Of a DNA stretch of 37,490 nucleotides, positions 1-37,490 are shown piece by piece. The position numbers and the translations under genes are program-made. This DNA is from Gammaproteobacteria bacterium. Its GTDB lineage: Bacteria; Pseudomonadota; Gammaproteobacteria; Steroidobacterales; Woeseiaceae. Location: positions 1-37,490 of the forward strand of contig JAACFM010000033.1 of assembly GCA_009937445.1 (NCBI GenBank), in the 5' to 3' direction. Under the pieces are notes generated by a model. It ran no database searches and was not told where the DNA came from. It worked only from the letters and a program-made list of their open reading frames with translations. The first letter of the stretch is position 1, and every line of letters starts with the position of its first letter.

Positions 1-956
1 CCAAGCTCGCTCTGTAATTTGGATAAGTAATTATCGCGGTCAAAGTCGTTCATGTTCGACGTATTGACACTCACACCAGCGCAGAAGCAGGCTGGTCGCG
101 TACGTCGGGCCAACCGCAGCGCATCATCAATGACCTCATCTAGTTGCGGAATCGGATAATCACCGCCGGACTCGTCAATTGCCAGACGCTCGGCGTCGTG
201 GCAAAGAATGATCGCATCGGGTTGCGAGCCATGCAGCAGGCCGAGGCTGACTCCCGAGTAGCTTGGATTGAGGAGTGAGCCCTGTCCTTCAATGACATCC
301 CAGTGGTCGTGGTCGTTGTCGGGAGACAAGACCTGCGCCGCGCCGGATATGAAGTCGGCGACCACGGCATCAACCGGTATTCCTTCTCCGGCGATCATAA
401 TGCCTGTTTGTCCGGTTGCTCTGAACGTTGTTTTGACGCCCCGGCGTTCGAGCTCGCGATGCATGGCGAGGGCACTGTATTTTTTGCCGACGGCACAATC
501 GGTACCGACCATGAGGACTCTTTTTCCGGAGCGTAATCGGCCATCGCCAATCGGAATTCCGGGCGGCGGAATACGCACATCGATTAGTTTTGCGCCGCCA
601 CTTTTTGCAGCGGCGAGCAGGTCGGGGTTATCCACGAGCTTGCTGTGCAATCCTGCGGCGATATTGAGGCCGGCGGCTGCGAGCTTGGCCAACTGGGGAA
701 CCCAGTGTTCAGGTATCTGCCCACCCATCGGCGCGACACCAACGATCACGGTCTTGATGCCCGCATCTTTGGCTTCCTGCACGGTCAACTCGGGAAGCCC
801 AAGATCAACCGGGCAGTCCGGTAATCGCATTTGCCCGGCGCATCGTTCGGGTCGCCAATGGGCTATGCCCGCACCGGTCTTTGCATGGTGAGTATCGGGA
901 ACGTCACCCAAATAAATGAGGTACGGGGCTTCGAGGTTTATTCTCGTTAATTCCAT
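1..956 (-). CDS. dgcN: DgcN-type D-glutamate N-acetyltransferase (DUF1611), 3' end cut by window
   Basis: The leftward frame from the ATG at 954-956 stays open for 318 codons and runs off the window, so only about the last 15-20 residues should be missing. The N-terminal domain has PYLIYLGD and WRPERCAGQ-type segments. A P-loop-like GTDCAVGKKYSA lies near residue 170, followed by FRATGQTGIMIAGEGI, DFISGAA, WDVIEGQGSL and GVSLGLLHGSQPDA. This is the conserved order of DUF1611 proteins. Family knowledge: DgcN acetylates D-glutamate and DgcA then racemises the N-acetyl-D-glutamate. The gene starts 43 bp after the E2 gene on the same strand, so it is probably the last or a late member of the leucine/branched-chain catabolic operon. 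A dgcA gene would be expected just beyond position 1 but cannot be seen. Family assignment is firm; the exact substrate is inferred. Confidence 0.85.
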   Translation of the reverse strand, partial: MELTRINLEAPYLIYLGDVPDTHHAKTGAGIAHWRPERCAGQMRLPDCPVDLGLPELTVQEAKDAGIKTVIVGVAPMGGQIPEHWVPQLAKLAAAGLNIAAGLHSKLVDNPDLLAAAKSGGAKLIDVRIPPPGIPIGDGRLRSGKRVLMVGTDCAVGKKYSALAMHRELERRGVKTTFRATGQTGIMIAGEGIPVDAVVADFISGAAQVLSPDNDHDHWDVIEGQGSLLNPSYSGVSLGLLHGSQPDAIILCHDAERLAIDESGGDYPIPQLDEVIDDALRLARRTRPACFCAGVSVNTSNMNDFDRDNYLSKLQSEL

Positions 957-999
957 AGCGACCGATCATAAATCAATACTGCAGATCGATCACCCACAG

Positions 1000-2214
1000 C
1001 TACGGCAGGAATATTGTTGCCGGGTGCTCGAACATTTCCTTTATGCGCTGGATCATTGCGGCGGCGTCGTAACCGTCGACAAAGCGATGGTCGAACGATG
1101 ACGAAAGATTCATCATCAGTCTGACTGCGATTTGGCCATTGAACACTACGGGTCTTTGCACCGCACGATTGACACCGATGATGCCCACTTCAGGCAGGTT
1201 GATGACGGGCGTTGAGGCAATGCCACCCAGTTTTCCCAAGCTCGTGATGGTGATGGTCCCGCCCGTCAATTCACTCTTCTTGGCACTGTTATCTCGTGCG
1301 GCTTGAGTTACACGGCGGATTTCCGCAGCGAGACTGCCTATGTCCCTCATTTCAGCGTGTTTTACAACGGGAACTTTCAGGCCATCGGGCGTTTGCGTCG
1401 CAACACCTAAGTGCACCGCTTCGTGCTGCAGCAAAACATTGCGCTCTTTGTCGTAGGTTGAATTGCACTGTGGGAATTCTTGCAGCGCACGCACCAGCGC
1501 GAGACCAAGAAACGGTAGTAGCGTCAAGCGTTCTGACGGATCACTTTTCGCATTGTTGAGGTGTTTGCGCAATGCCTCAAGTTCGGTGATGTCGATTTCT
1601 TCAACGTAGGCAAAGTGTGGGATTTCCTGCTTTGCCCTGCTCATGCGCTCTGCGATGATACGGCGCAGGCCAATGACTTTGATTTCCTTGACGGCCGTCG
1701 AGGGTGCCGCGGCGCTTCTCGCGACCGGCGTACCGGTTGCTTGTGCCTTCAGATAATTGTCAAAATCCTTACGCTGTATGCGGCCGCCTGCGCCCATGCC
1801 GGGAACGAGGCTGAGATCAATACCGGCCTCTTTCGCACGGCGACGAATCGCTGGCGAAGTAACGACTCTCGTGCCCGCATCAACCTCTGCCACAAGCTGG
1901 GAAAAGGCGTCAGAGTCTTTCGTGCTGGGTTGTGGCTGCGGTGCAGGGGCCGGCTCTTTGCTGGCCGCTTCGCTGTCGGTCTCGAAAGTCACCAGCGCTG
2001 CGCCTACAGCGACAACATCACCGGGTTCGCCGGCGAGCTTGATGACTGTGCCGCTGACGGGCGAGGCCAGTTCCACCGCCGCCTTGTCGGTCATCATCGT
2101 GCCAACAACGGTTTCCTCTTCGACGAATTCGCCAACCTTGATGAACCATTCGCCGATTTCAGATTCAACGGTGCCTTCGCCGAGGTCTGGGAGTTTGAAA
2201 ATATGCTCGCTCAT
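1000..2214 (-). CDS. bkdB: Branched-chain 2-oxoacid dehydrogenase E2 (dihydrolipoyl acyltransferase)
   Basis: 404 residues. It transfers the acyl group from E1 to CoA through a swinging lipoyl arm in the 2-oxoacid dehydrogenase complex. The single lipoyl domain (about 1-80) carries the lipoylation site MTDKAAVE at Lys44. A peripheral subunit-binding domain follows around 115-150 (TSPAIRRRAKEAGIDL, then GAGGRI). The C-terminal catalytic domain ends with SFDHRFVDGYDAA, which contains the HxxxDG active site. The start at 2214 was chosen because the lipoyl domain begins there and its ATG overlaps the E1beta stop by 4 bp (ATGA), implying translational coupling; an in-frame upstream ATG would add 21 non-homologous residues. 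The position after leucine dehydrogenase points to leucine/valine/isoleucine oxoacids rather than pyruvate. No E3 (lpd) gene is present in the operon. Confidence 0.93.
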   Translation of the reverse strand: MSEHIFKLPDLGEGTVESEIGEWFIKVGEFVEEETVVGTMMTDKAAVELASPVSGTVIKLAGEPGDVVAVGAALVTFETDSEAASKEPAPAPQPQPSTKDSDAFSQLVAEVDAGTRVVTSPAIRRRAKEAGIDLSLVPGMGAGGRIQRKDFDNYLKAQATGTPVARSAAAPSTAVKEIKVIGLRRIIAERMSRAKQEIPHFAYVEEIDITELEALRKHLNNAKSDPSERLTLLPFLGLALVRALQEFPQCNSTYDKERNVLLQHEAVHLGVATQTPDGLKVPVVKHAEMRDIGSLAAEIRRVTQAARDNSAKKSELTGGTITITSLGKLGGIASTPVINLPEVGIIGVNRAVQRPVVFNGQIAVRLMMNLSSSFDHRFVDGYDAAAMIQRIKEMFEHPATIFLP

Positions 2215-3227
2215 CCTGCCTCCATTACTCTGCGGATACCGGCCGACATGCGTTTCAGACCTGGAAAATACTGCCACTCAAAGGCATGCGGATAGGGTGT
2301 GTCCCAACCAGCAACGCGCGATATAGGCGCTTCGAGATGGTAGAAACATTCTTTTTGTATGGTCGCGGCAAGCTCGGCGCCGTAGCCACCGAACCGCGTT
2401 GCTTCGTGGGCAACGAGGCAGCGGCCTGTCTTCTTCACCGACTCAGCCAGCGTTGCAACGTCGAGCGGCGCCAGCGTGCGAACGTCAATGACCTCGCAAT
2501 CGACGCCGGTTTCATTAGCTGCTGCGATTGCCACGTGCACCAGCGTGCCGTACGTAATGATGGTTAGCTCTTCACCTTCGCGGACAACGGCAGCCTTTCC
2601 GAGAGGGACGGTGTAATGCCCCTCAGGAACCTCGCCCTTGGGATGTGAATTCCACGAGACCGCCGGCTTTTCCGGGTCGCCGTCGAAGGGTCCGTTATAG
2701 ATACGTTTCGGCTCGAAAAAGATAACCGGATCGTCCGACTCGATTGAGCTGATCAGCAATCCTTTCGCGTCATAAGGATTGGACGGCATGACAACCTTGA
2801 TGCCGCTAACGTGCGTGAATATGCCTTCCGGCGACTGCGAGTGAGTCTGGCCGCCACGTATTCCGCCACCACAGGGTGTGCGAATGGTGACAGGCGAGAA
2901 AAACTCCCCGCTCGAACGATAGCGGAGTCTTGCGAGCTCACTGACGATCTGGTCAAAGCCCGGGTAAATGTAGTCGGCGAATTGAATTTCAGCGACGGGG
3001 CGCAGTCCGTTCACACCCATACCGATTGCTGCGCCAATGATGCCGCCTTCTGAAATAGGCGCATCAATCACGCGATGTTCACCGTATTTGCGCTGCAATC
3101 CGTCAGTGCAACGGAACACGCCACCGAAATAGCCAACGTCTTCGCCCAGAACGACAACGCTCGGGTCTCTGTCCATCACGATATCGTGGGCGGAGCGAAT
3201 CGCCTCGATCATGTTCATGCGTGCCAT
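2211..3227 (-). CDS. bkdA2: Branched-chain 2-oxoacid dehydrogenase E1 beta subunit
   Basis: 338 residues, normal length for the beta subunit of the thiamine-diphosphate-dependent E1 heterotetramer. Visible family segments are VVVLGEDVGYFGGVFRCT near the N-terminus, PISEGGIIGAAIGMG, the QFADYIYPGFDQIVSE motif, and RTPCGGGIRGGQTHSQSPE. The C-terminal transketolase domain contains VIDVRTLAPLD and ends with DTPYPHAFEWQYFPG. Its ATG at 3225-3227 shares one base with the E1alpha stop (TAATG) and its own stop overlaps the E2 start (ATGA), so the three subunits are translationally coupled. Together with E1alpha it decarboxylates the branched 2-oxoacid and acylates the E2 lipoyl group. Confidence 0.94.
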   Translation of the reverse strand: MARMNMIEAIRSAHDIVMDRDPSVVVLGEDVGYFGGVFRCTDGLQRKYGEHRVIDAPISEGGIIGAAIGMGVNGLRPVAEIQFADYIYPGFDQIVSELARLRYRSSGEFFSPVTIRTPCGGGIRGGQTHSQSPEGIFTHVSGIKVVMPSNPYDAKGLLISSIESDDPVIFFEPKRIYNGPFDGDPEKPAVSWNSHPKGEVPEGHYTVPLGKAAVVREGEELTIITYGTLVHVAIAAANETGVDCEVIDVRTLAPLDVATLAESVKKTGRCLVAHEATRFGGYGAELAATIQKECFYHLEAPISRVAGWDTPYPHAFEWQYFPGLKRMSAGIRRVMEAG

Positions 3228-4468
3228 TATTCGCCCCTCTCAACTTCAAGCATCCGCCGTCGCTGCGACTCAAGATTCGGCGGCGTCTCGGCGTAAACAT
3301 CATCGAACATCGTGCCAGGATCCAGCCTGGGACCTTCTGTCATGGTGCCGTGCTTTTGCGCTTCCTTCCAGGCGCTCTTAACTTCCAAATGCAATTCTTC
3401 AATGAGTTTTTCATGTTTTGCCGCGGACCAGTGGCCCTCAAGAATCATGTGCTGCTTGAGGCGTTCGATCGGATCGCCCAGCGGGAAAGATGCCCATTCG
3501 TCTGTTGGTCGGTACTTGCTCGGATCATCACTCGTGGAGTGGGCGCCACCCCTATAGGTTACGAGCTCGATGAGCGTGGGACCGCCGCCGCGCCGCGCCC
3601 TGTCCGCCGCCCACAATGTTGCCGAATAGACCGCCAGAAAATCATTGCCATCAACGCGCAGTCCGGGAATACCCAGACCAAGACCGCGGGCGGCGAACGC
3701 CCTGCGTTGTCCTGCTGCGGTTCCCTGGAACGTCGATATGGCCCACTGATTGTTGACGACGTTGAGGATGACCGGTGATTGGTAAATGGCGGCGAACGTA
3801 AGTGCGTGATGAAAGTCGGCCTCGGATGTCGTGCCGTCGCCGACCCACGAAGCGGCGATATGATCTTCGCCCTTGATGGCCGATGCCATAGCCCAGCCAA
3901 CGGCGTGCGGGTATTGCGTGCCAAGATTGCCAGAGATCGAAAAGACATTGCCGCTTTTTGAATGGTACATGATGGGCAGCTGCCGGCCCTGACACATGTC
4001 GCGCGTGTTCGACAAACACTGACACATCATGTCAACCAGACTAACGCCGCGGTACATGTACAGGCCCTGATTTCGATACGACGGGAAACACATGTCACCC
4101 GGCCGTAGCGCCATACCCTGTGCGATGGAAATGGCCTCTTCACCCAGCGCCTGCATATAAAAGGAAATGCGTCCCTGGCGTTGTATTTGCCACATACGCT
4201 CATCGAAGACGCGGTTCAGCAGCATCCAGCGCAAACCGACTTGCAGCTCCGTCGCGTCGAGATTGGGATTCCACTGACCTTTGGCCTCATGGTCATCATC
4301 GAGAACACGAATCAGGCCTTCGCTCAGATGCTGGATATCACGCGTTCGTGCATCAGACGACGGTTTGTCCACGCTGCCGGCAGGTGAGAGATCCAGATAA
4401 CTAAAATCGGGTTCTTCGCCTGGACGCGCGGTCGGTCTCGGAATTTGCAATCGCGATTTCGTCATCAT
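3227..4468 (-). CDS. bkdA1: Branched-chain 2-oxoacid dehydrogenase E1 alpha subunit
   Basis: 413 residues. The thiamine-diphosphate/Mg motif is clear: WVGDGTTSEADFHHAL followed about 20 residues later by VVNNQWAIST. GQGMALRPGDMCFPSYRNQG-like sequence and the phosphorylation-loop region YRGGAHSTSDDPSKYRP are typical of branched-chain rather than pyruvate E1 alpha proteins, as is the long N-terminal extension. Two adjacent ATGs (4468 and 4465) both fit behind an AGGAAG-type ribosome site. The gene begins 12 bp after leucine dehydrogenase, whose oxoacid product is the substrate of this complex. Whether the complex also accepts pyruvate cannot be told from the sequence. Confidence 0.94.
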   Translation of the reverse strand: MMTKSRLQIPRPTARPGEEPDFSYLDLSPAGSVDKPSSDARTRDIQHLSEGLIRVLDDDHEAKGQWNPNLDATELQVGLRWMLLNRVFDERMWQIQRQGRISFYMQALGEEAISIAQGMALRPGDMCFPSYRNQGLYMYRGVSLVDMMCQCLSNTRDMCQGRQLPIMYHSKSGNVFSISGNLGTQYPHAVGWAMASAIKGEDHIAASWVGDGTTSEADFHHALTFAAIYQSPVILNVVNNQWAISTFQGTAAGQRRAFAARGLGLGIPGLRVDGNDFLAVYSATLWAADRARRGGGPTLIELVTYRGGAHSTSDDPSKYRPTDEWASFPLGDPIERLKQHMILEGHWSAAKHEKLIEELHLEVKSAWKEAQKHGTMTEGPRLDPGTMFDDVYAETPPNLESQRRRMLEVERGE

Positions 4469-4480
4469 GTCTGCTTCCTG

Positions 4481-5533
4481 TTATTTTTTGCCAACGGCAA
4501 TCAGTCGACGTGCCAGTTCGTCAGCGAGTTCATTGGTCGGCCGACCGGTTTCGTTCGCTTCGGCAAATATCGCGTGCAGGCGGGCTGGGATCTTCGCCAC
4601 GTCTGCCCGAACCTGATCTTCCGAACTGCCGCCATAATATTCATGCGACACACTTATTATACCGCCGGCATTGATGACATAGTCCGGCGCGTACAGAATT
4701 TCGCGAGCAGACAGTCGCTCGCCGTCTGCGAGTGTAGACAATTGATTATTGGCGGCCCCGGCAACGATTTTCGCTTTTATGTTTGGGATGGTTGCCGTCG
4801 TCAGAACATTGCCGAGCGCGCAGGGTGCGAGTACATCCGCATTTGCAAAGAGAATTTCGGAAGGCGCAACGATTTCGACAGGCATGGCGTTGCTGACCGC
4901 GTCGAGATTCTCCCGGTTGACGTCAGCGACGATCAGTTTCGCACCGGCGTCGTGCAGCAACTGGCAGAGATATAGACCGACATGACCAACGCCCTGAACA
5001 GCGATCGTTAAACCAGCAAGCGAGTCTTTGCCGAGTCTTACACTGACAGCGGCTTCTATTCCCAGATACACACCCAGTGCCGTCCAGGGTGACGGATCAC
5101 CGCCAGCGCTGCCGCCGCTTTGTGGCAGTCCGGAGACGTATTGGGTGTGTTGTTGTACGTGCCGCATGTCGTCGACTGACATACCGACATCTTCAGCGGT
5201 GATGTAACTGCCACCGAGAGAATTGACAGCGCGACCGAATGCCGACAGTAACTCCGGTGTTTTTGGCGCATTGTCGTTAGCGAGTATGACGGCCTTGCCG
5301 CCGCCGAATGGCAGTTCTGCAACGGCATTCTTGTACGTCATGCCACGGGAAAGACGCAGCGCATCGGTTAGCGCGTCTGTGTCCCCTGCGTAAGACCACC
5401 GACGGCAGCCACCTGCTGCCGGGCCAAGAGTGGTTGAGTGCACGGCGATAATGGCTCTCAGGCCGGTTGCAGCATCATTGATGAAGTGCAGTGATTCGTG
5501 ATCGTCGAATTCAGCGTGGTCGAATACGCCCAT
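4481..5533 (-). CDS. ldh: Leucine dehydrogenase (Glu/Leu/Phe/Val dehydrogenase family)
   Basis: 350 residues. It oxidatively deaminates leucine and other branched-chain amino acids to the 2-oxoacid with NAD. With the start at 5533, the substrate and catalytic lysines fall at Lys68 (MTYKNA) and Lys80 (PFGGGKAV), the same numbers as in the well-studied Bacillus enzymes, which supports this start. It is preceded by an AAGGGGAGAGG-type ribosome site; a longer in-frame extension upstream to 5653 looks non-coding. The NAD-binding Rossmann motif VQGVGHVGLYL is present. It is the first gene of the operon ldh-bkdA1-bkdA2-bkdB-dgcN and is divergent from an Lrp/AsnC regulator, which is likely to control it. 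Confidence 0.92.
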   Translation of the reverse strand: MGVFDHAEFDDHESLHFINDAATGLRAIIAVHSTTLGPAAGGCRRWSYAGDTDALTDALRLSRGMTYKNAVAELPFGGGKAVILANDNAPKTPELLSAFGRAVNSLGGSYITAEDVGMSVDDMRHVQQHTQYVSGLPQSGGSAGGDPSPWTALGVYLGIEAAVSVRLGKDSLAGLTIAVQGVGHVGLYLCQLLHDAGAKLIVADVNRENLDAVSNAMPVEIVAPSEILFANADVLAPCALGNVLTTATIPNIKAKIVAGAANNQLSTLADGERLSAREILYAPDYVINAGGIISVSHEYYGGSSEDQVRADVAKIPARLHAIFAEANETGRPTNELADELARRLIAVGKK

Positions 5534-5666
5534 GCCTCTCCCCTTTAGAGCTACGCATACATTGACTAATATATCGCGAAGGTTAGCCATAAAACATGCA
5601 AAAGCTTTTACTGAACAGCAAAAACACGCATAATTATTGCGAATAAATAGCAATAATGAATGAATT
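5534..5666. promoter_or_regulatory. Divergent AT-rich promoter/operator region between ldh and the Lrp-type gene
   Basis: This 133-bp AT-rich interval lies between two divergent genes. A TTATTGC arm (5634-5640) pairs with GCAATAA (5650-5656) around a 9-base spacer. An outer GCATAATT (5628-5635) is matched by AATTATGC (5663-5670), which reaches into the start codon of the regulator. Symmetric AT-rich sites of this kind are typical for Lrp/AsnC proteins, so autoregulation plus control of the catabolic operon is the likely reading. The repeats are seen in the sequence; binding is inferred. Confidence 0.5.
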
Positions 5667-6134
5667 ATGCAAAATATTTCTCTGGATCAAACGGATCGAA
5701 AAATTCTCGACTTGCTGCAATCAAGCTCCGGAATAAATGCAGCCGCGATAGGCGAACGTATCGGACTCTCCCAGTCGGCCTGCTGGCGTCGAATCCAGCG
5801 CATGCGAGAGGACGGTGTCATCCGCGACCAGCCGGTTATTCTGGATCGCGAGAAGGTCGGTTTGACGACAATGGTGTTCGCGCACGTGAAGCTGACATCA
5901 CACGGTCGCAGTAATTTGTCGACCTTTGCCGACGATGTGAAGCAGTATCCAGAAGTGCTGGACTGCTACGTGGTGCTTGGCAACGTCGACTTTCTATTAC
6001 GCATCGTCACGAAAGATATCAAAGCCTACGAACAATTCTTTTTCGAAAAGCTCTCGCAGCTTCCGGGCATACAGGAAGTGACATCAAGCATCGTGTTGTC
6101 CGACATCAAACACACGACGGCTCTTCCGATCTAG
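5667..6134 (+). CDS. Lrp/AsnC family transcriptional regulator
   Basis: 155 residues, usual length. The N-terminal helix-turn-helix (about 10-60) begins with LDQTDRKILDLLQ and contains the recognition region IGLSQSACWRRIQRMREDGVI. The C-terminal RAM/ligand-binding domain has the pattern DVKQYPEVLDCYVVLGNVDFLLRIV-like and ends with STIVLSDIKHTT-like residues. It is transcribed away from leucine dehydrogenase across a symmetric AT-rich region, which points to a local regulator of branched-chain amino acid catabolism, probably a BkdR-type activator responding to leucine, isoleucine or valine. Its stop codon overlaps the stop of the convergent asparaginase gene (CTAG). Confidence 0.92.
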   Translation: MQNISLDQTDRKILDLLQSSSGINAAAIGERIGLSQSACWRRIQRMREDGVIRDQPVILDREKVGLTTMVFAHVKLTSHGRSNLSTFADDVKQYPEVLDCYVVLGNVDFLLRIVTKDIKAYEQFFFEKLSQLPGIQEVTSSIVLSDIKHTTALPI

Positions 6135-7015
6135 GCGAACGTTGCGACCTGCAACGGCTGCTTGCTTGAGACAGATGCGCGCTTCATACCGTCGGAGTTG
6201 TAAAGTGTCGCGATTTTTTGGAGTCGAGTAACAGCGATGACACCCGCATCGCCGCCCAGGCGCTTTACTTCGTCGAGCATGCCATTGATCGCATCATCCA
6301 GCGAGGCGCCGGATTTGAACGCGCAGGCGATCGACACCGCTCCGCCTGCGCGGATGATGTGTTCTCCGGTTCCCGTGCACGAAATCGCTATGTTGTCATC
6401 GGCCCAGGTGCCCGGCCCGATGAGCGGTGTGTCACCGATGCGGCCTTCGAGTTTGCCGAATGTGCCGCCGGTCGATGTCGCCGCGGCCAGCGCACCGGAC
6501 TGATCCAGCGCCACAGCGCCGACTGTGCCGTGAGCATTACTGTTCGTTGTCTCATCCTTGGTGACACCGACCGGGAGGCGGTAATAATCGTCGGGGTTTT
6601 CAACCTCGGCATAGCCGTTGTCGCGTGCGAAGGCGGCGGCACCAGCACCTGCGAGCAGGACGTGCGGCGTTTTTTCCATCACGCCGCGGGCTATTTGTAT
6701 CGGGCTCTCAAAACCGGGCAACGCTGCGACGGCACCGGCTTCGCGTGAAGGTCCGTACATGATCGATGCGTCCAGCTCAACATAGCCCGCCGTATTCGGA
6801 GCGGATCCTCGTCCAGCGACATACATTCCGGACGTTTCCATTTCGATGACCGCAGTTTCGACAACATCGAGTGCGCTGCAGCCGTTTGCAAGCAGTGTTT
6901 CGCATTCTTTCGTCAGACCAAGGAGATGTTCCTCAACTGAGTGGTAGTTACGGCCAGCTACTGCACCAGCACCGCCGTGCAGAGCGAAAGCGTATTGCTT
7001 ATTCGATTGGCTCAT
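6131..7015 (-). CDS. iaaA: Isoaspartyl peptidase/L-asparaginase (Ntn-hydrolase)
   Basis: 294 residues from the ATG at 7015. This is a plant-type asparaginase that hydrolyses isoaspartyl dipeptides and asparagine. The precursor opens with FALHGGAGAVAG. It contains VAGRGSAPNTAGYVELDASIM and the autocleavage site AHGTVGAVALD, which makes Thr164 the N-terminal nucleophile after self-processing. GGTFGKLEGRIGDTPLIGPGTWAD-like sequence follows and provides the substrate-binding Arg/Asp. An in-frame upstream ATG at 7057 would only add 14 residues that do not fit the family. No signal peptide is visible, so the enzyme is cytoplasmic. It probably works with the neighbouring amino acid and peptide catabolism genes. 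Confidence 0.92.
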   Translation of the reverse strand: MSQSNKQYAFALHGGAGAVAGRNYHSVEEHLLGLTKECETLLANGCSALDVVETAVIEMETSGMYVAGRGSAPNTAGYVELDASIMYGPSREAGAVAALPGFESPIQIARGVMEKTPHVLLAGAGAAAFARDNGYAEVENPDDYYRLPVGVTKDETTNSNAHGTVGAVALDQSGALAAATSTGGTFGKLEGRIGDTPLIGPGTWADDNIAISCTGTGEHIIRAGGAVSIACAFKSGASLDDAINGMLDEVKRLGGDAGVIAVTRLQKIATLYNSDGMKRASVSSKQPLQVATFA

Positions 7016-7405
7016 CGTCTGCTTTTGGTTCAGGGAGGAACGCGAGCATAGCGGCAAACCGGGCCAAGGGGTAGCACCCGTCGTTGTCTAATGTGCCTGC
7101 AATTCGGCCCAGCCCCGGATAATTTACGCGGGCGCGGGATACTGGCACCGACAACGGGCTGAATTCGAATATCACGAGCAGCGCCCATTCTTATCTTAGA
7201 AACCACAGAAACGGCCAAATTCCGTTGTAAAAAAACGACAATGTGGAGATTTTATTACTCTCATTCGAATTTAGTGTTGCAAAAAACCAATTATACTAGG
7301 AGAATCGCTGCACCTGTCCACATTTGTCCGTGGATGACTGATGATGTCGCAGTACGATACCGAGCGACATTAATTAAGACAACGTAAGCATAAGGGGTTT
7401 AGATA
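7016..7405 (+). promoter_or_regulatory. 390-bp upstream region of the TonB-dependent receptor gene
   Basis: No gene is supported in this interval. The right half (from about 7200) is AT-rich and contains a TATACT at 7292-7297 that could serve as a -10 box for the receptor gene, but no good -35 element sits at the right distance. A ribosome site AAGGGG lies around 7392-7397, in front of the ATG at 7406. The left half belongs to the asparaginase upstream region. No clear operator was recognised. Confidence 0.35.
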
Positions 7406-10177
7406 ATGAACAGACACAAACAGTGGGCAACCGGATTCGGCTCCGTCGCCGCCGTGCTCGTGCTGTCGGTCGCGCCAAGCGGACCGGTGTACTCGCAGGA
7501 TGACGTAGAAGACGAAGATATTGCCATTGAAGAAATTGTGACCACAGGCTCACGAATTACTAGAAACGACTATAACTCTATGAGTCCTCTGACCGTTATA
7601 GGTGGTCAGGCACTCTTGGAGGCTGGCGTCTCGAACATCGGTGAGGCTTTGCGTGACCAGCCGACTATCGGCACCGGCGGTTTCAACCAGTCGAGCATTC
7701 TCTCTGGTGGTGGCTCCACGTCGATTGACCTCCGCAACCTGGGATCGGATCGTGTACTGATCTTGATCAATGGCCGTCGAGTAGCGTCGTTTGCGGACGC
7801 GCTGCAAAACCAGGCCGCAGATCTGAGCTTCGTGCCGTCAGCAATGGTTGATCGCGTAGAGATACTCCGTGACGGTGCATCAGCTGTATACGGATCCGAC
7901 GCTATCACGGGTGTTGTCAACGTCATTCTCAAGAAAGACTTCGAGGGTATCGAGCTCGCGCTAAATACGGGCGCAGCCACTGAAGGCGATGGCGAGAACT
8001 ACGGCGCGTCACTGACCATGGGCACAAGCAGCGACCGCGGCAACTTCGTTGTCGGCGCCGAGTATCGTCGCCAGGACGTGCTCAAGCAGGTTGATCGCGA
8101 CTGGGCGTTTCCGGCCATTTCTTCGCTCAACTCGGGTGGTGCGTCGAACGGCTCGTTCTTCTCGACCGGCGGATTCTTTGACACAGATGCTGGCTTTTTC
8201 TGCACGCAACCTCTAGCCTTCGGCGGCAATGAAATCGACGACATCTCGGGAACCCTCGGTTGTCCGAGCCTTGCCCCGAGGCAGAATGTCTCGAGCCCGG
8301 ACGATGTTCAGCTGCTTCGTTACGACTACGCGCTCGCACAGGACCTGATCGTCCCGAACGAGGTGATCACGGCGTCGGTGTTCGGTAACTACGAGCTGAA
8401 CGAAAGCACCAATGTTTTCTTGGAGATGCAGTACTCCAGTCGTGAGGGCGAAGGGCACCTCGACGGTAATCCTGGAGCGTTTTTTGTGCCGGGTACCAAC
8501 CCCAATAACCCGTTCCCGGGCGAAGACGGCTTTATGTACGTACGACCATCTACGACGGTCGGTCCGCGTACCTCGACTAATAACTCCAGCACATTCCGTG
8601 TTGTTGCTGGTCTTGACGGTGACTTGCCGTTTGGCGATAGCTGGACCTACGAGGCTTCCGTCTTGTACACGTCCGTCAATGCCGATCTCGTGACCAACTC
8701 CGTCTGGAACCTAGTGCGTATGGAACGTATCGCAGATCCTGATGCTTGTGCAGCTGACGCGCTGTGTTCGGCGGCTGTAAACTCGTCTGGCGCGCTTGAC
8801 GCTGCCCGCCCGGGTAACTGGACGGAACAGGAAATTCGCTATGTTCGCCAAAACTCGCAGGCTGTTTCGAAGTTCGATCTGATCGGTGCACAGGCGTTCA
8901 TTTCCGGTGCCTTGTTTGAGATGCCGGCTGGCGACGTCAACATGGCATTCGGCGTGGAGACTCGCAGGGAAACGGGCTTCGCCAAGCCTGACTCGGTAAC
9001 GGAAGCGGGCGAGAGTATCGCCAACCAGACATACACGACACGAGGCGCTTACGAGACCGACGAGGCTTTCGTCGAGCTCGATATCCCGCTCCTGGCCGAT
9101 GTTACTGGTTTCGACAACCTCACTCTGAACTTGCAGTATCGTTTCACGGACTACAGCAGTTTCGGTTCTGACGATGCGTATCGTGCGGGCATCAACTGGG
9201 CAGTCAACGATTGGGTGCGGATCCGCGGTAACGTCAGTACTGCATATCGTGCGCCGAGCGTGACCGACCTTTACAGTGGCGGTGTGCAGAGTTTCGACTT
9301 CTTCACCGACCCCTGTGAAGCCGCAACGAGCGGCATCGTGCCCACGGACAATGCCTGGCAGAACTGTGAGCTCGATGGGATCGACCCGGCAACGTTCACT
9401 CAGCTTGCCTCTCAATACGCTGTTACTGCCGGCGGTAATCCGAATCTGGACCCTGAAACTGCGGACACGGTCACCTACGGTATCGTCTTCACGCCGCTCG
9501 GCTTCCTTGAAGGGTTACAGGTCTCGGTCGACGTCTGGGACATCGAAGTCGCCAATCTGGTTGGTCGCGGATCCTCCGATGATCAGCTGGATGCTTGCTA
9601 CAACGGCCCGGTCGGCCTCACGGCGCCGGAATGCGACCAGTTTCAGGGTCGTGATGGCGTTGGCAGACCGATCGACTTCATCAACTTTACTACGAACTTC
9701 GCAGATGATTTGGTGGAGACCAATGGTTACGACATCGGCATCAACTATGCGTTCGAGGCCGGTGCAACGAGCTGGAATTTGACGCTGAATGGAACGTGGA
9801 CCGACGAAAATACGTTCTATTCGGAAACCCCCAGCGCGAGCGATCGCGGCTCACAGCCGGATGTTGTATTCAACACACGCGTGGACATGTACCTGAACGA
9901 CTGGTCCTTTTCCTGGCTCACGCGCAACATCGGGAGTATGAACGATACGAGATATGACGTTGGTAGTAACCCATTCGGTTATAGCTCAGTCGACTCCTAT
10001 ACGAAGCACGACATTCGTGTAGCATACGACTGGGAACGCTACCGCGTGGCGGTCGGTATCAATAATGTTACCAACGAAGATCCGCCATATGTCTTCGGAT
10101 CTGGTAACAATACGGACACATTCCTGTACGACGTATTCGGTACGTACTGGTATGCACGTATGACGTTCTCGATGTAA
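7406..10177 (+). CDS. TonB-dependent outer-membrane receptor
   Basis: 923 residues. An N-terminal signal peptide (about 1-30, ending around PVYSQ) is followed by an acidic linker and the TonB-box-like stretch IEEIVTTGSRI. The plug domain (about 50-170) contains GEALRDQPTIGTGG, IDLRNLGSDRVLILINGRR, MVDRVEILRDGASAVYGSDAITGVVNVI, all hallmark sequences. The rest is a 22-strand beta-barrel with the YRAPSVTDLYSGG and GGNPNLDPETADTVTYGI motifs, ending in a short aromatic C-terminal strand (YWYARMTFSM). It imports a ligand across the outer membrane using TonB energy. The cargo cannot be told; several Cys pairs in extracellular loops and the neighbouring asparaginase would fit peptides or oligosaccharides equally. 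Monocistronic, with its own terminator. Confidence 0.95.
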   Translation: MNRHKQWATGFGSVAAVLVLSVAPSGPVYSQDDVEDEDIAIEEIVTTGSRITRNDYNSMSPLTVIGGQALLEAGVSNIGEALRDQPTIGTGGFNQSSILSGGGSTSIDLRNLGSDRVLILINGRRVASFADALQNQAADLSFVPSAMVDRVEILRDGASAVYGSDAITGVVNVILKKDFEGIELALNTGAATEGDGENYGASLTMGTSSDRGNFVVGAEYRRQDVLKQVDRDWAFPAISSLNSGGASNGSFFSTGGFFDTDAGFFCTQPLAFGGNEIDDISGTLGCPSLAPRQNVSSPDDVQLLRYDYALAQDLIVPNEVITASVFGNYELNESTNVFLEMQYSSREGEGHLDGNPGAFFVPGTNPNNPFPGEDGFMYVRPSTTVGPRTSTNNSSTFRVVAGLDGDLPFGDSWTYEASVLYTSVNADLVTNSVWNLVRMERIADPDACAADALCSAAVNSSGALDAARPGNWTEQEIRYVRQNSQAVSKFDLIGAQAFISGALFEMPAGDVNMAFGVETRRETGFAKPDSVTEAGESIANQTYTTRGAYETDEAFVELDIPLLADVTGFDNLTLNLQYRFTDYSSFGSDDAYRAGINWAVNDWVRIRGNVSTAYRAPSVTDLYSGGVQSFDFFTDPCEAATSGIVPTDNAWQNCELDGIDPATFTQLASQYAVTAGGNPNLDPETADTVTYGIVFTPLGFLEGLQVSVDVWDIEVANLVGRGSSDDQLDACYNGPVGLTAPECDQFQGRDGVGRPIDFINFTTNFADDLVETNGYDIGINYAFEAGATSWNLTLNGTWTDENTFYSETPSASDRGSQPDVVFNTRVDMYLNDWSFSWLTRNIGSMNDTRYDVGSNPFGYSSVDSYTKHDIRVAYDWERYRVAVGINNVTNEDPPYVFGSGNNTDTFLYDVFGTYWYARMTFSM

Positions 10178-10206
10178 GACTGATCGACTCGTTGAATCGA
10201 GTGAAG

Positions 10207-10237
10207 GGTGGGTTCTTCGGAACCCACCTTTTTTTTT
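10207..10237 (+). terminator. Rho-independent terminator of the TonB-dependent receptor gene
   Basis: A perfect 9-bp stem GGTGGGTTC / GAACCCACC closes a TTCG tetraloop (10216-10219) and is followed by nine T residues (10229-10237). It ends exactly where the left inverted repeat of an insertion element begins. A smaller hairpin ACTCG / CGAGT lies at 10187-10202, between the stop codon and the terminator. Confidence 0.92.
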
Positions 10238-10266
10238 GAGTCTGTAAATAATTCTGTGTAACTGCC
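10238..10266 (+). repeat. Left terminal inverted repeat of the IS256-family element
   Basis: The 29-bp repeat starts GAGTCTGTAAA and ends CTGTGTAACTGCC. Compared with the right-hand copy read on the opposite strand it differs at four positions. It directly abuts the T-tract of the upstream terminator. Confidence 0.85.
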
Positions 10267-10270
10267 AGTT

Positions 10271-10870
10271 TCAAACGTAGTCGACCAAGCGGCCTTCAAA
10301 TTCGATCATAAATCGATTCAATGCGAGCAGCGCTTCTTCTTCGGTCGCAGACTGGTAGATTTGCTTCAGATCGGTGGCCACGGGTTTGTAATCTTTCCAG
10401 GACACGAACTTCATCGAGTTGCGAACCATGTGCACAATGCAGAGCTGAATGTGGGTCTCGGGATACGCCGTATTGATCGCGTCGGGCAAGCCATTGAGGC
10501 CGTCAACACAGGCGATGAGGATATCCCTGACGCCGCCCCGATTCTGTAGCTCGGTGAGCACGTTGAGCCAGACCTTGGCACCCTCATTCTCGGCCAGCCA
10601 CAGGCACAGGATCTTGTCGTCCATCGAGGTAAAGCGGCGTTGGTGCTTCTTCACCAACTTCGGTTCAAAGCTGCCGGCCCGGTCGCGCGTTGTGGCCAAC
10701 TCAAACTGGCCATCCTCGGTCTGCTCGTGCTTGTCGAAGCCAAGATGATCACCCAGCTCCGCGTTCAGCGCCGCCTCAACCGTTATCTTGGTCAGCATTT
10801 ACCGAAACTCGTTGAGATCTTCTTCTGTCTTGATGCTCTTTGCAGCTGTCTGTAGTGCTTTCTTCTTCAT
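10271..10870 (-). pseudogene. IS256-family (transposase mutator) transposase remnant
   Basis: Reading leftward from the ATG at 10868-10870, the first 23 codons (MKKKALQTAAKSIKT...) match the family N-terminus. Then a TAA interrupts where relatives have a Gln codon, and MLTKITVEAALNAEL continues in the same frame. The remaining 175 codons keep blocks typical of the family: LVKKHQRRFTSMDDKIL, WLAENEGAKVWLNVLTELQNRG, ILIACVDGLNGLPDAI, IQLCIVHMVRNSMKFVSWKDYK, YQSATEEEALLAL and NRFMIEFEGRL. From memory of intact relatives (about 400 residues), three internal segments are missing: after DKHEQ, after MDDKILCL, and after EEEALLAL. All three junctions preserve the frame. The first catalytic Asp (in the LDCI block) and the Glu region are lost, so the product cannot transpose. 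Confidence 0.88.
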
Positions 10871-10908
10871 AATCTGCCTGTCCTTACCCGTTACCGGGTT
10901 CACTGATA

Positions 10909-10937
10909 GGCAGTTACACAGATTGTTTTACAGTCTC
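10909..10937 (-). repeat. Right terminal inverted repeat of the IS256-family element
   Basis: Read on the minus strand it begins GAGACTGTAAAACAATCTG and ends in AACTGCC, matching the left repeat at 25 of 29 positions. It lies only 4 bp from the stop codon of the next leftward gene, with a T-run between. Confidence 0.85.
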
Positions 10938-10941
10938 TTTT

Positions 10942-11439
10942 TTACCGATGCCGCTTCACTTTGACTTTCTTGTTGTAGCCTTCCATTTTCAGATCGTAGG
11001 AACTTAGGATGCCTTCCGTTATTGTGACCTTGCGTCCTTCCTTGAAGCGCATGTGGCTGTCCTCTACTTCGCGCCACACCTGGCCATTATCCAGCCGCAA
11101 GTAGTCGATTTCGCCGGCCGTGGCGATCTCGATGATGTTTGCCTCGATATATTCTCTGGGCGCATCGAAGGGCTCTTCCCTGCCGAAGTCGTCAGGTGCC
11201 TCCGCAGCGATCTTGGTCCCGGCACGATTGTCGGGCTCGCGTGCCGGCGTTTCAGCCAGAGCAGGAGGAACGTTCTGCTCTGCCGGAGCTGCCAGCACTT
11301 TCGGAAGTGTTGAAGACGCCTCGTTATTCGCGTCGTAGCAAGCCAGTCGCTCGGTGTTATCCTCGATATCCGTACAGACTTGGGCAAGTGTCAGGCTAGG
11401 GAGGCCAATTAGTAATACCAAAACTCTCGATGGGTTCAT
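10942..11439 (-). CDS. Secreted/periplasmic protein of unknown function
   Basis: 165 residues with a likely signal peptide (MNPSRVLVLLIGLPSLTLAQ). The mature N-terminus has the pattern CTDIEDNTERLACYDA, seen at the start of many small exported proteobacterial proteins; a Cys pair may form a disulfide. A low-complexity Pro/Ala/Glu-rich linker (about 45-90) leads to a C-terminal beta-rich domain containing IDYLRLDNGQVWREVEDSHMRF and GRKVTI. It ends in a strongly basic tail (KKVKVKRHR). The reading frame ends 4 bp from the insertion element, but the basic tail looks like a natural terminus, so the gene is probably intact. Function unknown. Confidence 0.75.
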   Translation of the reverse strand: MNPSRVLVLLIGLPSLTLAQVCTDIEDNTERLACYDANNEASSTLPKVLAAPAEQNVPPALAETPAREPDNRAGTKIAAEAPDDFGREEPFDAPREYIEANIIEIATAGEIDYLRLDNGQVWREVEDSHMRFKEGRKVTITEGILSSYDLKMEGYNKKVKVKRHR

Positions 11440-11518
11440 TGTTCATGCCTGCCATGACTATTGGAAAGGGCTAGAATACATGATGGCAAGACATGTTTGG
11501 AAGGTCGAGCGCCTGTTT

Positions 11519-11923
11519 CTAGTTTTGCTGCGCCGAAGGCATGACGAGATGCCGAAGCTCGTCGCGCTGATCACGCACAATTGGGTAGATTTTCTGGACA
11601 ATACAGCCGCGAATCGTGTCCTCTCCGGCTCGCAGATTGCGATGATCGTGAATGTAATCCGCCGGCACCCAGGAATTGTCAGTCAAATCCGCACAGTCTT
11701 TGCGAAACTCGACCAGGTAATCTTTATTGCTCGAATAAATGACATAACGATCGCTCACGTATTGCCAGGTATCGTGGTTGCCTTTGCGTATGAGGTCAAT
11801 TTCGCCCAGTTGCGCCGTCATAACGTAGTCGTCGACAATCTGGTTCGAAGGCACACGGTAGAGCGGTTCGCTTGCGCAGGCGCCCAGTACAAATGCGACG
11901 CTGAGTATGGTCAGGTACTTCAT
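11519..11923 (-). CDS. Small lipoprotein, possibly DUF6491-like
   Basis: 134 residues from the ATG at 11923. MKYLTILSVAFVLGACASE is a lipoprotein signal with the lipobox LGAC (lipidated Cys16). The body has YVMTAQLGEIDLIRKG, an aromatic RYVIYSSNKDYLVEF segment, then CADLTDNSW and GCIVQKIYPI near the end. The paired cysteines and the C-I-x-x-I-Y-P ending resemble the small DUF6491 lipoproteins of marine gammaproteobacteria; this is from memory and not certain. A longer in-frame start at 12046 would bury the lipoprotein signal and is rejected. It lies 79 bp upstream of, and in the same direction as, the exported protein gene at 10942-11439. Confidence 0.7.
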   Translation of the reverse strand: MKYLTILSVAFVLGACASEPLYRVPSNQIVDDYVMTAQLGEIDLIRKGNHDTWQYVSDRYVIYSSNKDYLVEFRKDCADLTDNSWVPADYIHDHRNLRAGEDTIRGCIVQKIYPIVRDQRDELRHLVMPSAQQN

Positions 11924-12455
11924 TTTATTTGCCCCTTCTGTGCAGGTGTGCCGGCATTTCGACATGTTATCTGACCCGAAGTTCCCAACACAAGGCAGAA
12001 TGCTGGATGTTTCGCAGCGCCCAATCTGCCCACAGATCGCCATCAACTCATCTGGTTCCCTTTTGCAAGAATCAGGATTGCGGTGTGTAATTTCATGTTG
12101 GAGTTCCGCTTCGCTTGTGCCTCAGTTTCCATATTGTCGCTGCATCTGGTCGCATTGATTGCAACGGCAGTTCTATTGGGCGCTTGCGCAGGTAACGCTG
12201 GTACAGAGGACACTATGGCCGCAGACAATCATGCTTCGAACCTGGACTGTCGAACGATCAGGGCGACCGCACTCCGACGTTCATCGAACTCTGATAGCAG
12301 GGTCTTCACTCGTGTGCCGTCCGTAGCTTGTTTGCGCCATGTACGGCGATACGATCACCTTTCTGAAGTGGGCCGGTAACGGATACCTGTTCCCCCGAGG
12401 AGACGCCGATAGCGAGATCGTAGTTTGCTTCCGAGTTCTATATGTCGGCCAGGAA
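11924..12455. other. 530-bp region without a supported gene
   Basis: No convincing coding frame covers this interval. On the plus strand, 12083-12379 could encode a 98-residue peptide with a hydrophobic segment and a lipobox-like LLGAC. It lacks a visible ribosome site and its second half has no protein-like composition, so it may be the 5' remnant of a lost lipoprotein gene. No tRNA or terminator was recognised. It may also hold the promoter of the lipoprotein at 11519-11923. Confidence 0.4.
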
Positions 12456-14225
12456 TTAGTCATCCCGCAGCGGTATCGGTTCGTTGAGTATCAAGGCGCG
12501 GACATGTTTGACGGGCGGCGAACCATAGGACAACACCTGATCGTGGTAACGCCGCAGCGTGAACTCATCGCCCCAGGCCTTTTCCACAGCAGCGCGCAAT
12601 TCCAGGTGCTCCTGATAGCCAACGAAGTAGGTCGACAACTGCGTTGATGACAATTGCGCGCGCACCCATTTGAGCGCGGCTTCCCGTTCCTCCTGGAAAC
12701 CGCCCTCGACCATCAAATCCATGGCCGCATCGCGTGTCATGCCGTCGACATGGATCGCGGAATCGATGATCGCGTTGGTGATGGCGCGTAGATACCATTT
12801 CAAATTGATGAGCTTCATGAGCGGATCGTGATCCAGGTAGCCTTCCAAGATCATCATTTGCTCAGCATAGACACCCCAGCCCTCGATAAACGGACCGGAC
12901 CTAAGTACGGCTCGCAGCGTTGATGGGTAGCGGTTACTCAGCGCGAGTTGTAAATAGTGCCCGGGTACGCCCTCGTGGATAGTTAAATCCTGTATCGAGT
13001 AGATGTTGTATTCGCGCAGAAAGGACTGAATCTGTTCTTCGGTCCAGTCCTCGGGCAAAGGTGCTACTGCATAGAATGTCGGTTGCTCACTATCGAGCGG
13101 ACCCGGCGCGTCGAGGTAAGCGACCGTCACACCGCGCTGAAATTCCGGCATGGTGATGATCTCGATCGGCTCGTCAGGCATGGTGACAATGTTTTTTTCG
13201 ACCACGAAATCGATGGCCTGCTGTAATTGTTGCTTCGCGACCGCGACTATTCCGTTTGCTGGAGGAAGCTCTTTGTAGGCATCTTCCAGCGCCGCCCGAA
13301 TGATGGCCTGTTTATATGACTCGTCCGGGTCGTCAGGAAATGCGGTGTATGGATGTTTCTTCAGGTAAATGGATTTCGCTACTGCATACATTTCGTTTCG
13401 AATGTTCTCGTATTCCTGTTCCGCCCGTGCCGTAATTTCCTTGCGGCCAAGAGGGGAATTCAGGGCGAATGCGAGCTTCGTATCATAGAGTTCCTTGCCA
13501 ATTCGAAAGTCACCCGCCGCCCTTGGCAGCAGCTCTTCTTCGAGCCATGTTTGATGCTCGGCGACCGCGTCCCTGGCAATTTCAATGGCGGCATTCAGCT
13601 GCTCTTGCTCGTCCGCGGACAATGCGCCCATTACGGGGATGATCATCGTGTCGATAATGGAATTCAGTCCCGGATTCTGTTTGATGGCCGTTTCAGCGTG
13701 AATCTTGGGTACCCGTTCAGGCTGGATCGCTTCTCGGGACTGTTTGAGGAAACGCGGAATTTCGCTCAGCCGAGCGCTCGCACTTCTCAAGCGCGTTTCA
13801 ATGGGGGCGAAATCCCGCGCGACGAGCCCATAGATAGCACCGCCTGAAATACGGATGTAATAGAGCGGATTCCAGGCCCACTCCTGCAGTTCGTCAGCAG
13901 ACCAGAGATCATATTCAAGCTTGTTCAGGAGTATCTCGGCATCGATCTGATTTGCTCGTGCCATTGCGTCTGTGTCGAGCGCTTTTAGTGCAGTGATGTA
14001 CTCGATGAGAAGTTCTCGACGCTCTGCTCGAGCGGCCGCATCGACCTGATCAAGCTTGTCATCGGCGCTGTGATCACCAATGCTGGTCGCGTTACTGGGC
14101 GAAATATTGGTCAGGTCGCTGATGTATTCATCAGCCAGATTCAAGAAGGCATTATCGGTCGCGGTGGCTGCGTATACGGGTGACACCGCAATCAGAGCAA
14201 GTAGTGGAAGTAAGGCGTTTTTCAC
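12456..14225 (-). CDS. DUF885 family exported zinc metallopeptidase-like protein
   Basis: 589 residues from a GTG at 14223-14225. That start gives a clean signal peptide (KNALLPLLALIAVSPVYA) and has an AGAGG ribosome site 7 bp upstream. An ATG at 14297 lies in frame but would overlap the start of the divergent gene and hide the signal. DUF885 proteins are mostly helical; the zinc-binding HEGVPGH motif is present at about 417-423, with the downstream GWGVYAEQMM element supplying a further Glu ligand. NPLYYI and PRFLKQSREAI-like segments in the N-terminal half are also typical. The probable role is a periplasmic peptidase; its substrate is unknown. Confidence 0.88.
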   Translation of the reverse strand: MKNALLPLLALIAVSPVYAATATDNAFLNLADEYISDLTNISPSNATSIGDHSADDKLDQVDAAARAERRELLIEYITALKALDTDAMARANQIDAEILLNKLEYDLWSADELQEWAWNPLYYIRISGGAIYGLVARDFAPIETRLRSASARLSEIPRFLKQSREAIQPERVPKIHAETAIKQNPGLNSIIDTMIIPVMGALSADEQEQLNAAIEIARDAVAEHQTWLEEELLPRAAGDFRIGKELYDTKLAFALNSPLGRKEITARAEQEYENIRNEMYAVAKSIYLKKHPYTAFPDDPDESYKQAIIRAALEDAYKELPPANGIVAVAKQQLQQAIDFVVEKNIVTMPDEPIEIITMPEFQRGVTVAYLDAPGPLDSEQPTFYAVAPLPEDWTEEQIQSFLREYNIYSIQDLTIHEGVPGHYLQLALSNRYPSTLRAVLRSGPFIEGWGVYAEQMMILEGYLDHDPLMKLINLKWYLRAITNAIIDSAIHVDGMTRDAAMDLMVEGGFQEEREAALKWVRAQLSSTQLSTYFVGYQEHLELRAAVEKAWGDEFTLRRYHDQVLSYGSPPVKHVRALILNEPIPLRDD

Positions 14226-14295
14226 GTGGGTGCCTCTGACGATATCGATAAAAACAGACCTTAGCACGGGTGCGACATAGCTGTAATATCGGTTC

Positions 14296-15210
14296 ATGTC
14301 TCGTTCTTGTTACCGTTCCCTGGCCGTTTTGATCGCAGCGATTGCCGTCATCGCTGTGGCAGCTGAAGCTGACGATAAATTGCCTGCGTCGCTCATTCGC
14401 ATGCCGGAGTCGGTAACAACGGTATTTGTTGCGGAGACATCGACGGCCCTGTTTCACCGATTCGACCGCTCTGGCGACAACATCGTGCAAAACGGCAGTT
14501 ACAACATGTCGATAGGGAAAAACGGTCCAGGCAAGCAACGCAGTGGTGACAGGCGTACGCCGCTCGGCGTCTATTTCGTGACCGAACAGCTCGACACGTC
14601 GCGCCTGCATGATAAGTACGGAGTTACGGCGTTTCCGCTCGATTATCCCAATGAATGGGATCGCTTATCAGAACGTGATGGCGATGGTATCTGGCTTCAC
14701 GGAGTGCTGCGAAATGGGGGGCGGCGGCCGGAACGGGACACCGACGGCTGCATTGCTCTGCCCAATGCGGACCTCACGTTGCTGGCACCCGAATTTCGCG
14801 ACAACGTAACGCCGGTGCTGGTCACGACTACGGTGAGCTGGATTGATGAAGGGCAGAACAGTGCGCTGAGGCTGGAACTCGAGAATCGTATTGCAGAGTG
14901 GACAAATAGCCAGAGAAAGGGCGATTTGCATGCCTATTTATCGCTGTACAGCGAGACATTTCAACGCTGGGAAATGAACAAGGCCGAGTGGTCTTCACTG
15001 GTCTTGCAGACGCCGGGTCGACACCGTCGCCGCAATATTGATTCCAGCAACCTGCTGCTGGTCGCCTACCCGGAAGAGGACGGTGTCTACTTCAGTCGAT
15101 TCAGGCTCGCAGTCGTTGAGAACGAGCGGGAAATTACCAGACAGAAGCGCCTGTACTGGCGCCGTGAGGCGAACGGCGCACTGATGATTGTTGCTGAAGA
15201 CGACGGTTAA
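14296..15210 (+). CDS. L,D-transpeptidase family protein (YkuD domain)
   Basis: 304 residues. An N-terminal signal or anchor segment (about 5-25) is followed by a YkuD domain containing YNMSIGKNGPGKQRSGDRRTPLG. The catalytic motif is IWLHG (His135) with TDGCIALPN (Cys152) downstream. Family knowledge: these cysteine enzymes make 3-3 or protein crosslinks in peptidoglycan, or act as hydrolases. Residues from about 195 onward form a separate C-terminal domain (ENRIAEWTNSQRKGDLHAYLSLYSETF), resembling the NTF2/SnoaL-like extension seen on related proteins. It is divergent from the DUF885 gene and convergent with the dsbA-like gene, from which it is separated by 14 bp. Confidence 0.9.
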   Translation: MSRSCYRSLAVLIAAIAVIAVAAEADDKLPASLIRMPESVTTVFVAETSTALFHRFDRSGDNIVQNGSYNMSIGKNGPGKQRSGDRRTPLGVYFVTEQLDTSRLHDKYGVTAFPLDYPNEWDRLSERDGDGIWLHGVLRNGGRRPERDTDGCIALPNADLTLLAPEFRDNVTPVLVTTTVSWIDEGQNSALRLELENRIAEWTNSQRKGDLHAYLSLYSETFQRWEMNKAEWSSLVLQTPGRHRRRNIDSSNLLLVAYPEEDGVYFSRFRLAVVENEREITRQKRLYWRREANGALMIVAEDDG

Positions 15211-15224
15211 CGAACGACTTCTGC

Positions 15225-16067
15225 CTAGCGAAGACCTTCGCGAACGGTGAGTTCATCGATGAGTTCGATCAGTTTCGGATAGCTGCCTGCTTGCCCCGCA
15301 TCTGTACGGTACTTCCCGTTCACGACAATCATGGGAACGCTGGTCACGTTATAACGGCGCGCCAGATCCTGTGCTACGCGCATGGCCTGGTTCACTTCAA
15401 ATGAACTCCAGGTGCGCTTGAAGTCGTCTTCGCTAACGCCTGCTCGGGTGAAAAGGCGTTGAATAGCGGTTTCGGAAGTCAGGCGATTGCCCTTGCGATG
15501 AAACTCCTCAAAGACCATGTTGCGAAAGGCTGCCTGATCCTTGAGCTTGCCTGACTGCGCGAGAAAGAGCTCGGTGTAATATAGCTGGGCGTGCAGTTGC
15601 GCCAGCTGATTGAAGATCGCCGGAATTCGAACAAGCCGAACGCCCGGATCCTTGGTCTCCTCCCACTGATTGACAAAGGCCTCGAGGTCAAAGCAATGCG
15701 GGCAGCTGTACATGAACACTTCAGCCACTTCGATTTTGTCCGCGCCACCAACGGTTCGTTGTGTCGGAACCATGCGTGTGTAGTGCTGACCTTCCTTGAA
15801 CTGCCAGGTCCTTGCAGCGGCAACATCATCTGCCTGTGCCAGCATGATCGCCTGATCTGCGGGTTCGGCTTCTGCAGCTGATTCTTCTACAACCTCCAGC
15901 GACTCGGTCTCCGCTACGGCAGGGATCTCTGCTGTCTGGGTCACAGACTCAGGTGCTTCGGCCTCAACAGCGGGTGATTCTTGCGCAGGTGCAGTTTCTT
16001 GCTTGCCGCAGCCGGCAATCGACAGCGCCAGGAAGGTGAGTGTGGTTATCGAAATAAGTCGTTTCAT
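15225..16067 (-). CDS. dsbA: DsbA-like thiol:disulfide oxidoreductase with lipoprotein signal
   Basis: 280 residues. The signal ends in a lipobox (SIAGC, Cys20). A long Ala/Glu/Pro-rich linker (about 22-85) comes before the thioredoxin-fold domain, where ordinary DsbA proteins have none. The active site is EVFMYSCPHCF with Cys122 and Cys125; a cis-Pro loop TSVPMIVVNGKY follows near the end and FRNMVFEEFH marks the helical insert. The likely role is oxidation of periplasmic proteins from a membrane-tethered position. It lies 2 bp downstream of cytochrome c4, the usual gammaproteobacterial arrangement near engB and polA, so the two genes form an operon. Confidence 0.92.
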   Translation of the reverse strand: MKRLISITTLTFLALSIAGCGKQETAPAQESPAVEAEAPESVTQTAEIPAVAETESLEVVEESAAEAEPADQAIMLAQADDVAAARTWQFKEGQHYTRMVPTQRTVGGADKIEVAEVFMYSCPHCFDLEAFVNQWEETKDPGVRLVRIPAIFNQLAQLHAQLYYTELFLAQSGKLKDQAAFRNMVFEEFHRKGNRLTSETAIQRLFTRAGVSEDDFKRTWSSFEVNQAMRVAQDLARRYNVTSVPMIVVNGKYRTDAGQAGSYPKLIELIDELTVREGLR

Positions 16068-16069
16068 GC

Positions 16070-16699
16070 TTACTTGAGACCCTGTACGTAGGAAGAAAGT
16101 GCCGCGATATCGTCTTTATCGAGATTCGCCGCGATGTCCTGCATGATGCGAGTTTTGCCATCGGTCGTGCGCGCGCCATCGGCGTAGGCGTTCAACTGCT
16201 TGGCGGTATAGGCCGCGTGCTGACCTTGCAGGGACGGGTACTTCGCTGCTGGATTGCCGCGCCCGGTCGGGCCATGGCAGGCCAGACAGGCCGATATTTT
16301 ATCTTCCTTGTTGCCACCACGGTACAAGGCTTCGCCGCGCTCAAGAAGACTCTCATCAGCGATCGACTGTGCGGCGGCAGGGAGACTTTCAAAATACACA
16401 GCGAGATTTGCCATGTCCTCGTCCGATAGCATCATCGCCTGACTGGACATCAGGGGATCAACGCGACTGCCGTCTTTAAAGGCCTTCAATTGGGCGAGCA
16501 GATAAGGCGCATTTTGCCCCGCGATATTCGGCCACATGGGACTTGCGCTGTTGCCTTCAGGGCCGTGGCAGGCCGTGCACGTGAGGGCGCGGGCTTTACC
16601 AGCCTCTGCCGATCCGTCAACGAGGCTTGCGGCCTGGATGTGGGTGGCGGCCAGCGTGAGACCAGCGAGTACGAATAGCGGTGAGAGCTTAATTTTCAT
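16070..16699 (-). CDS. Cytochrome c4 (dihaem, periplasmic)
   Basis: 209 residues with a signal peptide (to about residue 24) and two class I cytochrome c domains. The haem sites are CTACH at 41-45 and CLACH at 138-142, each followed by GPxG. Methionine ligands are likely in MSSQAMMLSDEDM and in the TRIMQDIAANLD segment. This is the standard size of cytochrome c4, which carries electrons from the bc1 complex to terminal oxidases. It is the first gene of an operon with dsbA. A TAAAAT at 16755-16760 on the minus strand is a possible -10 box. A GCGCCGA / TCGGCGC hairpin (16783-16799) lies further upstream, with no T-run. Confidence 0.94.
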   Translation of the reverse strand: MKIKLSPLFVLAGLTLAATHIQAASLVDGSAEAGKARALTCTACHGPEGNSASPMWPNIAGQNAPYLLAQLKAFKDGSRVDPLMSSQAMMLSDEDMANLAVYFESLPAAAQSIADESLLERGEALYRGGNKEDKISACLACHGPTGRGNPAAKYPSLQGQHAAYTAKQLNAYADGARTTDGKTRIMQDIAANLDKDDIAALSSYVQGLK

Positions 16700-16924
16700 A
16701 TCGTGTAACCGTTACTTCCCTGCGTTGGCACTTGCCATCGCCTAATGATTCTGCATTTTATCCAGATTCGAGTTTCTGAGTCGCGCCGAACGTCGGCGCC
16801 GGGCTGGAAAGTTCCTTTGACTGCCTGAACTACCTTGCTGCGTGACCCGGAACCGTTCAGACTAGCCCATAGGTCCTGTACTCAGCAGCCCCAAATTATA
16901 CACATTATCCGCAGGACGTACCCC

Positions 16925-17521
16925 ATGTCGCAATACCCTGAAGCCGAGTTTATCAAGAGCGCCAATACGGTGAGTCAGTTCGTTGTGGACGCGGGCGCGG
17001 AAGTCGCCGTCGCCGGCCGCTCGAACGCCGGCAAGTCCAGTGCCATCAACGTCATCGTCAATCGCCGGCAATTCGCGCGTACCAGCAAAACGCCCGGTCG
17101 CACACAGCTGATCAATTTCTTCAGCCTTCAGGACCAGGAGCGCCTTGTAGATCTGCCGGGCTACGGCTTCGCAAAGGTGTCCGACAAGATGCGCTATCAC
17201 TGGCGAAGCCTCATAGCCGATTACTTCGAGTCGCGCAGAAGCCTCAGGGGGCTGTTTCTCATTATGGATATCCGCCGGCAGATCACAGCGTTCGACAAGC
17301 AGATGTTGAACTTTGCTGAACAGGTTTCACTGCCGACGCACGTGCTTCTGACGAAGACCGATAAACTCAAGCGTGGTCAGGCAGCCAAGGCATTGCTCGA
17401 GGTACGTCGTGACCTCGGAGAGGTGGCCACGGTACAGCATTTCTCGGCCTTGACCCGCCTTGGGGAAGATGAGGCGCGCGCGAAACTCGGTGAGTTTCTG
17501 TCCATTGGGGATGGGCAATAA
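16925..17521 (+). CDS. engB: Ribosome biogenesis GTP-binding protein EngB/YihA
   Basis: 198 residues from the ATG at 16925, which has AGGA at a suitable distance; the in-frame extension back to 16835 is not conserved-looking. GTPase motifs are in order: G1 GRSNAGKSS (31-39), the G2 region ARTSKTPGRTQ, G3 DLPGYGFAKV (76-85), and G4 LLTKTDKLKRG. The G5 region is FSALTRLG. It assists 50S ribosomal subunit assembly. It converges on polA with a structured intergenic region between them, as in E. coli where spot 42 RNA lies between polA and yihA. Confidence 0.95.
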   Translation: MSQYPEAEFIKSANTVSQFVVDAGAEVAVAGRSNAGKSSAINVIVNRRQFARTSKTPGRTQLINFFSLQDQERLVDLPGYGFAKVSDKMRYHWRSLIADYFESRRSLRGLFLIMDIRRQITAFDKQMLNFAEQVSLPTHVLLTKTDKLKRGQAAKALLEVRRDLGEVATVQHFSALTRLGEDEARAKLGEFLSIGDGQ

Positions 17522-17563
17522 AAAGCCCCGAAGCAGCGGTTGGAGCCGTTACCCCGGGGCCAG
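17518..17563 (-). terminator. Rho-independent terminator of the candidate sRNA / polA transcript
   Basis: On the minus strand GCCCCG (about 17561-17556) pairs with CGGGGC (about 17530-17525) and is followed by TTTTTATT. The T-run overlaps the last codons of engB. The enclosed sequence can form a smaller CGG / CCG stem with a CTCCAA loop. Confidence 0.65.
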
Positions 17564-17690
17564 AAGAAGCAAACGGCTTGGGGTTGCCCTTTGCACGCCT
17601 GTTTAGGGAGGTAAACAGGCGAGTGTCTTACACACTCAAAAGATTAGAGGGCATAACGCAGAGAGAGTTCACTGAAAGTCATAGTGCTTT
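17518..17690 (-). ncRNA. Candidate polA-downstream small RNA (Spot42/ErsA/sX13-like position)
   Basis: The 200-bp gap between convergent engB and polA is rich in secondary structure when read on the polA strand. In 5'-3' order it shows GAGTGT / ACACTC (17637-17621) and a perfect 10-bp hairpin CGCCTGTTTA / TAAACAGGCG with a CCTCCC loop (17621-17596). A single-stranded-looking CAACCCCAAG follows, then AGCCGTT that can pair with AACGGCT. Last comes a terminator-like stem GCCCCG / CGGGGC followed by TTTTTATT (ending near 17518). C-rich loops are the hallmark of sX13 of Xanthomonas, and ErsA and Spot 42 occupy the same locus. The 5' end is not defined; a CACTAT/TATGAC around 17680-17690 could be a -10 box. 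Position and structure are seen; the RNA itself is inferred. Confidence 0.6.
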
Positions 17691-17721
17691 GATAATTAAG
17701 TGAATAAAGTTTAGATCGAGT

Positions 17722-20412
17722 CTAATGCGCCTCGTCCCAGTTGTTGCCCACGCCGGCATCCACTTGCAGCGGGACCGACAGCGTCGCGGCGCTATTCATC
17801 AGTTCGATGACTCTGTCTCGTACCGGGTTGATGTTGTCTTTGTCCACCTCAAAAACGAGTTCATCGTGAACCTGCATGATCATGCGCGCGCCAGGACGTT
17901 CATCCTGTAGCCATTGATGCACTGAAATCATGGCTTTCTTGATGATATCGGCTGCCGATCCCTGCATCGGGGCGTTGATCGCGGTGCGCTCTGCGTACTG
18001 ACGACGGTTTGCGTTACGAGCATTGATCTCGGGCAGGTAAAGGCGTCGACCGAATACCGTCTCGACGTAACCATCAGCGCTAGCCTTCGCTCGTATATCG
18101 TCCATGTAGGCTTTCACGCCCGGGTAACGATCGAAGTAGAGATTCACATATTCCTGTGCTTCACCGCGCGCGATGCCGAGTTGTTTGGCGAGTCCGAACG
18201 CGGACATGCCGTACATCAATCCAAAGTTGATTGCCTTGGCCGACCGCCGTTGATCATCAGTGACGTCGTCGAGTGCCATGCCGAAAACCTCCGCCGCTGT
18301 CGCGCGATGCACGTCCTGCTCGTCGGCGAATGCTTTCACCAGCCCCGCATCCTCTGACAGGTGCGCCATGATACGCAGCTCGATTTGCGAGTAATCGGCC
18401 GCGAGCAGAACCTGCCCGTCCGGCGGTATGAAGGCCTGACGGATGCGCCTGCCTTCTGCGGTGCGGATGGGAATATTCTGCAAATTGGGGTCTGTCGAAG
18501 ACAGTCGTCCGGTTGCCGCAATAGCCTGGTGGTATGACGTGTGAATGCGCCCGGTGCTCTTGGCGATCTGCAGCGGCAGCTTATCGGTATAGGTGCTCTT
18601 GAGTTTGCTGACGCTTCGATAATCAATAATGACGGCCGGTAATTCGTAATCACTCGCAAGTTCTACCAGGACGTCCTCTGCCGTAGACGGTTGTCCTTTC
18701 GGCGTCTTGCGGATGACCGGCAGCCCTTGTTGTTCGAACAGGATCTGCTGCAACTGCTTGGGGGAGCCGAGGTTGAATGGCCCACCTGCCAGTTTGTGCG
18801 CCTTTGCTTCAAGTTCGATCATCTTCTTCGCGAGCTCACCGCTTTGCGTGTTGAGCATCTTGCGATCGACCAGAACGCCGGTCTCTTCCATCTCCAGCAG
18901 AATGGGAACCAGTGGTTGTTCGATATCTTCGTAGACGCTCTTTAGTGCCGGGTACTCGCTCAGTTGCGCCCACAGTGTCTGGTGAAGCTGCAAGGTGATG
19001 TCCGCATCTTCTGCGGCGTAGGGCGCCGCTGTTTCAAGATCAATCTGATTGAATGTCAGTTGCCTGGCACCCTTGCCCGCGACGTCTTCGTAGTGAATGG
19101 TTTCGCGCCCCAGGTACTGGCGAGCGACGGAGTCCATGTCGTGCCGGGTCGCCACACTGTTCAGTACGTAGGACTCGAGCATCGAGTCGTATTGCATACC
19201 GGCCAGCGCGATATCGTATCGTGCCAGGATATGCGCATCGTATTTGAGGTGGTGGCCGACCTTCTTCTTGTTATCGTCCTCGAGCCAGCCGCGTAACTTC
19301 TGCAACACCTCGTTACGCTTCAGTTGATCCGGTGCGCCAGGGTAATCGTGGGCAAGCGGTACGTATGCGGCTTCGTTTGGGGTGACGGAAAGAGACAGGC
19401 CGACGATCTCAGCTTCCATGTAATTGATACTGGTCGTTTCGGTATCAAAGGCTGTCAGTTCAGCCTGGTCAATTTTGGCAAACCAGCGATCAAATGCCTC
19501 CCAGGTGAGGACCGTTTCGTAGTCTGATTCCTCGGTGTGTTCGACAGCAGCAACTGGCTGGTCGTTTTCCTCATCCAGCTGGCCCAGCAGTGAGCGCAGT
19601 TCGAAGTGGCGGTACAACTCTCGCAGGCGATCCGTATCGGCGGCTCTCGGTGACAAATCATCAACACTCATGTCGAGATCAAGATCTTCGCGGATAGTGG
19701 CAAGATCCTGCGACAGGCGCAGCTGTTCGACATTGTCTCTAAGACTGTCGCCGACCTTGCCTTTGATCTCGTCGACATTTTCTACAATGCCGTCTGCGCT
19801 GTCGTAAAGATTCAGCCATTTAGCCGCTGTTTTTGCGCCGACCTTCGGGACGCCGGGAATATTGTCCGAGGTGTCGCCCACGAGGGCGAGGTAGTCGATG
19901 ATTTGCTCAGGGAAGACGTCAAATTTCGCCTTGACGCCGTCGCGATCCAGTCTTGAATCATTCATTGTATTGATCAATGTGACGTTGTCGTTGACGAGTT
20001 GGGCAAGGTCCTTATCGCCCGTCGATACGAGGACGTTGAGTCCTGCAGCGGATGCTCTTTTACACAGGGTACCGATGACATCGTCGGCCTCTACGCCTGC
20101 GACCCGCAAGAGGGGCAGGCCCATCGCTTCTACTGCGTCCAGAATCGGCTGTATCTGGGAGCGCAGCTCATCAGGCATCGGTGGTCGATTGGCTTTGTAA
20201 TCGGAATAGAGTTCGTCCCGAAACGTTTTTCCGGGCGCGTCGAATACAACAGCGACGTGTGGGGGCTGTTCTTCACGCAACAGTTTCTGGATCATCGACA
20301 ACACGCCGTGCAACGCGCCGGTTGGCTCACCATGAGAGTTGGTGAGCGGCGGTAGCGCGTGAAAGGCACGATAGAGATACGACGACCCGTCGATCAGGAC
20401 GAGGTCAGTCAT
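17722..20412 (-). CDS. polA: DNA polymerase I
   Basis: 896 residues, full length. The N-terminal 5'-3' exonuclease/flap domain starts LVLIDGSSYLYRAFHALPPL and includes VEADDVIGTL and STGDKDLAQLV with the metal-binding acidic residues. The 3'-5' exonuclease domain is intact, with FDTETTSINYMEAEIVGL (DxE pair) and VGHHLKYDAHIL. Polymerase motifs are A (LAADYSQIELRIMAHLS), B (RRSAKAINFGLMYGMSAFG) and C (MIMQVHDELVFEV), ending NNWDEAH. It fills gaps in repair and Okazaki fragment processing. It starts 2 bp after lptM on the same strand. Confidence 0.97.
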   Translation of the reverse strand: MTDLVLIDGSSYLYRAFHALPPLTNSHGEPTGALHGVLSMIQKLLREEQPPHVAVVFDAPGKTFRDELYSDYKANRPPMPDELRSQIQPILDAVEAMGLPLLRVAGVEADDVIGTLCKRASAAGLNVLVSTGDKDLAQLVNDNVTLINTMNDSRLDRDGVKAKFDVFPEQIIDYLALVGDTSDNIPGVPKVGAKTAAKWLNLYDSADGIVENVDEIKGKVGDSLRDNVEQLRLSQDLATIREDLDLDMSVDDLSPRAADTDRLRELYRHFELRSLLGQLDEENDQPVAAVEHTEESDYETVLTWEAFDRWFAKIDQAELTAFDTETTSINYMEAEIVGLSLSVTPNEAAYVPLAHDYPGAPDQLKRNEVLQKLRGWLEDDNKKKVGHHLKYDAHILARYDIALAGMQYDSMLESYVLNSVATRHDMDSVARQYLGRETIHYEDVAGKGARQLTFNQIDLETAAPYAAEDADITLQLHQTLWAQLSEYPALKSVYEDIEQPLVPILLEMEETGVLVDRKMLNTQSGELAKKMIELEAKAHKLAGGPFNLGSPKQLQQILFEQQGLPVIRKTPKGQPSTAEDVLVELASDYELPAVIIDYRSVSKLKSTYTDKLPLQIAKSTGRIHTSYHQAIAATGRLSSTDPNLQNIPIRTAEGRRIRQAFIPPDGQVLLAADYSQIELRIMAHLSEDAGLVKAFADEQDVHRATAAEVFGMALDDVTDDQRRSAKAINFGLMYGMSAFGLAKQLGIARGEAQEYVNLYFDRYPGVKAYMDDIRAKASADGYVETVFGRRLYLPEINARNANRRQYAERTAINAPMQGSAADIIKKAMISVHQWLQDERPGARMIMQVHDELVFEVDKDNINPVRDRVIELMNSAATLSVPLQVDAGVGNNWDEAH

Positions 20413-20414
20413 TG

Positions 20415-20603
20415 CTAGTCCGCTTCAGACGATTCACTGCTGTCTTGATCTTCTTCTGTATCGTCTTCGTTAGTGGCTGGCTCCGCGGGCGGAACAGCCA
20501 TCGTAGTTGGGTTTCCAGGAATATACAGCGGCCCGCTTTGGCCGCAGCCTGAAAAAATAAACATAAATGCAAGTGCTGCGATCAAAAGCGTCAGGCGTTT
20601 CAT
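20415..20603 (-). CDS. lptM: LptM (YifL-like) LPS translocon maturation lipoprotein
   Basis: 62 residues. The lipoprotein signal ends in FSGC (Cys20), followed directly by the family signature CGQSGPLYIPG. The C-terminal half is highly acidic and Ser-rich (EDDTEEDQDSSESSEAD), which is unusually negative for the family but variable in general. Family knowledge: LptM binds the LptD/LptE outer membrane complex and promotes correct disulfide formation in LptD. It is encoded 2 bp upstream of polA and probably co-transcribed with it. Confidence 0.85.
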   Translation of the reverse strand: MKRLTLLIAALAFMFIFSGCGQSGPLYIPGNPTTMAVPPAEPATNEDDTEEDQDSSESSEAD

Positions 20604-20644
20604 GGCATCGACCCTATAGAGTGGCGTTAATCAGCAAGCCACCG

Positions 20645-20650
20645 ATTATA
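20645..20650 (-). promoter_or_regulatory. Possible -10 box for lptM-polA
   Basis: A perfect TATAAT on the minus strand lies about 42 bp upstream of the lptM start and just after the argH stop codon. No convincing -35 hexamer stands 16-18 bp upstream (the sequence there is GC-rich). It separates the lptM-polA unit from the arginine operon. Confidence 0.4.
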
Positions 20651-20674
20651 GAGGCACAGGCGACCAAAGGGGCA

Positions 20675-21859
20675 TCATTTTGCGTATTGCTTCGCAACCT
20701 GCCGGTAGGCGTCGCGGAAGGGAATGCCTTCTTCGCGTACCAGTCGATACGCTTCTGCCGTTGCGAAAATGCCGTCGTCGAGGTGGATGTTATCTGCTTG
20801 AAAAGTCAGTCCTTCGAGCACGTATGCCATGATATCAACGCTGTCGATCGCCAGATCGATCGATCGGAACAGAGGTGATTTCAGCCGCTGCAAATCGCGG
20901 TGGTATCCGGACGGTAGCTTGGCCGTGATCATCAATGATTCGTCGAGGCATGCTTGCGACGTCGCCGACGAGGCGCGCAATAGCTCCAGTACGTCAGGAT
21001 TGCGTTTCTGCGGCATGATAGATGAGCCTGTCGTGACCTCTGGCGCGAGCGATATGTAGGCAAACTCCTGTGTGTAGAACATCAGGAGATCGCTGGCCAT
21101 ACGACTCAGATCCTGCATCAACAATGTTATTTCGAACAACAGTGCGCTTTCGGCTTTTCCCCGTGACAGTTGTGCTGCCGTCACGGGAGTCTGAGTGACA
21201 TCGAATTCAAGCTTGGTTGTGGTCGAGTTTCTGTCCAGAGGCAGTCCGGGCGTGCCGTAACCGGCCGCGCTGCCCAGCGGGTTCTTGTTGATACGTTTAC
21301 GGACAGCCCGCAGGCCGTCACATGCGTCGCCAAAACCCTCATCGAAACCGCCGCACCACAACGCCACGGATGACGGCATGGCGTGTTGCATATGCGTGTA
21401 TCCGGGCAGTTCAATATCACCCTGGCGTTTGCTGAGTGCGCCGATCGCCTGCCGTAGCTCTGCAACACGACCGGCAAGATCATCGGCCACGTCGCGCAGA
21501 TACATGCGTAGTGCGGTGAGTACCTGATCGTTTCTCGATCGGCCGAGATGCAGTCGTCCTCCTGCCGGACCGATCGCATCGGTGAGGCGCGTTTCGATGG
21601 CCGTATGTGCATCCTCGTCCTGGAGACCGATCTGCCATTTTCCCGCAGCAAAGCTGTCGTTCAGTGTATTCAGACCATCGCGAATCAGGGCGCAGTCTTC
21701 TGCACTGATCAGATTCTGTGCGGCGAGCATTTCAGCGTGTGCGATTGAGCCGCGCACATCGTAAGCCACGAGGCGGGCATCCAGAAGATGATCTTCTCCC
21801 GCGGTGTAACGGAGTACGCGTTCATCCAGAGGCAAGCCCTTTTCCCAGAGCCTGCTCAT
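20675..21859 (-). CDS. argH: Argininosuccinate lyase
   Basis: 394 residues. It splits argininosuccinate into arginine and fumarate, the last step of arginine synthesis. The order of conserved blocks is LWEKGLPLDERV, YDVRGSIAHAEML, LHLGRSRNDQV (about 103-113), GYTHMQHAMPSS (His156), NPLGSAAGYG, and the signature GSSIMPQKRNPD (278-289) with the catalytic Ser. The HAMPSS variant and the LPSGYHRDLQ block resemble Bacteroidetes-type ArgH rather than the E. coli enzyme. The protein ends soon after PFRDAY, about 60 residues earlier than E. coli ArgH, so the C-terminal helices are short. Its ATG overlaps the argB stop (ATGA). It is the last gene of the operon. Confidence 0.94.
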   Translation of the reverse strand: MSRLWEKGLPLDERVLRYTAGEDHLLDARLVAYDVRGSIAHAEMLAAQNLISAEDCALIRDGLNTLNDSFAAGKWQIGLQDEDAHTAIETRLTDAIGPAGGRLHLGRSRNDQVLTALRMYLRDVADDLAGRVAELRQAIGALSKRQGDIELPGYTHMQHAMPSSVALWCGGFDEGFGDACDGLRAVRKRINKNPLGSAAGYGTPGLPLDRNSTTTKLEFDVTQTPVTAAQLSRGKAESALLFEITLLMQDLSRMASDLLMFYTQEFAYISLAPEVTTGSSIMPQKRNPDVLELLRASSATSQACLDESLMITAKLPSGYHRDLQRLKSPLFRSIDLAIDSVDIMAYVLEGLTFQADNIHLDDGIFATAEAYRLVREEGIPFRDAYRQVAKQYAK

Positions 21860-22785
21860 GATCCTGTGCTTTGTTCGGCTGGTGTCAGTCCGCCGATGTC
21901 ATTGACGACAAGTGTCCCGGTACCTTCGTTTGTAAACACCTCAAGAAGAATGCTGTCCGGCAATCTGCTCGAAATGATGTGAACCCGCTGCACGCCGTTT
22001 GAGATCGCCGCATCAATCGCCGCTGCCTTGGGCAGCATGCCATCCGCCAGCGATCCGGAATCGCGCAGTTTTTGCAGAGCAGCCCGATCGATATAGCTGA
22101 TCAGCGAGTTCGGGTCATTGACGTCTTCCAAAATCCCTGCAGCACCGGTTGCAAGAATGAGCTTTTCAGCGTCAAGTTCGGCCGCAATGGCCGCCGCGAC
22201 GGTGTCTGCGTTGATGTTCAGTATCGTGCCGGATTCGTCACAGGACAATGGACTTACGACGGGCATCAGACCGTTGTCGAGCTGCTTCCTTAGAATGTCG
22301 GCATCAACAGAATCGATGTCCCCGACAAAGCCGTAGTCGACAGTGGATTGACCGTCCCGTTCGACGGGTGGCCGCCTGTGCGCGCGAATCAATCCGGCGT
22401 CTACGCCACTGATGCCTACAGCCGGTATTTGCAGATCCCGGCAGGTGGCCAGAATGCGCGTGTTGATCTGGCCATTCAGGACCATTGTTGCAACGTCGAG
22501 AGACTCACCATCGGTAACCCGGCGTCCATCAATAAACGTCGTGTCGAGGCCAAGCGCTGCGGCCAGCTTGGTCGACTGGGGGCCACCACCGTGAATGAGG
22601 ACAACACGGATACCCACCTGATGCAGGATGCCGACTTGCTCAATCAACGCGCGGGATTTTTCAATGTCTGCAAAGATTTCGCCGCCTGCTTTAATGACAA
22701 AGACCTTGCCTTTATAGAGGCGAATATACGGCGCCGCATGCTTGAGTGCGGAAACCACAATCGCGCGATCTTGCTTGCTGCTCAT
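21856..22785 (-). CDS. argB: N-acetylglutamate kinase (possibly N-acylglutamate)
   Basis: 309 residues, a kinase-only ArgB. It phosphorylates N-acetyl-L-glutamate. Visible motifs are FVIKAGGE (Lys32), LIHGGGPQ (65-70), DGRRVTDGESLDVATMVLNGQINT, and the NADTVAAAIA block that contacts ATP; LADGMLPKAAAI closes the domain. It lacks the C-terminal GNAT domain that makes the Xanthomonas ArgB a bifunctional synthase/kinase, so this gene cannot supply N-acetylglutamate synthase. The GRRVTDGESL form places it near the Xanthomonas/eukaryote-like kinase group. It overlaps both neighbours by ATGA junctions. Confidence 0.94.
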   Translation of the reverse strand: MSSKQDRAIVVSALKHAAPYIRLYKGKVFVIKAGGEIFADIEKSRALIEQVGILHQVGIRVVLIHGGGPQSTKLAAALGLDTTFIDGRRVTDGESLDVATMVLNGQINTRILATCRDLQIPAVGISGVDAGLIRAHRRPPVERDGQSTVDYGFVGDIDSVDADILRKQLDNGLMPVVSPLSCDESGTILNINADTVAAAIAAELDAEKLILATGAAGILEDVNDPNSLISYIDRAALQKLRDSGSLADGMLPKAAAIDAAISNGVQRVHIISSRLPDSILLEVFTNEGTGTLVVNDIGGLTPAEQSTGS

Positions 22786-23792
22786 GACTGGCCTCCCAGC
22801 ATCTGATGTAAGACGGCCATTTGCGCGAGCATGCGATTTCGCGCTTCAGGGATCACAACGCTTCTTGGTCCATCGAGAATCTCGTCGGCAACAACAACAC
22901 CCCGGCGTACCGGGAGGCAGTGCATAAAACGGCAGTCGTCTTTCGCGTTTTCGAACCAGTGCTCATCAACGCACCAGTCGAGATGTTGTTCCCGCAGCTT
23001 CTGGTCATTGAGCCTGTCACCGTAGTGGCGGGTTGATGACCAGGATTTGGCGTAAATAACATGGGCACCTTCCATCGCTTCACTGCGTTGATCCGTTGCG
23101 GTGATCGAACCGCCGGATACATCTGCGGCTGCGGCTGCTTTTTGCATTAGCGCGTCAGGTAGTTCGAACCCTTCCGGACGAAGAACGGTAACGTCCATAC
23201 CGCGTTTGGCGGCCATGTGCAAGGTTGCGGCGGGGACAGCCAGGGGCAGTGCTTTCGGATGATACGCCCAGCTCAAAACGAATTTTCCACCGTTGGCCGG
23301 AAGATTCAAATCATCCATGGTTTTCCAGTCGGCCAGACTTTGGCAGGGGTGATTCATGGCGGATTCCATGTTGATGTACGGCGTATCGATGAGATTTGTC
23401 ATCGCCGTAAATTCATTTTCCTGCATATCCGTTTCGATACTCTTTCGTTCTGCGAAAGCGCGGATGCCGATCGCGTCTCCGTAGGAGGCAATGACGGGGA
23501 CGGCCTCTCGAATGTGTTCCGCGGCGACTCCGTCCATCACAATTCCGGGTCGGGATTCGAGGCCGTGAATCGACATGTCCGGAGAGATGACAAACGATCC
23601 GCCTCCGAGTCGCACCATGGCCGCCTGAAATGAGGCGAGCGTTCTAAGAGAGGGGCTCAGGAACAAGAGCGACAGCACTTTTCCTTTAAGGGCTTCCGGC
23701 TCTGGATTTGAGTCGAGCCGACCCGCCAGCGCGACCAGTGCCTTTATCTCTTCATTGGAAAAATCGGCTAAGTCGTTAAAAGCTTTCATCAA
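22782..23792 (-). CDS. argF': N-acyl-L-ornithine carbamoyltransferase (AOTCase/SOTCase type)
   Basis: 336 residues. Carbamoyl-phosphate site SPSLRTLASF (about 47-55), the loop MDGVAAEHIREAVPV (87-101), HPCQSLADW, and FMHCLPVRRG mark the acetylornithine/succinylornithine carbamoyltransferase branch rather than ordinary OTCase. It carbamoylates N-acylornithine to N-acylcitrulline. At the position that in Xanthomonas AOTCase is Glu92 and in Bacteroides SOTCase is Pro90, this protein has Ala91 (alignment done by eye from memory). The choice of acetyl or succinyl substrate is therefore open. The pathway needs a deacylase later, which is not encoded here. Start at either of two adjacent ATGs (23792 or 23789). 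Confidence 0.9.
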   Translation of the reverse strand: MMKAFNDLADFSNEEIKALVALAGRLDSNPEPEALKGKVLSLLFLSPSLRTLASFQAAMVRLGGGSFVISPDMSIHGLESRPGIVMDGVAAEHIREAVPVIASYGDAIGIRAFAERKSIETDMQENEFTAMTNLIDTPYINMESAMNHPCQSLADWKTMDDLNLPANGGKFVLSWAYHPKALPLAVPAATLHMAAKRGMDVTVLRPEGFELPDALMQKAAAAADVSGGSITATDQRSEAMEGAHVIYAKSWSSTRHYGDRLNDQKLREQHLDWCVDEHWFENAKDDCRFMHCLPVRRGVVVADEILDGPRSVVIPEARNRMLAQMAVLHQMLGGQS

Positions 23793-23800
23793 CAGTTCCT

Positions 23801-24991
23801 TCAGTTGGTTGCGGGCACAATTAACGTTAGTGCCTCGACAAGATGATCAATGTGGCTGGGTTCCAGTACCAGTGGCGCAAGAATGCGAAGAACATTCGGG
23901 TCGCCACTGGTGCCGGTCAGAATATTGTGCGCCAGGAGGGCATCGCGCACCTCAAGCGCCGGGCGGTCGCAAACCAGGCCCAGTAGCAAACCCATACCCT
24001 GGATTCTCCTTACGGGGCCGACAATGCACTTTTCGCGAATCAGCGCCTCGCAGCGGCGAACATTTGCCAGCAGGTTTTCGCTTTCAATGGCATCAATCGT
24101 TGCGGCGATGGCCGCTGCTGCAACCGGTCCGCCACCGAATGTCGATCCGAGATCGCCGGGACCGAAGTGCGCAGCGATCGCATGACTGCATAAAACCGCG
24201 CCACAGGGTATGCCGCCGCCTAATGCCTTTGCGCTGGTCAGAATATCGGGTACAAGCTGATGCACCTGCACCGCAAAGAACTGACCGCTTCGCCCCATTC
24301 CGGACTGGACCTCATCGGCGATCAGGAGCGCACCATGTTTTGACGTTGCGGATCGCAGGGCGTGGAGGAAATCCGTCGACAGATCAAAAGCGCCGGCGAC
24401 GCCTTGCACGGGTTCGAAAATGACCGCAGCTACGTCACTGTCGATCATCTCTTTTGCCGCGGCGATGTCGTCACGTGGAATGAAGTCGACCTCGAACGGT
24501 TTCGCTGGAAATCCGTACCAGCGATCCGAGTTCCAGGTGACGGCTGCAGCCGCAGCTGTTCTGCCGTGAAAGCCCTCTGTGATTGCGAGCACCTTGTTAC
24601 GACGCGTCGCCATACAGGCCATTCGAAGAGCGTTCTCGTTCGCTTCTGCACCCGAGTTTACAAAGAACACGCGATCTAAGCCGTCTGCAGCAACCCGCGT
24701 CAATTTTTCGGCCGCGTCTGCGCGTATGTCGAGAGCAACCGCGTTGCTCTGAAACAGCAGCGTGTTGCTTTGCTCTGTGATCGCCTTGACCAGTTGCGGG
24801 TGGCCATAACCCAGTGCGGCGACGGCATGTCCACCGTACAGGTCGAGAATTCTTCGGCCGTCCCGGGTGAATATGTCACAGCCGCTGGCGCGCTCCGGCA
24901 CGAACGGCAATTGACCGTATACCGGAATCATGACATTCGCTTCGCGCGTTCGCGGGTCGGATGGGACGTTTTGATCGGTGATCGTCGTCAT
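23801..24991 (-). CDS. argD: N-acetylornithine aminotransferase (class III, PLP-dependent)
   Basis: 396 residues from the ATG at 24991, which overlaps the argC stop by one base (TGATG). It converts N-acylglutamate semialdehyde to N-acylornithine with glutamate as donor. Motifs are LDLYGGHAVAALGYGHP, the PLP-phosphate site NSGAEANE (112-119), GFHGRT, DEVQSGMGRSG (226-236), and the PLP lysine Lys255 in SAKALGGGIP. STFGGGPVAAAA follows. An in-frame start upstream would run into argC and is rejected. The gene is 8 bp from argF'. Specificity for acetyl- or succinyl-ornithine cannot be told apart by sequence. Confidence 0.93.
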   Translation of the reverse strand: MTTITDQNVPSDPRTREANVMIPVYGQLPFVPERASGCDIFTRDGRRILDLYGGHAVAALGYGHPQLVKAITEQSNTLLFQSNAVALDIRADAAEKLTRVAADGLDRVFFVNSGAEANENALRMACMATRRNKVLAITEGFHGRTAAAAAVTWNSDRWYGFPAKPFEVDFIPRDDIAAAKEMIDSDVAAVIFEPVQGVAGAFDLSTDFLHALRSATSKHGALLIADEVQSGMGRSGQFFAVQVHQLVPDILTSAKALGGGIPCGAVLCSHAIAAHFGPGDLGSTFGGGPVAAAAIAATIDAIESENLLANVRRCEALIREKCIVGPVRRIQGMGLLLGLVCDRPALEVRDALLAHNILTGTSGDPNVLRILAPLVLEPSHIDHLVEALTLIVPATN

Positions 24992-25999
24992 CACGTCCAC
25001 CCGGGAGCGGCGGCTGTCAGGCCCGCAGTTTCCGGCAGGCTCCAAAGGCGATTCATCCACTGAACAGCACCGCCGGCAGCGCCTTTGACCAGGTTGTCGA
25101 TAACGCTCATCACGACGACTGAATCCCCGTCAGTTGCTACGCCGATATGGCACATGTTGCTCGCGACAACGTTTTTGAGTCTGGGTGTTGCTGCGACGAT
25201 TTCGACGAACGGTGAGTCGGCGTACGCACTCTTGTAAACGTCTCTTAGCTGTTGCTCGCTGATCTCTGATATCGCCCTGGCTTGTACGGTGACGTGTATT
25301 CCTCTTGCGAAGGGCCCTGAGTGCGGCACAAACCGCACCGTCGTATTGCGACCGCTCGCCGCTGTTGTGAGTCCCGCCATTTCCGGGGCATGACGATGCC
25401 CAAGCGGTTTGTAGGCATACATATTGCTGTTGCGTTCCGGGTGATGCGTGCCCGCTTGCGGACTGCGTCCGGAGCCTGTGCTACCGGTCACGCCGGACAC
25501 GAAGACCTCCGCTTCGGTTAACCCCGAACGTATGAGAGGCACCGTCGCAAGCAAAGTCGCTGTCGCAAAACAGCCGGGGTGTCCGACGTGCGGTGTCGAA
25601 ACAGCATCTCTGTGTTCGGGTACCGCGCAGGTGAATTCGGACAATAGTGACGGTGCTCCGTGAGCGGCACCGTAAACGTCCTCCCAGGCCGATTGTTCTG
25701 CATAGCGAAAATCGGCCGATGAGTCGACAACATGGATCGTCCACTGTCTTTGCGCTGCTGTGAGCAGCGCTGCCGCGATAACCTCCGCCGAGGCACCGTG
25801 AGGTGCAGCCGAGAACAACGCAACGCTGCTGCCGTTTTTGATCTCGTCGTGCCAGCTGTCTCGGGCGACGAAGTGTACGCCCGACAGTGCCTGTGACAGA
25901 TGACCAAATGTCTCGGCGACGGGCAGCGATGAGGCGCAGCAACTCCCCGCCAACGTAGCCGCTGGCACCCAGCACCACCGCTTGAATGGATGTACTCAT
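24991..25999 (-). CDS. argC: N-acetyl-gamma-glutamyl-phosphate reductase, with apparent frameshift
   Basis: The product spans two frames. The expected start is the ATG at 25999 (overlapping the previous stop, ATGA), giving MSTSIQAVVLGASGYVGGELLRLIAA with the NADP-binding GASGYVGGE. From about 25925 leftward the family sequence continues in another frame (LPVAETFGHLSQALSGVHF onward). That frame runs to 24991 without interruption and contains GHPGCFATATLL (catalytic Cys), GVTGSTGSGR, and the His-containing MYAYKPLGHRHAPE. An indel of 1 or 2 bp (mod 3) near 25920-25940 is needed. The catalytic half alone would start at an ATG at 25968 but then lacks the nucleotide-binding motif. It is either a real mutation, a recoding site, or a base-call error. 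Confidence 0.85.
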
Positions 26000-27051
26000 G
26001 CGGATTCCTCGCGAAGTATTGCCGCCACCATGTCGCCGAGTTCAACGCCACTGGAGAGCGCATTAATGGCCGGCAGCGACAGGCGTTCAGCAATTTGTTG
26101 GATGCCAACGTCATTGTCTGTGGCGGGTCCGGTGACAACGGCTGGCTCAATACCAAATTCGTCGCGCAGTATTTTGGCACCTCCCCAGGCAGAAACAGGA
26201 TCGTTCGCACACAGCACCACCGCCGTCATTGCTTTACGAATGTGTTCGTCTTCGAGAATAGCCGCTACGCCGTATGCGCCCAGTAAACCGTCACCCAGTT
26301 CAAGCACAATGACGTCGGGCTTTTTGGCGCCGAGACCGGTCAGTAATGAGCGCGTAAGGGCGGGGCCATTTTCAGCGGTCGTCGTCACAATGCCCAGATC
26401 GGAAAAAATCATCGTGTCCATGGCGCCTGCATCCTCCATTGCGAGAATGTCGCGCCGCAACGAAACACCGGTTGCTTTGCAGGCGGCAACTTTGAATCCC
26501 AGGTGGCGGAGTCGACCGACAATGGCGCAGGCTGCCGCGGTCTTTCCAGAGTCCATACAGGTGCCCGCCAGTGCGACCACCGGAACGCCATTGGTTTTCA
26601 ATGGGGCGTTAATATCAAGTTGCGAGGACCCGGCGCGAGCCGGTACGCCGATACGCTCACCCAGGAAAGGGAACTCAAGCACGGTGCCCAGCACCTCGCA
26701 TTCGAACGGTGGGCCGACATCGGGATTCGCTGAATCGCAGATTCCGATCACGCCGCCGATATTCAGGATCTGGAGATTGTCGCCTGGCTGCAGTTCGCTC
26801 GGGAGATGTCCGGAGTAACCGCGCAGAGCCTTTCGATGACCGAGCGCGCCGACGACGATATCGCCCATCGTGACGGTGGCCATACGACCGGATGTGAGTT
26901 CAAGCTGGTTATATCGCGACTTGTTATTGAGCACTCTGACGGCAATGAGGATGCCTTCTTCACACGGAATGTCCGGCGACAGGCGCAGCTCCGGCGCCAG
27001 CTCATTGTGCTGCGCAACGGAAGCGACTTTATCGACAACGATATTTTTCAT
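25996..27051 (-). CDS. P-loop protein of the arginine operon, DUF1611/DgcN-like; candidate acyltransferase
   Basis: 351 residues, start at 27051, one base after the argG stop; it ends in an ATGA overlap with argC. I do not recognise a characterised family for the whole protein. Residues 1-150 form a beta-rich domain (GRMATVTMGDIVVGALGHR, NIGGVIGICDSANP, GPPFECEVLG). Residues 155-351 form a P-loop domain: VVALAGTCMDSGKTAAA with Lys170, then ACKATGVSLRRDI, VIVLELGDGLLGAYG, and VVLCANDP. The order of P-loop, [F/C]xATG, ExGxGxL and a late strand matches DgcN (see the gene at 1-956), and the fold type recalls BioD-like synthetases. Its place between argG and argC, where Bacteroidetes operons carry a GNAT acyltransferase in the same neighbourhood, suggests it makes N-acylglutamate. 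That function is an inference. Confidence 0.75.
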   Translation of the reverse strand: MKNIVVDKVASVAQHNELAPELRLSPDIPCEEGILIAVRVLNNKSRYNQLELTSGRMATVTMGDIVVGALGHRKALRGYSGHLPSELQPGDNLQILNIGGVIGICDSANPDVGPPFECEVLGTVLEFPFLGERIGVPARAGSSQLDINAPLKTNGVPVVALAGTCMDSGKTAAACAIVGRLRHLGFKVAACKATGVSLRRDILAMEDAGAMDTMIFSDLGIVTTTAENGPALTRSLLTGLGAKKPDVIVLELGDGLLGAYGVAAILEDEHIRKAMTAVVLCANDPVSAWGGAKILRDEFGIEPAVVTGPATDNDVGIQQIAERLSLPAINALSSGVELGDMVAAILREESA

Positions 27052-27052
27052 T

Positions 27053-28261
27053 TCATTTTCCTGCCGCGCGCGTCTGCAACGATCCGGGCAGCGACAGAAT
27101 GCGGGCATAGCCGAGTGCATCAGTGGCTGTCCATTCACCCGCGGACTCTCCGTAGACGCCCTTGGTGGCGGCGAGCAAAGAGTGTGGCGATGACGTGCCC
27201 TCGATGAACAGCTGCCCGGGCCGCAGGCTGAATGAGACCGTTCCAGTGACGCGTTTCTGCGAAGACGTGAGCATTGCCTCGATATCGTCACACGCCAGAT
27301 CAAGTTGTTTTCCTTCATGGACCAGGTCGCCGTAAACGGCAGATACGCTGTCCTTGATCCGCATCTGCTGTCCGCTTAGAACGAGCTTCTCAAGTTCGCG
27401 ATGAGCGGTGATGAGCGTTATCGCAGCGGGTGCCTCAAAGGCGACGCGACCCTTGGTACCCAGCACGGTATCGCCGAGGTGGATGCCACGCCCGATCCCG
27501 TAGCTTCCCGCTAGATCTTCGAGTTGCTCGATCAGTTCGACCGTGGGGAGGGAGTTGCCATCCAGCGCAACCGGTATCCCGGCAGCGAATTCCAGGGTGT
27601 GATTTGAGGGTGCCTGCGGTGCTGAAAATGCACTCGCTGACAACACCCAGGCCGATTCGGGGATCGACCCATCTGATGTCAGTGTTTCCTGACCGCCGAT
27701 GGTGATGCCCCAGAGACCGCGATTTATCGAGTAGGCGGATCCCTGCGAAGGCAGTGGCAATTTGTGTGTTTCAAGATAGGCCAGCTGTTCGTCACGCACC
27801 CAATTGTTGTCGCGAACCGGCGCAAGAACCTCAAGGCCGGGGCTGAGTGTCCTGAGGGCGACTTCAAACCGCACCTGATCATTGCCGGCCGCTGTGCATC
27901 CGTGAGCGACTGTCGTCGCGCCACGCTCTGCTGCAATTTGTGCCAGTCGCGCCGCCTGCAGGCCACGTTCAGCGCCTACACACAGCGGATAGGCCTGGCC
28001 GCGTAACACATTGCCCGCGATTAGATATCGTATTACGGAATCGAAGAAATCCTGTTTGGCATCAATGAGGATGTGTTCGATTGCACCCAAAGCCATCGCG
28101 CGCTTTTCCAGAGCAACGGCGGCAGCGGCATCAATGCCGCCAGTATCCACGCAGGCAGTAATGACATCGCGACCGTAATTCTCCTTTAGCCACGGCACGC
28201 AGAATGACGTGTCGAGACCGCCGGAAAACGCAAGAATGATGGGTGAATTGTCGTTACTCAA
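27053..28261 (-). CDS. argG: Argininosuccinate synthase
   Basis: 402 residues. It condenses citrulline and aspartate with ATP. The N-type ATP pyrophosphatase motif LAFSGGLDTSF (10-20) is followed by IAGNVLRGQAYPLCVGAER, TVAHGCTAAGNDQVRF, and NRGLWGITIGGQETLTSDGSIPE. GNVLR...YP and GNDQVRF blocks resemble the Bacteroidetes form more than the E. coli one. The start is a TTG at 28259-28261 with GGAG 8 bp upstream; no ATG fits without losing the ATP motif. It is 19 bp downstream of argR. The C-terminal part (SSQKRVTGTVSFSLRPGQLFIEG) is complete. Confidence 0.94.
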   Translation of the reverse strand: MSNDNSPIILAFSGGLDTSFCVPWLKENYGRDVITACVDTGGIDAAAAVALEKRAMALGAIEHILIDAKQDFFDSVIRYLIAGNVLRGQAYPLCVGAERGLQAARLAQIAAERGATTVAHGCTAAGNDQVRFEVALRTLSPGLEVLAPVRDNNWVRDEQLAYLETHKLPLPSQGSAYSINRGLWGITIGGQETLTSDGSIPESAWVLSASAFSAPQAPSNHTLEFAAGIPVALDGNSLPTVELIEQLEDLAGSYGIGRGIHLGDTVLGTKGRVAFEAPAAITLITAHRELEKLVLSGQQMRIKDSVSAVYGDLVHEGKQLDLACDDIEAMLTSSQKRVTGTVSFSLRPGQLFIEGTSSPHSLLAATKGVYGESAGEWTATDALGYARILSLPGSLQTRAAGK

Positions 28262-28280
28262 AGGGTTCTCCAGGCGAATA

Positions 28281-28727
28281 TCAAGAGCGCGTTGAATGCT
28301 CTATTCGTGTGATGAGGTTCTTCTGTGTGGTGCCGGATTCGGTGGCCACAAACACGGTGTCGTCGCCGCCGATGTTGCCGATTACTTCAGGCCAGTTGCA
28401 GCGATCAAACGCCAGCGCAACGCGTTGCGCGGCGCCTATGGCTGTTCTGACAACCAGCAGATTGGGGCCGGCCGGTTGGATCGTACGCAGCAGCTCGGCG
28501 ACAGCGGCCAGCTGGTCGTCATCATCACGATGGGCGGACGGTAGCTCGTAGCCTTGCGCGGTCTTGATGGCGCCAATTTCTCTCAAGTCACGACTGACAC
28601 TGGACTGCGTGGCGCTGTAGCCCGTTTTTGTCAAAGCGGCAACCAGTGAGTCCTGCGTTTTTGCAGGTCCTTTGAGCAGCAATTGCCGTATCGCGTCGCG
28701 CCTTTGTTCGTGATTTGTGTTTGGCAT
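28281..28727 (-). CDS. argR: Arginine repressor ArgR
   Basis: 148 residues. The N-terminal winged helix-turn-helix has TKTGYSATQSSVSRDLREIGAIK, the family DNA-recognition region. The C-terminal hexamerisation and arginine-binding domain ends with VIGNIGGDDTVFVATESG, in which the Asp-Asp pair contacts arginine. It is the first gene of the operon, placed directly downstream of a perfect inverted repeat (28741-28778), so autoregulation and arginine repression of the whole operon are very likely. Confidence 0.93.
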   Translation of the reverse strand: MPNTNHEQRRDAIRQLLLKGPAKTQDSLVAALTKTGYSATQSSVSRDLREIGAIKTAQGYELPSAHRDDDDQLAAVAELLRTIQPAGPNLLVVRTAIGAAQRVALAFDRCNWPEVIGNIGGDDTVFVATESGTTQKNLITRIEHSTRS

Positions 28728-28740
28728 CGGTGTTCTCGCA

Positions 28741-28778
28741 TGAATATGCGCATAATTGGAACATCATGCGCATATTCA
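28741..28778. promoter_or_regulatory. Likely ArgR operator in front of argR-argG operon
   Basis: TGAATATGCGCAT (28741-28753) is repeated in perfect inverted form as ATGCGCATATTCA (28766-28778), with a 12-bp spacer. The outer TGAAT and ATTCA elements match the ends of the known ARG box consensus, and each arm holds the palindrome ATGCGCAT. It sits 14 bp upstream of the argR start codon and 73 bp upstream of the divergent esterase start. Binding is inferred. Confidence 0.65.
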
Positions 28779-28851
28779 GTCAAGCACTGTCATGCGTTTT
28801 TCGTTCTTTTCTGCGGTACACTGCGCCGCTTCGAATCCCGGAGTTAACACA

Positions 28852-29511
28852 ATGCAATCTCCCGATACGGTCGAGGTCACTACCGGCGAGAATCCTGTGG
28901 GCAGTATCATCTGGCTGCACGGTCTCGGCGCGGATGGTCATGACTTCGAGCCTATTGTCCCGGAGCTGCGCTTGCCGGCGAGCCTGCCGCTTCGGTTTGT
29001 GTTTCCGCATGCACCGGTGCAAGCAGTGACGATCAACGGCGGCATGGCGATGCGTTCCTGGTACGACATTCTGAGTTTTGACTCCGAGGGTCGGGCTGAC
29101 AGGGACGGCGTGCTGGAAAGCAGCGCGTTGCTCGAGGATTTGATCGCCAGAGAGATCCAGCGTGGGATAGCAGCGGAAAAAATCGTGGTTGCCGGTTTTT
29201 CACAGGGCGGTGCCGTTGCGATTCATACGGCGCTGCAAACGCAACACGACATTGCAGGTCTGATGGCGTTGTCGACCTATATGGTCCTCCCGGAAGACGC
29301 CGAACAGGCCGTTTGCCGAAAGGACCTGCCGATTTTTATGGCGCACGGCAGCTTCGATCCTGTGTTGCAAATAGACTGGGGACGCGCTTCTGCGGATAAA
29401 CTTATCGCGAACGGCTACTCCGTGGATTGGCATGAATACCCGATGGCACACGCGGTTTGCCCCGAGGAGATTGCCGATATCAGTCGTTGGCTGACGGGTA
29501 TCTACAGCTAG
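28852..29511 (+). CDS. Carboxylesterase/phospholipase family alpha/beta hydrolase
   Basis: 219 residues from the ATG at 28852, with GGAG 8 bp upstream; longer in-frame starts back to 28756 lie in the operator region and are rejected. The fold is compact: IIWLHGLGADGHDFEPIVPEL, FPHAPVQAVTINGG, the nucleophile GFSQGG (Ser117), HGSFDPVL (Asp169) and YPMAH (His200) form the triad. It belongs to the YpfH/EstB type of small cytoplasmic carboxylesterases that also act on lysophospholipids. Transcribed divergently from argR; no functional link is expected. Its stop overlaps the stop of the convergent NRDE gene. Confidence 0.93.
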   Translation: MQSPDTVEVTTGENPVGSIIWLHGLGADGHDFEPIVPELRLPASLPLRFVFPHAPVQAVTINGGMAMRSWYDILSFDSEGRADRDGVLESSALLEDLIAREIQRGIAAEKIVVAGFSQGGAVAIHTALQTQHDIAGLMALSTYMVLPEDAEQAVCRKDLPIFMAHGSFDPVLQIDWGRASADKLIANGYSVDWHEYPMAHAVCPEEIADISRWLTGIYS

Positions 29512-30269
29512 ACAACAGTCTCGAAGCGGAAGGCAGTCTCACCGGTGGACTTGCCACTGGCATCAAACCGGCGTTCCTGCAATCGCCAGTTCCCAGCGCG
29601 ATCGCAAAATGCGACGCTGGAACTCCGGGTACCGTAGTCTGGAAGAACGATGAACGGGGCACTGATCGCATGTGCGGTTGCGAAGGGCAGCCCATCTGTA
29701 TCGATCTCACCCGTCGGCGCTTTGTTACGATCGTTTAATAGCCGCAACAACTCGGTTGCATTTATCTTGTCCTGCTGAATGAGCCGTTCGAGGGTGGCTT
29801 TGCTGCGAGTGACCTTGTCCCAGGGTGAATCCAGCAGAGCGTTGCTAAGACCATAGACGCCCGGTGGAAGCGCGCGGGCACTGGCGCCTCGATTCGACAG
29901 CCAGGCGAGTGTTTCACCATCACTGACCAGCAAATTGAATCCGGCATAGGCTTCGTTGTCGATGTTGGCCAAAAAATCGATTGGCGCGTCCGCAGATTCT
30001 AAAAAGTCTGTGACAAGATGGCCCCGTGAACGCAATTTTGCGACAGGGGCCTGGGCATCGCGAAAATTCGTAACCGTTGCGAATCGACCGGTCCGCTGCA
30101 GCGCGAGCCAGGTGCCAGCAGCCTGCAGGTCGCGGCCACCGACTATGTCAGGCTTGTCCGGCCACCAATGCATCTCTTGCGTTGGTCGCGCGTGAAACTC
30201 ATCGCGATTCCCGGCGATGATCAGGGGGTACTCTGGATGCTGTTGCCATGCAACGACGACGAGGCACAT
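29508..30269 (-). CDS. NRDE/TANGO2 family protein
   Basis: 253 residues, usual family length. It opens with MCLVVVAWQQHPEYPLIIAGNRDEFHARPT, containing the NRDE motif at about 21-24 that follows a Cys2 N-terminus typical of N-terminal nucleophile-like proteins. GGRDLQAAGTWLAL and VTNFRD segments follow, as does YGLSNALLDSPWDKV. Human TANGO2 is a homologue, linked to haem and lipid metabolism; the bacterial role is not settled. It begins 2 bp after nudC and probably shares its transcript. Confidence 0.9.
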   Translation of the reverse strand: MCLVVVAWQQHPEYPLIIAGNRDEFHARPTQEMHWWPDKPDIVGGRDLQAAGTWLALQRTGRFATVTNFRDAQAPVAKLRSRGHLVTDFLESADAPIDFLANIDNEAYAGFNLLVSDGETLAWLSNRGASARALPPGVYGLSNALLDSPWDKVTRSKATLERLIQQDKINATELLRLLNDRNKAPTGEIDTDGLPFATAHAISAPFIVLPDYGTRSSSVAFCDRAGNWRLQERRFDASGKSTGETAFRFETVV

Positions 30270-30271
30270 AG

Positions 30272-31174
30272 TCAGCCGTCCACGCTCGCCTCAATCCAGC
30301 AATCGACCAGACGGCGCGCAATCGAAATTCTGAACGGCAGTTTCGGAAACCCTGAACGCAGCTCTTTACGCGTAAACCATTGTGCATCTTCAAGCTCACC
30401 ATCATTCAGGCGAATATCCTGTGGGACCGAAGCATCGGCCTCGGCGACGAATCCGAGCATCAGGGAAGAAGGAAATGGCCACGGTTGTGAGCTGTGGTAG
30501 TGAACATCAGCCACTCGAATATTGGTCTCTTCGTATACTTCACGGCGAACGGCATCCTCCAGGCTTTCGCCGGGCTCAACGAATCCGGCGATGGTTGAGT
30601 ACCGGCCTTCCGGCCAACTGGTCTGCCGTCCAAGCAGGCATCGATCACCGTCCGCGACCAGAACGATGATCGCCGGGTCGACTCGTGGAAAGATCTCCCG
30701 GCCACAGGCTTCATTTGCACAGCGGCGCGAGTTCCCGCCAGCGTCGGGTCGTGCTGACGAGCCACAGTTGCCGCAGAATTGTTGCGAGGCATGCCAGAGA
30801 ACGAGCCCGCGGGCATGTGCCGCGAGATTCGCCTCATCAGCCGGCAACACCGATCCGAGATAACGCAAGTCCTGGAACTCACCGAGCTCCGGATAGGGCG
30901 GGGAATCGTCCACGGCGATTGCTACCGCGAACGCCGGCTTGCCTCTAAAGAGACCAAGAAAGATGTGATTGTGGGCATCGAGGTAGATCTCAATCTGATC
31001 CCGGCGCAGCAACGCGAGTTGTAACGGATCGCCGCCAACCAGACAATGATCGCCCCACACGGGAACGAAGCGCGTCTCCGGATGGATCAGCGCTTCGTTC
31101 AGCCAGTCGGTGTCCTTGCGCATTTCGCCACTGCGATCGACGAATGCTCCTGCAAACACATTGTGGTTTTCCAT
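30272..31174 (-). CDS. nudC: NAD(+) diphosphatase / NAD-cap hydrolase NudC
   Basis: 300 residues. A zinc ribbon (Cys134, Cys137, Cys152, Cys157; CGNCG and CANEACG) precedes the Nudix box GFVEPGESLEDAVRREVYEE (197-216). The NudC-specific SQPWPFPSS lies downstream (229-237). It cleaves NAD(H) and removes NAD caps from RNA 5' ends. The N-terminal domain (1-120) is less conserved but of normal size. It is followed within 2 bp by the NRDE gene and preceded by mscL with a 17-bp gap. Confidence 0.95.
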   Translation of the reverse strand: MENHNVFAGAFVDRSGEMRKDTDWLNEALIHPETRFVPVWGDHCLVGGDPLQLALLRRDQIEIYLDAHNHIFLGLFRGKPAFAVAIAVDDSPPYPELGEFQDLRYLGSVLPADEANLAAHARGLVLWHASQQFCGNCGSSARPDAGGNSRRCANEACGREIFPRVDPAIIVLVADGDRCLLGRQTSWPEGRYSTIAGFVEPGESLEDAVRREVYEETNIRVADVHYHSSQPWPFPSSLMLGFVAEADASVPQDIRLNDGELEDAQWFTRKELRSGFPKLPFRISIARRLVDCWIEASVDG

Positions 31175-31191
31175 GGTCTGAAGGTTGCTGC

Positions 31192-31578
31192 TCAGTCCTT
31201 GGCTAGCAGGTCGCGAATCTCCGTGAGCAGCGTTTCCTCGGCAGAGGGCTTCGGCGGTGCGGCGGGCTTTGCTTCTTCCTTCTTCTTCATCGAGTTAAGG
31301 CCTTTGATGAGTAAGAAAACCGCGAAAGCGACGATCACAAAGTTGATTACGGTGTTTATGAATAAACCGTAATTCAAGGTCGCTGCACCCTCTCCTTCAC
31401 CGAGTGCCAGAGCCAGGTCACTAAAGTCGACCGCGCCCATTATCATGCCGATGGGCGGCATGATGACATCGGCCACCAGAGACGAAACTATTTTGCCAAA
31501 AGCGGCACCAATGATTATGCCGACCGCCATATCGACAACATTGCCCCGCATAGCAAAGTCTTTGAATTCCTGAAGCAT
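31192..31578 (-). CDS. mscL: Large-conductance mechanosensitive channel MscL
   Basis: 128 residues from the ATG at 31578, which has a strong GGAGAGG ribosome site. It begins [24 protein letters not shown] with the N-terminal amphipathic helix and pore-lining TM1. The periplasmic loop contains [12 protein letters not shown], and TM2 is [18 protein letters not shown]. The cytoplasmic end is charged (MKKKEEAKP) and finishes with the usual helix [12 protein letters not shown]. It opens under membrane tension during osmotic downshock. A TACAAT on the minus strand at 31624-31629 is a possible -10 box. Confidence 0.96.
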
Positions 31579-31621
31579 TTTCCCCTCTCCTTTATGGTTT
31601 TTATACGTTGTTACGAGCAAG

Positions 31622-32194
31622 TTATTGTACCCTAAATTGGTTTTGGCCGAGGATTTCGCAGGCCGGACAGGTACCCTGATCCAGCGCATAAGCATCCTGC
31701 ACGTAGCGGGCTGCACAGTTTTTGCACGTAGCCAGATACAGTTCGTCGTTTTGGGATATGCAGTTGAGGAGATTCCACGCCCATTCAAAACTCAACTGCG
31801 GTGCTCGATGGAGAAGCAGGTAACTTTCATACGCGCGGCATAGTCGATGGCCGAATTCCACGTCGGGTCGCGGCCAGCAGGGATGCACACGGGAGTCTTC
31901 ATCAATCCGTATCAGCAGCCCGGCAGAAAATAGTGCGACCAATGTAGTGGACTGAATCTGGTTCTGAGGATTTTTGACGAAGCGGGTGATCTGACGCGGC
32001 GACTTACCGCGGCGGCGCTTGATGTCGGACAGGCCGCTGTTTTGGAAGTAGGTCGTGTAGGTTTTTCGAATGCGGTCGTCGGACAGTCCCGTACATTCGC
32101 GAATGGTTCGGGTTCTCGCTTCATGGCGAATCATGCGAAGGGCCAGTTCGAACTGGCTGCGCTCCCCTGAGTAGCGATCATCAGTCAGTCGCAT
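31622..32194 (-). CDS. FlhC-like zinc-binding transcriptional regulator
   Basis: 190 residues. The N-terminal half ([31 protein letters not shown]) matches the FlhC helical region that senses LSRxRLxKLYKE-type sequence. The C-terminal half has four cysteines, CKNC (157, 160) and CPAC (176, 179), in the same spacing class as the zinc site of FlhC, which forms the FlhD4C2 activator with Flh[10 protein letters not shown] is a basic insertion after the N-terminal helices. No flhD and no flagellar genes are in the window, so it may act alone or with another partner. It is divergent from an unknown gene across an AT-rich promoter region. Confidence 0.65.
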
Positions 32195-32284
32195 TTCTTA
32201 CTCCTTATGTGATAAATAGAACATATATAGTATATTAATACGCTATATTATCCATAGATGGTCGTAAAAGACGATATATAGTTA
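32195..32284. promoter_or_regulatory. AT-rich divergent promoter region with palindrome
   Basis: This 90-bp interval is much richer in A+T than the surrounding sequence. It contains an 18-bp near-palindrome: TAG (32228-32230), TATTAATA (32233-32240) and CTA (32243-32245), symmetric around a central TTAA. Several TATA-like hexamers could serve either gene. It probably holds two divergent promoters and a regulator site. Confidence 0.5.
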
Positions 32285-32956
32285 ATGGGAAAATCGGTCA
32301 CATTTGACCTAAGGACGGGCATAGTCGCCCGGAGGCGAGAGATTATGGAGCAGATCAACGAATACCCGGGGCCCAGTCCAGATGACTACGCCAACGTTCT
32401 GGCACTGAATACAGAATTCATCAAAGCGGCATTTGACCTGAAGGGTCCGCAGCGAGGGCGGCTCGCCGCCACACCCTTCCTGTTGTTTTCATTTCGCGAG
32501 TTCGAGTCGGAGTGGTGGGACATGGCGCTGATTGACCAAGCTCAGGCGGATCTTTTGCCCGTTGCCGAACTGGACGACCCCGAGTTGAGACGTATTCAGA
32601 CGGCAGCTCTGAGTTTTCTCTGGCAACTTGCCCATCGCAACCCCTATGCGGTGCGCATAATAAGCGGTGCGACGGTGTCATGGTGCGAGAAGATCACTGA
32701 ACTGCCGCTGGTCACCTTGCTCGACCGAATGGGTTCACGGGGTGACCTGATGGAGTCACGAATAGACAGTCCCGACAAATTTTGCGAACGTCTGCTTTCT
32801 GATGGCACGAGTTCAAGACCAAAAGTTTGCAGGTCGTCCCAGTTAACTGCACTGCATTCATTGTTAACGCGACCAGGGTACGACAATTACGCGAGACTTC
32901 CGGCCGCCGCCTGCGCCATGCCGAAGCCGATGCGAGTGCAGGACAAGAAGAAGTAA
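32285..32956 (+). CDS. Conserved-looking protein of unknown function, divergent partner of the FlhC-like gene
   Basis: 223 residues; not recognised. It appears soluble and largely alpha-helical, with no signal or membrane segment. It has FLLFSFREFESEWWDMALIDQ and FLWQLAHRNPYAVRIISGATVSWCEKI blocks that look conserved (aromatic- and charge-patterned). The C-terminus is basic and ends in three lysines (QDKKK). It starts at the edge of the AT-rich divergent region shared with the FlhC-like gene, which suggests the two are regulated together or form a pair. An alternative start is the ATG at 32345. Confidence 0.65.
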   Translation: MGKSVTFDLRTGIVARRREIMEQINEYPGPSPDDYANVLALNTEFIKAAFDLKGPQRGRLAATPFLLFSFREFESEWWDMALIDQAQADLLPVAELDDPELRRIQTAALSFLWQLAHRNPYAVRIISGATVSWCEKITELPLVTLLDRMGSRGDLMESRIDSPDKFCERLLSDGTSSRPKVCRSSQLTALHSLLTRPGYDNYARLPAAACAMPKPMRVQDKKK

Positions 32957-32992
32957 CGGTCCGGATGCTGCGCGGTTACAATACGCGGCGTC

Positions 32993-33925
32993 ATGAATGC
33001 TCTAACAATAAAGAATCTGAAGAAAACCTACGATAACGGTAATCAAGCACTGAAAGGTATCGACCTCAGTGTTAAAGCCGGCGATTTTTATGCCTTGCTT
33101 GGGCCTAATGGCGCAGGCAAAACCACAGCGATCGGTATCGTTAGTTCCCTGGTTAACAAGACCGATGGTGTGGTCGAAATTTTCGGTCACGACATCAATA
33201 CCGATTTCGAAGCGGCAAAAGCCTGTCTTGGTTTGGTACCACAGGAAGTTAATCTCAACTTATGGGACACGGTTGGTAACATCGTCTCCAATCAGGCGGG
33301 TTACTACGGCATCGGCCGCAAGCTGGCTCGTCAACGCGTAGAGAAGTATTTGCGCGAACTGCGGCTATGGGATCGTCGCAACGATATCGCTCGCAGTCTG
33401 TCCGGTGGTATGAAGCGGCGCTTGATGATCGCGCGCGCGCTGGTGCATGAACCACGATTGCTGATTCTCGATGAGCCAACAGCGGGTGTCGACATTGAGA
33501 TACGACGTTCAATGTGGGAGTACCTGCAGAAAATTAACGCTGCGGGTACGACAATCATACTAACGACGCACTACCTCGAAGAAGCTGAGTCCCTGTGTCG
33601 CCACATCGGCATTATTGATGGTGGAAAAATAATAGAAGACGCGAAAATGAGCACCGTGCTTGGCAAGCTGCAAGGTCAGGTCTTGATTCTGAGTCTGGCC
33701 GACGATCTGCACGTGGCCCCTCTGCTGAATGGCTTTGTGACGCGATTGCGCGATGACAATGAGCTTGAGGTGGAAAAAGGCCCTGAGCACGATATCAATG
33801 ACCTGTTTGAACAACTGAGTATTCACGGGATCAGGGTAGTGAGTATGCGCAACAAAGCGAATCGCCTCGAAGAGTTGTTTCTGCGACTTGTCGACAGCAA
33901 ATCCAGTGCGGAAGATAGAGAATGA
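32993..33925 (+). CDS. yadG: ABC transporter ATP-binding protein (YadG-like)
   Basis: 310 residues. Walker A GPNGAGKTT (37-45), Q-loop VPQEVNLNL, signature LSGGM (136-140), Walker B LLILDEPTAGVD (156-167) and the H-loop TTHYLEEAE are complete. The C-terminal 80 residues form the extra domain common in DrrA/YadG-type exporters. Together with the next gene it forms an ABC-2 type exporter with unknown substrate. Its stop overlaps the permease start (ATGA). Confidence 0.94.
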   Translation: MNALTIKNLKKTYDNGNQALKGIDLSVKAGDFYALLGPNGAGKTTAIGIVSSLVNKTDGVVEIFGHDINTDFEAAKACLGLVPQEVNLNLWDTVGNIVSNQAGYYGIGRKLARQRVEKYLRELRLWDRRNDIARSLSGGMKRRLMIARALVHEPRLLILDEPTAGVDIEIRRSMWEYLQKINAAGTTIILTTHYLEEAESLCRHIGIIDGGKIIEDAKMSTVLGKLQGQVLILSLADDLHVAPLLNGFVTRLRDDNELEVEKGPEHDINDLFEQLSIHGIRVVSMRNKANRLEELFLRLVDSKSSAEDRE

Positions 33926-34695
33926 ATATTGCTCTGAACCTGGTGGCTGTGCGCACAGTTATTCGGAAAGAAATGTCTCGAGTCTTGCGAATCTGGGTGC
34001 AAACCATTGTTCCGCCTGCCATCACGATGACACTGTATTTCATAATATTTGGCAATCTGATCGGCCGACGAATCGGCACCATGGACGGGTTCGACTACAT
34101 GCAGTACATCGCGCCCGGACTGATCATGATGTCGGTAATTACCAACTCCTACGGAAACGTTGTGTCGTCATTCTTTGGTGCCAAGTTCACTGGCCATATT
34201 GAAGAGATGCTCATCTCACCGATGTCGAACGCCTCTATCATCATCGGTCACGTGGCGGGTGGTGTGCTGCGCGGATTGCTGGTTGGCTTGCTGGTGACGA
34301 TGATCGCTCTTTTCTTTACCCGTCTTGATGTTGCTCACCCGTTCATCATGGTCTCGGTCGTGCTGTTGTCATCCATCGTGTTTTCGCTGGCCGGGTTCAT
34401 CAATGCCGTGTTCGCGAGGAAATTCGACGATATTTCAATCGTGCCGACGTTTGTACTGACGCCGTTGACGTATCTGGGTGGCGTGTTCTATTCAATATCG
34501 ATGTTGCCTGAGTTTTGGCAGGGCGTATCGAAAGCAAACCCCATTCTGTACATGGTTAACGCGTTTCGTTTCGGGATTCTCGGCACATCCGATATTAGTA
34601 TCACGCACGCTTACACGATCCTCATTGGATTTGTTGTTGTGCTTTTTTCTGCCGCATTCTTTCTTATGAAGAAAGGTGTGGGGATACGCGAATAA
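33922..34695 (+). CDS. yadH: ABC-2 type transporter permease (YadH-like)
   Basis: 257 residues with six predicted membrane spans. The family segment YIAPGLIMMSVITNSYGNVVSSFFGAKFTGHIEEMLISPMS is characteristic of YadH. FVLTPLTYLGGVFYSISMLPEFWQ follows, with the final span near LIGFVVVLFSAAFFLMKKG. It makes the membrane channel for the YadG-like ATPase. Translation is coupled to yadG through an ATGA overlap and continues with 1 bp to the SRAP gene. Confidence 0.94.
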   Translation: MNIALNLVAVRTVIRKEMSRVLRIWVQTIVPPAITMTLYFIIFGNLIGRRIGTMDGFDYMQYIAPGLIMMSVITNSYGNVVSSFFGAKFTGHIEEMLISPMSNASIIIGHVAGGVLRGLLVGLLVTMIALFFTRLDVAHPFIMVSVVLLSSIVFSLAGFINAVFARKFDDISIVPTFVLTPLTYLGGVFYSISMLPEFWQGVSKANPILYMVNAFRFGILGTSDISITHAYTILIGFVVVLFSAAFFLMKKGVGIRE

Positions 34696-34696
34696 C

Positions 34697-35365
34697 ATGT
34701 GCGGTCGCTTCGCCTTTTATTCACCCAGTGAAGCGACGGCGGCGTTATTCGGTGTTGACGGGGCACTGGCAGTGGAGCCCCGGTATAACATTGCGCCAAC
34801 ACAATTCGTGGCAGCGATTCGAGAGAACCAGGACAAGCAACGTGAACTCACTATGCTGCGATGGGGGCTGGTTCCGTCCTGGGCCAAGGATCCCGCGATT
34901 GGTAATCGCATGATCAACGCTCGCGCGGAAACGGTTGCCGAAAAACCATCCTATCGCGCAGCCTTCAAACATCGCCGTTGTGTCGTCCTTGCGGACGGGT
35001 TTTATGAGTGGCATCGACAGGGCGATGTCAAAATACCGCACTATATTTCCCTATCAAGCGGTGAACCGTTTGGTTTGGCCGCATTGTGGGAGAGCTGGAC
35101 TGACAAGGTAAGCGGTGAGTCGCTCAATACGACGACATTAATCACGACGGCCGCCAATGACTTCATGCAGCCCCTGCATCATCGTATGCCGGTAATTCTG
35201 CAATCGGAAACGGCAGACGAATGGATGTCAGGCGCGAACGGATTTCTGCAAAATGTGGCTGAACGGACGCCAGCTATGCAGGCATGGCCCGTTGATAGGC
35301 GCGTTAACAACGCTCGTAATCAGGGTGAAGACTTAATCGTCGCCGACGGTGATGTCATGCGCTGA
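34697..35365 (+). CDS. yedK: SRAP family abasic-site DNA-protein crosslink protein (YedK/HMCES)
   Basis: 222 residues. It starts MCGRF, so Cys2 becomes the N-terminal residue that forms a thiazolidine crosslink with abasic DNA. Other catalytic residues are in place: Asn74 in MINARAET, Glu104 in GFYEW, and His161 in LHHRMP. It shields abasic sites in single-stranded DNA. It follows the permease by 1 bp, so it may be co-transcribed with the exporter. Its last 33 bp overlap the end of the convergent DegV-fusion gene. Confidence 0.94.
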   Translation: MCGRFAFYSPSEATAALFGVDGALAVEPRYNIAPTQFVAAIRENQDKQRELTMLRWGLVPSWAKDPAIGNRMINARAETVAEKPSYRAAFKHRRCVVLADGFYEWHRQGDVKIPHYISLSSGEPFGLAALWESWTDKVSGESLNTTTLITTAANDFMQPLHHRMPVILQSETADEWMSGANGFLQNVAERTPAMQAWPVDRRVNNARNQGEDLIVADGDVMR

Positions 35366-37174
35366 AATCGCCGGTCTGGTGGACACGATCAACGTACCCG
35401 GCCCACCGTGAACCCCCAGTGCGGTGCCCAGCGCACAGGTTTTGAGTTTCTCTATTGACGGGATTCTTTGTCGAAGCTCCCGCTCCAGTTCTGCCGCATC
35501 TTCCGGGCAGATCGCCTGGCCGATGCCGATCTCGATGCTCTCACCGTCTTTGACGTGCGAAGCTATGAATTTCGCAAATTTTACATTGCGATTGCGACCG
35601 CCCAGCAAGCAGCCACCAAGTCCAATTCTTCCGTCAGGCGTGACGCGGATAATCGGTATGATGCGGATCAGGTCGGCAACCGTTTTGACCCATTGAGGTA
35701 GCCGTCCACCACGAACGGCATAGCGCAGATCCTTGAGTAACGCGAAGGTTTTAACTTTGGGAACCTGGTCTTCGATAATGCGTACCGTCTCTTCGATACT
35801 CAGCCCGGCGACTGCGCACTCGGCGGCAAGGACCGTCAGCTGGCCTTGTCCCATCGATGCGTTAAGTGAGTCCACGACGTGGATTCGACCTTGCGCTTTG
35901 CTCCGTTTAGCGGCTGACTGAGCACCTTCAAAAGTGCCGCTGGCGGCAGAGGTTAATGTGATTGCCAACACGTCGTTGAAATGGCTCGCCAGAAACTGGA
36001 ACTGACGCCGAAAATCACCAGGCGCTGGTTGTGATGTCGTCGGGTGATGCGAGTTATTTTCCAGCTCTGCGTAAAACTCGTCTGACGTAATGCTGACCTT
36101 GTCGAGATATCCACGATCCCCGAATTGTATGCGACAAGGCACCATATGGATGTCCAGGCGTTCCATGTCTTCATCGGTGATGTCTGCACCGGAATCGGTG
36201 ATGACCGCAAATGATTGCGTTGAACGGTGTGTCGAGCTTTGCTGACGGTGCATGTCATCGGCCTTTTCACCGCTGAGTTCACCGAATTGTCGGGCAAGCT
36301 CGAAAACAGAGTCCGGGTCGTCAACATGAATATGAATCTTGGCTTTGCGCTTGCTGCCAGCGAGGACCAGCGAGTCACCCAGCGCGGCTAACGCTTCGCG
36401 GAGTTTGCGGCGCTTAATATTCGGCGCGGTCACCATGCACTCGGTACAGAACCGAAATCGCGACGTGTTGTCGGCTTCGGAGAACTCAACCGGTGGCGCA
36501 ATTTCGCTGAGTAATGCCGTATCGGGCATCGGCGTTATCAGGCCGTTACTGAGATAATCCACCATGCCGTTAATGAGTTCTGAAAAACCCATGGCGCCTG
36601 CATCGACGACGCCCGCTTTCTTCAATACGGCGAGCTGGTTCGGCGTATTCGCAAGCGCCTCATCAACGGCCAGTCTGGCTTCCTCTATCACCAGGGAAAA
36701 CTGGCGATCCGGAGTCGAGCTTGTTTGCTGGGCAACGCTGCGTGCGAAAGCTTCGACGACCGAAAGGATGGTTCCTTCGCGCGGTTTCGACAGTGCGTCA
36801 TGCGCGTATTCCGAGCCCAGTGTGACGGCCTTGCCGAACGTGTAGATCGTAAATCGCGTGATCTCGCCGGCTGAATCGCTCATTCCCTGGAAAAACTGCG
36901 CAATGATTGCGCCGGAGTTGCCACGAGCGCCATCCAGCAATGCGTCGGCCACAGCTGCCAGCAGGTTTCCAAGGTGCTTTTCCGTGTCCGCCTGGAGAAC
37001 CCCAAGGGCAGAACTCAGCGACAGACTGAGGTTTGTACCCGTATCGCTATCGGCGACCGGAAAAACATTGATTCGATTCAGCAGTTCCTGCTGACCGATT
37101 ACCCGGTGTATTCCGGATACCAGGGCCAGCGCGAGGCGTTCGCCATCAACCGATTCGCCAGCAAGCTCACTCAA
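35333..37174 (-). CDS. DhaL (DAK2)-DegV fusion, fatty-acid kinase-like
   Basis: 613 residues with two modules. Residues 1-210 are a DhaL-type ATP-binding domain: LLNRINVFPVADSDTGTNL (Asp42, Asp44, Asp ligands for Mg) and LLDGARGNSGAIIAQFFQG. A middle domain (about 230-320) has CTECMV and IHIHVDDPDSVFELA, as in FakA. Residues 325-613 are a DegV/EDD domain starting SFAVITDSGADI, which binds a fatty acid as FakB. In Gram-positives FakA and FakB are separate; here kinase and fatty acid carrier are joined in one chain. The start is TTG at 37172-37174; an in-frame stop lies seven codons upstream. It follows the gspB-like gene by 15 bp. Confidence 0.9.
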   Translation of the reverse strand: MSELAGESVDGERLALALVSGIHRVIGQQELLNRINVFPVADSDTGTNLSLSLSSALGVLQADTEKHLGNLLAAVADALLDGARGNSGAIIAQFFQGMSDSAGEITRFTIYTFGKAVTLGSEYAHDALSKPREGTILSVVEAFARSVAQQTSSTPDRQFSLVIEEARLAVDEALANTPNQLAVLKKAGVVDAGAMGFSELINGMVDYLSNGLITPMPDTALLSEIAPPVEFSEADNTSRFRFCTECMVTAPNIKRRKLREALAALGDSLVLAGSKRKAKIHIHVDDPDSVFELARQFGELSGEKADDMHRQQSSTHRSTQSFAVITDSGADITDEDMERLDIHMVPCRIQFGDRGYLDKVSITSDEFYAELENNSHHPTTSQPAPGDFRRQFQFLASHFNDVLAITLTSAASGTFEGAQSAAKRSKAQGRIHVVDSLNASMGQGQLTVLAAECAVAGLSIEETVRIIEDQVPKVKTFALLKDLRYAVRGGRLPQWVKTVADLIRIIPIIRVTPDGRIGLGGCLLGGRNRNVKFAKFIASHVKDGESIEIGIGQAICPEDAAELERELRQRIPSIEKLKTCALGTALGVHGGPGTLIVSTRPAISAHDITVGDD

Positions 37175-37189
37175 GGCGCCGACCCGTCA

Positions 37190-37490
37190 CTATTCACGCG
37201 GCAACAAGAAGTGTTGTCCGTCGTGGTGTAACACGACACCATTGGGAGTGATTTCCGCGACGACAGGTCCTTCATCCAGTTGCGAGCCTTCGCGCAATTT
37301 CGACATGTTAATAAACACGAATCGATCTTCGGGCTCGGGACTGAAGACATGAATGTCCAGATGCAGATCCGGAATGTCAGTTGATCCGGCGGCACGGACT
37401 TCCTGAATGGTCGGATAGAGACTACTTGCGGGCACAGCGGCGGGGTCCTGCGAAATCAGCACCGACCTGATAGGTTCCTGCACGGTCTTT
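37190..37490 (-). CDS. gspB: General secretion pathway protein B-like (GspB C-terminal domain), 5' end cut by window
   Basis: At least 99 codons run in from the right edge of the window without a start codon that must be used. The sequence LHLDIHVFSPEPEDRFVFINMSKLREGSQL and GPVVAEITPNGVVLHHDGQHFLLPRE is the conserved C-terminal domain of GspB (type II secretion assembly factor). GspB works with GspA to insert the GspD secretin through the peptidoglycan. Only the C-terminal domain is visible; the transmembrane N-terminus lies outside. The gene is upstream of the DegV fusion on the same strand. Confidence 0.85.
   Translation of the reverse strand, partial: KTVQEPIRSVLISQDPAAVPASSLYPTIQEVRAAGSTDIPDLHLDIHVFSPEPEDRFVFINMSKLREGSQLDEGPVVAEITPNGVVLHHDGQHFLLPRE

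Follow-up and report, generated by a model that had tools for sequence, protein, structure and literature searches.

The arginine operon of a Woeseiaceae gammaproteobacterium raises the question of which enzyme admits glutamate into the pathway, an entry step that is a common control point of arginine synthesis (PMC3827942). Among the operon proteins that were scanned, none showed an ArgJ match or an acetyltransferase domain, and an unrecognised gene, here called ORFX, lies between argG and argC. ORFX is probably the N-acylglutamate synthase of this entry step, whichever donor it uses, an inference made without activity data. The window, that is, the whole stretch of DNA that was analysed (37,490 nucleotides, contig JAACFM010000033.1 of assembly GCA_009937445.1), is one entire contig of a 3.29 Mb genome in 175 contigs that is 90% complete. 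Its relevant features are these:

28281..28727, minus strand: argR, arginine repressor (domain and model scans)
27053..28261, minus strand: argG, argininosuccinate synthase (domain and model scans)
25996..27051, minus strand: ORFX, candidate P-loop N-acyl(succinyl)-glutamate synthase, 351 aa (ORF call, relatives, genome context)
26539..26565, minus strand: Walker A / P-loop GTCMDSGKT, ORFX residues 163-171 (invariant in 40 aligned sequences)
24991..25999, minus strand: argC, N-acylglutamyl-phosphate reductase (first 24 codons in another frame than the rest)
23801..24991, minus strand: argD, N-acylornithine aminotransferase (domain and model scans)
22782..23792, minus strand: argF', N-acylornithine carbamoyltransferase (NF003384, 327.4 bits, cut-off 288)
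23520..23522, minus strand: Ala codon at the argF' position setting acetyl versus succinyl preference (alignment with PDB chains)
21856..22785, minus strand: argB, N-acylglutamate kinase without an acetyltransferase domain (domain and model scans)
20675..21859, minus strand: argH, argininosuccinate lyase, short 394-aa form with no acetyltransferase fusion (domain and model scans)
3..956, minus strand: dgcN ortholog (DUF1611), truncated by the contig end, a comparison protein outside the operon (PDB and NCBIfam matches)

The genes run argR-argG-ORFX-argC-argD-argF'-argB-argH, followed by polA, and ORFX was confirmed as an open reading frame encoding 351 aa, with its ATG at 27051 and its stop at 25996-25998. 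An initial sequence-only reading had described an unrecognised 351-residue P-loop ORF between argG and argC, which held (the GTCMDSGKT stretch is what we take to be the Walker A motif, or P-loop), and had called its junctions overlapping, which was half right: the ORFX stop overlaps the argC ATG (25999) by 4 bases, and a 1-base gap separates the argG stop from the ORFX start. Its claim that the operon lacks ArgA, ArgJ, a GNAT protein and a NAGS domain on ArgB also held in the operon proteins scanned, with ArgB matching the ArgA models by its kinase part only and below the cut-off. The start of argD was placed at the probable ATG at 24991 by our own reading, the listed ORF beginning at 25060. 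In this assembly the first 24 codons of argC are out of frame, while four relatives that were checked have an intact 353-aa argC; the break may be a recent frameshift or an artefact of sequencing or assembly. An argHA fusion as a source of acetyltransferase was ruled out, ArgH being 394 aa long without an extra domain, a length found in 46 of the 63 related loci counted; the ArgH C-terminal Pfam domain is matched only partially by the window's protein, with a score under the cut-off.

The absence extends beyond the operon. No ArgJ match was found anywhere in the window's genome, and ORFX itself gave no GNAT or PF04768 (NAGS/K domain) match at E<=1 and no match to PF01960 (ArgJ). A search of 274 gammaproteobacterial genomes with an ORFX profile found matches in at least 18, which form two groups. 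Six genomes matched strongly (E <= 2.9e-95) and are called arg-type here: G000 (the window's genome), G167 and G017, all three from the window's own genus or order, together with G040, G118 and G234. The other twelve have only distant paralogs with weak matches (E 1e-9 to 1e-32). ArgA, scored as TIGR01890 over its cut-off, was present in none of the six arg-type genomes versus all twelve paralog-only genomes, and ArgJ in none versus 11 of the 12; across the class, 187 of the 274 genomes had ArgA over the cut-off and 207 matched ArgJ. By our own reading of the search results, a kinase-type hit without ArgA and ArgJ occurs in ten of the 274, namely the six arg-type genomes, G012 and G165, which have PF04768, and G024 and G079, which lack it as the six do. 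Fisher's test on the absence counts gave p of about 1e-9 (with a denominator of about 229, also our reading), a value that overstates independence, as the six come from three groups of families. ORFX sits with arg genes in all six of these genomes without ArgA over the cut-off, ArgJ or NAGS/K; weak matches to the GNAT part of the ArgA model were seen in G234 (32 bits) and G167 (20 bits). As a separate observation, G024 (91% complete) and G079 (81% complete) have a glutamate-kinase-type hit and no ORFX match, and could either be incomplete genomes or use another entry enzyme.

A scan of GTDB genomes returned 115 relatives of ORFX, from which 80 loci were kept, and the mean column identity was 81% in an alignment of 40 ORFX sequences; a chance ORF is therefore excluded. 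By our count of titles, 38 of the 80 relatives are Woeseia or Woeseiaceae and the others Gammaproteobacteria, Proteobacteria or Chromatiales. In all 80 loci ORFX has argG as its closest arg gene on the upstream side and argC on the downstream side, all on one strand; a 4-base argG/ORFX overlap occurs in 44, and in 71 the next long ORF begins at position −4 relative to the ORFX stop. The GTCMDSGKT, KATG, CANDP and TDN stretches are invariant across the 40 aligned sequences, and in the related loci ORFX shows identities to its window counterpart comparable to those of ArgG, ArgF' and ArgB. The ORFX proteins of G040, G118 and G234 are 46-49% identical to the window copy and still lie between argG and argC, with argD, argF, argB and argH also in the ORFX cluster of G040 and G118. 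In a family tree of 29 sequences the arg-type proteins split from the rest with a support of 99, and GDG, NDP and TDN stretches mark this group in the tree alignment, though there are a few exceptions.

The strongest single result came from a 398-genome sample of the phylum, which gave at least three weak ORFX matches and one further strong one, in G528, a genome of another class. There, the 19.9 kb examined contain the order argR-ORFX-argC-argB, and identity to the window proteins is 63% for ORFX, 59% for ArgB and 55% for ArgC; the ArgB proteins of G504, G361 and G563, from the same phylum, are 35-37% identical to the window's ArgB. The G528 ORFX groups with that of G017 in the tree with a support of 100. 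ArgJ is found in 38 of the 39 genomes in the family of G528 (in three of them partial or in pieces), and G528 is the sole one without it. No ArgA over the cut-off was found in G528 in a search that did not take in PF04768 or GNATs; G504 and G361, which are outside the class and have only distant paralogs, are also without ArgA over the cut-off, ArgJ not being covered there. This pattern of gene content is what would be expected had a transferred cassette displaced the entry enzyme, and it is apparently a natural gene replacement. The sequence-only proposal that ORFX acylates L-glutamate is thereby supported, though only by inference, by the gene absences, by the argG/argC context kept in other families and by the absence of ArgJ from G528.

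The identity of the acyl group was inferred from the carbamoyltransferase. ArgF' passes the N-acetylornithine model (score listed above), and at its specificity position the window protein has Ala where 3kzc, the chain of which we take to be a Xanthomonas-type carbamoyltransferase, and five other entries show the first Glu of EEHI; chain 3l02, the closest PDB hit to ArgF', has Ala at the same position. S, P, A or V at this position has been linked to a preference for the succinylated substrate (GapMind, PMC7311316). The residue is Ala in all 69 related loci with argF on the contig, and elsewhere it is Ala in G167 and G017, Pro in G040 and Val in G118; G234 and G528 were not included in this reading, and three argF hits in M20 loci were dropped. 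Succinylated intermediates are therefore predicted from the Ala, Pro or Val at this position, and if ORFX is the N-acylglutamate synthase, the group it transfers is probably succinyl, an inference that rests on the carbamoyltransferase residue.

The fold of ORFX is predicted rather than solved. Its structure model is mostly confident in the C-terminal domain from about residue 150, weaker over residues 191-230 and poor in the N-terminal part, the domain model of which has a pLDDT of 55 and, weak as it is, found no match at E<=0.001. VIA-align gave the P-loop domain Z scores of 17.3 with 2g0t, 16.7 with CTP synthase, 16.5 with 2obn, 15.8 with BioD and 15.5 with 7xrj; FtsY/Ffh, BioD and HypB ranked in the top 50 Foldseek rows, and the DUF1611 entries surfaced only with VIA-align. 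Pfam reported a sub-threshold MobB alone on the window ORFX, with no PF07755 (DUF1611) match at E<=1. PF07755 does match 10 of 40 ORFX homologs (best E 0.0087), and among eight further homologs two clear a cut-off, one that of PF07755 across a stretch of 42 residues and the other that of MobB. Comparison of the ORFX profile with that of 11 DUF1611 proteins gave a probability of 62.8% (E 7e-5, 169 columns, residues 153-347); with one DgcN sequence alone the match to ORFX was not significant (probability 0.6%), neither phmmer nor a profile search of solved structures yielded a usable hit for ORFX, and PHROGs gave no match. The C-terminal domain thus belongs, by its predicted structure, to the BioD/CTP-synthase/DUF1611 P-loop fold class, with DUF1611 among its nearest kin and not set apart from the others. 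The link to DgcN drawn earlier from a shared motif order in the C-terminal half is accordingly weaker than stated, CTP synthase and BioD being equally close, and the structural comparison suggested with it did find the DUF1611 fold, tied with those two.

DgcN, a D-glutamate N-acetyltransferase (DUF1611, PF07755; NF041892; 7xrj), shares with ORFX the C-terminal P-loop fold class, a K/R-A-T-G stretch after the P-loop and, as proposed, the same kind of substrate, which is D-glutamate for DgcN and would be L-glutamate for ORFX. The PDB title and the NCBIfam name of DgcN agree on an N-acetyltransferase, as does the annotation of its neighbour as "N-acetyl-D-Glu racemase DgcA", and DgcN is reported to use acetyl-CoA and D-glutamate (Yu et al. 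2023). It differs in its dgcN-dgcA context, where ORFX is in an arg operon, and in its P-loop, which is GKK in the window's DgcN versus GKT in 40 of 40 aligned ORFX sequences and 29 of 29 wider-family tree sequences; the N-terminal part of ORFX, moreover, found no match. BioD, MobB and CTP synthase, which are SIMIBI-type P-loop enzymes, have the C-terminal fold and P-loop in common with ORFX, whereas ORFX has an extra N-terminal part, the GDG/NDP/TDN stretches and another gene context. The window's own DgcN ortholog (3-956) matches 7xrj at E 1e-104 and NF041892 at 431.7 bits (cut-off 480), its gene being truncated by the contig end, and by our reading of translations it adjoins 2-oxo-acid dehydrogenase genes.

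The favoured reading, likely though its reaction is inferred, is that ORFX is a P-loop rather than a GNAT enzyme and synthesises N-succinylglutamate (or N-acetylglutamate), and it is held because of the operon position, the conservation, the absence of ArgA, ArgJ and NAGS/K, the replacement pattern and the carbamoyltransferase residue. In the proposed scheme, which would apply to Woeseiales and a few other lineages, ORFX would acylate the alpha-amino group of L-glutamate, most likely with a succinyl and otherwise with an acetyl group, taking it from an acyl-CoA bound at the P-loop domain, a donor favoured over ATP and free acid by analogy with DgcN. The N-acyl intermediate would pass through ArgB, ArgC and ArgD, ArgF' would carbamoylate the resulting N-acylornithine, an unlinked M20-type amidohydrolase or DapE would probably strip off the acyl group, and ArgG and ArgH would complete arginine synthesis. 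For the deacylation step, a scan of 20 of the 41 listed M20 hits, including 8 of the 10 from the window's genome, turned up none over the ArgE cut-off. G000, G017, G040, G118 and G234 each have DapE and an amidohydrolase of the TIGR01891 type (G167 was outside the scan), and either could deacylate N-acylcitrulline, an activity that is only inferred.

The main alternative is a version of the same proposal in which ORFX, by analogy with its fold neighbours, is an ATP-dependent ligase that couples L-glutamate to free succinate or acetate by way of an acyl phosphate, without CoA. It is judged rather unlikely. The sequence-only reading had allowed for a nucleotide-dependent ligase, and this version is favoured by the canonical GKT in place of the GKK of the window's DgcN and by the closeness of BioD and CTP synthase (Z 15.8-16.7), which activate their substrates likewise; against it, the sole fold neighbour with reported glutamate acylation, DgcN, is named an N-acetyltransferase and is reported to use acetyl-CoA. 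A different objection is that a short GNAT encoded elsewhere is the real NAGS and that ORFX has a regulatory role, for instance as a pathway activator that depends on a nucleotide or on CoA. There are indeed 11 GNAT hits in the window's genome, of which 10 were scanned, and over the cut-offs these gave one RimI and one ArsN2; none of the 10 passed a NAGS cut-off, the best NAGS-labelled match being 42.6 bits to a C. glutamicum-type model with a cut-off of 280. The earlier suggestion to search the genome for ArgA or a GNAT-type NAGS thus ended with no ArgA over its cut-off and with GNATs of which none scanned qualified. The GNAT labelled ArsN2 (L193:499-951) has a weak similarity to PRK07757 (35 bits, cut-off 154), and by our reading of translations its gene adjoins ampE/ampD-like genes, not arg genes; as a candidate NAGS it was set aside on this gene context and its sub-cut-off score. 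A cryptic short GNAT acting as NAGS in this genome remains conceivable and is not excluded, but a regulatory ORFX would leave the absence of ArgJ in G528 unexplained, and this rival, like the regulatory role raised earlier, is judged unlikely.

Two further rivals turn on the deacylation step, and both are very unlikely. ORFX could be an acyl-recycling transferase, an ArgJ analogue that provides both entry and deacylation by passing the acyl group of N-acylornithine or N-acylcitrulline on to glutamate. In its favour are the lack of ArgE over the cut-off in the M20 hits scanned from the window's genome and the absence from G528 of ArgJ, which does both jobs; against it, ORFX has no ArgJ match, the TIGR01891-type amidohydrolase and DapE occur in the five arg-type genomes scanned, and the P-loop is left unexplained. 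Alternatively, ORFX could be the absent deacylase, also named in the sequence-only reading, or another accessory enzyme of the operon. No deacylase has been assigned among the M20 and DapE candidates, which would leave room for it, but ORFX has a P-loop fold, and its distant homologs adjoin M20 peptidases (in G008, G167 and G504, and near one on a Priestia plasmid), next to which a second deacylase would be redundant.

Distant paralogs of ORFX lie in other settings. Those of G008 and G504, and the second ORFX copy of G167, adjoin an M20 peptidase, and such a paralog and peptidase may form an acylating and deacylating pair. The loci concerned are L125 (G167, 7399-10246), L179 (G504, 6133-8967) and L115 (G008, 5790-7549), with PF01546 in all three; a flavin-reductase-domain gene lies alongside in G504 and a similar-looking one in G167. 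Other paralogs precede an ABC exporter gene: six neighbours were scanned, all with ABC transporter domains, and three plasmid records are so annotated. This branch comprises L117, L119, L120, L121, L123, L124, L160, L162 and L163, from gamma- and alphaproteobacteria. On the Priestia megaterium plasmid NZ_CP085446.1 (L161, 2793-11481), a distant homolog lies in what we read as a phosphonate-type cluster, which also encodes two ATP-grasp and two thiamine-pyrophosphate proteins along with an ornithine carbamoyltransferase, an M20 peptidase and a member of the PEP mutase family. Annotations of the distant plasmid members read DUF1611, dethiobiotin synthase or hypothetical. A bolder reading, of which we are doubtful, would make all of these one N-acylating P-loop family of three branches, one for arginine entry, one paired with M20 peptidases and one paired with ABC exporters, the first of them making N-succinylglutamate by ATP-driven ligation of free succinate, without GNAT or CoA.

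ArgA, S-NAGS, O-NAGS, H-NAGS, C-NAGS, NAGS/K and ArgJ serve the pathway step proposed for ORFX and, except for ArgJ, are GNAT-related (PMC4490483, PMC3827942), whereas ORFX matches neither GNAT-type NAGS nor ArgJ. A 2015 review noted that the glutamate-succinylating gene was unidentified (PMC4490483), and a GNAT has since been proposed for Bacteroidetes (PMC9026213). That protein, ArgA2 (BT3761), a predicted N-succinylglutamate synthase, shares with ORFX the proposed reaction, a place in arginine operons and a succinyl-type carbamoyltransferase (PMC7311316, PMC9026213), but it is described as a GNAT, unlike ORFX with its P-loop. ArgA3 of Veillonella and Dialister, a predicted N-acetylglutamate synthase, was likewise proposed for the first step from gene context, and is described as an N-acetylcysteine deacetylase homolog and not as a P-loop protein (PMC9026213). 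No paper on a P-loop NAGS was found in the literature searched, which covered titles and abstracts and left out most subscription journals; "arginine" and "auxotroph" did not occur in two Woeseiales papers, and PMC5764234 contained no occurrence of the words sought.

If the assignment is true, this P-loop enzyme would be a new solution to an old reaction, and there would be a handle on the unnamed protein family to which ORFX belongs. It would also complete the arginine pathway in the Woeseiales, which account for 1-22% of marine-sediment 16S sequences (PMC7082342), and automatic predictions of auxotrophy would change.
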